Below, in pieces: positions 1 through 64,000 of a stretch of 64,000 nucleotides of DNA. A program made the translations under genes and the position numbers. The DNA lies in assembly GCA_028278455.1 (NCBI GenBank), contig JANQEH010000166.1:31371-95370 (forward strand). Direction: 5' to 3'. Numbering within the stretch: position 1 is the stretch's first letter; each line of letters opens with the position of its first letter. The notes below the pieces were generated by a model. It made no database searches. It was not told the DNA's origin and saw nothing but the letters and a program-made list of their open reading frames with translations. Origin of the DNA: a bacterium (GTDB taxonomy: Bacteria; SM23-31).

Positions 1-1
1 A

Positions 2-1093
2 ATGCCCGGGGATAACATTGAGGTTGAGGTAGATTTGGTTGTACTTGCTGCCGGAATGATTCCGAATTCTGCAGATGGAGAGGCTATTAGGGCGCTTGAG
101 GATGCCAAAATAACTGCTGAGAAAGGCGAGACTGATGTTCAAAGGGATGCTGCGAAGGAAAAGATAGCGAAACTCGAAGAACATGAAGGAACCGAGATCC
201 TCAACCTGGGATATCGCCAGGGACCGGATCTACCGACCCTTGAGTATGGATTTCCTGACTCTCATTTCATTTGCTTCCCCTATGAAAGCCGCAGAACGGG
301 AATATACCCAGCCGGGAGTGTCCGCCAACCCATGGACAGTCTCAGCAGTAAAGAAGACGCGGCTGGAGCCGCATTAAAGGCCATCCAGTGTGTTGAGATG
401 ACAGACAGGGGTGAAGCAGTTCACCCTCGGGCCGGTGATAAGTCATACCCCGATTTCTTCATGCAGCGGTGTACTCAGTGCAAAAGATGTACTGAAGAGT
501 GCCCTTTCGGGGTGCTGAACGAAGATGAAAAAGGTACACCGTTGCTGAGCGCAACACGCTGCCGCAGGTGTGGTGTCTGCATGGGTGCATGCCCGGAAAG
601 AATAGTATCTTTTAAAGATTTCTCTGTTAATATGATTGCTTCAATGATCAAGGCTGTCAATGTCCCGGATGAATTCGAGGAAAAACCAAGAATACTGGCA
701 CTGCTATGTGAGAATGATGCCTTTCCGGCGCTCGATCTTGCCGGCCAGCATGGTCTTCAATACAGTCCTTTCGTTCGTGTTATTCCTGTCAGGTGCCTTG
801 GATCTGTAAACAGCATCTGGATATCCGAAGCTATCTCAACAGGATTCGATGGTATTATCCTTATCGGGTGTAAATACGGTGATGACTATCAATGCCATTT
901 CTGCAAGGGAAGTGAACTTGCTTTTGCCCGGGGCGATAATATTCGTGAAAAACTTGAGCAAATGCAGATGGAGAATCAGCGAGTAGAGCTTCATGAATTG
1001 CAGATATCTGATTACGAAAGGATCCCAGAGATATTCAATTCTTTTGCAGAGATGATAGAAGAGATTGGGATGAATCCATTTAAAGGTATGTAG
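2..1093 (+). CDS. qmoB: Quinone-interacting membrane-bound oxidoreductase subunit B, HdrA/MvhD-like (5'-truncated by window)
   Basis: Two 4Fe-4S motifs (CTQCKRCTEECP, CRRCGVCMGACP), C-terminal MvhD-like segment (VRCLGSVNSIWISEA...GCKYGDDYQCHFCKGSE) and terminal GMNPFKGM typical of QmoB; followed by qmoC. Confidence 0.85.
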   Translation: MPGDNIEVEVDLVVLAAGMIPNSADGEAIRALEDAKITAEKGETDVQRDAAKEKIAKLEEHEGTEILNLGYRQGPDLPTLEYGFPDSHFICFPYESRRTGIYPAGSVRQPMDSLSSKEDAAGAALKAIQCVEMTDRGEAVHPRAGDKSYPDFFMQRCTQCKRCTEECPFGVLNEDEKGTPLLSATRCRRCGVCMGACPERIVSFKDFSVNMIASMIKAVNVPDEFEEKPRILALLCENDAFPALDLAGQHGLQYSPFVRVIPVRCLGSVNSIWISEAISTGFDGIILIGCKYGDDYQCHFCKGSELAFARGDNIREKLEQMQMENQRVELHELQISDYERIPEIFNSFAEMIEEIGMNPFKGM

Positions 1094-1127
1094 AAAATGA
1101 CTATAAATAGACTGACTAATCATACAA

Positions 1128-2408
1128 ATGCAAATTAAAGAGAATAATATGCAGGATACAGTTGGAGAAAAAACTAAAGAGAGCCCTGAAGCGCCGGTTG
1201 TTGAAGAGAAAGAGATAGCGGTACGTATAGAACCGGATCTCGAGTTTATCCGGGCACTTAGTATGCAGGGTGGTGATCTTTTCAAAAAATGCATGCAGTG
1301 CGGGACCTGTTCGGCAACATGCTCTCTTTCACCGGATTCCAAACCATTCCCTTCCAAGGAGATGGCCTGGGCGGCATGGGGGATGAAAGAAAAATTGCTG
1401 AGAGATCCTGATGTCTGGTTATGCTTTCACTGCAATGACTGTTCGACAAAGTGTCCCCGAGGGGCAAGGCCTGGAGATGTACTCTCAGCCGTAAGGCAGG
1501 AGAGCGTAATCAATCATTCTTTTCCTCGATTTCTTGGAAGAATGGTGAATAAACCTCAATTTATCCCACTCCTTCTTGGTATCCCGGTACTGCTTCTCGG
1601 TCTTGCGCTGTTCCTTAGAGATCCGATCGGAGAAAAGCTCAATCTTTCAAATTTTACCGGAGATAGGATCATCTTCAATTACTCAAATATGTTCCCTCAT
1701 TGGCTAATAAACGGATTTTTCCTGATAATCAGCATGATCGCGCTAATTGCTATTCTAATAGGGATTAAACGATTCTGGAGAGAACTCAGGGCGATGTCTG
1801 GAAGCAATGGAAGAGCGGGTCCGGCAAAAAGCCTGATTTCAAGCGCTCTGGTATCCCTGAAGAATATTCTGATACACAAGAATTTTGACAAATGCACCAC
1901 TGTACATTCACGGTATATCTCTCATATGTTCGTCTTTTTCGGATTCATGGCATTATCCATGGTAACACTTTGGGTTATATCGTCAGGATTCAATCCGTTG
2001 ATCAAGACCGATTTTGTCTATCCTTTCGGATTCTGGAGCCCTTGGAAAGTACTTGCGAATCTTGGAGGACTTGCACTTCTTGGGGGACTAGCATTGATGA
2101 TAAGAGACCGCTTTCGAGATAATGAACATACTTCGACAGGATCTTATTTCGACTGGACATTAATCTCAACATTGTTAATAGTAACAATAACGGGATTTAT
2201 TACTGAGATCCTGCATTACGTACGGCTCGAGCCCCACAGGCATTTAGTTTATTTCGCGCATCTGGTATTTATCTGCGCCCTTATCCTGTATCTGCCTTAT
2301 TCAAAGTTTGCGCATCTGGTATATAGAACTGTAGCAATGATATACGCAGAATACAGCGGAAGAAATGTAGCGTCTTTGAGATCAAAAGAGATACAATATT
2401 CAGGTTAG
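1128..2408 (+). CDS. qmoC: QmoC: HdrC-like Fe-S domain fused to HdrE/NarI-like membrane cytochrome b domain (start may be 1149)
   Basis: CMQCGTCSATCSL and CFHCNDCSTKCPRGARPGDVLSAVRQ motifs, then several TM helices; adjacent to qmoB. Confidence 0.85.
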   Translation: MQIKENNMQDTVGEKTKESPEAPVVEEKEIAVRIEPDLEFIRALSMQGGDLFKKCMQCGTCSATCSLSPDSKPFPSKEMAWAAWGMKEKLLRDPDVWLCFHCNDCSTKCPRGARPGDVLSAVRQESVINHSFPRFLGRMVNKPQFIPLLLGIPVLLLGLALFLRDPIGEKLNLSNFTGDRIIFNYSNMFPHWLINGFFLIISMIALIAILIGIKRFWRELRAMSGSNGRAGPAKSLISSALVSLKNILIHKNFDKCTTVHSRYISHMFVFFGFMALSMVTLWVISSGFNPLIKTDFVYPFGFWSPWKVLANLGGLALLGGLALMIRDRFRDNEHTSTGSYFDWTLISTLLIVTITGFITEILHYVRLEPHRHLVYFAHLVFICALILYLPYSKFAHLVYRTVAMIYAEYSGRNVASLRSKEIQYSG

Positions 2409-2416
2409 GAGTAAAT

Positions 2417-2791
2417 ATGCGCTCAAAGGATATACTAAATAACAAACCGTCGGCCGCTGTGGCGGCTATCCCGATTACAATCATTTTACTCCCTGTACTC
2501 TATAGCATCTTTACTTTTGCGTTTGCACAGGAAAAAAAGGGTACAGAGCAGTTTCTGGAAATGCCTGATGCTGTTTATACAAAATGCGTTAGGGATACCG
2601 AATATATGAGGCATAACCACTGGGTGCTTTTAAGAGTAGTCAGAGAGGATGTTGTACGCTATGGAAAGAGAGGAGAGATCAGCCTGAAAAGGTGTGGTGA
2701 ATGCCATACAAGCAGAGAAAAATTCTGCAAAAAATGCCATGATGCAGTAAGCATGAAACCTGATTGCTATGGTTGTCACTATTATCCTTAA
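2417..2791 (+). CDS. dsrJ: DsrJ-type triheme cytochrome c
   Basis: N-terminal membrane anchor, three CxxCH motifs (CGECH, CKKCH, CYGCH) and the DsrJ-like TKCVRDTEYMRHNHW segment carrying the probable Cys heme ligand. Confidence 0.88.
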   Translation: MRSKDILNNKPSAAVAAIPITIILLPVLYSIFTFAFAQEKKGTEQFLEMPDAVYTKCVRDTEYMRHNHWVLLRVVREDVVRYGKRGEISLKRCGECHTSREKFCKKCHDAVSMKPDCYGCHYYP

Positions 2792-2816
2792 AATCCTAAT
2801 CTAAGGCAGGTTTAGA

Positions 2817-3557
2817 ATGGATAGAAGAGATTTTTTTAAAATTGCAGGAGGTACGATTCTGGCAGGAACTTCAGGAGTTTACGCTATTAGGCGCTTGACA
2901 GGTTCTATCCCCGGTAGTACCGTTGCGGACAGTCCCTTGACCGGTAAGAAATGGGGGATGGTTATCGACCTCAGTAAATGCGTTGAAGACTGCACAGCAT
3001 GCCTTGATGCCTGCAGATACGAGAATAATGTAGCTTTTCATCAAGATGAGAGATGGGATGTGCATTGGATCAGGAAAATCAGGCTTGAAAGTAAAATCGG
3101 TACAACTTCAACTGAAAAATCTGTGATCCTGCTGTGCAACCACTGTGAAAAACCACCGTGTGCCCAGGTCTGCCCGGTTCAGGCAACTTATAAACGCGAA
3201 GATGGAATAGTTGTCGTTGACCATCACAGATGCATAGGATGCAGATACTGTATGATAGCCTGCCCCTATAATGCAAGGTATTTTAACTTCAAAGACAAAG
3301 AGGATTGGTCCAATACAGACCGGCCAAAACGATCTCACGGGGTTGCTGAAGCGTGTAACTTATGTGCACACCGAATTGACTTAGGTGAGTTGCCGGCATG
3401 TGTTGAGGCATGCAGTAATGTTGGTGAAGGAGCAATAATGGTAGGAGACATGAACGATTCCGGGAGCGAAGTTGCAAAGATCATAATGGCTGAAGCTGTC
3501 AAAAGACTTAAGGAAGACCTGGGCACCGAGCCGAAAGTATACTATCTCGGCTTATAA
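2817..3557 (+). CDS. dsrO: DsrO-type periplasmic ferredoxin-like iron-sulfur protein
   Basis: MDRRDFFKIAGG Tat-like signal, several 4Fe-4S motifs (CNHCEKPPCAQVCP, CIGCRYCMIACPYNARYF), between dsrJ and dsrP. Confidence 0.85.
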   Translation: MDRRDFFKIAGGTILAGTSGVYAIRRLTGSIPGSTVADSPLTGKKWGMVIDLSKCVEDCTACLDACRYENNVAFHQDERWDVHWIRKIRLESKIGTTSTEKSVILLCNHCEKPPCAQVCPVQATYKREDGIVVVDHHRCIGCRYCMIACPYNARYFNFKDKEDWSNTDRPKRSHGVAEACNLCAHRIDLGELPACVEACSNVGEGAIMVGDMNDSGSEVAKIIMAEAVKRLKEDLGTEPKVYYLGL

Positions 3558-3581
3558 TTAACGGCAATAATGGGGTAATCC

Positions 3582-4769
3582 ATGGAAATAAAATTCGAGA
3601 GTTTAGACGGGAGTTCATTCGAATATCGTGTAATGATGATCATATTTGCATTTTTTTCGGTAGTGGGACTTCTGGCAACATGGTGGGTGATCGAAAAAGG
3701 AATATGGGTAACGGGAATGTATACGCGTGTTCCCTGGGGGTTGCAGATAGTTATGGCAGTATACTATATAGGGCTTTCAGCAGGATCTCTGGTAATCTCC
3801 GGTCTATATGGGGTTTTCGGGAAGGCTGAATACAAACCATTTGCAAGGATAGCCGTTTATGTGGCGATGCTGTTCCTTATTGCAGGTCTACTTTCGATCC
3901 TGACAGACCAGGGAAGAATGGACAGAGTGTTTGTTGAACCTTTCGTTCATTTTAACCTTCAGTCTATGTTTTCGATTAATCCGATTTTATATATAGGCCA
4001 TATTCTAATTTGTATTGTATATCTGTGGGCGCTATTCTGTGAAAAGAAAACTCTTACAAAGGTTATTGCAACTCTTGCGTTCGGATGGGCGTTCTGCGTA
4101 CACAGTGGAACAGGTGCTATTTTCGGATTTGGTGCGAGGGTATTATACGAATCGCCTTTGCTCCCGGCAAGTTTTGTCGCAGCTGCTATGGCATCCGGAA
4201 CTGCATTGATGATCCTTTTAATAGTAACCCTCTTTAAAATTACAAAACGGCATCTCGATGATGAATTGATTATCTGGTTAGGCAGGTTCCTTGCGATCTG
4301 TGTTCTGGTAGTAGTATATTTTCTTGCGGTAGAAAATGCTTACAGGGCATACGTTGTTGAACTCCGACATGCAGCTGTCTATTATCTGTTCGGCGGAATT
4401 CACAGCCTCTTATTCTGGATAGGCCTGATCTTTATCGGTTGTATAATTCCTATGTTCATCCTATTCCGCAAGAAAACAGGGAAATCGATACGCTGGATAG
4501 TTTTAGCTTCCAGTCTGGTTATCTTCGGTGTGTTGTGTGAAAGATATGTTATTGTGATACCGGGACTGACAAATCCGCCTGAGCTGTTTCCTGGTATGGA
4601 GATTACTTTTTCTGCAATACAGGAAGGATTTGCATCATATACTATAAGCTTTCTGGAAGTACTGCAGGCTGTAGGTGTTTTTGGTATTATCGGTTTTCTA
4701 TTCGGTTTGGGATTAAAATTGTTCAAGCTGCTGCCAACAGAGGCAAGGATCCTGGATCCAAATATATAG
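3582..4769 (+). CDS. dsrP: DsrP, NrfD/PsrC-family membrane quinone-interacting protein
   Basis: About ten TM segments, NrfD-family character, directly downstream of dsrO. Confidence 0.85.
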   Translation: MEIKFESLDGSSFEYRVMMIIFAFFSVVGLLATWWVIEKGIWVTGMYTRVPWGLQIVMAVYYIGLSAGSLVISGLYGVFGKAEYKPFARIAVYVAMLFLIAGLLSILTDQGRMDRVFVEPFVHFNLQSMFSINPILYIGHILICIVYLWALFCEKKTLTKVIATLAFGWAFCVHSGTGAIFGFGARVLYESPLLPASFVAAAMASGTALMILLIVTLFKITKRHLDDELIIWLGRFLAICVLVVVYFLAVENAYRAYVVELRHAAVYYLFGGIHSLLFWIGLIFIGCIIPMFILFRKKTGKSIRWIVLASSLVIFGVLCERYVIVIPGLTNPPELFPGMEITFSAIQEGFASYTISFLEVLQAVGVFGIIGFLFGLGLKLFKLLPTEARILDPNI

Positions 4770-4849
4770 GCGGGGCAAACTGAACGGCGCGAAATAGTAT
4801 ATTTGCTTAGATATAAATGAACGTTATGTAATCAAAAACTCAGGCTGTT

Positions 4850-6316
4850 ATGCTGAAACGAGTTCCATTTTACTGGAAACTTACAATTGCTTTCGCATTT
4901 GTTATTATGCTGATCCTTATGATCGATATATCACTTGAAAGGATCAGTGAGGTGAAACTAAGGTTCTTTTTGATCATAGCAGTGACTGTAATTCTCAGTT
5001 CAATTTCAGCATGGATGATTGTCCGTCTTACGGTCAGGCCTTCATTGAGTAAACTCGCTCAGGGAATGGATAAACTGGCAAAGAAGAGATTTGACGTCAG
5101 GCTCAATGAAAATGATAAGGATGAATTCGGACATATTTTTTCTTCTTTCAACGTCATGGCTGTTCTGATATCCTCATATCAGACAGAGTTGGTAAGGGCA
5201 AAGGATTTTCTTAACAGTATTCTTGAAAGCACTGCTGATATAATTATTTCCGTTAATGCACGAAAAGAGATATTGACTTTCAATTCAGGGGCTGAGAAAG
5301 CTCTTGGATATATGCGCGAAGAAGTTATCGGGAAACCTATTGAAATGATATTCGCAGATCCCGAAGAAAGGGAGGTGGCGATAAAGAGACTGAAATACGG
5401 GGATAACGTTGTGAATTTTGAAACGAAGTTTCTGACAAAAAGCGGTGAAGTAAAGGATGTGCTGTTAACTCTAACACTGATGCGCCATGCAGAGGGGACT
5501 TTCGTTGGTACATTTGGAATAAGCAAGGATATAACGGAGATGAAACGCCTGCAGAATCAGCTTATCCAGAGTCAACGTCTATCTGCTATCGGTGAAGTCT
5601 TTATCGGTATCCAGCATTCTATGAAGAACATGCTGAATACCTGTAAGGGAGGGGCTTACATGGTCAGGACGGGATTGGCAAAGGATAAAAGGGAGATGTT
5701 TGAAGAAGGGTGGGAAATAGTGCAGATTGGAATCGACCGCATGTCAGACCTCTCAAAAGATCTTCTGAAATATGTTAAGGACTGGAAACCGAAGCTCGAA
5801 CCGGTCGACCTGTCAAAAGTATTATCAGATATTGATACTGAGATCAGAAAAAGCGCAAAAGACAAGGGAATAGAATTCCATCTTGATATTGCAAAAGAAC
5901 TGCCGGAGATCCCCTGTGACGCGCCGATGATCCATTCTGTTATGATGGATATCGTATCAAATGCTGTAGATGCATGTTTCTGGAAAGATTATTCTGATTT
6001 GGAAAAACCTAATGTATGTGTCAAGGCATACCTCAGGAATGGCCGGGACAAAGCTGTACTTGAAGTTGCAGATAATGGATGTGGTATGACAGAGGAAGTG
6101 AAGAAGAAAATATTCACACCTTTTTTTAGTACAAAAAGTAAGGCGGGGACAGGGCTGGGCTTGTCAATTACTTCAAGAATGATTGAAGTTCATAATGGGA
6201 ATATCGATGTGGAATCTGAACCGGATATGGGAACAGTATTCCGTATCATGCTTCCCATGAATGTTAACCTCAAAAACAAGGAGATTAGTGATGGCAAAGA
6301 AAGTGCTGGTAATTGA
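4850..6316 (+). CDS. Membrane sensor histidine kinase (HAMP-PAS-HisKA-HATPase)
   Basis: Two N-terminal TM segments, PAS (ILESTADIIISVNARKEILTFNSGAEKALGY), H-box IQHSMKN, N/G1/G2 boxes (DNGCGM, GTGLGLSI). Confidence 0.9.
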   Translation: MLKRVPFYWKLTIAFAFVIMLILMIDISLERISEVKLRFFLIIAVTVILSSISAWMIVRLTVRPSLSKLAQGMDKLAKKRFDVRLNENDKDEFGHIFSSFNVMAVLISSYQTELVRAKDFLNSILESTADIIISVNARKEILTFNSGAEKALGYMREEVIGKPIEMIFADPEEREVAIKRLKYGDNVVNFETKFLTKSGEVKDVLLTLTLMRHAEGTFVGTFGISKDITEMKRLQNQLIQSQRLSAIGEVFIGIQHSMKNMLNTCKGGAYMVRTGLAKDKREMFEEGWEIVQIGIDRMSDLSKDLLKYVKDWKPKLEPVDLSKVLSDIDTEIRKSAKDKGIEFHLDIAKELPEIPCDAPMIHSVMMDIVSNAVDACFWKDYSDLEKPNVCVKAYLRNGRDKAVLEVADNGCGMTEEVKKKIFTPFFSTKSKAGTGLGLSITSRMIEVHNGNIDVESEPDMGTVFRIMLPMNVNLKNKEISDGKESAGN

Positions 6317-6740
6317 CGATGATGAAAACCAGGTGAGATTTTTAACTGTGGCCCTGGAAGAGTCCGGCTATGATGCATTGAAAGCGTATAATGGAAAGGA
6401 TGGACTGGAAATGATCCGGAATGAAAGACCGGATCTTGTCCTGCTGGACCTTATGATGCCCAAGAAAACAGGCTTTACCCTGTTTCATCAGCTTCGCAAG
6501 GATGATGAATACAAAGATCTGCCTGTTATTATGCTTAGCGGTGTTGCTGAAGTGCTGGAAGATCTTGATTCTTCTAGTGATGATACTCATGCAAGGCCAT
6601 ATGACAGCTTGCGCGAGGCGATGAGGGATAAGATCAGAAATATGAAAGGTGATGGCCTTCTTAAACCGGAAATGTTCATTGATAAACCGATCGATCCTGA
6701 ATTAGTGGTCGACAAGGTCAGAGAACTTATCGGAAACTGA
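6291..6740 (+). CDS. Single-domain response regulator; overlaps upstream kinase by 26 nt (track ORF starts upstream at 6261)
   Basis: MAKKVLVIDDDENQ...PDLVLLDLMMPKKTG...DKPIDPE receiver signature. Confidence 0.9.
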   Translation: MAKKVLVIDDDENQVRFLTVALEESGYDALKAYNGKDGLEMIRNERPDLVLLDLMMPKKTGFTLFHQLRKDDEYKDLPVIMLSGVAEVLEDLDSSSDDTHARPYDSLREAMRDKIRNMKGDGLLKPEMFIDKPIDPELVVDKVRELIGN

Positions 6741-6870
6741 TTGCCGGAATCAAGATTTGGTGTATTATGGCCTGATTACTTATTGAAGAATTATATAACT
6801 AATGAAAACCTGTCTGGATACGGACTTTGGAAATGCTTCCGGATTGAGGAAATATTGTATTCACTATGGA

Positions 6871-9639
6871 TCAATTAGAAAGAGCCTTACGAATCGCTTT
6901 TGATATTTCGTGAAGCCGGAATGGTTTCTGAAGGAAATCTATTGCCCCAAGATTTATTGCCTCCTCTGCTTTACCGTTCTGGCTGTATCCGCTCATTAGG
7001 ATCACTTTTACATTTGGATTTATCCTTTTCATTTCTTCAAAAGCTTCTTTGCCTGACATATCGGGCATGATCAGATCGAGAATGATAAGGTCAATATTAT
7101 TTTTATTGCCCTTGTATACCTCAGTAGCTTCCCTGCCATTCCCGGCTGTAAGGACCTTATAGCCAAGCTGGGTAAGCAGCGATTTTGAAAGACTTCTCTG
7201 ATTTGCTTCATCATCTACTACCAATAGTGTGGAATTACCTTTATATAAGGTTTGTTTCTCATTTGATACTGGTGGATTTTTTTTACTGACAGGCAGGTAT
7301 ATTGTGAAAGCAGTACCGGAAGAAGGTTTGCTTTCAACCATAATTAAACCGTTATGTTTCTTGATAATACCGTATACCATAGACAATCCCAAGCCTGTTC
7401 CTTTACCTACTGCTTTTGTTGTGAAGAAAGGCTCAAATATCTTTTCCTGGATATTCTCAGGTATTCCAATGCCTGAGTCTTTAATAATGATCTTGACATA
7501 ATTTCCAGATTTAAGATCGGCAGGAAGTTCAGAATCTCCAAAATCGGTTTCAAAATTCTCTGTTGAAATAGTTATCTCACCTTTATCGGGCATTGCGTCC
7601 CGAGCATTAATCAGCAGATTTGTGAAAACCTGATCGATCTGATTCTGATCAGCCATTACTCTCTTCAGCTTTGGATCAAGAATAAAATTTATCTCAATGC
7701 TCTTGTCGAATATTTTTTCGGATACCTTAACACAGTCTTTTAAAAGATTATTGATATCAAGACTTGCCGGTCGATAAAGATCATTTCTGGAGAAACTCAG
7801 TAGCTGTTTCGTGAGGTGGCCGGCTTTTTGAGAACCGCTAAGGATTACATCAACAGCCTGTCCCTCTATAGTGGATAAATCGTCAAATTTCATTTTCAGT
7901 AATTCTGCATATCCCATGGTGCTTGTTAAGATATTATTGAAATCATGTGCAATACCACCGGCTAATCTTCCAATGGATTCCATTTTCTGAGCATGAAAAA
8001 GCTGTGCTTCCAGTTTGAGTTTTTCCTCTTCGGTCTTTTTTTGTTGTATTGCTTTCGCGATTATTTCGCTTATTGCCTTTAGGAGATCAATATCCTCATT
8101 CTTCCAGTATTTATATTCTTTGACGGAATCAAATCCCATAAATCCCATTAGTTCATTGCCATTGAACAATGGTACTGCTAAAACAGATTTTATTCCCTTG
8201 TCAAGAAGCATATTTTTTTCCTTTTTTGCATCCAATGGCAGATTGTGGACAACGGGCGCATAAATTATTCCATGGTTTTCAAGGTTTTTAAACCACCATG
8301 GAATTGAATCAATCGAGATGTTTTTAAGGTTATTTCTTTGAGATTCGATACCCTTTGTACACCATTCGTGAGTGTTATTCACATTCTTTCCATTTTCAGA
8401 GGTTAGAAATATATAACTTCGGTCTACTTTTGTAAATCGACCGATACTTCTAAGAGCATAATTTAGACCGCTGTCAAGCTCTTCATCAGATAATGTCACA
8501 AAATAAGTTGAAATATTAGTAAGCAATTTTTCAATATCAAGTCTGTATTGAAGGGCTTTCTCAGATTTTTTTCGTTGAGTGATATCGAGAATCGAAAGTA
8601 TACTTTTATCTGTATTCGGTATCATTTCAACAGTTAACCATACATTTTTCAAATTAGAGTCTTTATCTATGAAAAGTGACTCGTATTTTTCAGGCGCTAA
8701 TCCCGGATCGGTCCTTCTGAGTCTATGAAAGTCGATCATTTCCTCCACATATTCCTGTTCAAAAAAGTCGGGAAAACTCAGTTTATTTTCTATGTCTTCC
8801 TTTGATAATCCTGACAGTATTTCAAATTCGGAATTAATAAGAGAGATTGTCATGTCATTCTCGATCAGCGCCATAGCCGAACCTGTATTCTCGAAAATCG
8901 TTTTATATTTATTCTCAGAGACTGCCAGCTGTTCATTTGCGGCCTGATGTTTTCTTTCGAGTCCCAGGTTCTGTTTAATGACAAATAGTGAAATAATTGA
9001 CATGAACAGGACAATTACCAGGGCAGAATAGTTTTGTTTTTTTATTATATTGTCTATTTCCTTATCCACATCCTCCAGGTATATACCCGTGCCAATAATC
9101 CATTCCCAGGGTTTGAATCCCTTGACAAATGATAGTTTTGGAACAAGCTTTTCAGAGTTGTCTTTCCACTGCCAGATATAATCTACGTATCCTTCACCCT
9201 CTGCTTCAACCTTCCGGACAAACTCAACGAACAGTTTTTTTCCGTTTGGATCTTTATAGTCAACAAGGCTTGTATTCTCGAGGTAAGGGGTATAGGGGTG
9301 CATGATCATATTAGGATACAGGTCATTTATCCAGAAATAATCCTTGTTTTCTGGACCATATCTTATTTTCCTGACCTGCTCAAGTGCCTGTTCTTTTGCA
9401 TCGCACGTACTTAATAGTCCCTGAAGTTCGAGATCATGAAAATATTCAACAACGTTATATACTGAATAAACCAACTCACTGATCATCAATTTTTTCTGTT
9501 CGATAAGGTCCTTCTCAACTGCCGGGATGAATATCATGAACCTTGCAGCTATAAACAGTAAAACCGTAAGAGTTACGGGGATAAATATCCTGATGTAACT
9601 CAATTTACTATTAATTATATTGTCTCTGATCAAAAGCAT
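6871..9639 (-). CDS. Hybrid sensor histidine kinase (Cache-PAS-GAF-HisKA-HATPase-REC)
   Basis: Periplasmic Cache (RYGPENKDYFWINDLYPNMIMHPY...WEWIIGTGIY), HDFNN H-box, GTGLGLSMVYG, C-terminal receiver LIILDLIMPDMSG. Confidence 0.93.
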   Translation of the reverse strand: MLLIRDNIINSKLSYIRIFIPVTLTVLLFIAARFMIFIPAVEKDLIEQKKLMISELVYSVYNVVEYFHDLELQGLLSTCDAKEQALEQVRKIRYGPENKDYFWINDLYPNMIMHPYTPYLENTSLVDYKDPNGKKLFVEFVRKVEAEGEGYVDYIWQWKDNSEKLVPKLSFVKGFKPWEWIIGTGIYLEDVDKEIDNIIKKQNYSALVIVLFMSIISLFVIKQNLGLERKHQAANEQLAVSENKYKTIFENTGSAMALIENDMTISLINSEFEILSGLSKEDIENKLSFPDFFEQEYVEEMIDFHRLRRTDPGLAPEKYESLFIDKDSNLKNVWLTVEMIPNTDKSILSILDITQRKKSEKALQYRLDIEKLLTNISTYFVTLSDEELDSGLNYALRSIGRFTKVDRSYIFLTSENGKNVNNTHEWCTKGIESQRNNLKNISIDSIPWWFKNLENHGIIYAPVVHNLPLDAKKEKNMLLDKGIKSVLAVPLFNGNELMGFMGFDSVKEYKYWKNEDIDLLKAISEIIAKAIQQKKTEEEKLKLEAQLFHAQKMESIGRLAGGIAHDFNNILTSTMGYAELLKMKFDDLSTIEGQAVDVILSGSQKAGHLTKQLLSFSRNDLYRPASLDINNLLKDCVKVSEKIFDKSIEINFILDPKLKRVMADQNQIDQVFTNLLINARDAMPDKGEITISTENFETDFGDSELPADLKSGNYVKIIIKDSGIGIPENIQEKIFEPFFTTKAVGKGTGLGLSMVYGIIKKHNGLIMVESKPSSGTAFTIYLPVSKKNPPVSNEKQTLYKGNSTLLVVDDEANQRSLSKSLLTQLGYKVLTAGNGREATEVYKGNKNNIDLIILDLIMPDMSGKEAFEEMKRINPNVKVILMSGYSQNGKAEEAINLGAIDFLQKPFRLHEISKAIRKALSN

Positions 9640-9681
9640 AGCATCGCTTAGTTGTTGTTTTATAATATTAATGAATATTGG

Positions 9682-9717
9682 GATCGAAGAGGCGGTTCTT
9701 TCTCCGCCTCTTCGATC
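9682..9717 (-). terminator. Strong hairpin after the chemoreceptor gene, before the hybrid kinase gene
   Basis: Perfect 14-bp stem GATCGAAGAGGCGG / CCGCCTCTTCGATC with 8-nt loop; no clear U-tract. Confidence 0.55.
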
Positions 9718-9732
9718 AACAAATCATTATCT

Positions 9733-12357
9733 TTAAAAGTTACCGAAGTCTTCATCATCCAGCATTATTTCAGTCTCAGCCAAATCAGTAGTCATACTGG
9801 ATCCATTACTTTTCTCAGCAGTCTCAGACATTGTTTCTTCTGTGCTGATTGTATCAATATCAACATGTGCTAAATTTCTCAATTTGAATTTAGAGACCAT
9901 GTTCTTCAATTCTGCAGCCTGACTGGAAAGTTCCTCTGCAGCAGCCGCACCTTCTTCAGCATTTGCAGTATTAGACTGCGTAACCTGGTCGATCTGTCCA
10001 AGGGCGCTTGTTATCTGTTCGATTCCCTGTGCCTGTTCGTTTGATGCTGCAGCGATCTCACCGACAAGGTCAGCAGCTTTTGATATCCCTTCTACGATCT
10101 TCTCAAGCGATTCCGCAGTCTCATTTGCGATTGTTGTACCGGATTCAACATTCTTGATAGATCCTTCGATCAATTCAGTAGTTTCTTTTGCCGCCTCTGC
10201 GCTTCTCTGTGCCAGATTTCTCACTTCTTCTGCAACAACTGCGAAACCTTTACCATGGACTCCAGCTCTTGCAGCTTCTACAGCAGCGTTCAGAGCCAAC
10301 AGGTTTGTCTGAAATGCAATCTCATCTATTACTTTGATGATCTTTGATATTTCATTAGAGGAATTATTTATATCGTTCATTGCATTTACCATACCCTTCA
10401 TCTGCTCATTACCTTCATTTGCGCTGTCCCGGGAAGAATTCGCGAGTGTATTAGCCTGAGTTGCATTCTCTGCATTGGTCTTTGTCTGGGCTGATATCTC
10501 GGTGATTGAAGCCGAGGTTTCTTCAAGTGAACTTGCCTGCTCTGTGGCTCCCTGTGATAGGGAGGTGCTTGAATCGGAAACCTGCTGTGAGCCTGCTGTA
10601 ACCTGTTCAATCGATGCCAGGACTTTTCCAAGAAGACTATTCATGGAGTCCAGTGTCCGATTCATGGCATTTTTCATTATAGCGTGATCGCCTTTATAAT
10701 CACCGGTGACAGAAACATCAAGATTTCCATCTGCCATTTCCTTAAGGCATCCAACCGCCTCATTTACCGGTTTAAGAATATTGTCGATCGTTCCATTCAT
10801 ACCGCCGATTATCTCTTTGTAAGCTCCGTCAAATTTTGTTGTATCGGCTCTTACTTCAAGCTTACCTTCCAAAGCTGCCTGGGTCAAAGTCATTCCTTCA
10901 TCGATCATGCTCTTGAGAGAATCTTTCATAGATATCATTGCATTACCCAGCGCATCTTTTTCTGAAGAAGCAGATACTTCGACATTGACATTTCCTTTTG
11001 CGATCTGGGCAGCAGCAGCGGTTTTTTCTTTCTGTGCTTCGATCATTCTCTTGAAAGAATCGGCAAGGAGTCCTGTTTCATCATTAGAATTATGTTCTAC
11101 ATCCTGATCGGTATCGCCAAGCGAAAGATTCACTGCAGCTTCGGCCATTTTTCCTATAGGTTTGGAAATCCTGTTGCCGATATAAAATGCGCTGAAGGCC
11201 ATTACAGTCAGGATCGCACCGCCTCCTATTACCAGCCAGAACAGCAATGATGTCAGTGCGCTTTCAACTTTGTTTTTAGCTTCATAGTAATCGTCTTCAT
11301 AAGTACCGGCTCCGATTACCCAATCCCAAGGTTCGAAATAGGAAATTGCTGTGATTTTCATTCTGGATTCAGTATCGCCTTTATTCAACCAGGGATATTG
11401 CTCATAGTCAACATTCTTACCTTCAAGGTTCATTGCTTTATCAACTATTGACTGAATAAACAATCTACCGTTAGAGTCTTTTGCTTCATAGATGTTTTCA
11501 CCATCCCTGGAACCACCTTTGGATATTATATAATGACCTTTATGGTCACCTTTCCCACCTATAATGAATACGTATCCTGTCTTGCCGACCACAATATCCA
11601 TGATTGCGTCTCTGAGGCTTTGAACAGATTCCTGCTTGACAGCAACACTGTTAATCCCAATTACATTCCCGCCATGATCTTTGATGGGTTCATACGCAGT
11701 TAAATACCATGCATCAACAACGAATGCTCTTCCCCTGTAAGTTTCACCTCTCATAACCGTGGAAACAACGGGATTGACCGTTCCATCCGGATTAGTAGAT
11801 GGAATAAAAGTCCCGATTGCTCTCTTACCACTACTGCTTTTTACATTTGAGGCTATCCTGATCATATCACCTCTGTCATTCATCTTCTGGAATATAGTTA
11901 CTATATCTCCGACCAGCTGTTCTGCAACATCAACAACTGGAGTTGGAATTGAGAATTCATAGTTCGATTCGATTGGCACTCTGCCGAAATACATCTTTGG
12001 TAATGTCACTGTCGAAGAACTATTGGTATACTGGTTCATAGCCTGCCATGTGATCTTTTCAGAAGATATTCTCGGGTCGCCAAGCTGTTCCATTACATGA
12101 CGAGCCACATGGAGATTATTGTCTACCCTTGATTGGACAAGATCATTAGCAGTTTCAAGTAATCCGTATACATCTTTTGCAACCTGGGTAATATTCTCTT
12201 TTGCCAGAACATCCATTTCAACTACCACCTGCTCGTTTACATCGTTCTTTTGAATCAACGTCAGGACTGACATCACTATCACCGGTAAAGAAGCTGCCAA
12301 CAGGGCAAGTCCAATTACTTTGTGCTTGATCATAAGTTTCATTTTGTTATCTCCCAT
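9733..12357 (-). CDS. Methyl-accepting chemotaxis protein with Cache sensor and HAMP
   Basis: C-terminal hairpin tip [47 protein letters not shown]; Cache-type [18 protein letters not shown]. Confidence 0.95.
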
Positions 12358-12397
12358 TATACATTTAATTACATATAGAATTATATTTTCTGTGTGG

Positions 12398-13873
12398 TTA
12401 GAATTTCATCAAAAAAGTTGTCTGCACTCTTACGCTGGATGTTTCATGGCTTGATCCACCAGTTAAATATCCGGTTGTTAAATAAGATACCTCTAAGCCG
12501 AATGAGGTGTTAAATGCGATCTTTCTGAATGTATTGGCAAAGATCGTCTGGTTCTTATCTCTGAATCCATCGGACAGGGAATCTTTGTTGGGCTTGTCAA
12601 TTCCGTATCCGAAATTGAGGTCTGTTTTTGCATTGGCTTTTATAGTAGCATTTACCCAGCCGCCTGATGTTTCTACTTCTTTACCGAGAGTAGAATTATA
12701 TCCCTGGCCTATGCCTCCGAAATACTGATTAAGAGTTTTACCTGTAAATGCTTCACCTTTTATTGAGAATTCCTTTGTAAAGTTATAAGCGAAATGCAGG
12801 TTAGCAGAATATGATTCATAACTGCTTTCGCCCCCGCTTTTGACAAATTCCATTTTTCCGTAATGTCCGGAGAAACCAATATTGTATTTACCCGGTTTCA
12901 GGAATGATATCCTGGCCTGCATAGTCGGGAATGGATTATCTTCCCCGTCATCGTTTCCGTCACCGTCAACATCGCCAGCAATATTCCTCGAAACGGCTCC
13001 AACAATTGCAATTCCTTCTTTACTGATATTGCCTACCTGAAGTTGAGGGTGTCTGTATCCAATATCTCCGCAATTCCATAGAACCGTGTAATTAACAGTT
13101 GAAGGGACAAGGGGAGAAATAACATCCGAGGTCTGACCGGCAAGAATGAAGAATTTCTCAAAATCCACCTTTAGATATCCATGTCTGAGCATCAGGAAAT
13201 TCTTATTCTCAGCTCCACCCCCGTAGAAGTCAATCTCAACCCTTCCGGTAACGGTCTTGTCCTCAAATTTTTCCGATGAAAAATTAGCACCTAACCGGGT
13301 TTGCCTGGTTGTTAGATTAAATTCATCGTCTTTGTCTGATCCATCCGGGACATCAAGCAGCCAGAAAGCGAAATTCCCCGGATATGCTCTTGCCCTATCG
13401 TATGCCATATCCATTTTAAAGAAACCGTAAGGTTTTATATCAAATCCTGTTTTGTTTGAGGAAATTATCTGGCGGAGTTCATTGACCAAAGCCTTCAATT
13501 CGCCGTTTAGCTCATCCGTGCTTTTCTCAGTTTTGACTTCTCTCCCGGTTTTTTTCAGACTTTCGATCTCAGCCGACATTTCATCTATCCGGGCGTTAAT
13601 CGAGGAAGTCCTGCTATCCAGATCAGCGGTCTGAACAGATACCTTATCCAGATTCTTCAATAGATCTGCCAGCTGCTTTTCGATTTCCGCAGTCTCAGAT
13701 TGTACAATCGATGCCGCAGCAACAGTTTTTGTTTTTTCCAGAGTCTTTAGTCTTGATTCGATCTTATCGAGCTTATCAAGGATCCCTTTGAATCCCTGTG
13801 CATTAACTCCGGTTGCTGAGAATAATAGCATTATTATTACAGCAGCTGATGTTAGAATTCTTAGTTCCTTCAT
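12398..13873 (-). CDS. DcaP-like trimeric outer-membrane porin with N-terminal coiled coil
   Basis: Signal peptide, coiled coil, [17 protein letters not shown]...[11 protein letters not shown]...[18 protein letters not shown]-terminal aromatic (FLMKF). Confidence 0.75.
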
Positions 13874-13937
13874 TGTACCTCCGTATGTTTCTTGTTTCTG
13901 ATTAATTTCATAAAATCATCGATCTGAATTTTAACTG

Positions 13938-14306
13938 TTAATTAAATTGATTCTTATTATTGAGCGATTTTTCGACTATTTTGAGCACTTCAAACATTTT
14001 GAACGGCTTGGATATTTTCAGATATTTATCCTGCTCTGTATCAAGGAGTCTGCTGTAGGCCGACATCAGAATTATATTTATATGAGGCTTTTCTTTATTC
14101 ACGATGTTCGCAAGATCTTTACCACTCATTCCATCCATGTGTACATCAGAGATCAGGACATCAAATGGTTTTTTGTTGATAAGTTCCAGGGCATCTTCAG
14201 CATTTTCAGCAGTTTCAACATTGTATCCATAAGTTTTAAACCAAATCCTGACAATATCCAGGATCACCTTATCATCATCTACTATTAGAATATTTATATT
14301 GTGCAT
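13938..14306 (-). CDS. Single-domain response regulator
   Basis: INILIVDDDKVILD...FDVLISDVHMDGMSG...KISKPF. Confidence 0.9.
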   Translation of the reverse strand: MHNINILIVDDDKVILDIVRIWFKTYGYNVETAENAEDALELINKKPFDVLISDVHMDGMSGKDLANIVNKEKPHINIILMSAYSRLLDTEQDKYLKISKPFKMFEVLKIVEKSLNNKNQFN

Positions 14307-14347
14307 TATTTTCTTCCTTATTCATTTCAATTTCTGAGATTTCATAA

Positions 14348-14363
14348 TACAATTGCCGTGCCA
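14348..14363 (-). promoter_or_regulatory. Candidate sigma-54 -24/-12 promoter for 14306->
   Basis: Minus strand TGGCACGGCAATTGTA (TGGCAC-N5-TTGTA), about 42 nt upstream of the ATG. Confidence 0.65.
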
Positions 14364-14479
14364 AATAAGACTTTATCAACCAAATTGAAAATAAATACTT
14401 TGTAAATTATATAATAACAATATATTAAGAACATTGATGTTTTAGCAAAGCAGGAATAATGATTAAAAAGATATGTCAA

Positions 14480-14504
14480 CAGGAGTCTAAAATTTAGACT
14501 CCTG
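14480..14504. promoter_or_regulatory. Palindromic candidate enhancer site UAS1
   Basis: CAGGAGTCTAAAATTTAGACTCCTG: 12-bp perfect arms around one central base. Confidence 0.65.
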
Positions 14505-14525
14505 AGATAGTCATTTTTTTATTGG

Positions 14526-14542
14526 AGTCTAAAATTTAGACT
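14526..14542. promoter_or_regulatory. Palindromic candidate enhancer site UAS2
   Basis: AGTCTAAAATTTAGACT; same 17-bp core as UAS1, centre-to-centre 42 bp. Confidence 0.65.
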
Positions 14543-14551
14543 GTGCGGATT

Positions 14552-15901
14552 TCAATTCAGGCGGTATTTTTTTAGCTTATTAAAAAGGGTGGCTCTGGAT
14601 ATCCCAAGCACTGCGGCGGCACGGTTTCTGTTACCTGAGACTTTACCCAGAATCTCGGTGATATATTGTTTTTCAATATCTTCCAGAGTAGGTTCTTTAT
14701 CCGAATTGATTACATCTTTCTTAGTAATTTTGTTTCCGGAAATTTCAAACGGCAGGTCTTCAGGTCCAATTACATTATCTTCGCAGAGTATAGTGCATCT
14801 TTCGATAACATTTTCAAGTTCTCTGACGTTTCCGGGCCAGTCATAGGCTTTAAATAACGATACAGCCCTTCTCGATATAGACAATCCGGGTTTATGAAGT
14901 TTTTCTCGGTAATACTCTATAAAATGGTCAGTTAGAAGTTCTATGTCGGATAAACGCTCTTTTAGTGGAGGTATCCGGATAGGTATAACATTTAATCTGA
15001 AAAACAGATCTTCTCTGAAGTTCTTGTTTCTTGCTTCCTGCTGGAGATCTCTGTTTGTCATAGCAATAATTCTGACATCTACTGTCCGGGACTTGTTTTC
15101 CCCTATACGTTTTATTTCCTTATTCTGAAGAAATCTTAATAATTTCACCTGAGCTGGTAATGACAATTCCCCTATCTCATCAAGTATTACAGTACCTTTT
15201 TCTGCTTCCTCAATAAGGCCTTTCTTGTCAAAGTCCGCTCCGGTAAATGAACCTTTCATATGACCGAACAATTCACTCTCATGAAGATTATCGGGTATGG
15301 CTCCGCAGTTTATGATAGTCAGAGGTTTTTCACTTCGGCTGCTATTATAATGTATAGCCTTTCCAACAAGCTCTTTGCCGGTTCCACTAGCTCCAGAAAC
15401 CAGAACTGTGCTGTCTGTATTGCAAATCTTTGTTATGGTTTTCAGTATTTCCAGCATGTTCTCTGAGCTGGCAATAATATCCTCAAACTTGTATTTGTCA
15501 TTTAGTTCTTTCTCTATATGGACCAGCCTGTCCGCAAGGCGCTTTTTTTCCAATGCCCTTTCAACTATCAACAATATTTCATCGAGTTCAAAAGGCTTTG
15601 TGATATAGTCGTAAGCTCCTTTTTTGATTGCTGTAACAGCTGTTTCAACAGTTCCATAGGCTGTTATTAATATTATCTCCGTAGATGGGGCAATCTCCTT
15701 AGCATTCTCGATAACTTCCAGGCCGCTAATATCATCAAGCTTCATATCGGTTATTACAAGGTCAAATGAACCTTCTTTTAGAACGTTCAGCCCTTCCGCG
15801 CCTTTTCCGCTTTCACAGACCTCAAAATTTTCAAGAGTAAATAGCTGAACGAGTGATTCTCTAACAGAATCATCATCTTCAATTATCAGGATTTTAGACA
15901 T
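14552..15901 (-). CDS. NtrC-family sigma-54-dependent response regulator
   Basis: Receiver domain, AAA+ with GASGTGKE Walker A, GSFTGA loop, C-terminal Fis-type HTH (NRNRAAAVLGISRATLFNKLKKY). Confidence 0.96.
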   Translation of the reverse strand: MSKILIIEDDDSVRESLVQLFTLENFEVCESGKGAEGLNVLKEGSFDLVITDMKLDDISGLEVIENAKEIAPSTEIILITAYGTVETAVTAIKKGAYDYITKPFELDEILLIVERALEKKRLADRLVHIEKELNDKYKFEDIIASSENMLEILKTITKICNTDSTVLVSGASGTGKELVGKAIHYNSSRSEKPLTIINCGAIPDNLHESELFGHMKGSFTGADFDKKGLIEEAEKGTVILDEIGELSLPAQVKLLRFLQNKEIKRIGENKSRTVDVRIIAMTNRDLQQEARNKNFREDLFFRLNVIPIRIPPLKERLSDIELLTDHFIEYYREKLHKPGLSISRRAVSLFKAYDWPGNVRELENVIERCTILCEDNVIGPEDLPFEISGNKITKKDVINSDKEPTLEDIEKQYITEILGKVSGNRNRAAAVLGISRATLFNKLKKYRLN

Positions 15902-18815
15902 CTTTTTCCTTATGCCTGATTGGCAGTTTAATTTTAAAACTGGTTCCTTCTCCGGCTGTTGACGAAACCTGGATAAGGCCGTTGTGGTCTGAGATGATTT
16001 TTTTTACTACAGATAGCCCAATTCCCGAACCGCGGGATTTTGTAGTGAAATAAGGCTCGAATATTTTTTGCAGATCCTTCTTACCGATACCTTTACCGTT
16101 ATCAGAAATGGTTATACTAATATGTTCAACACTTTTCTCATCCTCGAAAATTTCTATTCTGATAGTTCCTTCAAACTCTATCGCCTGAATGGAATTAATC
16201 AATAGATTCCAGAGAACATTCTTTATCAAATCCATGTCGATATATATCTCTGGAAGAATATCACCATTTATTACCTCTATATTGATTTTCTTAGCCAGGT
16301 ACTGATCGTTGTTCTTAAGAAGCAGAATCTGCTCGTTAATACAATTCAGGATATTGTGCTTTCTAAATATGGGCTCTTTCGTACTGCTGAATTTGAGAAA
16401 GTCAATTATTATCCCATCGAGTCTTTTTGTTTCATCGATTATTATAGTCATCAGTTTTTCATTATCACTGTCCAGTTCGATCTTTCTTTTAAGAAGACTT
16501 GCACAGTTCATGATAGATGTAAGGGGATTGCCTATCTCATGAGCAATCTTCCTTGATAATTCTCCAATAGCTGACATGTTTTTTGAGAACGCAAGTTCTG
16601 TCTCCATATTCTTCATCTGAGTAATATCAACTATCACGCATAGAGTCCCCTGGAAACTGTTTTCGGCCGATAGCAGAGGAGTTGCTGAGATCAGGACATT
16701 CATAATAGAGCCGTCATTCTTAAAAACGGTGCTTTCAAAGTACTTGTGTTTTCTTGTATCCTGATCTAAGTTAAAAGCAACTGAATTCTTGTATTCCTCT
16801 ATTGTAATAACCTCCAGGAGATCTTTATTGATGATTCTGTTCAAACTTGATCCGGCCATATCGATAAAAGCGGGATTGGCATAGGTTATCCTTTCCTTGT
16901 CATCAAGAAGGACTATACCCGCAAAAGAAGTTTCTGCAAGAACTCTGTATTTTTTTTCGCTCTCTATAAGAGCAGTCTCCATCTTTTTCCTTTCAGATAT
17001 ATCCTTAATAATGGCCTGCAAACATTTCTCACCTGACCAATCAATAATGCTCAGACTTATTTCTGCATCGAAAACAGTATCATCAAACCTTTTATGCATC
17101 CATTCGAAATGTCTAAGAGAACCTGCGTAAGCTTTCCTGATTTTCTCAATTGCTTCTATATCCGATCTTGAGCCGTCAGGCTGGAATTCCGGCGAAAGGT
17201 CAATAGGAGTTTTACCAATGATCATATCCTCCCTGCATCTGAACAATTCCTGTGCTTTCTTATTGCATAATATTGTTTTATCATCTTTAAATACAAATAT
17301 TGCATCGTTTGCTGTTTCGAATAATGTCCTATATCTTATTTCGGATTTCTTAAGTTCATCTTCGGCTTTTTGTCTACCGGAAATATCTATCCCCAGATTG
17401 ATGAAATAATCGATTTCTCCATCATCCCTGAGGACAACCTTTCTATGCCACTCTACCGGAATGGTTCTCCCACCTGAAGTCTGAATCGCTCCTTCGTTAG
17501 TATTTGATATCTTCGCAGTTGTCAGAATATTTAGAATCCGTGTTACCATCTCTCTATTCTTTTCAGGTATTAATATATCAACAACGTTTTTTCCGACCAG
17601 ATCATCCAGTGAAAAACCGGTCGTGTCAAGCAAAGGATCATTAGCCATCAGAATGTTATGATCCCTGTCAGTTGCCACATAATATGCCGGTGAGGACTGT
17701 ACTAAATTTAAACTCAGGTTCTTTTCTTTTAATAACTCTGCTTCAATCCGTTTTTGTTTCGTAATATCCACAAAGGAAATGATGCTTTTGTTGGTTCCGG
17801 GAATCATCTCAACAGAGATATAAATATTTTTTATTTCACCATGCCTGTCCAAAGCTCTCGATTCATATTTGCTGGGGATTTTCTTCTGATCTGTACGCCT
17901 TTTAAAATGGAACTGGGTCATTCTGTCAAGTTCATCTTTATGAATCAGTTCTGTCCATTTGCGTTTACCTTCAATCTCTTCTTTTGTATAACCAGTTATT
18001 TTCTCGAACTCAGAGTTGACCATGGAAATTGTAGTATCTGCTTCTGAAATCATAAAAGCAGTCCCTGTTTTCTCGAAAATAGTCCTGTATCTTGATTCCG
18101 ATTCCGCTAACTTTTTAAGGGATTTCTGTCTCTCATTCTCTATTCTGAATCCTTCGTTTGTCAAATATATAAGAAGTGTTGAAACCATACCTAATATCCA
18201 TAATAGAGTGAACAACAGCTTGTTGATTATACTTCTTATCTCGCTTTCGACATCTTCAATATATACCCCCGTACCAATGATCCACCCCCAGGGAACATAA
18301 CCCTTGACATATGACAATTTCGGCACCAGCCTGTCCGGATCATCTTTCCATTGCCAGATATATTCTGAATATCCTTCGCCTGCTTCTCTTACGATCCTGG
18401 CAAACTCGACAAACATTTTCTTACCGTTTGGATCGGAATAATCAAGCAGGCTCTGACCGTTGAGCTCCGGTCTATATGGGTGGACAATCATATTCGGGGT
18501 AAGATCACTTATCCAAAAATAGTCCTTGCTTTCAGGGCCATATCTCAGGTTTTTTACTTTGCCGATTACCAGTTCTTTTGCCTCATCAAGTCCGATTGAT
18601 CCTTCAGTATACTGACTGTTATAAAGATCAAGCACGCTCCATACTGAATTCACAAGCTCTTTTATCATTTCCCGTTTTTTATTCAATAGATTATCTTCAA
18701 GTGAGGGGATAAATATGACAAAAAAAGCTATAAGGAACAAGATAATTGTAAGCACAACAGGTATGATAATTCTTATCTTAAAGAAACTGAAATAGTTATG
18801 ATTAAATTTGGTCAT
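15894..18815 (-). CDS. Cache-multiPAS sensor histidine kinase, probable partner of the NtrC-type regulator
   Basis: Cache domain similar to the 6871-9639 kinase, several PAS domains, HEIGNPLTSI H-box, GSGIGLSVVKKI; 8-nt overlap with the regulator gene. Confidence 0.93.
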   Translation of the reverse strand: MTKFNHNYFSFFKIRIIIPVVLTIILFLIAFFVIFIPSLEDNLLNKKREMIKELVNSVWSVLDLYNSQYTEGSIGLDEAKELVIGKVKNLRYGPESKDYFWISDLTPNMIVHPYRPELNGQSLLDYSDPNGKKMFVEFARIVREAGEGYSEYIWQWKDDPDRLVPKLSYVKGYVPWGWIIGTGVYIEDVESEIRSIINKLLFTLLWILGMVSTLLIYLTNEGFRIENERQKSLKKLAESESRYRTIFEKTGTAFMISEADTTISMVNSEFEKITGYTKEEIEGKRKWTELIHKDELDRMTQFHFKRRTDQKKIPSKYESRALDRHGEIKNIYISVEMIPGTNKSIISFVDITKQKRIEAELLKEKNLSLNLVQSSPAYYVATDRDHNILMANDPLLDTTGFSLDDLVGKNVVDILIPEKNREMVTRILNILTTAKISNTNEGAIQTSGGRTIPVEWHRKVVLRDDGEIDYFINLGIDISGRQKAEDELKKSEIRYRTLFETANDAIFVFKDDKTILCNKKAQELFRCREDMIIGKTPIDLSPEFQPDGSRSDIEAIEKIRKAYAGSLRHFEWMHKRFDDTVFDAEISLSIIDWSGEKCLQAIIKDISERKKMETALIESEKKYRVLAETSFAGIVLLDDKERITYANPAFIDMAGSSLNRIINKDLLEVITIEEYKNSVAFNLDQDTRKHKYFESTVFKNDGSIMNVLISATPLLSAENSFQGTLCVIVDITQMKNMETELAFSKNMSAIGELSRKIAHEIGNPLTSIMNCASLLKRKIELDSDNEKLMTIIIDETKRLDGIIIDFLKFSSTKEPIFRKHNILNCINEQILLLKNNDQYLAKKINIEVINGDILPEIYIDMDLIKNVLWNLLINSIQAIEFEGTIRIEIFEDEKSVEHISITISDNGKGIGKKDLQKIFEPYFTTKSRGSGIGLSVVKKIISDHNGLIQVSSTAGEGTSFKIKLPIRHKEKDV

Positions 18816-18847
18816 AGTATTCTTGGGAAATTGTCAATTACAGGTAA

Positions 18848-18863
18848 TGCAAATAATAGACCA
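18848..18863 (-). promoter_or_regulatory. Candidate sigma-54 -24/-12 promoter for kinase/NtrC operon
   Basis: Minus strand TGGTCTATTATTTGCA (TGG-N9-TTGCA; GG-N10-GC spacing), 33 nt upstream of the ATG. Confidence 0.55.
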
Positions 18864-18934
18864 GAATTGATAAAATTCAATTATTAGTCTTTTTTCAGGC
18901 TGATAATGATTTTAACCAAAGAATGAGTTCAAGA

Positions 18935-18951
18935 AGTCTAAATGTTAGACT
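18935..18951. promoter_or_regulatory. Palindromic candidate enhancer site UAS3
   Basis: AGTCTAAATGTTAGACT, same 17-bp geometry as UAS1/2, upstream of the kinase/NtrC promoter. Confidence 0.6.
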
Positions 18952-19107
18952 GTTTGATATTCAGGAAAATTTGATGAGAACGCCGGATTTTCAGCATTTA
19001 AGAAACTCTGATGGTAAGGTGAACAACAATAAAAATCAGTAGGATATAGAATATTGTGTACAAAGAGAAACCGTGATAATAACTTTCAGTAATACTAACT
19101 ATAAGTT

Positions 19108-19500
19108 TCATTTGCTGCCGACATTAGAACAGATCCGGTCGTCTGCTCCTCGAAGCCGTTGGCTGAAAGCCTTTACTATTTCCTGGATTATCGGGCTTGA
19201 TTCCTCAATCTCGTTATTGAATGCTTCCTTTGTTATACATATGCACTCAACATCTGTAAGAGCAGTTACCGTTGCTGAGTGAGGATTCTCGTCAATAAGG
19301 CTCATCTCTCCAAATACAGATCCTTCTCCGAGGGTAGCAAGACTTACAGTATTACCGTCACATTCCTTTACTACATCTACTTTTCCGGTAATGATTTTAT
19401 ACGCCATTAATCCTGTTTCACCCTCTTTTAATATAACTTCACCTGCATCGAAAAATTTTTCTATTAATGCCTGCATTTCAAAATCACCCGATTCTTTCAT
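19108..19500 (-). CDS. Cyclic-nucleotide-binding domain protein (no DNA-binding domain)
   Basis: EKFFDAGEVILKEGETGLMAYKIITGKVDV...LGEGSVFGEMSLIDENPHSATVTALTDVE. Confidence 0.9.
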   Translation of the reverse strand: MKESGDFEMQALIEKFFDAGEVILKEGETGLMAYKIITGKVDVVKECDGNTVSLATLGEGSVFGEMSLIDENPHSATVTALTDVECICITKEAFNNEIEESSPIIQEIVKAFSQRLRGADDRICSNVGSK

Positions 19501-19861
19501 TATATACTCCTGTATATTCTAGATTATTGTACCTTAATTTCCATTTTTCACATATGATGACCTTAATCCCGGCAATTAGTATATAAAATTATCATGTACA
19601 AATCAAGAGTATTTTCTTATTTAAAATCGGTAAATTATATCAGATTTGACCTCAATTTACATTTTCAATTATACAGTATGATTAAATGTGAATTTATTTG
19701 AGAATACTGTATAAATAATTTATCTTCTAAAATATCTCTCCCCGGTAAATTTGGTGGTTCTACTGTACCGGTGAAAATTCATTAATACAATCGGGAAAAG
19801 TACAGTGGCGTTGACGTTTTCTAATTTGATTTCGGGATGCGCAGTACTAGACCAGCAGTAA

Positions 19862-21229
19862 CCAGATTTTGTCTTGATTAATATTGATGACCTAATATGG
19901 ACGGAAATTGCCTGTTTCGGCAGTAGTTATTACGAGACGCCAAATATTGATAAACTTGCTTCACAGGGGATGAAGTTCACTAACGCATATTCATCATGCG
20001 CTGTCTGTTCTCCGACAAAAGCCTCAATAATGACAGGCAGGTATCCTTGACGAACAGTTATAACAGACTGGATGAGGGCGGAATTCCGATACAGTTCAGC
20101 AGAAGAATACATGCCTGATGACAAAACATTCCGGGGTGGTTATGTTGGTCGGGCAGAAAGGAAGTTTCTTGCACCACGTAATCCTCTCTGGAAGGAATTG
20201 GTTGAAGTAACGATAGCGGAAGTCCATAAGCCCGCTGGATATACATCATGCCACATAGGAAAATTACATCTCGGGGCAGAAGACCGGTACCCGGAAAAGC
20301 AGGGATCTGATTATAATTACGGCGGCTGCTATTTTGGTCAGCCGCCAACCTATTTTGATCCTTATATCAATAACATAGACGACGCAGGGGATATTCCCAC
20401 ACTGAGATCGAGACAACCGCGAGAATACCTGTCGGACAGAGAAGCAGATGAAGCCTGCAGGTTTATCAGGGATCACAAAGACAGCCGTTCTTTCTGCATA
20501 TGGCACATTATGACGTTCATACTCCCCTCGAAGGAAAAAAGATCATGTGGTAAAATATGAAGCTGGAAAAAGTGGAACAGGGCTGGGTAATGCAGTGTAT
20601 GCCGCAATGGTGGAAAGTGTCGATCAAGAGGTAGGGAAAATAATGGATACCCTTACAGAACTTGGCCTTGACCATAAGACAATGGTAAACTTTACATCGG
20701 ATAACAGGGGATTAAAAGGGTATTCTACCGATAATTCCCCTATACGATCTGGAAAAGTCTGTCCTTGCGAAGGTGGTATATGAATTCCCCAGATCATCCG
20801 TTGGTGCGGCTTGATAGATCACAGCACTGTTTGTGATGAGCCGGTATTCAGTATTGATTTTCTTCCAACAATATGCGATGCATCAGTTACTCCCCTTCCA
20901 CAGGGACGCGAAGTAGACGGTAAAAGCCTTATTCCGTTAATTGAACAGCAAGATGGTTTTATTAGAGATGCTATTTTCTGGCATTTTCGCATTACTAAGT
21001 TGAAGATGTTGTACCATACAGTATTATTCGAATGGGAGACTGGAAACTTATAAAAAGGTATGAAGGAAAAGAGTTTGAACTTTATAACCTTAAAGATGAC
21101 TTGAGTGAGATTACAGATCTTTCAAGCGGCTTTCCTGAAAAGGTAGATGAACTTGATACAAAGCTGAATCTTCTCCTGCTGGAGACCGGTGCTAAATTAC
21201 CAATCGAGAATCCCGATTTCGGGAAATAA
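19862..21229 (+). pseudogene. Degraded sulfatase (arylsulfatase family)
   Basis: [11 protein letters not shown]...[40 protein letters not shown] then in-frame TGA (20048); homology continues through frameshifts to MGDWKLIKRYEGKEFELYNLKDDLSE...ENPDFGK. Confidence 0.88.
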
Positions 21230-21246
21230 CGAATCGTTATTTCCCG
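21220..21246. repeat. 27-nt perfect palindrome
   Basis: CGGGAAATAACGA-A-TCGTTATTTCCCG, 13-bp arms, overlapping the last stop codon of the sulfatase pseudogene. Confidence 0.8.
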
Positions 21247-21408
21247 GAGCTGTATCAAACGGCAGAAAGGCAATTTAAATATCCTTCCGGATAAAACATT
21301 TTAGTACCTGAAAATAAAAATAATGTGAATTAATGAGCGAATCGTGTTTAGAATTTGTATTTCTATACCAGTACATAGAAATAATCCTCAGAGAATAATG
21401 GATAGACA

Positions 21409-22335
21409 ATGGAAATTAAAATAGAAAATCTTGAGAAGGAATATAAAAGGGGAACGAGGGCCCTCAAAGGTGTCAATCTTGTAATCGAAAGCGGTCTTTT
21501 CGGTCTGTTAGGTCCTAATGGCGCAGGTAAATCAACTCTTATGAAGATACTTGTTACTCTAATGGAGCCCACAAAAGGAAAAGTCTTCATCAACGGTATG
21601 GATCTGATGAAAAACAGGGCTGAAATAAGGAAAATGATCGGATATCTGCCGCAGCATTTCAACTCTTTTCCGAAATTGAAGGCATGGGAATTTCTCGATT
21701 ACTCTGCGCGTCTTGCTGATATTAAAAAATCCTCTAATAGAAAGGAAGCGATTGAAAAAACCCTCGAAATGGTTGGATTATATGATGCCAGAAACAGGTA
21801 TGCAAACAAGCTTTCCGGGGGTATGAAAAGAAGGCTTGGTATAGCACAGGCGCTTATAGGTGAACCTGAGATTCTTGTGATCGATGAGCCGACGACCGGC
21901 CTTGATCCGATGGAGAGGCTTCGCTTCCGGAATTTGCTGGCGAAAATGAGTCAGAATGATATTATAATCATACTCTCGACACATATAGTCGGGGATATTT
22001 CCAGTTCTTGTTCCAGTATGGCTCTGCTAAACAGGGGAGAAATGGTATACAGCGATACTCCGGAAAGCCTTATCAAGGAGGCAATTGGCAATGTTTGGCA
22101 GATAAGGGCAAATGACCGTGAGCTGAATTCTATAAAAGAGCAGTACCCGGTTATTTCAACGGTTCCTTCCGATAATGGCTGGGAGGTACAGGTAGTAGGA
22201 AGTGAGATGACGCAGTTTGACGGTGAACCTATTGAACCGGATCTGGAGCATGCTTATGTGTATTTTTTGAAAAGTCATCTTGGTGAATTCTGGATAGATA
22301 ACATCAATATGGAAGAAATAATAACTCCAAATTAA
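21409..22335 (+). CDS. ABC transporter ATP-binding protein
   Basis: GPNGAGKST Walker A, LSGGMKRR signature, ILVIDEPTTGLDP Walker B. Confidence 0.95.
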   Translation: MEIKIENLEKEYKRGTRALKGVNLVIESGLFGLLGPNGAGKSTLMKILVTLMEPTKGKVFINGMDLMKNRAEIRKMIGYLPQHFNSFPKLKAWEFLDYSARLADIKKSSNRKEAIEKTLEMVGLYDARNRYANKLSGGMKRRLGIAQALIGEPEILVIDEPTTGLDPMERLRFRNLLAKMSQNDIIIILSTHIVGDISSSCSSMALLNRGEMVYSDTPESLIKEAIGNVWQIRANDRELNSIKEQYPVISTVPSDNGWEVQVVGSEMTQFDGEPIEPDLEHAYVYFLKSHLGEFWIDNINMEEIITPN

Positions 22336-22339
22336 AGGA

Positions 22340-25300
22340 ATGAGGATAGGGATGTCCACACTGAAAACCATATATAATTTAGCCAGATTCGAGATGACTT
22401 CGATCTTCAGAAGCTGGCTTTTCAGGATATTTTCAGTCCTTATGATAATTGCTGTCACTTTTTTAGATATGTCACTTTTTGTGATCCCCGCTTCTTCCCG
22501 CTGGATGTTTTACGGTATTCCTTCGAGTATACCGTATTTCAATATGCTGTTTCTTAATCTTGTACAGGGAATTATAATAATTCTCATGGTAACGGATTTT
22601 CTGAAAAAGGATGAATCTCTCGACACAACGGAGGTCGTTTATATAAAATCCCTAACAAATGCTCAATACGTAATTGGGAAGACCGCCGCGATTTTTAATA
22701 TGATCATGTTGCTTGATCTGATAGTCCTGTTGATTGCAGGTGTATTTAACTATTTCTTTGTGGATGTTCCAGTTGTATTTGATGCATATATATTATATCC
22801 CCTTTTAATCAATGTCCCCACGGTGATTTTTATAATAGGCCTGACTATTTCGACGATGCTGGTCCTGAAAAATCAGGCGGCTGCTTTTATTATTGTTATT
22901 GGATACTGTGCTACAACATTATTTTTCCTTGAAGATGTAATGTATAACGTTTTCGATTATGCCGCTTTTACTGCTCCTGTCCTGATCTCGGATTTTGTTG
23001 GAGCCGGAGATCTTCATCGGATAATATTACAGAGAAGCATATACTTTTTTACCGGGACCGGAATGATCTTTCTTTCAGTCCTGCTTTTTAAGCGTCTTTC
23101 GCAATCACGCCTGACAACTATCCTTTCATTTATAGTAATGGCTGCGGCATTTACCGGAGCATTATTTTCGGCTAATAATTACTTCGGTATTTTTGAGGAA
23201 GGAGTTGAACTCAGAAAAAGGATGCAGGAAAAAAGTCATCAGGTTTTAAATTTGCCATTGCCTGAACCTGTGAAATACAATATAGACCTGGAGCATAGCG
23301 GGAAAGAAATAATTGTGAAAGCCGGAATAATATTAAAAAATAATTCGGAAGAAAATCTCGATAAATATGTTTTAAGCCTTAATCCAGGAATGAAAATCAG
23401 CAAGATCAGCGGAAAAAACTCTGACCTGGATTTTATAAGAGAAATAAATCTTCTGACCATTATTCCCGAAAGACCGTTATTACCCGGAGAGACAGACTCT
23501 TTATCAATAACTTATGGCGGAATGATAAATGAAGATGCATGCTATCCCGGGATTGATGAGCAGTTCAGGAATCAAAAATACAGCATGTTCTTATACAATA
23601 TAGAAAAAAGGTATGGTTTTATTACACCTGAATATGTTCTCCTGACAGGTGAATGCAACTGGTATCCCGTTCCCCCTGAGATCATCTCTACAACAGAAAT
23701 TGTATCTTCTGAGCAGTTCTACCCGGAGGTGTTATTGAATGTCAAAACTGCAGAAGGCCTCCTGCCCATTTCACAGGGAGAAGTTACTAAAATCAGTGAT
23801 TCTGAGTTCAGCTTCCGGCCGGAGACGCCTGTAAACGGAATTTCTCTGATAATAGGGAATTATAAACAACTGACATTAACCGTAGAGGAAATAGACTTCA
23901 ATCTTTATTATCTTAAAGGTCATGATTATTTCATGAAATACCTCGAGGCAGGGATCGATGATATTCCAGGAAGACTGGAAAGCTCTATAAGGAGATTTGA
24001 AAATTCCCTTGGGCTTGAGTATCCATATAAAAGACTGTCTGTAATAGAAACACCTATCCAGTTCTACGCATATTCACATTTTACTTCCATTCGATCTGAG
24101 GCGGTACAGCCTGAACAGATCTTACTGCCGGAAAAGGGTGTGCTGTTATCTTCATGCGACTTCAAAACACAGAGCTATGCCATCGCGAACAGGCCTCAGA
24201 GAGGCGGAATGAGACGCGAAATGACACCAGAGGATATATCCGGGATGCTGTTCAACAGTTTTATCAGCAGTACTTTCCTGGGCAGTGCGGATATGTTCCA
24301 GAGGATGAGGGGGATGATAGCTCGAACTCAAGGTGAAGATCAACTCTCATTTCAGGATATTTCTTTACTCGCTGAAACAGATGATTCTGGTAACTATTCG
24401 ATACTGCCTCTTTATTATTCTTACTCAACACATTTTTCATCAGATAGATGGCCTCTTTTTAATGCAGTGATCGAATCATACTTAAACAGAAAGATAGAGA
24501 GCAGCCAGGGCATGCGCGGCAGAATGATGATGATGATGGAAGGTTTGAGCGACCAGGACAAGGCAAACATCGCATTGATCGAAGATCCCCTGTCTGCACT
24601 TTTAGAGGATCCGACCAATCCGAATGCGGGGAATGCACTGGAGCAGAAGAGCACATATCTGGTCTATTTGATGCAAAGCGGAACAGATTCAGAGACATTT
24701 GAAAATTTCCTGACGGATTATCTTACAGAAAATAGATTTTCAGATATAGAGGTAGACGAATTTCTGGAAGTTTTAAAGGCGAATTTCGATCTTAACCTGT
24801 CTGAATATTTTGATGCCTGGTTATATGAAGAGGAAGTTCCTGTTTATCAGGTGAACGACCTTGAGTGTTTTGAGATAATAGAAGAAAACCAGACGAAATA
24901 CCAGATACTTTTCACCGTATCGAATTTAGGAAACACAAGTGGGATTTTTGAGGTCAGTTTCCGAGCCGGGGGTAGAGGATTTGGCAGGGGAAGAGCTGGT
25001 GGCGGAGCCAGGGGAGGAGGCGGAATGCCGGGAGGCAGAGGAGGATTCTTTGAGCCGGAGTTCGAGAAGATATACTATCTGGAGGCCGGTGAGACAAAGA
25101 GCATTGGAGTACTACTTAACAGCAGGCCGCTCGGTATGGCCCTGAATACACTGGTTTCGAGTAATCTACCCGCAGTAATGAATTACAATTTTCAGGAGGT
25201 TGTCAAAAATTTAGATCTGAAATCCTATGAGGGTGAAATGATTATTTCCAATGTCGATCCATTAAGTTCATCTGAAATGGTTATAGTCGATAATGAAGAT

Positions 25301-25840
25301 AACGGATTCAGAATAAATGAGCAGGTCAAAAAGGGATTCCTGAACAGGATCTTCGGAGATAGCGAAGAAAACAGCACCAGATATGTCGGGCTGAATATAT
25401 TTGATCCTCCAGGAAAGTGGCAAGCTGCTGTCTCGGATAACTATTTTGGAAATATCAGGAAAAGCGCACATTATATTAAATCAGGATCCGGGGAAAACAA
25501 AGTGTCCTGGACTGCAGAAATACCTAAAAACGGCACTTATGATGTTCTGTATTATGTGTCGCCTGTAATGGGAAGAAGAGGAATGGGACGCGGCAGAGGC
25601 GGTCAGTCCGGAGGAGGCGGAGACAGGCAGAGAGAAAGTTTAATAAGTGATTTTCATTTTGTGATCCATCATGACGACGGCAGCAGGGAGGTTACAATGG
25701 AGATTGATAAGTTCGAACCCGGCTGGAATATGATGGGATCGTTCTATTTTTCGAAAGGTGATGCCCGAGTTGAATTAACGGATGAATCGGGCGGCAGGAT
25801 TGTGTATGCGGATGCCGTGAAGTGGCAGATCGTAAAATAA
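22340..25840 (+). CDS. ABC-2 permease fused to M1-aminopeptidase-like and C-terminal golvesin-like domains (start may be 22352)
   Basis: N-terminal multi-TM region; extracytoplasmic region resembling ABC-2/M1 fusions but without an HExxH motif; two Gly/Arg-rich inserts; C-terminal segment (PPGKWQAAVSDNYFGNIRKSAHYI...YADAVKWQIVK) resembles golvesin C-terminal domain. Confidence 0.75.
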   Translation: MRIGMSTLKTIYNLARFEMTSIFRSWLFRIFSVLMIIAVTFLDMSLFVIPASSRWMFYGIPSSIPYFNMLFLNLVQGIIIILMVTDFLKKDESLDTTEVVYIKSLTNAQYVIGKTAAIFNMIMLLDLIVLLIAGVFNYFFVDVPVVFDAYILYPLLINVPTVIFIIGLTISTMLVLKNQAAAFIIVIGYCATTLFFLEDVMYNVFDYAAFTAPVLISDFVGAGDLHRIILQRSIYFFTGTGMIFLSVLLFKRLSQSRLTTILSFIVMAAAFTGALFSANNYFGIFEEGVELRKRMQEKSHQVLNLPLPEPVKYNIDLEHSGKEIIVKAGIILKNNSEENLDKYVLSLNPGMKISKISGKNSDLDFIREINLLTIIPERPLLPGETDSLSITYGGMINEDACYPGIDEQFRNQKYSMFLYNIEKRYGFITPEYVLLTGECNWYPVPPEIISTTEIVSSEQFYPEVLLNVKTAEGLLPISQGEVTKISDSEFSFRPETPVNGISLIIGNYKQLTLTVEEIDFNLYYLKGHDYFMKYLEAGIDDIPGRLESSIRRFENSLGLEYPYKRLSVIETPIQFYAYSHFTSIRSEAVQPEQILLPEKGVLLSSCDFKTQSYAIANRPQRGGMRREMTPEDISGMLFNSFISSTFLGSADMFQRMRGMIARTQGEDQLSFQDISLLAETDDSGNYSILPLYYSYSTHFSSDRWPLFNAVIESYLNRKIESSQGMRGRMMMMMEGLSDQDKANIALIEDPLSALLEDPTNPNAGNALEQKSTYLVYLMQSGTDSETFENFLTDYLTENRFSDIEVDEFLEVLKANFDLNLSEYFDAWLYEEEVPVYQVNDLECFEIIEENQTKYQILFTVSNLGNTSGIFEVSFRAGGRGFGRGRAGGGARGGGGMPGGRGGFFEPEFEKIYYLEAGETKSIGVLLNSRPLGMALNTLVSSNLPAVMNYNFQEVVKNLDLKSYEGEMIISNVDPLSSSEMVIVDNEDNGFRINEQVKKGFLNRIFGDSEENSTRYVGLNIFDPPGKWQAAVSDNYFGNIRKSAHYIKSGSGENKVSWTAEIPKNGTYDVLYYVSPVMGRRGMGRGRGGQSGGGGDRQRESLISDFHFVIHHDDGSREVTMEIDKFEPGWNMMGSFYFSKGDARVELTDESGGRIVYADAVKWQIVK

Positions 25841-25871
25841 TATGAATTCTCAATAACTCAGGAATATTAAA

Positions 25872-27347
25872 ATGCAGCATAATTTAAATCTTTCAAAAAA
25901 GATAATCCAGATTTTTATAATTTTCTCTTTATTTGCAGCATTTAGGGAAAACTGTGAAGCTCAGCTTAACCTGAATCTCGTTGAAGCACAAAAGCTGGCA
26001 ACTGAGAACAGTCCTGATATTAAAAGGATCGGTTATGACATGGAACGCAATAGCGAACTCTTAAAAGCGAGGCTTGCTGCTAATAAATCGAACTTCAGCC
26101 TGAGTCTGAATCCTTTAAGCTACAGCGAGAACCTTACTTTCAATTCTTTTCTATCGGCCTGGAGCGAGAATGAAACTAAAGAATCATTCGGTACTTTCCG
26201 AATATCACAACCGATCGAAAAAACCGGCGGTACGCTTTCCCTTATAAACAGGTTTTCATGGCAGGATTCATACAGCGATTACCAGGATATAAGGAATAAA
26301 CAATTCTCAAATAACCTGTATCTGAGTTTTACACAGCCGATCTGGACTTACAATACTATTACTCTCGAGACGAGGCAGCTCGAGCTGAACCTCGAGCAGA
26401 CGGAACTTAATTATTCCATACAGAAGCTTCTGCTTGAAAAGCAGGTCGCGCAGAGTTTTTACAGTGCCTATGAGTATAAAATGAGCCTCGAGATCGCACT
26501 CGAAGAACAAAAAAACCAGGAAGCAAGCTATCAGCTGATAAAGAACAAGGTTGATGCAGATCTTGCGGCAAGAGAAGAACTTTACCAGGCAGAATTGAAT
26601 CTTTCTTCGAGCAATTCCACTGCAGCTAATGCTCAGGTTCAACTTGAAAATGCATATGATGACCTTAAGATCCTGTTGGGATTGGCCTTGAATGATGATA
26701 TAGCTGTTGAAGCTGATCTCTCATACCGGGATGTTGAAGTGGACCTGAGCAAAGCAATTTCGTACGGCCTCGATAAGAGGATGGAACTGAGGCAGAGAGA
26801 GATCGATATCCAGAATGCACAGATGGACCTAACTGAAACGGAAGCTCAGAATGAATTCAAAGGACAGGTATTACTTGATGTCGGTTTAATAGGGACAGAT
26901 GAAAACCTGGGAAATATTTATGATACACCTACCCAGAACAAGACCGTCTCGCTGTCTGTAGAGATACCTCTGTGGGACTGGGGAGAGACGGCTTCCAGGA
27001 TAAAGGCTGCTGAAGCTGATATCAAAAAGGGACAGCTCTCATATGATGATGAGGTAAACAGTATAGTCCTCGAAATAAGAAAAAGTTACAGGAATCTTTC
27101 AAACTTGAGAAACCAGATAGTTATAGCGGAACAGAATGTCCGCAATGCTGAGTTGACATATGAGATCAACAGGGAGAAGTATGAGTATGGTGACCTGACG
27201 AGTATGGACCTTTCACTTTACCAGACACAGCTATCTCAGAAGAGGATAGATCTGGTGTCTGCCCAGGTAGATTATAAACTTGCTCTGCTCGATCTAAAGA
27301 TCCAGTCACTCTGGGATTTTGAAAAGAATGAACCGGTGATAAAATAA
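25872..27347 (+). CDS. TolC-family outer-membrane efflux protein
   Basis: Signal peptide, duplicated coiled-coil repeats, LNLVEAQKLATENSPDIK and VSLSVEIPLWDWGETASRI motifs. Confidence 0.9.
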   Translation: MQHNLNLSKKIIQIFIIFSLFAAFRENCEAQLNLNLVEAQKLATENSPDIKRIGYDMERNSELLKARLAANKSNFSLSLNPLSYSENLTFNSFLSAWSENETKESFGTFRISQPIEKTGGTLSLINRFSWQDSYSDYQDIRNKQFSNNLYLSFTQPIWTYNTITLETRQLELNLEQTELNYSIQKLLLEKQVAQSFYSAYEYKMSLEIALEEQKNQEASYQLIKNKVDADLAAREELYQAELNLSSSNSTAANAQVQLENAYDDLKILLGLALNDDIAVEADLSYRDVEVDLSKAISYGLDKRMELRQREIDIQNAQMDLTETEAQNEFKGQVLLDVGLIGTDENLGNIYDTPTQNKTVSLSVEIPLWDWGETASRIKAAEADIKKGQLSYDDEVNSIVLEIRKSYRNLSNLRNQIVIAEQNVRNAELTYEINREKYEYGDLTSMDLSLYQTQLSQKRIDLVSAQVDYKLALLDLKIQSLWDFEKNEPVIK

Positions 27348-27385
27348 CAATGTGAAATTGAACCGTTCAAAATAGAATAATCAAT

Positions 27386-28495
27386 TTGAGGAATAGAAAA
27401 ATGTACAGGGACCAGATAACTATCAGAAGAATAATCGCTGGAAAAAGAATGAGCTTAATACTCGGACTTCTTTTTCTTTTCTGCGGATCTCCCGAAAGTT
27501 ATGTTGAATCGGTTGTTGAGATACCTGTTGAAGTTGAAGAGGTAAAGCTTAGCTCCATCGAGGAATTTGTTGTGGCGACAGGGACAGTAAATGCTTCAAA
27601 AGAGGCAATACTGTATACCGAATCCGACGGTTATTACAGAAAAGGGATCAATCCCCGGACCTCAAAGCCTTATGCGATCGGTGACAGGATAAAAAAGGAT
27701 GAGATCATAATTTACACGGATAATCCTGAGAAAGTTAATTCAATAAAGATCGATTACTATAAACTTAGCCTTGAGAATGCCCGGAGGGAGTACGAGAAAC
27801 AGAAATCCCTGTATGATAAAGGCGGTGTTACGCTTAGCGAGCTGAGCAGCGCCGAGCGGACCAGAATGGACGCGGAATACAGCTATGAAAACGCTGAGAT
27901 ACAGCTCGAGAAGCTTAAAGTTACTGCTCCCTTTGACGGTGTTATCGTGGATATACCATATTACACTGAGAGTGTCAAGATCGCAACAAATGTTGAAGTT
28001 GTCCATCTTCTTGATTTTAATTCCCTGAATATGGAAGTAAACCTTCCCGATAAGCTTCTTAGCACTATCAAGGTAGGTCAGAATGTAAGGATCATGAATT
28101 ATAAAACACCGGATATGAGAGTCGATGCAGCAATTACACAGGTGTCTCCTGCTCTGAATCCCGACACGAGAACCTTTAAAGCTTCACTGATTATCAGGAA
28201 TACTGACTGGCAGTTAAGACCGGGAATGTTCGTTAAGGCCGAGATAATAACAGCAAGGAAAGACGATGTTGTAGTAATTCCTAAAGAGATCATCACTGTC
28301 CGCAGCGACAGAAAGACTGTTTTTATTATCAACCAGGGATTTGCCCGTGAAAGAAGGATTAGAATTGGGCTGGAAAATCCTGATGAGGCTGAGGTGACAG
28401 ATGGACTTTCAGAAAACGACAGGATAGTTATAAAGGGATACGAGACTCTCAGAACCGGATCAAAAGTTAAAGTATCTCAGAATCAGGGAAAATAA
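27386..28495 (+). CDS. RND efflux periplasmic adaptor (membrane fusion protein), probable lipoprotein
   Basis: Lipobox-like LFLFCGS, biotinyl-lipoyl-like and coiled-coil regions, LKVTAPFDGVI, LRPGMFVKAEI. Confidence 0.9.
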   Translation: MRNRKMYRDQITIRRIIAGKRMSLILGLLFLFCGSPESYVESVVEIPVEVEEVKLSSIEEFVVATGTVNASKEAILYTESDGYYRKGINPRTSKPYAIGDRIKKDEIIIYTDNPEKVNSIKIDYYKLSLENARREYEKQKSLYDKGGVTLSELSSAERTRMDAEYSYENAEIQLEKLKVTAPFDGVIVDIPYYTESVKIATNVEVVHLLDFNSLNMEVNLPDKLLSTIKVGQNVRIMNYKTPDMRVDAAITQVSPALNPDTRTFKASLIIRNTDWQLRPGMFVKAEIITARKDDVVVIPKEIITVRSDRKTVFIINQGFARERRIRIGLENPDEAEVTDGLSENDRIVIKGYETLRTGSKVKVSQNQGK

Positions 28496-28523
28496 AATAG
28501 CAATTTGAACACTGAGGCTTCTA

Positions 28524-31500
28524 ATGAGAAAAGTAGTACATTTCGCAGTCAACTTTCCGGTAACGATATCAATGCTTGTGCTTGGAGTTATACTTCTTGG
28601 GATTATTTCATTCCAAAAACTCGGTATGGATCTCTTTCCGGAATTGAATAATCCTAGAATATACATCGAACTGGAAGCAGGTGAGAGCACTCCGGAAGAA
28701 CTGGAAAAGCTGTATGTAGAAAACATCGAGGCGCAGGCAATACGCCAGAAAAATGCTGTACAGGTCTCATCCATACTCAGCGTGGGTTCGGCATTGACTA
28801 CCGTTGAGTTTGCATGGGAATCTGACATGGATGAGGCATTTCTCGATATACAGAAGGCAATGTCGAATATCAAACAGAGTGACGGAGTGGATGACCTGAT
28901 TATTTCGCAGCAGGATCCTAACGCTGATCCTGTATTGGTTATGGGATTCCTTCATCCCGCGATATCGGATATGGATGAACTGAGGAGGATAGCTGAGTCG
29001 AGGATAAGAGATAGACTGATACGGCTGGAAGGGATAGCCGATGTCAGGCTTTTGGGACAGGAAGAAAAGGAAATATCAATTGAGACCGATCCCTATACAC
29101 TTGAAGCATTTTCATTGACACCGTCTGATATAACAAGCAAAATCACGAGCTATAACAGGAACATATCCGGCGGTACACTTGAAGAAATGGGGACAAAATA
29201 CATAATCAAAGGAGTAAGTGAATTAGGATCAATAACCGATCTCGGTCAGATCGTTCTGGTGAATAAGCAGATCACTACAGGTGAAAGCAGCATAAATACT
29301 GCCGGAAACACAGAAGATGTACTGGTTTACCTCCGGGACGTTGCCGAGATAAGAATGGTCAACAAGGAACCTGAGAGCATAGTAAGGCTGAACGGTGTGA
29401 GGTGTATTGCTGTAGCGGCTTATAAAGAAACAAAATTCAACACTGTCCAGGTTGTAGATGATTTTCTCGGTTTACTTGAAGATATTAGAAATGAAATGCC
29501 GGGATTCGAGCTTCCGATTATCCAGAACAAAGGTGAATTCATAACATCATCAATAGAGGAAGTACAGCAGACATTGCTGATCGGTATCCTTCTGGCAGTA
29601 ATAATACTCTTCGTCTTCCTGCGCCGGATCGGGACTACTGCAATTATAAGCGTAGCTATCCCTGTCTCAATTATTGCAACATTCAATCTTATGTATTTCA
29701 ACGGCCTTACCCTGAATATCATGACACTTGGCGGGCTTGCCCTGGGTGCAGGAATGCTTGTGGATAACGCAATTGTCGTTATGGAAAATATATTCAGGAA
29801 TATTGAAGAAGGGATGAGTCTGAAAGAAGCTATTTTGACCGGGACCGACCAGGTAGCCGGCGCTATTACAGCATCAACGGTTACAACTATAATCGTCTTT
29901 CTGCCTATTGTTTATCTACACGGCTCAAGTGGGGAGTTATTCAAAGACCAGGCTTGGACGGTAACATTCTCTCTGCTTTCATCACTTCTGGTCGCTATCC
30001 TGGTTATACCGATGCTTAGCGTCAAAATACTATCCGACAAGAAAACTGATAAATATACAATGGAAACGATCAGGTTTCCACGTTATGAGGGATTTCTAAA
30101 GAAAGTCCTGAGATATAAATACTATGTAATTATGGCCGCTGCCGGACTCATCGCGGGTGCAGTATACATGGTACCGGTTATAGGAAGCGAGTTTGTTCCC
30201 AAATCAGATACTAACGAATTTACCGTAGATATCAAACTGCCCGAAGGTACTGAACTTAACAGGACTGCGGGTACGGTCTCCGGAATTGAGGAAAGCATTC
30301 TTTCGCTGTTCGGTAATGATATCTCATCATATTACAGTATTTCAGGGCCCACATCCGAACTTAGCGGGGTGTCATCTTCAGTATTTCAGGATGAAAACAC
30401 TGCGACATTGAATTTTCTATTTAAAAGTGAATTCAAAATACCATCCGATACGGTTTTCTCAATGATAGACCGAGTATTGTCTGAAATACCGGAATTGGAA
30501 TTCAATATATACCAGGAACAGACTACTCTTGAACTTACACTGGGTGATGAGACCGAACCTTTAGTTATTGAGATCCAGGGTGAAGATCTTGAAGTGATCC
30601 GGGACCTTACTGAAATAATAAAGACAGATCTTTCAGGGTATAAAGAACTCTACAATATAAAATCGAGTTTTGATGAAGGCAGGCCTGAAATAGATATTGT
30701 AATAGATCCGGTAATAGCTGGAATTTATAATATCAGCGTTGATGCAATCATTTCCGATCTGCAGAGTATGCTCATAGGAAATGAGACCGGGAAGATCGAG
30801 ACGGACGGAGAACTTTTAGACATGACGGTTAGGCTGCCGAAACTGAGCGTGAGTGACCTGGAAGACGTATCGATCGGGAACGCAGGCTCGAATATCAGCC
30901 TTTATTCGATCGCTGATATAGAAATCAAAAGGGCGCCTGCCGCTATTTACAGAAATGATCAGGTTAGAGTTGGAAAACTCTCGTCAAATCTAACCAGTGA
31001 GACTCCTCTTGACAGGTTAGTTGAAAGGATAAAGAACACACTGGAAGGTATTACATTTCCACCGGACTACAAGTACGAGATCACCGGTGAGGAAAAGCAA
31101 AGACAGGAAGCGTTTGACAACCTTAGTTTTGCATTGATCCTTTCCCTTGTTCTTGTCTACATGGTGCTTGCTTCCCAGTTTGAATCTCTTGTTCACCCGT
31201 TTACGGTGATACTCTCAATCCCGCTGGCGATAGTCGGGGCTGTGTTCATCTTCTTTTTTCTCGGCAGGTCGTTGAATATAATGGCGTTCATAGGTATAAT
31301 CATGCTTGTCGGTATAGCAGTTAATGATTCGATTATTTTAGTTGATGCTATCAATCAGCTCAAGAGAAAGGGAATGTCCCGTGCAGAAGCTATTATTCTG
31401 GCTGGGCAGAGGAGGATCCGGCCAATTGTAATGACAAGTCTGACTACAATTCTCGCCCTGACACCGCTAACACTGGGAATGGGAGAGGGAGCTTCATTAA

Positions 31501-31643
31501 GAGCTCCAATGGCCATAGCGGTGATTGGAGGATTATTTACAGCAACGTTATTGACCCTGGTCGTTATCCCCTGTGTTTATTCTGTAATGGACGGATTGAC
31601 AGGGGATCCAGCGAAAAGCAGAACAGAACGGGAGACCGGATAA
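28524..31643 (+). CDS. RND efflux permease (AcrB/HAE family)
   Basis: GMLVDNAIVVMENI, FVPKSDTNEFTVDIKLPEGT, GIAVNDSIILVDAINQLKRKG; 1039 aa. Confidence 0.95.
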   Translation: MRKVVHFAVNFPVTISMLVLGVILLGIISFQKLGMDLFPELNNPRIYIELEAGESTPEELEKLYVENIEAQAIRQKNAVQVSSILSVGSALTTVEFAWESDMDEAFLDIQKAMSNIKQSDGVDDLIISQQDPNADPVLVMGFLHPAISDMDELRRIAESRIRDRLIRLEGIADVRLLGQEEKEISIETDPYTLEAFSLTPSDITSKITSYNRNISGGTLEEMGTKYIIKGVSELGSITDLGQIVLVNKQITTGESSINTAGNTEDVLVYLRDVAEIRMVNKEPESIVRLNGVRCIAVAAYKETKFNTVQVVDDFLGLLEDIRNEMPGFELPIIQNKGEFITSSIEEVQQTLLIGILLAVIILFVFLRRIGTTAIISVAIPVSIIATFNLMYFNGLTLNIMTLGGLALGAGMLVDNAIVVMENIFRNIEEGMSLKEAILTGTDQVAGAITASTVTTIIVFLPIVYLHGSSGELFKDQAWTVTFSLLSSLLVAILVIPMLSVKILSDKKTDKYTMETIRFPRYEGFLKKVLRYKYYVIMAAAGLIAGAVYMVPVIGSEFVPKSDTNEFTVDIKLPEGTELNRTAGTVSGIEESILSLFGNDISSYYSISGPTSELSGVSSSVFQDENTATLNFLFKSEFKIPSDTVFSMIDRVLSEIPELEFNIYQEQTTLELTLGDETEPLVIEIQGEDLEVIRDLTEIIKTDLSGYKELYNIKSSFDEGRPEIDIVIDPVIAGIYNISVDAIISDLQSMLIGNETGKIETDGELLDMTVRLPKLSVSDLEDVSIGNAGSNISLYSIADIEIKRAPAAIYRNDQVRVGKLSSNLTSETPLDRLVERIKNTLEGITFPPDYKYEITGEEKQRQEAFDNLSFALILSLVLVYMVLASQFESLVHPFTVILSIPLAIVGAVFIFFFLGRSLNIMAFIGIIMLVGIAVNDSIILVDAINQLKRKGMSRAEAIILAGQRRIRPIVMTSLTTILALTPLTLGMGEGASLRAPMAIAVIGGLFTATLLTLVVIPCVYSVMDGLTGDPAKSRTERETG

Positions 31644-31659
31644 TCATCCGGAAAATTAT

Positions 31660-34600
31660 ATGAGTTTTATAAGAATCGTAATCAGGAGAAAAACTCTCGT
31701 CAGCATGCTTTTTATCGGGCTGTCAATGCTGGGATACCTGTCCTACAAACAGCTCCCTATGGAACTGATGCCTAATGTCGAGTATCCTTATCTTATTGTC
31801 CGTGTCTCAGGTTCCGGTGAAATGGATCCTGAATATATCGAAGAGACAGCAGTAATCCCTGTTGAAGGTGTTATCGCTACCATGGAGAAAGTCAGCAGTA
31901 TCGAAGCAAGCATAAACAGAAGACGGGGTACGATCTATGTCTATTTCGATCAGGGTGCGGATATTGAATATACCTATCTGAAGCTTCAGGAAAAACTCTC
32001 CAGCCTGAGCACGGATATTACGGATGAATTTTCCATCAATGTAGATAAGGTAGATACTGAACGGCTTTCGAATACATTCATGAGGCTGCAGGTAAGGGGA
32101 AGCGGCGGACTGGAACGTGTCAGGGCGGTTATAGACAAATCCATCAGGAACGATCTTGAATACATCGAAGGTGTTGCCACGGTCGAGATAGTCGGCGGGC
32201 AGGAGAAGGTACTCGAGATCAGGCTGAATGATGAAGCAACTGAATCTTACGGAATCACGCCATCTAATATAAGTAATTTAATAAGAAGAAATAATAATGA
32301 CAGGACATTCGTCGGTTTTGCATATGAAAAAGACAGGCACTATTTTGTCAACGTAGTAGCAGAATATGAAAACGTTACCGATGTCGAGAATATTATTGTC
32401 GATCCCTCGGGCCCGGTATTCTTGAAGGATATGGCGGAGATATATTTCGGAGTCAAGGAGCAGGAATCTATTAGCAGGGTAAACGGGATGGATGCTGTTA
32501 CGATTCAGCTTGTGAGGGATGCAAATGTAAATCTTATTGAATTGTCCCAAGTCACGAGGGACATTATTGGTAAACTGAACAGGGATTTAAGATACCAGGA
32601 TGTAGAGATAGTAATCCAGACCGATGAAGCAGAGACGATGGAAGAGAATATGAATATCATTATGTTGCTGGCTCTCACAGGCGGATTGCTTGCGGTATTG
32701 ATACTATGGTTTTTCCTTAGAAATCTAAAACTGGTGATTACGGTTCTTTTTTCGATCCCGGTATCTCTGATGATAGCCTTTAATTTCTTCTATGCATTCG
32801 GTATTTCGCTTAACAGCCTTACGCTGATCGGATTAGTGCTTGCCATAGGAATGCTGCTGGATAACAGTATCGTCGTACTCGAGAACATTTACAGTAAGAT
32901 CTCGCTGAAACGGTCGAAGGAGGATTCCGTGGTCGAGGGTGTTACAGAGGTATGGAAGTCTATAACAGCGGCTACCCTGACGACTATTACTGTCTTTATT
33001 CCATTTATTTTCGCAAACGATCATCTTGTGAAAATGGTCGGATACAATATCGGGGTATCCATAATCTCCACACTATTTGTATCGCTTGTTGCCGCCTTAC
33101 TGCTGATTCCTATGATGTCTTACAGACTCATACATAAGAGACAGGAGGCCGGGAAGGGGACTTTTAATATTGTCTCGAGGAATAACAGAGTGGTCCAGGT
33201 ATATACACTTCTCCTGAAATCGGCTATCCGCAATCCGGTGAGTATAATCTCGGCCGTAGTTCTTCTGTTTTTTTTGAGTATTGGATTGTGTTTAAATCTT
33301 AGCATGGACGTCCCGTCTGAAGTTGAATTGAAACAATTCGATATTTATGCTATTATGCCGGGCGGAACGACACTTGAAAACTCGGACGAGATCACGTTTC
33401 AGATCGAGAACGAGATTCTCGATATTGAAGAAATTAAAGAGCGGGTGGCTACTATATATGAAGAGGAATCAAGCATAACTGTTATCCTTAAGGATGAATT
33501 TGAAGAATACAACGGCATGTCTGTAAACGAGATAAAGGACATGATAGAAGACAGGCTTAATAACTTCTCTGCTGCTGATGTAAGCCTTTCTGAACCATCA
33601 TCTAGCGCGAGATTCGGCCAGGGCATGGGCAGGAAGTCCACTGCAAGTCTCGAAAGGATGTTTGGAATAGGTTCTCAACAGGAGAAAATTGTACTAAAGG
33701 GAGATGAATTTGAGCTGCTAAAAAAAGTTGCAGCCGATATAGAATACTACATGAATGATTTTGAAACTATAAGCTCTGTTAGAGCCAATGTTTCGGAAAG
33801 TCAGCCGGAAATCCATCTTCTCCTTGATAACAGAATTCTGAATATCAATAATGTCACACTCAATTCCATCAGTACTGAACTGAATTCATTTCAGACGGAA
33901 GTTTCTTCAGGTGCTATTATGAAACTCGGTACAGAGGAGTACGAGATCAATATAAAGAATGAATCTCTGGAAGAAGAGAGATCATTCGAAGACCTGCAGA
34001 GACTCAGGATCCCCGATCAGTCCGAGGAGGAACATGAGCTTGACCAGCTTGGTGATCTTGTATATTCTTACGGTCTGACTGGAGTAAACAGGCTTGATCA
34101 GAACAAGCAGATAGAGATCACATACAGTTTCGCGCAGGATATTAACGAATCCAAGGAACTGCTCGAGGCCTCGAGACAGGATATATCAGACCTGCTTGCA
34201 TCGCTGAATATACCAGCAGGTATATACGTGGAGATCGTCCTGGATGAATCAGAGTTCGACGAATTCTATTTTCTGATCACCCTGGCGTTCTTGCTGATCT
34301 TTATGATCCTCGCATCCGTATTCGAAACGATAACAGCACCTGTTGTAATGATGTTCACAATCCCGCTTGCTACGATCGGTTCGCTGTGGGCGCTGATCTT
34401 TACAGGTAATTCACTGTTCAATATAAATTCACTACTTGGTTTCCTGATACTTCTAGGGGTGGTCGTAAATAACGGTATTATTTTCATTGACTATACAAAC
34501 CTGTTGAGAAGAAAAGGCTGCAACAGGTTCAGGGCACTCCTGACCGCAGGAAAAAACCGGCTGCGTCCTATTATGATAACTGCGATAACCACGATCGTCG

Positions 34601-36399
34601 CTATGCTGCCCCTGGCGATGGGCGATTCTGAATACGTCTCACAGATCGGGGCATCATTTGCGATCACCGTGATCGGCGGGCTCTCGGTTGGCACTCTTTT
34701 CACACTCGTGTTCATACCTACAGTATACTCGGGACTGGAATCGTTCCTTTTTTGGTTTAGCAGAATAAACATCAGGATCAAAATATTACAGACTGTAGTT
34801 ATGCTGGTTTCAGGACTTATGATCTATAATTATGTAGATGATATTCTCTGGCAGTTCGCATATTTCTGTATCGTATTAATATCGATTCCCGGATTAACAT
34901 GGTTTGTCCAGGGCAGCCTGAGATATGCGCAGGCAGATTACATCAGCAGGAAAGAAACACTTTCCATAAATATCCGCAGAATGGTGAAGATATACGGAGC
35001 GAAGAGCCGTTTCAGAAGAGAATGGGACAAAGGTTCGAGGATTACAGGGAATATTAAAAAACATGAAGATGAGATTAAAAAACCGTCACTGGATCACATT
35101 GCCTGGCAGCTGCCGATTCTCGGATTCCTTGTCTATTTCGTTTATTTCTACCTTCAGTCCCAGGTCTGGTTTTTTATAATGTCCTTTGTTGTATATTTTC
35201 TGGGTATGATAATGATCAAACCTGTGAGAGAATTTTTTGAATATAAGTCCATTCAGAATAGTAAGAAATCTTACCACAGATTCGGAATAGCTATCAGTTC
35301 TCTTTTTCTAACCGGTTTTCCAGTATTCAGCATGTACATTTTTGATCTTGAAGGTTTTACAAGACCGATTATCTCGCTGATCGGAACCCTCTGGTATGTC
35401 TCGCTTGTACTGTATGGCCTTTCCGCAAAATTCTCTGCCCTTACGATTGAGGAATTGAATTTAAGAAATATAATATACAAGTTCATTTACAGGTACTTCA
35501 GCAAGGCTCCTTTGTTAAGCGCGAAGGATATGACTTTTCATGCATTGAAGGGTGTAACTATCGATATACAGAGCGGGATGTTCGGTTTGCTAGGTCCCAA
35601 CGGCGCCGGAAAGACAACGCTGATGAGAATTATTTGCGGTATTCTCGAAGAAAGCAGGGGAACGATCAGGATAAATGATATAAGCCTTAGAGACAAAAGG
35701 GAAGAGCTCCAGGGACTGATAGGGTATCTTCCCCAGGAATTCGGGTGTTATGATAACCTTACCGCATATGAATTCCTTGATTATATAGCAATTCTGAAAA
35801 ATGTAACAAATTCCAAACAGCGTAAACAGATCATTAACTATGCTTTGAAGGCAGTGCATTTGGAAGACTCAATGAATAATAAGGTCGGTAGTTTTTCCGG
35901 TGGTATGAAACAGCGTGTCGGGATTGCTATGACACTGCTTCATCTCCCAAGGATCCTCGTAGTCGACGAGCCGACCGCAGGACTCGATCCCAAGGAAAGG
36001 ATCAAATTCAGGAACCTTCTGGTAGAGCTGAGCAGGGACAGGATTGTAATCTTTTCGACACATATTATCGAGGATATTTCGAGCACCTGTAACAAGGTTG
36101 CAGTGCTTGACAGGGGTGAGCTATATTATACCGGAGATCCGCAGAAGATGTCGGAATCAGCCGAAGGGAAAGTCTGGCAGATCTATGCAGCACAGGATGA
36201 ATTTGATGAGCTTCAGGAGAAATTATGGATTGTGCATCATAGCAGATCGGGAGATAAGATAAGAATCAGGTGCCTTGCCGATAAGAAACCCTCTGAGCAG
36301 GCTGCAAACGTCAAACCTACACTGGAAGATGCATATTTATGGATGCTTGGAAGGAAAAATGGAAATACTATTATCCCTGAAGGGTCAAGAAAGGAATAA
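31660..36399 (+). CDS. RND permease fused through extra TM helices to a C-terminal ABC ATPase (single 1579-aa ORF)
   Basis: RND signatures (GMLLDNSIVVLENIYSK; GVVVNNGIIFIDYTNLLRRKG), about six further TM helices (34.76-35.51 kb), then complete NBD: GPNGAGKTTLM, FSGGMKQRVGIA, ILVVDEPTAGLDPKE, STHIIED. Confidence 0.93.
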   Translation: MSFIRIVIRRKTLVSMLFIGLSMLGYLSYKQLPMELMPNVEYPYLIVRVSGSGEMDPEYIEETAVIPVEGVIATMEKVSSIEASINRRRGTIYVYFDQGADIEYTYLKLQEKLSSLSTDITDEFSINVDKVDTERLSNTFMRLQVRGSGGLERVRAVIDKSIRNDLEYIEGVATVEIVGGQEKVLEIRLNDEATESYGITPSNISNLIRRNNNDRTFVGFAYEKDRHYFVNVVAEYENVTDVENIIVDPSGPVFLKDMAEIYFGVKEQESISRVNGMDAVTIQLVRDANVNLIELSQVTRDIIGKLNRDLRYQDVEIVIQTDEAETMEENMNIIMLLALTGGLLAVLILWFFLRNLKLVITVLFSIPVSLMIAFNFFYAFGISLNSLTLIGLVLAIGMLLDNSIVVLENIYSKISLKRSKEDSVVEGVTEVWKSITAATLTTITVFIPFIFANDHLVKMVGYNIGVSIISTLFVSLVAALLLIPMMSYRLIHKRQEAGKGTFNIVSRNNRVVQVYTLLLKSAIRNPVSIISAVVLLFFLSIGLCLNLSMDVPSEVELKQFDIYAIMPGGTTLENSDEITFQIENEILDIEEIKERVATIYEEESSITVILKDEFEEYNGMSVNEIKDMIEDRLNNFSAADVSLSEPSSSARFGQGMGRKSTASLERMFGIGSQQEKIVLKGDEFELLKKVAADIEYYMNDFETISSVRANVSESQPEIHLLLDNRILNINNVTLNSISTELNSFQTEVSSGAIMKLGTEEYEINIKNESLEEERSFEDLQRLRIPDQSEEEHELDQLGDLVYSYGLTGVNRLDQNKQIEITYSFAQDINESKELLEASRQDISDLLASLNIPAGIYVEIVLDESEFDEFYFLITLAFLLIFMILASVFETITAPVVMMFTIPLATIGSLWALIFTGNSLFNINSLLGFLILLGVVVNNGIIFIDYTNLLRRKGCNRFRALLTAGKNRLRPIMITAITTIVAMLPLAMGDSEYVSQIGASFAITVIGGLSVGTLFTLVFIPTVYSGLESFLFWFSRINIRIKILQTVVMLVSGLMIYNYVDDILWQFAYFCIVLISIPGLTWFVQGSLRYAQADYISRKETLSINIRRMVKIYGAKSRFRREWDKGSRITGNIKKHEDEIKKPSLDHIAWQLPILGFLVYFVYFYLQSQVWFFIMSFVVYFLGMIMIKPVREFFEYKSIQNSKKSYHRFGIAISSLFLTGFPVFSMYIFDLEGFTRPIISLIGTLWYVSLVLYGLSAKFSALTIEELNLRNIIYKFIYRYFSKAPLLSAKDMTFHALKGVTIDIQSGMFGLLGPNGAGKTTLMRIICGILEESRGTIRINDISLRDKREELQGLIGYLPQEFGCYDNLTAYEFLDYIAILKNVTNSKQRKQIINYALKAVHLEDSMNNKVGSFSGGMKQRVGIAMTLLHLPRILVVDEPTAGLDPKERIKFRNLLVELSRDRIVIFSTHIIEDISSTCNKVAVLDRGELYYTGDPQKMSESAEGKVWQIYAAQDEFDELQEKLWIVHHSRSGDKIRIRCLADKKPSEQAANVKPTLEDAYLWMLGRKNGNTIIPEGSRKE

Positions 36400-36407
36400 A
36401 TGGAATA

Positions 36408-37136
36408 ATGAACATTCTAAAGAAAATAATCGATTACCTGGTGTTTCATGCAAGGCTAACGGGATATAACCTGAAGATTATCTTTGCGAACAAGTTCATA
36501 TATTTTGCAGCTTCTTCTTTTGTCGTTTATCTTGCTATTACATTGATCCTTTTTTTCAGTTCTGATATGCAGCTTGCCGAAGCGCAGATATTCTGGACAC
36601 TTCTCGTACCCGGTATCCTGATAGTTTTCTACCCCGTGGCATATAATATCCAGAACGACGTAGATAAGAGGATGATCGATATCCTATTCGGAATACCGAA
36701 TTACCGTTTCAAGATCTGGCTGTTCAAGCTATTCATTATGTTTATTATAGCATTCGGAATTCTGCTGATACTGAGTCTGCTAAGCTCATTCGCGGTTGTT
36801 GATATACCAGTTATCGGGATGGCAATCCAAGTGCTTATTCCGGTGATCTTTGTAAGTTCCATCATCTTCATGATCTCCACTATCGTTGGAGACGGTAACG
36901 GGACTGCAGTGATAACACTAATAATCGGAACTGGTTTGCTGGGCGGGCGTGAATTCATTCAAAGCCATCCGAGGTGGGATATTTTTCTCAATCCGTACTC
37001 TCTGCCGGCTGACATCAACGAGTTGGTCTGGGAAGGGATCATCACGGGTAACAGGGTATACCTCATCATACTGAGTCTCTTCGCAATATTGTTCGGTCTC
37101 CTCAACCTCCAGAAAAGAGAAAGGTTTTTGTATTAA
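36408..37136 (+). CDS. ABC-2-type membrane permease
   Basis: Six-TM protein with NIQNDVDKRMIDILFGIPNYRFKIWLFKL; immediately downstream of the RND-ABC fusion. Confidence 0.75.
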   Translation: MNILKKIIDYLVFHARLTGYNLKIIFANKFIYFAASSFVVYLAITLILFFSSDMQLAEAQIFWTLLVPGILIVFYPVAYNIQNDVDKRMIDILFGIPNYRFKIWLFKLFIMFIIAFGILLILSLLSSFAVVDIPVIGMAIQVLIPVIFVSSIIFMISTIVGDGNGTAVITLIIGTGLLGGREFIQSHPRWDIFLNPYSLPADINELVWEGIITGNRVYLIILSLFAILFGLLNLQKRERFLY

Positions 37137-37582
37137 AGGGATTGTTCGTATTAAACCTGTCCTTGTAATCCTTAAGACAGACTTGATCACTTTAACAATT
37201 TGTGCGTATTCAATAAGATGGAACATAAAAGACGCCGGTTCCCCGACAGTAGTACACAGGGACGACAGAGTGGAGGCTGATAGGGGATGCATGGTAGATC
37301 TGCATTCAGGGGTGCAGATCATGAGCAAAGATCATTCTCTTATATAAGTCTTCATCATTATTCCCCCTTTTCTTAGGGAGATCAGGGGATTGTGAATTAT
37401 AGTACATAACATCAATTGGTAATTTAAAGAAACACTGGATTCCTCCTTCCTGGGGAGGGACGGGAATAACAGTATTGAAATTTCTTATTAACAGCCGTCA
37501 TTTACAGTAAAAATTAAAGAAATTTTCAAAAATTAATATTATATTATATAGTTTATGTTTGAATGTATCTCAGTAGAGAACT

Positions 37583-38590
37583 ATGTCCGAGAAGAAATCC
37601 GGTAAAACCGGTTCAACAAAATTACGCATAGCAGTGAGTATCCTGATATTTGCTGCGTTCGTAATTTGGTTTGAGATTGAATTCGGATGGGGGAATGTTT
37701 TTCGACAGTTCTCGGATTTTTCCCCTGCAAGAATAGCTGGACTGACGATGCTCGTATTCATAAGCTATATTCTAAGAACAGTCAGGATCTACGATTATAT
37801 GATCACCGGACTCAAAGGGGGTTTCCTGCTGACTACGCGGCTTGTGCTGCTGCATAATTTCTTTAACAATCTTCTTCCGATGAGGACGGGGGAGGCAGCA
37901 TTCCCGTTGCTTATGAAGCGATACTTTTCGATTAAAGTTACAGAATCCGTGTCCGTATTATTCTGGTTGAGACTCCTTGACCTTCATTTTCTCGCAGTCG
38001 CAGCTTTCGTAATCCTTTTCGGAGAATTCTATACCACGGTACCGGGAATATTAATCCTTGCTGCTATTATTTCGGCACCCATATTCGTATATGTGTTCCG
38101 TACAAAACTGGATACGTCGATCGATGAGAAAGGATCGTTGCTGAAACAGATTCTCGGAAAAATTGCCATGGGACTGCCTGACAGTATTCCCCGGCTGCTG
38201 AGAAGCTGGTTCTGGACGGTAATAAACTGGTCTCTGAAACTGACAGCATATGCTGTTATCATTATAACAGTAATGGATATAAACTTTTTCAGCGCTGTAT
38301 TTGCCAGCATTATTGGTGATCTCAGCAGTATACTTCCAATACATGGATTTGCAGGAACGGCTACATATGAAGGCGGAGTGGTCCTTGGTCTGAAATATTT
38401 CAATATTGCGTTTGAACCGGCGCTGAATGCTGCTGTTGTATTGCATATATTTTTCCTTGCCTGCTCATTTATCGGGGCATGCGCAGGGTATCTGATATAT
38501 CCGAAAAGCAAACTGAATAAAACCGGTCAAAATAATGCTGTCCCGGGGATCGCCGGTATGGAAAGCAACAGTCCGGAATATGAATCATAA
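37583..38590 (+). CDS. Lysylphosphatidylglycerol synthase TM-like / UPF0104 flippase-like membrane protein
   Basis: Multi-TM protein with LLHNFFNNLLPMRTGEAAFPLLMKRYF and GFAGTATYEGGVV. Confidence 0.75.
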   Translation: MSEKKSGKTGSTKLRIAVSILIFAAFVIWFEIEFGWGNVFRQFSDFSPARIAGLTMLVFISYILRTVRIYDYMITGLKGGFLLTTRLVLLHNFFNNLLPMRTGEAAFPLLMKRYFSIKVTESVSVLFWLRLLDLHFLAVAAFVILFGEFYTTVPGILILAAIISAPIFVYVFRTKLDTSIDEKGSLLKQILGKIAMGLPDSIPRLLRSWFWTVINWSLKLTAYAVIIITVMDINFFSAVFASIIGDLSSILPIHGFAGTATYEGGVVLGLKYFNIAFEPALNAAVVLHIFFLACSFIGACAGYLIYPKSKLNKTGQNNAVPGIAGMESNSPEYES

Positions 38591-39584
38591 GCCTATGAAC
38601 AAGGATAAAAGATCACTTTCAATTGTTATCCCGCTCTACAATGAAAAAGACAATGTGGAGCCTATGATCGAGGCCGTACACACTGCGGTGAATAAATACA
38701 CAGCATCGTGGGAATTGATAGTTGTTGACGACGGCAGTGTCGACGGTACACCTGAGAAGGTGAAATCGGTGCTGGAGACCTGTGGCCAGAATGTTAAGCT
38801 GGTTTCTCTGCACAGGAATTACGGGCAGACAGCGGCTTTACAGGCAGGGATCGATACGGCTAAAAACGAGATCATAGCGACTCTCGACGGAGACCTGCAG
38901 AATGATCCCGGAGATATAGAAAGACTGATTGACCGTCTTGAACGGGATAACCTCGATCTGATCGTTGGATGGAGAAAGGACAGAAAGGATAAGCTCCTGC
39001 TCAGGAAGATCCCCTCATGGATCGCCAATTTCATTATCGGCAGGGTAACCGGAGTTAAATTGCATGATTACGGGTGCGGATTGAAAGTGTACAGAGCTGA
39101 GATCATAAAAAACGTAAGGCTGTACGGGGAGATGCACAGGTTCATTCCTGCATGGTCTACACTCAGCACATCACCATATAAGATAGCTGAGGAAGTGGTT
39201 ACTCACCATCCGAGGAAGTTCGGAAAATCAAAATACGGATTATCACGGACCTTCCGTGTACTTTTCGATCTGCTGTCGGTTTTCTTCTTTATGAATTTCA
39301 GGGCTAAACCGGGTTACTTCTTCGGTACGATCGGACTTGGATTCGGTTCGGTTGGGAGTCTGATCCTTTTCTATTTGTCATACGTCAAATTCTTTCTTGG
39401 GGAGGACATAGGAACAAGACCGCTTTTACTGGTGGGTGTGGTGTTTGTTATAGCATCGATCCAGCTTCTGACTACCGGTGTTCTTGCGGAATTCCTCTCG
39501 AGGACTTATTTCGAATCTGCTAATGTCAAATCGTATGTTGTCGGAGAGATAAAAGAGGGTGGTTCAGGAAAGAAGAATAAATAG
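38580..39584 (+). CDS. Family 2 glycosyltransferase, DPM1/ArnC-like with C-terminal TM helices
   Basis: LSIVIPLYNEKDNVEPM...VVDDGSVDGTPE...LDGDLQNDPGDI, two C-terminal TM helices; overlaps upstream gene. Confidence 0.9.
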   Translation: MNHKPMNKDKRSLSIVIPLYNEKDNVEPMIEAVHTAVNKYTASWELIVVDDGSVDGTPEKVKSVLETCGQNVKLVSLHRNYGQTAALQAGIDTAKNEIIATLDGDLQNDPGDIERLIDRLERDNLDLIVGWRKDRKDKLLLRKIPSWIANFIIGRVTGVKLHDYGCGLKVYRAEIIKNVRLYGEMHRFIPAWSTLSTSPYKIAEEVVTHHPRKFGKSKYGLSRTFRVLFDLLSVFFFMNFRAKPGYFFGTIGLGFGSVGSLILFYLSYVKFFLGEDIGTRPLLLVGVVFVIASIQLLTTGVLAEFLSRTYFESANVKSYVVGEIKEGGSGKKNK

Positions 39585-39638
39585 TAATTCGACGTATTCG
39601 TTTTGCTCACAGGTGATAAAAAGAATCTGCGTGCTGAG

Positions 39639-39680
39639 ATTTCTCGGCTTGCCCCTTGCAATCGGGGCTTCGCTCGAAAT
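39639..39680. repeat. Intergenic REP-like hairpin
   Basis: ATTTCTCGGCTTGCCCCTTGCAATCGGGGCTTCGCTCGAAAT: inner GCCCC/GGGGC stem and outer ATTTC/GAAAT pairing. Confidence 0.5.
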
Positions 39681-39737
39681 GACAATAATAATATATTGAA
39701 ACAATTAATTTTAATATTTCAATTATAAAGATTTTTA

Positions 39738-41285
39738 ATGAATACTGTTATAGATACACATAAGACAATTTTTATACTGCTTCTGGTTATCGGATTGAGT
39801 TTTTTCTACAGGCTTGGTGATGCCCCGCTATTCGACAGAGATGAAGGGGCATTCAGCGAAGCCACAAGAGAGATGACTCTAAACAAAGATTATATATCAA
39901 CCTTCCTGAACGGTGAACCGAGATACGATAAACCTATCCTTGTTTACTGGTTCCAGCTGGTCAGCGTACTCATATTCGGGATAAATGAATTTGCTTTCAG
40001 GTTTCCGTCAACTGTATTTGCAGGTTTATGGATTTTCACGATCTTTCTCTTCTGCAGGCAGCATTTCGACAACATAACATCGCTGATTGCTGGGATAATC
40101 GGTGCGACATCGATATGGACGATCATTATCGGAAGGGCGGCCACCGCGGATGCTCTGCTGAATCTTTTACTCGTTCTGACGATGTTCAGCCTTTTTACAT
40201 ATATCAAAACGGGCAGCAGAAAGTCATTATATCTGCTGTTTCTCTGGGCGGGCCTTGGTACACTAACCAAAGGCCCGGTCGCAATAGTTATACCTTTTTT
40301 CGTAGGACTCGTATATTATATTTCAAAGAAGCAGTGGAAACCATGGTTTAAGGCTGTTTTCGATCCGGCAGGGATCGTAATATTCTGCGTTGTTACACTG
40401 CCCTGGTATATTTTTCAGTACGTGAAAGAAGGGATGCCTTTTATTGAGGGATTCTTTTTTAAACACAATGTTGACAGATATATGTCTCCCATGGAAGGAC
40501 ATGCGGGATCAATAGTTTATTACCTTCTTTTTACATTTATTATTATAATACCGTACACTTCGATACTAATTAGGATAATTCCAAAAGTAAAATCGTTCAG
40601 GGAAGATGATTTGGACAGATTCCTGTGGATTTGGTTTTTCTTTGTGCTGATATTTTTTACGGCATCGGGAACAAAGCTGCCTCATTATCTCCTTTATGGA
40701 GCAACACCGCTATTCATTTTCATGGCAAAATACCGGAATATGATCAAAGCAAGGTTCGCGGGAATGATACCCGTATTTTTCCTGGGATTGATTGTACTTT
40801 TCCTTCCGGAAATTGTGGAGATTGTTATCCCGAATCTCAATGATGAGTTTTCAGCTGCAATGCTTAGTGAGGCAGGTGGAGCTTATAATCTGAGCTACCG
40901 GGTGATATGCATGCTGTCATTGGCTGCATTTACATATCTTGCCTTTACCCGAAAAATGGAAGTTTGGAAGAGTATTTTAATTGGGGGAGTTATAAATACC
41001 TTCATCATAGTCCATGTTCTGATGCAGGCAGTCGGTTATGTTATGCAGGCGCCGGTCAAGGAGGCTGCACTTTTTGCGAAACAGAATAATTATAAAGTAG
41101 TTGCATGGGATATCGATAATCCGAGTTTCAGTGTATACCTGATGGATATCACTCCGCTACGTAAACCTTCTGTGGGTGAGATAGTGTTTACAAAAACAAA
41201 GAATCTATCAAAACTTTCAGAGTATGAGATCATCTATGAGCGTGGAGGATTTGCTTTAGCACATGTTAAAGAAGACTCTAATTGA
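39738..41285 (+). CDS. ArnT/PMT-like membrane glycosyltransferase
   Basis: DAPLFDRDEGAFSEATREM N-terminal motif, ~12 TM helices, PRYDKPILVYWFQ, GLGTLTKGPVA. Confidence 0.88.
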   Translation: MNTVIDTHKTIFILLLVIGLSFFYRLGDAPLFDRDEGAFSEATREMTLNKDYISTFLNGEPRYDKPILVYWFQLVSVLIFGINEFAFRFPSTVFAGLWIFTIFLFCRQHFDNITSLIAGIIGATSIWTIIIGRAATADALLNLLLVLTMFSLFTYIKTGSRKSLYLLFLWAGLGTLTKGPVAIVIPFFVGLVYYISKKQWKPWFKAVFDPAGIVIFCVVTLPWYIFQYVKEGMPFIEGFFFKHNVDRYMSPMEGHAGSIVYYLLFTFIIIIPYTSILIRIIPKVKSFREDDLDRFLWIWFFFVLIFFTASGTKLPHYLLYGATPLFIFMAKYRNMIKARFAGMIPVFFLGLIVLFLPEIVEIVIPNLNDEFSAAMLSEAGGAYNLSYRVICMLSLAAFTYLAFTRKMEVWKSILIGGVINTFIIVHVLMQAVGYVMQAPVKEAALFAKQNNYKVVAWDIDNPSFSVYLMDITPLRKPSVGEIVFTKTKNLSKLSEYEIIYERGGFALAHVKEDSN

Positions 41286-42090
41286 ATTCCGCGATTCTGT
41301 TGACAATTGCAACTGGATATGGTTTCCTCCGCTGCTGTTCGCTCTGACGGGATTGATAATTTATCTATCTGACAGTAATTTGTTTTTCTTTCAGATTATC
41401 AATTCAGGCAGAAACCAATACCTCGAATTTTTTTGGGCAAATATCAATATACTTGGAGATGCCTTCTTTATAGTAGTTATACAACTGCTATGGATCAGGA
41501 GGCGACCTGAAATAGTCTGGTCGTCGGTCTTTGCGGCTTTTCCGGCATTCCTTATCTCTCACGGGATCAAGGTACTTTTATCGATTCCCAGACCAGCAGG
41601 TACACTACCTCAGGAGATGATAAATATTCTCGGGCCGGTATTTACTCAGAATTCCTTTCCATCCGGACATGCCACTACAGTTTTTACTGTGGCGGGTGTA
41701 TGGATATTGTGCACAGACTCGGTAAGTATAAAGTATATTTCCCTGTTCTCAGCATTCATGATAGGTTATTCGCGTATAGTTGCAGGGGTGCACTGGCCGG
41801 TTGATATCATGGGAGGCGCAATAATAGGTTGGATATCCGCATGCGCGGGTATAGTGATATATTCAAAATTTAGATGGAGCAGAAAAAGGTTATCAATCAA
41901 TATTCTTACAGTGCTCCTGATCGCAGCAGGCATTGTTCTCCTGTTTCAGTATGATACGGGTTTCGAACAGGCTGTAATCTTCCACAGGGTATTCGCCGGA
42001 GCATGCGTTATTACAGGAACGATTAGTCTAATGCTGAATTTCAGGAATAAAGAGTTAGATGCATGCAAAAAGAGTATTAACGTTCGATAA
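41263..42090 (+). CDS. PAP2-family membrane phosphatase
   Basis: KVLLSIPRPA, FPSGHATTVF, SRIVAGVHWPVDIMGG. Confidence 0.9.
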   Translation: MLKKTLIEFRDSVDNCNWIWFPPLLFALTGLIIYLSDSNLFFFQIINSGRNQYLEFFWANINILGDAFFIVVIQLLWIRRRPEIVWSSVFAAFPAFLISHGIKVLLSIPRPAGTLPQEMINILGPVFTQNSFPSGHATTVFTVAGVWILCTDSVSIKYISLFSAFMIGYSRIVAGVHWPVDIMGGAIIGWISACAGIVIYSKFRWSRKRLSINILTVLLIAAGIVLLFQYDTGFEQAVIFHRVFAGACVITGTISLMLNFRNKELDACKKSINVR

Positions 42091-43057
42091 GCCCATTATT
42101 AATAATCCATTCTGCAACTACACCTGTTAATTCTGCAAGCAATCCTTTATTCGTCGGGTGGATATGGTCAGATTCAAACCATATCAGTTCTTTAGGATCG
42201 CCAGCTTTTTCATAAAGTTTCATCACAGATTCTCGAGGGACCTGACTGTCATTCCTTCCATTCACTATCAATACATGTCTCGGAGATATATTGTTTATGT
42301 GCTTTAGGGGTTCAAGAGGGTAAAGCAGGGATTCTGCCAGATAACCGGCTGTTCCCCGGAGAAATGCGGGAACTTCTTTCGTGTTCTCTTTAATAAGCAG
42401 CGATATGTCACCTCCGCCGTACAAAGCTGCCGATGCTTTGATTCTTTCATCCAGCGAAGCAGCGGCAATGGCAAAAAAGGATCCGAAACTTCCCCCTGTG
42501 ACGAAAATATTTTCTTTATCAACTTCTTCGAGCGTATGTAGGTAATCAATGAGTGTTAGTATGGCGGGAACAGTATTGAAACAGGCCTCCCGGATTGCCG
42601 GAACAGCTTTCAGGAACTCCAAAACAGAGAGTTTTGACATTTTCCCACTATAGGGATAATCAAATGACGCAAAAATGAATTCGGAGGCAAGTTCTACTTC
42701 TGCAACCAGATCAATTACCCCCTTACCCCGTTCAACTCCCCCGAGAAGAATCATTGCCGGAATTGGTTTTTCACTTTCAGGAATACGGATAGTGCAGTTC
42801 AGGGTGGGTAGTTTTTCACTTGCTAGGCCTAATTCGTAGGTTATGCTATTATCAGTAAAAACAGTATCTCCGGGAGCTGCGGATGTTATATTTGCACGGT
42901 TTTCCAGAAGACGTTCTGACGGATCTATGCTGCGGAGATAGAGTGAAATGATAGAACAGATTATTATTACAAAACCGGTCAAAGAGATTGCAGTTACTAT
43001 TGTTTTTTTTAGATTTCTCAAATTCAATTCTCTGGTACTGGCTGTTATTGAATACAA
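42077..43057 (-). CDS. Alpha/beta hydrolase (acyl-peptide hydrolase/dienelactone hydrolase-like)
   Basis: TGGSFGSFFAIAAASLDERIKASAALYGG nucleophile elbow; NGRNDSQVPRESV and FESDHIHP. Confidence 0.8.
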   Translation of the reverse strand: MYSITASTRELNLRNLKKTIVTAISLTGFVIIICSIISLYLRSIDPSERLLENRANITSAAPGDTVFTDNSITYELGLASEKLPTLNCTIRIPESEKPIPAMILLGGVERGKGVIDLVAEVELASEFIFASFDYPYSGKMSKLSVLEFLKAVPAIREACFNTVPAILTLIDYLHTLEEVDKENIFVTGGSFGSFFAIAAASLDERIKASAALYGGGDISLLIKENTKEVPAFLRGTAGYLAESLLYPLEPLKHINNISPRHVLIVNGRNDSQVPRESVMKLYEKAGDPKELIWFESDHIHPTNKGLLAELTGVVAEWIINNGLIER

Positions 43058-44001
43058 TATGTCTGCTTATACCAGTTAATGAAATTCTCTATACCTGTTC
43101 TCAGGTCTGTTGAAGGATCAAAACCGATAAGTCTACGGGATTTACTGATTTCAGCGTAGGTCTTCCACATATCTCCCTTCTTGAAATCTACATAATTCCT
43201 GTTTATCCTTGATCCCAATAATTCCTCGATCAGGTCAAGTAGACCGTTAAGGCTTATGGTAGATGAATTTCCAAGGTTCAGAACTGAGAAATCCAGTTCC
43301 GACAACATGGCCTTGATTGTACCGTCTACGATATCATCGACGTAAGTATAATCCCTTTCGGAGTTGCCGTCACCGAATATATCAATCTGCTCTTTGTCAA
43401 TTGCACTCTTTACGAATTTATAGATACCCATATCCGGCCTCTGCCTTGGGCCGTATACTGTGAAATACCTGAGACAGACTATCTTTGTGCCGAAGTTTTC
43501 ATGGTAATTCTTGCAGAGGAGTTCACCGGTAAGCTTGCTTACACCGTAAAGCGAGATCGGCGAACATTTTTCTTCTTCGCTGTAAGGGAGTTTATTAGAA
43601 CTTCCATAAATAGATGAACTCGATGCAAAAACGAACTTTTTTACAGGGATGTATCTTAATTTCTCCAGGAGGCTTGTAGTTCCGTTAATATTGACATCGT
43701 TATAGTCGAATGGATGCAGAAATGAGTTTCTGACTCCTGCCTTGGCCGCAAGATGGATCATGTAATCAATTTCGTATTCATCAAAGATATAATTCAGGGT
43801 TTCCTGAATCCTTATATCACCGTACACAAGCTTGTAATTATCCTCATGCAGGATAGCCCTGATGTTTGATTTTTTTATTTCCTGGGAGTAATATGGATCG
43901 AAGTTGTCAAAACAGATCACCCTGTAACCCATTTTCAGCAGTTGTTCGGATAAATGAGAACCTATAAAACCGGCGCCGCCGGTGATCAATACTGTTTCCA
44001 T
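43045..44001 (-). CDS. NAD-dependent sugar-nucleotide epimerase (UDP-glucuronate 4-epimerase/GalE-like)
   Basis: TGGAGFIGSHL, YGVSKLTGE YxxxK, RYFTVYGPRQRPDMGIYKF. Confidence 0.9.
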   Translation of the reverse strand: METVLITGGAGFIGSHLSEQLLKMGYRVICFDNFDPYYSQEIKKSNIRAILHEDNYKLVYGDIRIQETLNYIFDEYEIDYMIHLAAKAGVRNSFLHPFDYNDVNINGTTSLLEKLRYIPVKKFVFASSSSIYGSSNKLPYSEEEKCSPISLYGVSKLTGELLCKNYHENFGTKIVCLRYFTVYGPRQRPDMGIYKFVKSAIDKEQIDIFGDGNSERDYTYVDDIVDGTIKAMLSELDFSVLNLGNSSTISLNGLLDLIEELLGSRINRNYVDFKKGDMWKTYAEISKSRRLIGFDPSTDLRTGIENFINWYKQTYCIQ

Positions 44002-44269
44002 AGTCAGATCGAATTTTAGTTTTGTTTAAAAATCAGTTTTTGAGATAAGGTTCAAATTTAGAGAATTGTTGCACAGAATGCAATAAAAAACAGTAGATCG
44101 GTCAAATTGGTGATTGGTATTTTCGGTTTAGCTTGAAATATTGGCTGCCGGTTAATATATTATTTTAATGCGAGTAATGACTGGGGAATATCATGTTAAT
44201 CTTCATCAAGGTTGATATTTACACTTTTATTTCTCACTTCTCATTTTACATCAATAGTTTTTTGTCAGG

Positions 44270-45645
44270 ATAAGGGAAAAGATACATATATATATCCTGC
44301 TGATGAGCTGGTCGTCCAGAAACTTGAAAAATGGCAGGACTTGAAATTCGGTTTCATGATGCATTGGGGATTGTATTCACAACTTTGAATAGTAGAGTCA
44401 TGGCCATTATGCTCAGAAGACCAGTCTTTTCAGGATCGGGGTGGAATACCATAAAATGAGTTCAAGGAGATGTATTTCGGTCAGATTAAGGAGTTCGATC
44501 CTCGCAGCTTCGATCCGTCGAAATGGGCTAAGGAGGCGAAAAAGGCAGGAATGAAGTACCTGGTATTCACTACAAAACATCATGATGGTTTCTGCATGTT
44601 CGATACGGAGTATACGGATTTCAAAATTACAGGTTCAGACAGCCCGTTCAGTGATCACCCAAAAGCCAATATTGCTTACGAAATATTCAATGAATTCAGA
44701 AATGAGGATTTCATGATCGGTGCATATTTTTCTAAACCCGACTGGCACCACCCCGATTACTGATCGCCGTTATGGGCCACAACGAACCGCAATAATAATT
44801 ATGACATCAGAAAACACCCTGATAAGTGGCAGAGATTCAAGGATTTTACATATAGCCAGATTGAAGAACTGATGAGAGATTATGGAAGTGTAGATATCCT
44901 CTGGCTGGATGGGGGATGGATTCGACCTGATTCGACAATAAATGATGAGGTCAGGTCGTGGGGATATGATATTTCGAAATGGGAGCAGGATATAGAAATG
45001 CCCGGGATTGCCAGAATGGCGAGGAGATATCAGCCGGGCCTTTTGATCGTGGACAGGTCAGTTCACTGGCCATATGAAAATTACCGAACTCCTGAGCAGA
45101 GTATTCCATCTGAATAAATTCCTTATCCCTGGGAAGCTTGCGTTACTATGACGCAGAGTTGGGGATATGTAAAAGATCCTGTCTATAAAAGCTCTGAACA
45201 GCTGATTCATATCCTGATTGAAGTGGTCTCAAGGGGAGGAAATCTTTTGTTGAACGTAGGATCAACTCCGGAGGGAACGCTTGAAGAAGAAGCCCTGAAA
45301 AGAATGGAGGAGATTGGTGAATGGTTAAAAGTGAACGGAGAAGCCATATACGAAACCAGAAGTTACAAGACTTTTAGGGACGGAAATAAAATCAGATATA
45401 CCCTGAAAAAAGACAGCAGTTATGTATATGCTGTAACTTTTGATCTACCTGATGAAGAATTGATACTGAATAACGTTATACCGAAATCCGAAAGCGATAT
45501 GTTTTTGATTGGTTATAATAAACCGCTTGATTGGATTAGGAAGAATGACCGTATGATTATCCGAATCCCTGATGAAGTAAAAATCATGATCGGGGCTGGA
45601 TTGAGTCATGCATTAGTATTCAAGATCAAACCTTCAAAGCAATGA
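44270..45645 (+). pseudogene. Alpha-L-fucosidase (GH29) interrupted by four in-frame stops
   Basis: Same-frame homology: LKFGFMMHWGLYSQL*IVESWPLCSEDQ...FKEMYFGQIKEFDP...FTTKHHDGFCMF...KPDWHHPDY*...DILWLDGGW...*IPYPWEACVTMTQSWGYVKD; stops TGA 44386, TAA 44452, TGA 44761, TAA 45115. Confidence 0.9.
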
Positions 45646-45763
45646 AACTAAGCCTTCATTATAGAGCACCATCCAATTCGACAATTTCATCGAATTTTCG
45701 ACGAAAATGTTAATGTGTAAATTATTTTAAGCTCTGCCAAACAAGATTTCCCCATATTTATGT

Positions 45764-45781
45764 AGTTGATATTAATCAACT
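45764..45781. promoter_or_regulatory. Palindrome just upstream of candidate sigma-54 promoter
   Basis: AGTTGAT-ATTA-ATCAACT. Confidence 0.35.
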
Positions 45782-45801
45782 TAAATCCAGAAGCCTTTTA
45801 A

Positions 45802-45817
45802 TGGCATATCGTTTGCT
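45802..45817 (+). promoter_or_regulatory. Candidate sigma-54 -24/-12 promoter
   Basis: TGGCATATCGTTTGCT (TGGCAT-N5-TTGCT), 76 nt upstream of the 45893 ATG. Confidence 0.65.
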
Positions 45818-45892
45818 TTTCCTAATTACGAAAACGATTTAATGTTCTATAAAACAAATTACCATTAATAATAAGTGTTATGAGGTGAGAAA

Positions 45893-46609
45893 ATGAAAAA
45901 ACTGATTATCAACTTCGTTTTATTAATCGTATTCTCTTTATTAGTAGCTGTCGATCCAGGCAGTGAAGCTGCAGCACAGGTCGGAACATCAACTGCGGAT
46001 ATCCAGAAGCAGCTGAAAAAGGCTAATGTAGAGATCCCGTTTGTAGACAGGGATGGTGACGGGGTCAATGATCTTCTGCAAAATGGATGGGGATTACGCT
46101 TTCTGAAAAGATATAATAACCGGAACGAAGCCTGGAATCAAATTATCGAACAGGGAGAAGACGGAACTATTCTTGTGGATACCGATGGAGACGGTACTGC
46201 CGATACACCTTTGAGAGAACTCCGACAAAAAAGAATGGGTGAGTTAATCGATACTGATGGAGACGGCGTAGCGGATACTGCCTTCGGGCAGTATATGAGA
46301 GGTCTGATGAACGAATTGGTAGATACTGACGGTGATGGTATTGCTGATACTTCGCTGAGAGATTACATGAAGAAGCAGTTTCAGCTTCTCGATGAGGATG
46401 GTGATGGTATCCCGGATAATATAACCCGAGAGCAGTTACAGGAAGATATGCAGGAAATGAGAGCCTGGAGACAGCAGATCAAAGAAAACCTTGAGAATGG
46501 GCTTCCGGCCTTTACAGATGAGAACGGTGACGGAATTCCTGACGATCTCCCAAGTGGATTCGGTTGGTTAGGCAGGCACAAAAAAAGTAAAGGTATCGGG
46601 GGAGAATAA
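45893..46609 (+). CDS. Secreted EF-hand/thrombospondin-3-like repeat protein
   Basis: Signal peptide and about six D-x-D-G-D-G repeats (DRDGDGVND, DTDGDGTADT, DTDGDGVADT, DTDGDGIADT, DEDGDGIPDN, DENGDGIPDD). Confidence 0.75.
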   Translation: MKKLIINFVLLIVFSLLVAVDPGSEAAAQVGTSTADIQKQLKKANVEIPFVDRDGDGVNDLLQNGWGLRFLKRYNNRNEAWNQIIEQGEDGTILVDTDGDGTADTPLRELRQKRMGELIDTDGDGVADTAFGQYMRGLMNELVDTDGDGIADTSLRDYMKKQFQLLDEDGDGIPDNITREQLQEDMQEMRAWRQQIKENLENGLPAFTDENGDGIPDDLPSGFGWLGRHKKSKGIGGE

Positions 46610-46649
46610 TTAAAAGTCTCATACCAGAAATATTGCATGCGATATAGAT

Positions 46650-46678
46650 GAGGGTCTGCCCTGGCTAGGCAGGCCTTC
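46650..46678 (+). terminator. Hairpin downstream of EF-hand-like gene
   Basis: GAGGGTCTGCC-CTGGCTA-GGCAGGCCTTC, 11-bp stem with G-T wobbles; no strong U-tract. Confidence 0.5.
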
Positions 46679-46774
46679 ATATTAATTCAAATATTATATG
46701 AATAGAATTCGCCCGGAGTGCTCGATTATAACATCTTTTAGTAAGGATTTAAATATTTCATTACCGGAGGAATA

Positions 46775-49243
46775 ATGCACAGTTTGAAGTTAAGATTATT
46801 AGTGTTCTCTGTTATCATCCCTGCATTCTCTTTTCTAATGGTAAAAGCTGTTACAGCGCAAACAGTTAATAATGAGAGAAGAAGTGTTTCAGGATATGTA
46901 AAAGACCTTGATACAGGCGAAAGTCTGCCGGGTGCAAATGTTGTTCTAAAGGGCACAAGGCTGGGAGCAGCAACAAATATAGATGGATATTTTGTTATAC
47001 TCAATGTACCTGCGGAGGTATGTACTCTCCAAGTCAGTTATATCGGGTATAGGCCCAGAGAAATACCTGTAGATAATACAGTTCCGGAGGTGAAAATATT
47101 AAATATAGAAATCAAGCCAACGGCATTTATATCTGAAGAAGTTGTTGTCACAGCAGAAGCGAGGGTGATCGATGTAGTCAGGGAGAAGGTAAGCCAGGTT
47201 AAAATATCTCCAAACCAGCTTAAGACTCTGCCTAATTTCGGAGAAGTGGATGTATTCAGGTCACTTCAGCTGCTCCCTGGAATAAGTGCAGCGGATGACG
47301 GTTCCTCCGGTCTTTATGTAAGGGGGGGCACACCGGACCAGAACCTGATCTTATTTGACGGGATGAAGATCTACCATGTGGATCATTTCTTCGGATTTTT
47401 CAGTGCATTCAATGCGGATGCAGTGAAGGATATTAAAATGTTCAAAGGTGGATTTCCTGCTGAGTATGGAGGAAGAATATCGAGTGTTGTTGATATTACA
47501 GGGAAAACAGGAAATGTTAACAATAAGAGTCTTGCAGTTGGAGCAAATCTTTTGAGTGCAAATGCGGTGTTTGAAATGCCTGTTACAGATAAAATGAATT
47601 TTCTTATCTCAACCAGAAGGTCATATACGGATTTTATAAAAAGTTCACTTTATAATAATATTTACGGATTTATGACTGGTGATGAAGATACAAATACAAA
47701 TACCGGTAATTTTCAAATGAGACAGGGAAGAGGAGGAGCTAATTTTATGCAGGGGACCGAAAATCCGGATTTTTATTTTTTTGATATGAACAGTAAGTTG
47801 ACCTGGACACCGACTGAGAAAGATATAATGGCAGTAAGTTTTTATATGGGAAAAGATAATCTCGATCAGTCACAGGACTTCGGCGGTATAAGATTCAGAT
47901 TCTCCGATGAGGAAAGCGAGGGGAGTATGACCATGAATAATATAACTGAATGGGGGAATCTTGGAATAAGCGGGAAGTGGTCACGCCAGTGGAATGAAAG
48001 GATTTATTCAAATTTTCTTGCAGCCACCTCAAAATATTTCAGCAATTATGACAGGAACCGTCAGACAAATAGCGATCTTGCGCCAAATGACAGCACGCGT
48101 GTAGCACGCGGACTTGTTGGCGCCACAGAGGAAGATAACGAAGTCGGTGATTTGACTATCCGTTTCGACAATGAGATACAGGTTACAAACTCACATAAAA
48201 TCAAGATCGGAGGAGAATTCGGAAAATTCAATACGGAATATACATCTACATATAATGATACACTTGAGATGTTTTCAAGAAAGACCGATGCTATCCAGAG
48301 AGCAATATACATCCAGGATAAATGGGATATTTTCCACAGAATGGAATTGACTGTCGGGATCAGGTCTAATAATTACAATAAAACGGATAAAGACTATTTC
48401 GAACCGCGAGCATCATTTGTCTTAAAATTAACTGATCAAATCAATGTTAAAGGAGCTTGGGGAGAGTATAATCAGTTCGTCAGCAGGATAGCCAATGAGA
48501 ATGTACTGGAGGGCAGCAGAGATTTCTGGCTGCTTGCAGATGATGAACTGCTGCCGATGTATGCCGAACATCAGGTGCTCGGATTGAGCTATGAGAATAG
48601 AGATTATCTGCTTGATGTGGAGGCTTATAACAAGGATATTGAGAATATTGTGGAGTACACGAGACGAATAAGGAGGCAGGGTACTGAGGCGAATAATCCC
48701 TTGTTCCTTGGAACCGGTTCCTCAAAAGGAATAGAATTTTTTCTCCAGAAAAAGCGAGGGAAATTGACAGGTTGGGCTGGATATACACTTGGTGAAGTAG
48801 AATATATTTTCCCGGAACTCAATAACGGAGATCCCTTTCCAGCAGATCATGACAGGAGGCATGAATTCAAAATGGTAGGAAGTTACTCATGGAACCGGTG
48901 GAAATTTGCAGGTACATGGGTTTATGCCAGCGGGAGAGCATATACATCTCCTGAAAGCCAGTATTATCTCACTATGCTCGATGACAATTCGATCAGTTAT
49001 ATTCACGTCAGCGATAAAAATTCCAACAGGCTTACACCATATCACAGGCTCGACATCAGCGCATCGAGAAGATTCGAAACCGATAAGATTGCTTTTGATA
49101 TTGGCCTTTCCGTTTTCAATGCTTACAATCACAAAAATGTTTATTACAAGAAGTATGAGCTTGATACCACACCTATTGTAATTACAGATGTACTGATGCT
49201 CGGATTTACCCCTACGATGTCTGTAAAACTCTATATAAAATGA
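46775..49243 (+). CDS. TonB-dependent receptor with CarboxypepD_reg-like N-terminal domain
   Basis: VSGYVKDLDTGESLPGANVVLKGTRLGAATNIDGYF, plug GLYVRGGTPDQNLILFDGMKIY, barrel C-terminus. Confidence 0.93.
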   Translation: MHSLKLRLLVFSVIIPAFSFLMVKAVTAQTVNNERRSVSGYVKDLDTGESLPGANVVLKGTRLGAATNIDGYFVILNVPAEVCTLQVSYIGYRPREIPVDNTVPEVKILNIEIKPTAFISEEVVVTAEARVIDVVREKVSQVKISPNQLKTLPNFGEVDVFRSLQLLPGISAADDGSSGLYVRGGTPDQNLILFDGMKIYHVDHFFGFFSAFNADAVKDIKMFKGGFPAEYGGRISSVVDITGKTGNVNNKSLAVGANLLSANAVFEMPVTDKMNFLISTRRSYTDFIKSSLYNNIYGFMTGDEDTNTNTGNFQMRQGRGGANFMQGTENPDFYFFDMNSKLTWTPTEKDIMAVSFYMGKDNLDQSQDFGGIRFRFSDEESEGSMTMNNITEWGNLGISGKWSRQWNERIYSNFLAATSKYFSNYDRNRQTNSDLAPNDSTRVARGLVGATEEDNEVGDLTIRFDNEIQVTNSHKIKIGGEFGKFNTEYTSTYNDTLEMFSRKTDAIQRAIYIQDKWDIFHRMELTVGIRSNNYNKTDKDYFEPRASFVLKLTDQINVKGAWGEYNQFVSRIANENVLEGSRDFWLLADDELLPMYAEHQVLGLSYENRDYLLDVEAYNKDIENIVEYTRRIRRQGTEANNPLFLGTGSSKGIEFFLQKKRGKLTGWAGYTLGEVEYIFPELNNGDPFPADHDRRHEFKMVGSYSWNRWKFAGTWVYASGRAYTSPESQYYLTMLDDNSISYIHVSDKNSNRLTPYHRLDISASRRFETDKIAFDIGLSVFNAYNHKNVYYKKYELDTTPIVITDVLMLGFTPTMSVKLYIK

Positions 49244-49251
49244 GGTATTAA

Positions 49252-50073
49252 ATGACTAAGATATTATTTTCATTATTCCTGACAGCGACTTATTTATTTT
49301 TTAATTGTACTTCAGAATCTTCTGTAGAACCAAATACAGATGAAATCGTAATTCAGGCATATATATATGCGGGTGAATCTGTAACGGATGTACGGATTAC
49401 ATCTACGCTGCCACTAGGGACAGATGAGCTGTCCGCTCCTCCTATAAATGATGCAGAAGTTACGTTGATAAAGGATGGGATCCGGTATACACTTCAATCA
49501 AGTCCCGGAGACAGCGGGTATTATCATTATGAAGGAAGTGACCTTTCTCTAAATGAGGGGGATGCGGTCAGAATAGAAGTAAATTATAGCGATAAATTAG
49601 CATACGGAGAGACTGTCATCCCCCCACCTCCTGAAGGTATTCATGCATCAAGCGATGAAATCATATATCCAACCGAGCTTACCTGGGAATGGAGATATTC
49701 TGAGGAGTTCGAGAAAAGTCAAATGATGCTTTATTGGGATGGAGATGGCGAATCCCTGTATTTTGCGGTGATCGAGACAGTCGATCCCAATCCCCAACCT
49801 GTTGATACGACGATATTTCCCTTCAGGGGAATTTTCAGGATAAGAACGAGGCCATCAACTGCTGACAGCCTCAGGCTAAATTTCATGCAGTTTGAATATC
49901 TTGGCAGGCACCGGGCAAAAATATATATGGTTAACCAGGAATATGCGGATCTTTACCAAACGCAGTCTCAGGATTCGAGAGACCTGAATGAACCGTTAAC
50001 AAATATTGTTAACGGGCTTGGTGTTTTCAGCGCTTTTAACAGTGATAGTGTGTTTTTCGAGGTAAAATATTAA
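49252..50073 (+). CDS. DUF4249-like lipoprotein
   Basis: Lipobox-like YLFFNCTSE, INDAEVTLIKDG...GDSGYYHY...YGETVIPPPPEGI; directly follows TonB receptor. Confidence 0.7.
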   Translation: MTKILFSLFLTATYLFFNCTSESSVEPNTDEIVIQAYIYAGESVTDVRITSTLPLGTDELSAPPINDAEVTLIKDGIRYTLQSSPGDSGYYHYEGSDLSLNEGDAVRIEVNYSDKLAYGETVIPPPPEGIHASSDEIIYPTELTWEWRYSEEFEKSQMMLYWDGDGESLYFAVIETVDPNPQPVDTTIFPFRGIFRIRTRPSTADSLRLNFMQFEYLGRHRAKIYMVNQEYADLYQTQSQDSRDLNEPLTNIVNGLGVFSAFNSDSVFFEVKY

Positions 50074-50077
50074 ATAA

Positions 50078-50953
50078 TTGCATAAGCATGAAAAAATTGA
50101 ACGGAGTAATAAAATGGTAAGAAAAATTACATTATTTATGATCGTTTCCGTATTCATCCTGTTGCCGGGATGTGGAAATAAAACTATTGACAGCCAGTGG
50201 ACAGATCAGAAGATATCTGTAGACGGCATTGCAGCGGACTGGCAGAATTTTAAACTGCAGAATTACGACAAGCAGGACATGTTCCTCGGTATAACAAATG
50301 ATAAAGACAACCTTTATTTGCTGATCAGTTTCAAAGGGCTGGCATTATCGAGAAGATTTTCAATGTCCGGGCTTACCGTCTGGCTTGATGACGAAAACAA
50401 GAAGAAAAAAGTATTAGGTGTCAGGCTTGTTCCGGAAATGGATCCGAGGCAGAGGTTGGGTGAGAATATACCTGCCCAAATGCCCGAGGAAATGAGACTT
50501 GAGCTTGAAGAACGCCAGAAAAACCTTATTAGAGGACTTACTGTAACTACGAATGGAGGAGTGTTTTATAAGCTTGATGATGCAGAGAATATTCCCCGGG
50601 GATCATATTCCAATGAGAATGACGCCATAACCACCGAGCTTGCAATCCCATTAGAGGAAAGTAGTATTACACCATTTGCTATAGGATCAAATCCTGGATC
50701 GAAGATGAAAATCGGTTTTGAAATCGGCGGTTCTCAGGCACTGATGAAGAATAGATCCAGCATGACAGGCAGCATGGGAGCCCGTGGAGGCATGTCTGGT
50801 GGAATGGGTGGACGTGGCGGCAGAGGCGGCAGAGGTGGAATGAGTGGTGGCAGAGGAGGTATGACCGGTGGAATGAGAAATACTTCACAGTCTGCGCAGT
50901 TTCAGGATATCTGGCTCAGCGCAAACCTGGCAGTTGATAGTGAAAAGAAATAG
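50078..50953 (+). CDS. Lipoprotein with DOMON/CBM9-like domain and C-terminal RGG/Met-Gly-rich segment (start may be 50114)
   Basis: Lipobox LLPGCGN, ISVDGIAADWQNF...LYLLISFKGLALS...GLTVWLDDE, then GARGGMSGGMGGRGGRGGRGGMSGGRGGMTGGM. Confidence 0.55.
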   Translation: MHKHEKIERSNKMVRKITLFMIVSVFILLPGCGNKTIDSQWTDQKISVDGIAADWQNFKLQNYDKQDMFLGITNDKDNLYLLISFKGLALSRRFSMSGLTVWLDDENKKKKVLGVRLVPEMDPRQRLGENIPAQMPEEMRLELEERQKNLIRGLTVTTNGGVFYKLDDAENIPRGSYSNENDAITTELAIPLEESSITPFAIGSNPGSKMKIGFEIGGSQALMKNRSSMTGSMGARGGMSGGMGGRGGRGGRGGMSGGRGGMTGGMRNTSQSAQFQDIWLSANLAVDSEKK

Positions 50954-51005
50954 GTGTATTTAATTGAAACTACCCAATGAAATTTATAGATGATACGGAA
51001 TTATT

Positions 51006-52133
51006 ATGCGTGAACTTCAACTTACAGGATTAATACTGGCAGCTGCAGGTACGGCTATGCTCTATTCGGGAAAACAGAGTTTCAAGACTAATGCTTATTT
51101 GAAAATACTCCTGCCATTAATAACTGTTCACTTATTGGTGATCGTTTATTGCGGCCTGCTGGATCTTTCCAGTATACTGGTTTGCAGGATATCTTCAATA
51201 TTTATTCTCCTTTACGGACCTTTGATTTTATTTTACGAGAGAAGTCTCATTGATAGCAATTTCAGTTTACAAAAAGTGCAGTATCTGCATTTTATCCCCT
51301 TTGTATTTGTCCTTACAGTATATACCGTATTCTGGTTAAGACAAGTAAATACGCCTTTTGATAATTCAATTATACAAACGGATTATGTGTTTATTCTTTC
51401 TATGCAGTTATTGATACCTTCGTTATTTGCGTTAGCGTATTTATTGTATATTTTCATCCGTTACAATCATCACAGCCTATTGGGAATTACCGGAAATGAA
51501 TGCATTGATCTATCAGAATTTTTTCTGCTCAGGAATATGTTAAAGATCTTTACGCCGGCATACATTATAACTTTTATCATCGGCGGTATAGAATTGCATT
51601 ATGAGAAGAATTCTGTTTATTCAGATCTGCCGGTATTATCGTCTTTTATACTTTTTTTCTCATTGTTCATTTATTCCGGACGGAGATCTTTCAAAGACAT
51701 CAGTAAGATTCCGGTTGAACCGGCTTCTTCAGCAGTGAATAACAATGAACCTGAATACAAAAAATCCGGATTGAACGAGCAGGAATCGGGCAGTGTTCTG
51801 GAAGAGCTCGTCAGTTATATGGAAACCGAGAAACCCTATCTTGATGAAGATTTTACTATTCACGATCTATCAAAAGAGCTTGGTATCCCTAGACACTATA
51901 TCACACAGGTTATAAACAAGAAACTTAAGAAGAATTTCTATACATTCGTGAATGAATACAGGGTAAAGGAATTCAAAATCAAACTTACTGAACCGGGTAA
52001 TAATCATTTCAAACTGATGACAATTGCTTACGAGTCAGGCTTCAAGTCTAAATCAGGATTCTATTCTGCATTCAAAAAGATTGAGAACATGACACCATCT
52101 GAGTTCAAAGAAGCTGTATTAAATGGAAATTAA
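51006..52133 (+). CDS. AraC-type regulator with N-terminal multi-TM sensor region
   Basis: Seven or so TM helices then C-terminal HTH (FTIHDLSKELGIPRHYITQVINKKLKKNFYTFVNEYRVKEFK...YESGFKSKSGFYSAFKKIENMTPSEFK). Confidence 0.88.
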   Translation: MRELQLTGLILAAAGTAMLYSGKQSFKTNAYLKILLPLITVHLLVIVYCGLLDLSSILVCRISSIFILLYGPLILFYERSLIDSNFSLQKVQYLHFIPFVFVLTVYTVFWLRQVNTPFDNSIIQTDYVFILSMQLLIPSLFALAYLLYIFIRYNHHSLLGITGNECIDLSEFFLLRNMLKIFTPAYIITFIIGGIELHYEKNSVYSDLPVLSSFILFFSLFIYSGRRSFKDISKIPVEPASSAVNNNEPEYKKSGLNEQESGSVLEELVSYMETEKPYLDEDFTIHDLSKELGIPRHYITQVINKKLKKNFYTFVNEYRVKEFKIKLTEPGNNHFKLMTIAYESGFKSKSGFYSAFKKIENMTPSEFKEAVLNGN

Positions 52134-52159
52134 TAGAAATTCTATGTTTTTAAGGTACT

Positions 52160-52182
52160 GTCCTCGCGGTCAGGACTTTTTT
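52160..52182 (+). terminator. Short terminator-like hairpin after the AraC-type gene
   Basis: GTCCT-CGCGGTC-AGGAC followed by TTTTTT. Confidence 0.45.
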
Positions 52183-52296
52183 GGGACTTTCAAGGTCGAT
52201 AAATAGTTACAGAAATCAATTAGCTTGATGAAGAAGCGAAAGCAGACTTCAGAGAGTTAATTTCGGAAACCGAGACGACTTTTGAAAGGAGTAGAA

Positions 52297-52986
52297 ATGG
52301 GAATTAATTCGATTAGTATGAACGGAGTAGGCGGCTTTGGCCCACAAAAAATGGCAAACGGGGCAGGACCTATCGGGAAGGCATTCCAGATCGATCCTGC
52401 AAATCTAAGCGAATCTGAAATTTCTGAATTAAAAGAATTCGGTAAATTAGTCCGGCAGGGTATTAGAAGCGGTGAGTTTGATGCAGCAGCGCTTGCAGAA
52501 CAGGCACCTGAATTTATCCAGACTATGGCTCAGGAGAATGGTACAAGCGTAGAAGAAACTATTAACGGTTTATTTGACAGAATTATGGAACGTAAGGGCA
52601 GTATGGGAAGCAGACCTCCGGTAGGAATGGGTGGAATGCAGATGATGAAAGGCGGGAGAGCAGGCAGTAGTCCGTTAATGGATCTCCTCAAAATAGACAA
52701 ATCCCAATTATCGGACGAACAGAAAACAGAAATAAAGGAATTCGAAAATTCTGTGCGTGAAGCGATAATGAGCGGAGAATTTGATTCTGCGGCTTTAGTT
52801 GAGAGTGCTCCTGATTTTATAAGGGAAGCTGCCGAGGAAAGCGGGATCGATATTGAAGGATCACTTAACGATATGTTTAATAAGATAACCGAAATGCGGA
52901 ACAGCAGGGTAAGCGGGACCGGGTTTTATTCAGGCACGGAAATGTACAGCAGCGACATGGAGCTTCTGAAGAATCTGTTCGCCTGA
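52297..52986 (+). CDS. Uncharacterised internally duplicated protein with Met-Gly-rich linker
   Basis: Two related blocks: SELKEFGKLVRQGIRSGEFDAAALAEQAPEFIQTMAQENG / TEIKEFENSVREAIMSGEFDSAALVESAPDFIREAAEESG. Confidence 0.75.
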   Translation: MGINSISMNGVGGFGPQKMANGAGPIGKAFQIDPANLSESEISELKEFGKLVRQGIRSGEFDAAALAEQAPEFIQTMAQENGTSVEETINGLFDRIMERKGSMGSRPPVGMGGMQMMKGGRAGSSPLMDLLKIDKSQLSDEQKTEIKEFENSVREAIMSGEFDSAALVESAPDFIREAAEESGIDIEGSLNDMFNKITEMRNSRVSGTGFYSGTEMYSSDMELLKNLFA

Positions 52987-53012
52987 TCCTGGGATAACAA
53001 GTAGGTAATAAT

Positions 53013-54458
53013 ATGTCTTCGATATCATCATACTATTCGTTTCCGACATCTGTTGATGAGTATGTGGAACAGGCTCTGGTTAGCGAGCGGGCAAATATAA
53101 CCACACTCGAAAACAAAAAATCAGACCTGAATAACAAGAGTTCGGTTTACACTGACCTGTCAACAAACCTGAAGGCGCTTCAGGATATTGCAGATGAATT
53201 CAGTTCAACTGTTTCCCTGAATGCTTTGCTGACAAAATCTGCTGTCAGCTCTGATGAGGCTAAATACAAGGTGCAGGCTTCAAATAGCGCTGTCACTGGT
53301 TCATACAGCATCCGGGTAAACAGCATAGCGCGAGTAGATATTGCCCATTCCTCCAGGTTTTCATCTGATGGTACAGAATTGGGTGATCTCGGAAAACAGG
53401 AGATCCGGATTGCTGACGGAAATGGTGAATATGCTGATTTGAAGATCGATATTTCAAAGGATGACTCAAACAAAGAAGTAATGCAAAAAATAGCGGAGGC
53501 GATCAACGAATCCGATTTATCCCTATCCGCAAGCGTTATCTATGATACTGCAGGAACATCGCGGCTCACATTAACAAGTAAGGAGACAGGTTACGATAAC
53601 AGGATAAACCTGAATGATGAAAAGAATAATGAGCTGCTGACAGTACTCGGTATTCTCGATGAAAATGGTGAACGTCAAGAGGCATCTGGGACGGATGGGG
53701 GATTTCTGGTCCGTGATCCGGATGAGCTTAATGCTGTATTTATGATAAACGGCCTGGAAATTATTCGTCAGAGCAATACAATAGACGATGTCATAGACGG
53801 AGTTACTATAGATCTGTATTCTACCTTTGAAGATTCGGAACACGATGGATATATCTCAGTTGAGAATGACCTGAATGAGGTTAAAGATCAAATCGATTCA
53901 TTTATCGAAACTTATAACAAGACCGTAACATACCTGCGGGATAAAACAAATATAGATACATCTACATACGAACATGGTGAGCTCTATGGTGATGCATCTC
54001 TGACAACACTGCGATACCAGCTTTCCGATATTGTAACCGGGCAGATAAGTACGGATGATGACTCTATACTAAATACACTGGCTGACATCGGGATCACGAT
54101 CAGCAGGTCTGGTGAACTATCGATCTCGGACCAGGACAAACTGGATGAACAACTGGAAGGTGATCTCGCAGGAGTTATTAGACTTTTTCAGGGTGATGAA
54201 GGTGTCGGACAGAGAATAGAAGACTTGATGAAAAGATATACAAGGTCGGGAGGGGTTATATCATCGAAGAAGAGCTCGATATCAGAACAGGTTGATAATC
54301 TGGACAGAAGGATCGAAAACTACGAGAAAATTCTTGAAACACGAGAGGCAGCCTTGAAGTTGGAATACTCAAAATTGCAGCAGATGCTGATATCGCTGAA
54401 CAACCAGATGGATATGTTCAACAATAACAGCTCTATACTCGATTCATATCTATATTAG
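53013..54458 (+). CDS. fliD: Flagellar filament cap protein FliD (hook-associated protein 2)
   Basis: N-terminal coiled coil, ANSAVTGSYSIRVNSIARVDI, TIDDVIDGVTIDLYST, C-terminal SSISEQVDNLDRRIENYEKILETREAALKLEYSKLQQMLISLNNQ. Confidence 0.85.
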   Translation: MSSISSYYSFPTSVDEYVEQALVSERANITTLENKKSDLNNKSSVYTDLSTNLKALQDIADEFSSTVSLNALLTKSAVSSDEAKYKVQASNSAVTGSYSIRVNSIARVDIAHSSRFSSDGTELGDLGKQEIRIADGNGEYADLKIDISKDDSNKEVMQKIAEAINESDLSLSASVIYDTAGTSRLTLTSKETGYDNRINLNDEKNNELLTVLGILDENGERQEASGTDGGFLVRDPDELNAVFMINGLEIIRQSNTIDDVIDGVTIDLYSTFEDSEHDGYISVENDLNEVKDQIDSFIETYNKTVTYLRDKTNIDTSTYEHGELYGDASLTTLRYQLSDIVTGQISTDDDSILNTLADIGITISRSGELSISDQDKLDEQLEGDLAGVIRLFQGDEGVGQRIEDLMKRYTRSGGVISSKKSSISEQVDNLDRRIENYEKILETREAALKLEYSKLQQMLISLNNQMDMFNNNSSILDSYLY

Positions 54459-54467
54459 GCAGTACAA

Positions 54468-54896
54468 TTATATCGTATTATATTCAGAAATAAACCTTAC
54501 AACCCAAAAACCTGCCCAGGCAACCGCAAATAATGAAAAAAGGATTCTTTTCATACCCTTATTCAATCTGAACTTGATTTCATCTCCGGAAATAGATTCA
54601 AAAGCGAATTTTATAAATCCGCAAAGAAATCCGAGATACAGCAGCGGACCCATCAGGTGAAAACTAAATGCCTCAGCAAAGTGGAATTGAGTTACTGCGT
54701 GAAAAGATCTGCTGAGCCCACAAGTAGGACAGCTGTATCCTGTCAGTGATTTGAAATAACATATCTGCAGGTCGAGAGATCCCGGATTTATAAATACCGG
54801 GAGTGACAGCATGACCAGGAGCGCTGCCGCAGGGACAACTTTATTAAAAGCATACTTTACATTTTCGGTTCTTTTTATAGTTATTTCTGTTAACAT
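54468..54896 (-). CDS. DUF2752-like membrane protein
   Basis: CYFKSLTGYSCPTCGLSRSFHAVTQFHFAEAFSFHLMGPLLY. Confidence 0.8.
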   Translation of the reverse strand: MLTEITIKRTENVKYAFNKVVPAAALLVMLSLPVFINPGSLDLQICYFKSLTGYSCPTCGLSRSFHAVTQFHFAEAFSFHLMGPLLYLGFLCGFIKFAFESISGDEIKFRLNKGMKRILFSLFAVAWAGFWVVRFISEYNTI

Positions 54897-54921
54897 AAGA
54901 AATAATTTCTTCTTGCCCTGA

Positions 54922-55866
54922 TTAATCATCCTGATGTACATGTATTTCTTCCGTTCCTTCATCCAAATCAGGGAATAACTTGAAATCGGGACCGAATTGC
55001 TCTAAAAACTCCACACTGAATGATCTGAAAGTGTAATGGACAGGTAAAATTGTAACTGTTCCGATATAAGGTATCACCAGAAATATAAATCCGATACAGC
55101 ATGTGAATATCCCTACTATAAAAATGCTTATCACTATCATGATCCATAATATGAATATCAATATTGCATACCCGATAAATGAGAACAGGTTTTCTCTGAA
55201 TAACGGTATAAATACCTCCCATGCCTGTACGGCAGAGACACCTCTTTTGTACATTATGGGGACAACGAAGTCTGTCAGGAACATTGAAATGAATCCGGCA
55301 ATAATCACAAAAGTGACAAATGACAGTATTAATCCCCCAGCCACTAAAGCGGTTGTAAATCCTTCATAATCACCAAAATAAATATTTCGTGCTACCATAT
55401 ACCCCATATACATGAACAACAGTATCGCTCCAATACAGATGAATGTGAAACTTATTCTCCATAAAAAGAGCGAATTTGCATGCTGGCTGTAATCATTCCA
55501 TGGTTTAATAACTTGTGCACGGTTATGAACGACATTATCGAGGAACATAAACTCACCACGTGATGTAAGCCAATTAAGGAGGAAAATCAATCCTGTAACC
55601 ACTACTAAACCGATAATTATAAGGGCAAACCAGCCGGGATTAAAATTTAACCAGTCCCACAACTCATATGGAGCGTTCACTACATCTTCAAGACTTGTAT
55701 GTCCTCCCCTGTCATCATCACCTCCGCCTCCGTTATAATCGGTTAGTCCTGCCAGGAAAGCGGTAAATCCTACAACAAACCATTTTTTAAGGTCAAATGG
55801 GCTGAAAAGGGCTTTTTTCATCCTGCCGAATGCCCGCGAAAAAGGTTCGATGAAACGGATGTTCAC
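54922..55866 (-). CDS. Multi-TM membrane protein of unknown function
   Basis: Continuous ORF with about six TM segments; acidic C-terminus. Confidence 0.75.
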   Translation of the reverse strand: MNIRFIEPFSRAFGRMKKALFSPFDLKKWFVVGFTAFLAGLTDYNGGGGDDDRGGHTSLEDVVNAPYELWDWLNFNPGWFALIIIGLVVVTGLIFLLNWLTSRGEFMFLDNVVHNRAQVIKPWNDYSQHANSLFLWRISFTFICIGAILLFMYMGYMVARNIYFGDYEGFTTALVAGGLILSFVTFVIIAGFISMFLTDFVVPIMYKRGVSAVQAWEVFIPLFRENLFSFIGYAILIFILWIMIVISIFIVGIFTCCIGFIFLVIPYIGTVTILPVHYTFRSFSVEFLEQFGPDFKLFPDLDEGTEEIHVHQDD

Positions 55867-55970
55867 AGTCTCCTCCTTGTTATCTTCTCTGGAGTTTCTC
55901 TATTGAATTCAGCGGTTTCCTATCGCCGATTAATAAAACAAAAAATTATCAGAATATCAATAAATATTGA

Positions 55971-56402
55971 TCATTCTTCCTCTGCTCTTTCTTTCAATGC
56001 TTCATTCATATAGTTAAAACCTTCCAGTGTTTGTCTCAGCACATTGTCAAACATCGGAACGAGTATCCCTTTGAAAACCTCGTTCTGGTGAAACCTTATT
56101 TTCCTGGGATCGAGTTCTTCAATAATAAACATATGCTCACCCTCAAAAAGACCAGGTATCCCCAACCTGCCCTTCCATCGAAACTGTTTGTTTTCCCAGA
56201 CAGTGTTTACAACAGGAGAAAAATCCTGCGGTTTCATTTCTGGTGCATGAATACTGACTTTCAATCTAGTCCCGGTTTTTGGTTCCCCATGAATACTCTT
56301 TATGAATGGATTCCATTCCGGATAAGATTTGAAATCGAGCAGAATTCTCCAGACATCTTCACTTGAAGAATTGATCTCGATGTGCGAGTGGATCATTTTC
56401 AT
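55971..56402 (-). CDS. SRPBCC/START-like domain protein
   Basis: HSHIEINSSSEDVWRILLDFKSYPEWNPFIKSIHGEPKTGTRLKV. Confidence 0.85.
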   Translation of the reverse strand: MKMIHSHIEINSSSEDVWRILLDFKSYPEWNPFIKSIHGEPKTGTRLKVSIHAPEMKPQDFSPVVNTVWENKQFRWKGRLGIPGLFEGEHMFIIEELDPRKIRFHQNEVFKGILVPMFDNVLRQTLEGFNYMNEALKERAEEE

Positions 56403-56629
56403 TGTTCCCCCTTTAATTTTTTTTAACCGACATATGTGCAGAGAAATCAAATTAATACTGAAGAGATAACTGGAATCTGGAAACGTGTATAAGGTTCAGG
56501 AGTATTGAAATAGAGATCTGATATCTACAGTTACAGATATATGAAATGGAAGCTGTCACAATTTAGATAATAGAGACTGCTATTGCAATAAAAAAGAAAA
56601 ATAGTCAGTTCTTTTGAAATAAACAGAAA

Positions 56630-57475
56630 TTATTGGATTATTATGGTGTATGTCTTGACCGTTACTGCTCCAAAATACCCAAGGGCATTATTCGTTAGAT
56701 TTGATAATGGATTAGCTGGCTGTCCCCAAAGGGCCTCACCCCCACCATCGTCATCATCGTCTTCCCCTTCATCGTAGGTAACTATATTCCAAAGGGTGGA
56801 AAAATATTCATATACAGATCTATCAAATGTCAGGAGGTCGACTTTGATTTCGTTTCCGGAATAAAAAGTCTCTTCAAAAAACTCATAATCAATATACATC
56901 CCATCGGTGAGCCTGTCATCATACAGGTAATACTCCTGGGATAATACACCCTCTTTGAATACTTTAAGACGGATATAATCCTCAATATCTACACGGTCCT
57001 GAAAAAAACATACCACGGAATACTCATCGGGATAATCTTCATCAGCAAAGAATGTGAGTGAATCAAGTTCAAGCGCTTCCGGCATGGTAGAGAATGCCGT
57101 ATAGTTCTCTCCTTCTGATTCTACAGAAAGTGTATATGTTTTACCCGATACCCCCTGGATGTCTGTCGTAATATATATACCTGTATCCGTTTCCTGGAGT
57201 AATTCAGAATTTCCAGTGTTGTCGGAAATTCTGACTACAGCGCCTGAAACAGGTGGAAAATCACCGGGTTTGAAATAATCTGTTGTTTTGTGGATGGTAA
57301 CTCTATACGGGCCTGGTTGATCGGTAATAACACCCTCAATAACAATCCTCGGCTCAGCGGTGTTAAGATCGACCGTAATTACATCAGTACAGGATATACA
57401 GATTGCTGCTGTTAACAGGATACAAAATACGAAAGTGTGCATTTTTTTCATGGATTTTATACTTTTATATAGCAT
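56630..57475 (-). CDS. DUF4249-like lipoprotein
   Basis: Lipobox-like TAAICISCTDV, RIVIEGVITDQPGPYRVTIHKTTDYF..FPPVSGAVVRISDN; downstream of TonB receptor. Confidence 0.8.
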   Translation of the reverse strand: MLYKSIKSMKKMHTFVFCILLTAAICISCTDVITVDLNTAEPRIVIEGVITDQPGPYRVTIHKTTDYFKPGDFPPVSGAVVRISDNTGNSELLQETDTGIYITTDIQGVSGKTYTLSVESEGENYTAFSTMPEALELDSLTFFADEDYPDEYSVVCFFQDRVDIEDYIRLKVFKEGVLSQEYYLYDDRLTDGMYIDYEFFEETFYSGNEIKVDLLTFDRSVYEYFSTLWNIVTYDEGEDDDDDGGGEALWGQPANPLSNLTNNALGYFGAVTVKTYTIIIQ

Positions 57476-57482
57476 ATCTGCC

Positions 57483-59804
57483 TCAAAATTTAAAATTAAA
57501 GGTGAATGTCGGAAAGAATTTGAAAAGAGATACTCTTACTGCTTCCATAGAACCTGGAGAGGTTTTACTTTCACGAAAATATACGGCAAAAGCGTTTTTT
57601 CTCCCATATGCATTGTACAAAGAAAAATTCCAGTTCGATTCAAACCATTTCCTTTTCTTATTCTCGTGAGTTATCCCGAGATCCAGACGATGGTATGAAG
57701 GAAGCCTGTATCCGTTTCTTTCAGTATAATAGTTTGCGATCCTGCCATCTACTATGTACTTACCGCTCGGAAAACTGACGGCATCTCCAGTGTGATAAGT
57801 CCAGGTTGCTGAGAAGGACCATTTGGGATTTGCTTTATACATGGAAACGATAGAAAAATCATGTGTTCTGTCGTTTTTTGCAGGAAAGTACTTTCCATCA
57901 TTGATCTTCTCGAATTTTCTTTCGGTTTTGGAAAGAGTATAGCTTATCCAGCCGGTAAGTCTGCCATTCTTTTTCTTGACAAATAATTCCGCCCCATAAG
58001 ACCTCCCGGTTCCGTAGACCAGTTCACCTTCGACATACTGGTTCAGGACTATATTGGCATTATTTCTGTATTCTATCTGGTTTTTTAGGTCTTTATAATA
58101 TACCTCAAGAGAAGATTCGATATTATTTCCCAGCAGATTTCTGAAATAGCCCAAGGCAACCTGGTCGGCAATTTCGGGCTTTACATTTGTAGTGCTCGGT
58201 TGCCAGACATCAAGAGGAGTGCTGGCGAATGAATTAGAAAGTAAGTGTATATACTGCCTGTTTCGGGCGTAAGAAGCCTTGAATGAACTATTTTCATCGA
58301 GTATGAAATTCGTTGTAAGACGCGGTTCGAAACCAAAGTAACTTTTTTCGATCTTATTCTTTTTATACGATTTTGTTCCTGTCAGCCTTCCGTTCTCATC
58401 GAAACTGTATGTTTCACCTGGTCCGATAATACTGAAAGATGACTGGCGGAATCCATAGTCAAAATTCAGTTTTTCATTCGCTGAATATTTGTGGGAGAAA
58501 TATACGGCGCTTTCTATGGCATATTTATTTGAGATCTTCTGCCTGTATGTTTCCTGCCGGTCAGCCAGAGTAATCTCACCGGGAAGGAATTTGTGATGAA
58601 TCAGGTTCAATCCAAAGGAAAATGTATTATCAGGATCCTTAAAATACTGAAAATCCTCTTTAAGATTGATGTCTTTGATAGAAGAGGTGATCTTGATATT
58701 GCTGCTGTTTGATTTAGATGTAATAATATAATCGAAATCGCTGTGAATAAGTGAAGAATTCAAAAACAGTTTTTCACTGAATATATGATTCCATCTTATG
58801 GTAGCTGTCGAGTTTCCCCAATTGAAATCGAATTCATCTTTATAACCGATCACATCCCTGCCGAAGTAGCCGGATATGAAAAGTCTGTCGTTATCCCCAA
58901 CCTGATAGTTAGCCTTCATATTCAGATCATAAAAATGAAGCTTTGAATTCTTTGTGTCCTCATTTTTGGAGAATCTAAAAAACTGATCTGCCCATGTTCT
59001 GCGGCCTGAAATAAGAAACGATCCCTTTTCTTTGACGATAGGTCCCTGGAGTGTATAACGGGAAAAGATCAATCCAATACCGCCTTCAGATGAGAACTCC
59101 CTGTTATTACCCTCATTCATTGTCATGTCAAGCACTGATGAAAGTCTTCCTCCATATGAAGCAGGAAATGATCCCTTTATTAGTTTGACATCCTTTATCG
59201 CATCGGGATTAAAAACCGAAAATATTCCCAGCATATGATAAGCATTGTAAACCGGAGCTTCATCAAGAAGAATCAGGTTCTGATCTGCTTTGCCACCTCT
59301 GACAGAAAAACCGCTGTTCACTTCCGAGGACGCCTTAACACCCGGTAGAAATTGTATAGTCTTAAGAATATCCTGCTCCCCGAAGAGAATTGGAACGGTT
59401 TTTACCATAGATGGTTTGAATTTAGTTATACCCATTTCAACCGATTTGATATTCTCATCTGCTTTTTCTGCAGTAATTATTAATTCATCAGCAAGGTTGA
59501 CAGCCGGCTTGAGCTCTAAATTGAATTTCCGGTTCATATTAAGATTAATTGTTTCATTTTTTGTGTCGTAACCGATATAGCTGAACTCAGTTTCGTATCT
59601 GCCGGCTGGAAGAGTAAGTGAATAAAAACCGTATACGTTGGTTGATGTACCCGTTTTTAGAGTTCGGATATAAATATTTGCTCCGATGAGGACTTCTCCG
59701 GTTGTCGCATCTTTCAATGTACCGCTTATCGTGAATTTTTCCTGTGCAGGTGAAATCCCGCTGACAAACAGCAGAAATAATAATAAAATTATAGGTAGTT
59801 TCAT
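57483..59804 (-). CDS. TonB-dependent receptor with CarboxypepD_reg-like N-terminal domain
   Basis: ISGTLKDATTGEVLIGANIYIRTLKTGTSTNVYGFYSLTLPAG, plug GFSVRGGKADQNLILLDEAPVYN; ATG at 59804. Confidence 0.93.
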   Translation of the reverse strand: MKLPIILLLFLLFVSGISPAQEKFTISGTLKDATTGEVLIGANIYIRTLKTGTSTNVYGFYSLTLPAGRYETEFSYIGYDTKNETINLNMNRKFNLELKPAVNLADELIITAEKADENIKSVEMGITKFKPSMVKTVPILFGEQDILKTIQFLPGVKASSEVNSGFSVRGGKADQNLILLDEAPVYNAYHMLGIFSVFNPDAIKDVKLIKGSFPASYGGRLSSVLDMTMNEGNNREFSSEGGIGLIFSRYTLQGPIVKEKGSFLISGRRTWADQFFRFSKNEDTKNSKLHFYDLNMKANYQVGDNDRLFISGYFGRDVIGYKDEFDFNWGNSTATIRWNHIFSEKLFLNSSLIHSDFDYIITSKSNSSNIKITSSIKDINLKEDFQYFKDPDNTFSFGLNLIHHKFLPGEITLADRQETYRQKISNKYAIESAVYFSHKYSANEKLNFDYGFRQSSFSIIGPGETYSFDENGRLTGTKSYKKNKIEKSYFGFEPRLTTNFILDENSSFKASYARNRQYIHLLSNSFASTPLDVWQPSTTNVKPEIADQVALGYFRNLLGNNIESSLEVYYKDLKNQIEYRNNANIVLNQYVEGELVYGTGRSYGAELFVKKKNGRLTGWISYTLSKTERKFEKINDGKYFPAKNDRTHDFSIVSMYKANPKWSFSATWTYHTGDAVSFPSGKYIVDGRIANYYTERNGYRLPSYHRLDLGITHENKKRKWFESNWNFSLYNAYGRKNAFAVYFRESKTSPGSMEAVRVSLFKFFPTFTFNFKF

Positions 59805-59845
59805 TGAATTCCTCAAAGCGTTTATTAGTTTTGAATCAACCTTTC

Positions 59846-59861
59846 AGCAAACTATATGCCA
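59846..59861 (-). promoter_or_regulatory. Candidate sigma-54 -24/-12 promoter for the second TonB receptor
   Basis: Minus strand TGGCATATAGTTTGCT, 42 nt upstream of the ATG; one base different from the 45802-45817 site. Confidence 0.65.
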
Positions 59862-60045
59862 ATTAATAAACTGAGTACCCCAGGTTTAAGAATTTTTATT
59901 TTTCCGGGTATATGTATTAAAAAAAACACCCGGGTTGTAGTATATTTACAGCAAAATAAATCATGATCTTAACGGTATTGTTTCAATATTTTATAAGTTG
60001 CGAATCCCGGGAAAAACATCCAGCGAAATAGAAAAGTCCTATTTT

Positions 60046-60061
60046 TGGCACAGAATTTGAA
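60046..60061 (+). promoter_or_regulatory. Weaker sigma-54-like site
   Basis: TGGCACAGAATTTGAA: good -24, -12 GC replaced by GA; next clear gene is about 490 nt downstream. Confidence 0.25.
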
Positions 60062-60550
60062 CATAATCCTTATGACTTGGTACCCTGGCTAAATACAGAT
60101 GGATTTTACGCGAATCAGACAGAATCGAAAAGATATTGATGGATAATAAACAGTTAATAAAATCTTAGACGCTGGATATTTACATTTCAATGCATCTTAA
60201 GAGAAAAATGACCGAAACAGTATTGCAGGAATTCGAACAGAACTATGCTGAATCCAGCTAAGTCAAGGATGAACATGGGAATATTCGTTATAGCAGATAT
60301 TGAAGTAAGGATAACAGAGAAAGTAAAAACAATAAAAGGCTATTACATAATTTTGAAGAGATGATATTTCGTACATGTGTTCACTCAATATTAAAATATG
60401 TAAGTAATATCCATTATAACTATTGGAAAGACAAAATGTACTTTGAATATCTATTCATAAATATGTCCAATCCGGATATCTGTCAAAGGATTATTTTGAC
60501 CTGGATACATTAATTGGTAACGATACGTTGTAGATAAAATTTTATAAATC

Positions 60551-60967
60551 ATGGGTGCTAATATGGATTCTAACGATTGGAAAGATGAATATAATGTAAA
60601 TCATGAAATTATAGATGCGCAGCATAAGAAGCTTTTTGATATGATTAACGATCTGAAAAAAGCAATAGATGCAAAGAGCGGTAGTGATGTGATAGACTCA
60701 ATAATGAAAGAAATGAGCGATTATACCTTTTACCATTTTTCTTTTGAAGAAAGTTACATGGAACAGATCAGATTTCCTCAGCTGGCAGAACATAAAGAGT
60801 ATCATGAAAACCTGAAAAAGAGACTGTACGATATCTTTAATCAGTTTTACACAGATCAAAATACATCCTGCTGTGAAGTACTACAATTTCTTGAAAACTG
60901 GTGGAAAAAACATATTCTCGAAAAGGACAGGTGTTACTATGAATTCATTGAGTCGGTGAGAAAATAG
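60551..60967 (+). CDS. Bacteriohemerythrin
   Basis: Hemerythrin ligand motifs NHEIIDAQHKKLFD, YHFSFEE, HKEYH, HILEKD. Confidence 0.93.
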   Translation: MGANMDSNDWKDEYNVNHEIIDAQHKKLFDMINDLKKAIDAKSGSDVIDSIMKEMSDYTFYHFSFEESYMEQIRFPQLAEHKEYHENLKKRLYDIFNQFYTDQNTSCCEVLQFLENWWKKHILEKDRCYYEFIESVRK

Positions 60968-61083
60968 ACTTATTATCTGAATATGGTAGCTTACTGGTCA
61001 AGAAACCTAACCTCCAATAGAAAGTAAATACCGTAATTTAATTATGCCTGATTTCTCCACAACAAAGATTTATCTCTTGATTT

Positions 61084-62607
61084 TCAAATATCCGATAATT
61101 CAGAGAAAGTAATTTTTAACTTCTTATACAGAGAGGAGTAGATACCGTAATAATCCCTGTATCTAACCGAATTTTCAGCATCAGGAGTATATTTCTTTTC
61201 GATCTTGATCCAATCTCTGCATGCTTCATCTATAGAAGAAAAATGTCCGGTTCCAACTGCTGCAATTACAGCTGCGCCGAATGCCGGACCTTCATCCATA
61301 CCTGTTACTGCAGTTTCATAATTATAGATATCCGTTTGCATCTGTCTCCATAACTCACTCCTGCTTCCTCCCCCGGATAGCCTGATTTGATCGATATTGA
61401 TTTTCATGTTTCTGATTAGGTTAAGAGAATCATTCATTCCAAAGGTCACACCTTCCATTACCGATCTAATAAAATGATCTTTTTTATGTCTCGAGGTAAG
61501 ACCGATGAAAGCTCCTCGTGCTTTTGGATTGGGATGAGGTGTCCTTTCACCTGTAAGATAAGGAAGGAAGACAAGGCCATCGGAACCGATTGGTATATTT
61601 TTCGCGATCAATGCCATGATTTCATAGGGATCACTTCGATGGAGCTGTGCCTCCAGAACCGCATCACGGCAGAGTGTATCCCTGAGCCACCTGAAGGAGC
61701 CCCCTGCTGAAAGCATGACTCCCATTACATGCCATTTTCCGGGTACAGCATGACAGAAAGAATGCAGCCTTCCCTCTGGATCCATGACGGATTTATCGCT
61801 ATGGGCAAAAACCACACCCGAAGTTCCAATCGTAGCGGATAGTACACCATTTTCGATAACTCCATTACCTACGGCCCCTGCCGCCTGGTCCCCTCCCCCT
61901 CCGACAACGGGAATACCTGCCTTTAGCTCAATTTCTGAAGCCGCAGATCCTGACAGGGAACCGCTTATCTCTGTTGATTCAAAACAATCAGGCAGCCAGT
62001 CCCTGTTCAATCCAAAAACTTCAATGATTTCATCAGACCATTTTCGCTTTTTGACATTGAAAATCAGTGTGCCGGAGGCATCTGACACTTCAGTTGCATA
62101 TTCACCAGTTAGTCTTAGCCTGATATAGTCTTTGGGCAGTAAGATCCTGCATATCCTGTTATAATTATCTTCCTCATTATTTTTTAGCCATATAAGTTTT
62201 GGCAGGGTAAAGCCTGTTAGGGGAGGATTGTGTGTTAATTCTATTATTAGTTTTTTTCCAACCTTTCTCATAATCTGGCCGGTCTCCTTCACGGTTCTCT
62301 GATCACACCAGAGTATCGCGGGACGGATCACCCGGTCTTTTTCATCAATAAAAACCGAACTATGCATCTGACCTGAGAGGCCGATTCCTTTTACATCAAA
62401 AGGATCAATATTTGAATTAGAAATCATTGACTTTATGTTGTGCACAACTGCTGCCCACCAGTCTTCGGGGTCCTGTTCAGCCCAGCCTGGTTGCGGAGTT
62501 TCTAAAGAATATTCGGTTGATTTTACCGATACAGGAATTCCTTCTTCATTTACAAGGATTGTTTTTGCACTGGTTGTGCCTATGTCTATTCCTATAAAAT
62601 ATGCCAT
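61084..62607 (-). CDS. xylB: Xylulokinase (FGGY carbohydrate kinase)
   Basis: MAYFIGIDIGTTSAKTILV, GIGLSGQMHSSVFID, RPAILWCDQRT, YLTGERTPHPNPKARGAFIGL, LSGGGSRSELWRQMQTDI. Confidence 0.85.
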   Translation of the reverse strand: MAYFIGIDIGTTSAKTILVNEEGIPVSVKSTEYSLETPQPGWAEQDPEDWWAAVVHNIKSMISNSNIDPFDVKGIGLSGQMHSSVFIDEKDRVIRPAILWCDQRTVKETGQIMRKVGKKLIIELTHNPPLTGFTLPKLIWLKNNEEDNYNRICRILLPKDYIRLRLTGEYATEVSDASGTLIFNVKKRKWSDEIIEVFGLNRDWLPDCFESTEISGSLSGSAASEIELKAGIPVVGGGGDQAAGAVGNGVIENGVLSATIGTSGVVFAHSDKSVMDPEGRLHSFCHAVPGKWHVMGVMLSAGGSFRWLRDTLCRDAVLEAQLHRSDPYEIMALIAKNIPIGSDGLVFLPYLTGERTPHPNPKARGAFIGLTSRHKKDHFIRSVMEGVTFGMNDSLNLIRNMKINIDQIRLSGGGSRSELWRQMQTDIYNYETAVTGMDEGPAFGAAVIAAVGTGHFSSIDEACRDWIKIEKKYTPDAENSVRYRDYYGIYSSLYKKLKITFSELSDI

Positions 62608-62828
62608 AAAATTCCTTAAGGATTTATAATTGAGTGATAATGACGAAATTGGTCTATTGTGGGATCAGGAAACGGTAGTCTGCCCTGAATTCTATCTCTA
62701 TTTTCAATGTAGAAAAACCACAATGAATATTCAATGTTTTTCTCTTGAGAAAAATCAAACTCCATTATTAAAAATAACGAAAAAAACATCACTTACATAA
62801 TTAATGTATCTCCTGTAAAAATAAATGC

Positions 62829-62857
62829 TTGACAAATCTAAATATAATGTTTACTTT
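62829..62857 (+). promoter_or_regulatory. Possible vegetative promoter of the cold-shock gene
   Basis: TTGACA, 17-bp spacer, TACTTT. Confidence 0.4.
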
Positions 62858-62864
62858 GACACCG

Positions 62865-62878
62865 AGGTCAAATGACCT
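62865..62878. promoter_or_regulatory. Palindrome at the predicted start of csp transcription
   Basis: AGGTCA-AA-TGACCT. Confidence 0.45.
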
Positions 62879-62920
62879 TGAACAAGTATAAAGTAACATT
62901 TAATTTCAAGGAGTTGTACT

Positions 62921-63124
62921 GTGGCTAAAGGTACAGTAAAATGGTTTAATGACAATAAAGGATACGGATTCATTCTTCAGGATGATGGTGGCCCGGATGT
63001 CTTTATTCACCATTCAGCTATATCAGGCGAAGGTTTCAAGAGCTTGAGCGAAGGTGATAAGGTAGAATTCGAGATCACAGAAGGTCCTAAAGGTCCCCAG
63101 GCAAGTAATTGCGTTAAAATATAG
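62921..63124 (+). CDS. Cold-shock-domain protein (GTG start)
   Basis: [32 protein letters not shown]. Confidence 0.97.
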
Positions 63125-63155
63125 ATTTTAAGCAAATACTTATAAAACCATTTTT

Positions 63156-63184
63156 GGGCAGTTATTTTTAACTGCCCTTTTTGT
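63156..63184 (+). terminator. Rho-independent terminator of the cold-shock gene
   Basis: GGGCAGTTA-TTTT-TAACTGCCC followed by TTTTTG. Confidence 0.92.
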
Positions 63185-63537
63185 TTCCACGGGATTATAA
63201 ACCTTATTCACAAAAAAAACCAATCTCATAGAAACACACAATATTTCTTTAACTCAATGTGATAATTTGAGATTTTTACTGTGAAAAATACTCTTTTGTT
63301 TTTATTTTACCGCAGATCATTTTTCTTGTCCCGGTAAAAATTCAAAGAGGATTTCATAATGCGATAATTTGTATCAAATGCTGTCACATTGAAATTTATC
63401 CGCGCTATTCTGAGCGGTTGTCAGTTCTATCGGGATGGTGCTATCCGATAAATCCTTTTCTGGATTTTATCGTAAAAGATCTGCAGCTGGTATTTACTAT
63501 TTGATAACAAAATAACTCGAAATACACGGAGAATGAA

Positions 63538-64000
63538 ATGAATAGAAGATCGCATCTTTTATTTTGCTTAACCGTTTTCCTCTTTACTGTGTGCATCAAT
63601 ACTCTGCTTTCCGCCCAGGTATACGAGATAGGTTCACCTGATGGCAGGGTAAACGTCAGGATTGAAGTGGGTGGAAGTATTCTTTATTCTGTGTATTGGG
63701 ATTCATAAGAAATAATTGTTCCTTCCCCAATATCTCTCAGCATATTAAAAAAGAACGTACTTGGGAGAAATGCTGAAGTTATTGACGCAAAGAAAAGAAG
63801 TGTCGATAATATATTCTATGCAGTTGTACCTGTAAAATCCAGAAAGATCGAGGAAAAATACAACGAACTGTCACTGAAATTCAAAGAGGACTTCGGATTG
63901 GATTTCAGGGTATACAATGACGGTGCGGCTTACAGGATCAATACCTGGTTCAGGGAGAAGATCATCATTGAATCTGAGGAAGCAGTTTTTACGTTTACAA
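63538..64000 (+). pseudogene. GH97-like glycoside hydrolase (SusB-type) interrupted by in-frame TAA; truncated by window end
   Basis: Signal peptide then SAQVYEIGSPDGRVNVRIEVGGSILYSVYWDS*EIIVPSPISLSI...VLGRNAEVIDAKKRSV...YNELSLKFKEDFGLDFRVYNDGAAYRI; TAA at 63706. Confidence 0.72.

Follow-up and report, generated by a model that had tools for sequence, protein, structure and literature searches.

Two receptor units and their promoters

The 64,000-nucleotide stretch analysed here (the window) belongs to the draft genome of an uncultured bacterium (318 contigs, 76% complete) and carries two units in which the gene for a TonB-dependent receptor is followed by a gene for a DUF4249 protein (Table 1). 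These are the only two DUF4249 genes detected in the genome, and each lies in a unit headed by a sigma-54-type -24/-12 site that matches the strict form of the motif. As the sequence-only reading had claimed, the two 16-mers are nearly identical: an exact sequence search of the window finds them on opposite strands with 14 kb between them, differing by a single base. Both contain the GG of the -24 element and the GC of the -12 element at the fixed spacing.

The receptor gene behind the 59846 site has a GAGGAA ribosome-binding-like stretch before its ATG, and transcription is predicted from the usual spacing to start near 59835. A sequence at 60046 on the plus strand, TGGCACAGAATTTGAA, was rejected as a promoter and is not counted, being without the -12 GC and having no gene within 450 bp. 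Elsewhere in the genome (G000 C252:30523-32979; L153, L120), the 59804 receptor gene has a degenerate copy with several internal stops, 57% identical to it in the best stretch; the first open piece of this copy, the only part searched, matches STN weakly and does not reach the Pfam cut-off.

The unit behind the 45802 site is longer. It opens with a gene for a putative calcium-binding exported protein, a paralog of which is encoded at C182:5477-6205 (58% identical, with DxDGDG repeats as well); neither protein has convincing relatives among the 59 other genomes searched. The 165-bp gap that follows leaves room for another, internal promoter before the receptor gene. A lipoprotein-like protein, for which no Pfam or NCBIfam match was found, is encoded in the likely receptor operon, and the gene for an AraC-type regulator is possibly the last of the unit.

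Table 1. Genes and sequence elements of the window referred to in the text
Feature	Position	Strand	Remarks
Sigma-54-type site TGGCACGGCAATTGTA	14348-14363	-	1 mismatch (-12 GC to GT); 41 bp before receiver gene 13938-14306
Palindrome AGTCTAAATTTTAGACT	14484-14500	-	candidate activator site
Palindrome AGTCTAAATTTTAGACT, second copy	14526-14542	-	
EBP gene	14552-15901	-	receiver, sigma-54 activator AAA+ and Fis-type HTH domains
Histidine kinase gene	15894-18815	-	Cache/PAS
Sigma-54-type site TGGTCTATTATTTGCA	18848-18863	-	weak, 2 mismatches; before kinase gene
Palindrome, third copy AGTCTAAATGTTAGACT	18935-18951	+	
Dyad TCGATGAAATTGTCGA, TCGAC-type	45678-45693	-	candidate activator site; 124 bp upstream of 45802 sigma-54 site
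Dyad, second, partial copy TCGACGAAAATGTTAA	45698-45713	+	
Sigma-54-type site TGGCATATCGTTTGCT	45802-45817	+	strict match; 75 bp before gene 45893
Exported protein gene	45893-46609	+	238 aa; repeated DxDGDG (calcium-binding-like) motifs
TonB-dependent receptor gene	46775-49243	+	no STN domain; 165 bp after gene 45893-46609
DUF4249 protein gene	49252-50073	+	
Lipoprotein-like protein gene	50078-50953	+	Met/Gly/Arg-rich tail
AraC-type regulator gene	51006-52133	+	hydrophobic, membrane-like N-terminal half
DUF4249 protein gene	56630-57475	-	7 bp after receptor gene
TonB-dependent receptor gene	57483-59804	-	CarboxypepD_reg-like domain; no STN domain
Sigma-54-type site TGGCATATAGTTTGCT	59846-59861	-	strict match; 41 bp before receptor ATG at 59804

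Sigma-54 sites in the genome and at receptors

Within the window, the loose pattern TGGCACNNNNNTTGCW (up to two mismatches) has 21 matches vs 20.8 expected, and because this is the chance level, it is the genome-wide counts of the strict pattern TGGCAYNNNNNTTGCW that carry the verdict. In the whole genome (5.28 Mb), the strict pattern is matched 40 times and its reversed control twice, an approximately 20-fold excess. Moreover, 33 of the 40 strict matches are in an upstream position, that is, within ~350 bp 5′ of a gene on the same strand and not inside another gene, compared with 7% of random positions. The scan of position and upstream elements covered 66 contigs (1.73 Mb) picked for enhancer-binding proteins (EBPs), receptors or motif matches, where a simple longest-ORF rule, rather than a trained gene finder, was used for gene calling. 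It might be supposed that the match is fortuitous for one of the 16-mers or for both and that the genes use other promoters, given the chance-level loose matches in the window and the finding that homologous receptors in other genomes have no strict site upstream. However, the excess of the strict pattern, its concentration before genes and the usual distances of both sites from good start codons render this very improbable. By these measures, the 45802 and 59846 sites are both very likely genuine sigma-54 promoters and members of a real genomic promoter set.

The genome encodes RpoN (E 5e-59) and 19 EBPs with full EBP domains. Genes that follow strict sites code for flagellin, FlgB, type IV pilin, Hsp20, FtsX-type permeases, a peptidoglycan amidase, receiver-domain proteins and outer-membrane proteins. 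Of these, Pfam confirms the amidase, one outer-membrane barrel and the receptors, and N-terminal sequences served to name the rest. Five relatives of the same class have an excess of the motif too (11-30 matches vs 1-3 in the control per genome), and the genes behind the sites sampled in them are those of flagellin, FlgB, pilin, Hsp20 and the like, typical targets of sigma-54, as named by sight. The sigma-54 regulon thus appears to be broad in this genome, and its target types fit those of published surveys (PMC3162934, PMC12316311), which, in the passages searched, relate sigma-54 targets to the cell exterior (flagella, lipoproteins, peptidoglycan, FtsX-type permeases) and do not name receptor/DUF4249 units. 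TonB is not mentioned in the text of the 2011 survey (PMC3162934), and the 2025 survey (PMC12316311) reports TonB itself as enriched in Flavobacteriia, which is unconfirmed. Among the papers available, none brought together rpoN, a TonB-dependent receptor and an enhancer binding protein.

At nine of the 19 EBP loci (G000 contigs C283, C182, C194, C310, C174, C109, C235, C315 and C256; counted from the table of loci), a sigma-54-type site with at most one mismatch lies behind the EBP gene, directly ahead of the gene that comes next. A DnaK-like gene has two sigma-54-like sites upstream, C160:1957 and C160:2063, with one mismatch each. In the relative G002, the 16-mer TGGCATGATATTTGCA occurs seven times (sites on C97, C130, C143, C213, C215, C259 and C281) and may represent a repeated promoter or element.

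In Bacteroidota-like bacteria, TonB receptors are generally treated as controlled by ECF or housekeeping sigma factors. Among the 25 receptors considered here (24 with a Plug domain and one found by homology), a strict site stands directly upstream of three, vs 20 of 1064 other genes (Fisher p = 0.014). The motif scan proposed by the sequence-only reading thus gives a frequency above background, in a minority of receptors: those at 59846, C242:36986 and C256:3840 (287 bp away). The number rises to 4/25 (p = 0.0017) if the 45802 unit is taken as one operon, and the excess is weak (p = 0.053) when one mismatch is allowed. The choice of contigs for EBPs, receptors or motif matches inflates the background, so the enrichment test is conservative. 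The strict site is absent from at least 21 of the 25 receptors; in the relatives, about two-thirds of whose sites were sampled, 54 sites have an ORF downstream and for none of them is it a receptor. On this evidence, some receptors of this genome do seem to be under sigma-54 control, a minority mode that is perhaps lineage-specific.

Upstream elements and candidate activators

Ten of the 780 pairs that can be formed among the 40 strict sites are one base apart, and for this reason the near-identity of the two 16-mers says nothing on co-regulation. Beyond the core, the regions upstream of 45802 and 59846 have nothing in common (pair score rank 817 of 3540). A recent duplication of the receptor units, both of which encode a receptor and a DUF4249 protein, would also account for the likeness of the promoters, but the receptors reach only ~38% identity in their best-matching stretch, and the sequences flanking the two sites show no relationship. 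Flank comparison largely refutes such an origin, and it deserves next to no credence.

The TCGAC-type dyad upstream of 45802 is absent at 59846. Its counterpart, TCGACGAAAATGTCGA, is found at C182:5302, exactly 124 bp before the sigma-54-type site of the paralog C182:5477-6205, and in 1.73 Mb the dyad TCGAYGAAAWTGTCGA has two perfect matches, both 124 bp before the sigma-54-type sites of the paralogous genes. Because the dyad was derived from the very pair it links, the two perfect matches are partly circular and the link is a strong lead, not proof. Blind scoring places the 45802/C182 upstream pair 17th of 3540; the two promoters are otherwise unalignable, with the dyad and its spacing kept. 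The C182 paralog lies behind genes for a histidine kinase and an EBP, the first of which is itself preceded by a sigma-54-like site and, upstream of that site, three TCGAC half-sites. Two or more half-sites occur in only 3 of 61 promoters (45802, the C182 paralog and the C182 kinase), the figure for general upstream windows being 12 of 536. The C182 sigma-54 sites each deviate from the strict motif by one base, and C182 is unlikely to be a foreign contig because its composition is typical of the genome. A symmetrised form of the dyad, TCGAYRNNNNYRTCGA, was discarded as a definer of a regulon, since it is too loose (20 places in the whole genome vs 6 in the control).

The dyads, with their position and distribution, point to the C182 kinase/EBP pair as the likely activator of the 45802 promoter. 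It could be argued that the sigma-54 promoters are real and that the C182 pair does not control 45802, the dyad being an inherited remnant or a site of another regulator: gene 45893 and the C182 gene are paralogs whose promoter pieces may stem from one duplication, the blind rank is only 17th, and the genome holds 18 other EBPs. On the other hand, the dyad and its spacing remain while the rest of both promoters has diverged beyond alignment, and the half-sites recur before the C182 kinase/EBP operon itself, so we consider this alternative unlikely.

For 59846, a palindrome scan, shared k-mers and CCCGGG counts gave no convincing activator dyad; the CCGGG repeats upstream of it (59904, 59929 and 60006) are candidate sites without further support. 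The sequence-only reading had placed the receptor/DUF4249 pairs in one sigma-54 regulon. Its claim of two sigma-54 promoters has held up, both being very likely genuine. That both DUF4249 units of the genome are headed by a strict site and that receptors are enriched for such sites favours control by a common activator. Nevertheless, the common regulon itself was not supported: the two units have no upstream element in common, only 45802 has the TCGAC dyad, most receptors are without a strict site and the sampled sites of the relatives precede none, which leaves a single regulon decidedly unlikely. The identity of the core reflects a common sigma factor and no common activator. It seems rather probable, on the sequence evidence, that the two 16-mers are RpoN promoters of receptor and DUF4249 genes served by different activators, with 45802 most likely under the C182 kinase/EBP pair. 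Near-identical core promoters should not be taken as a common regulon; upstream activator sites decide.

The mechanism proposed for this reading is drawn from the known biology of EBPs, whose action on RpoN polymerase is described in PMC4641369. The C182 kinase would phosphorylate the C182 EBP, which would then bind TCGAC-type dyads ~105-125 bp upstream of the -24/-12 site, contact the RpoN polymerase by DNA looping and open it with ATP. Predicted targets are its own operon, the adjacent calcium-binding-like gene, and the paralogous gene of the window together with the receptor, DUF4249 and downstream genes, as far as the putative operon extends. The 59846 receptor would use the same sigma factor and another activator.

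The promoters at 14.3 and 18.8 kb had been counted with these two as four strong candidates in 64 kb. While 45802 and 59846 are strict, the other two are not strong by motif, having one and two mismatches; they gain support from their common upstream dyad. The three AGTCTAAATTTTAGACT-type palindromes (14484, 14526 and 18935) are the only matches with up to two mismatches in 1.73 Mb and flank the local kinase/EBP pair on either side. This arrangement suggests an autoregulated circuit with the receiver gene as a further target, apparently separate from both receptor promoters. The window would thus harbour at least two separate sigma-54 circuits, probably three.

Comparison with known systems

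The predicted regulation is of a known kind, and its targets appear new. As in NtrC/AtoC/ZraR-type circuits, an EBP with receiver, AAA+ and Fis domains adjoins a histidine kinase, the promoters are of the -24/-12 type, dyads lie ~100-180 bp upstream and autoregulation is apparent; what sets the present case apart is the predicted control of an outer-membrane receptor unit. The best NCBIfam match of the C182 EBP is AtoC, below the cut-off, and assignment as an AtoC, NtrC or ZraR ortholog was dropped, as the curated cut-offs are not reached. If true, a sigma-54 circuit for which one activator and one binding site can be named as candidates would make it possible to test which signal, and perhaps which substrate, belongs to the receptor/DUF4249 pair.

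Control by FecI/FecR (ECF sigma) has the same kind of target, TonB receptors, but the receptors of the window are without an STN domain and the window gave no FecR_C match. In L128, a DUF4249 gene comes after the gene for a receptor that is 52% identical to that at 46775 and has an STN domain, and a FecR gene lies nearby. In L129, the receptor (51% identical) has no STN domain, and no FecR match was found among the genes scanned in the available stretch. A change of receptor/DUF4249 control between lineages is suggested, from one example only. It is possible, if somewhat doubtful, that a receptor/DUF4249 unit that elsewhere has STN-FecR signalling was rewired here to a dedicated kinase/EBP sigma-54 circuit co-controlling two paralogous calcium-binding-like exported proteins at separate loci. 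Three other receptors of this genome (C274, C164 and C2) adjoin FecR-type genes.
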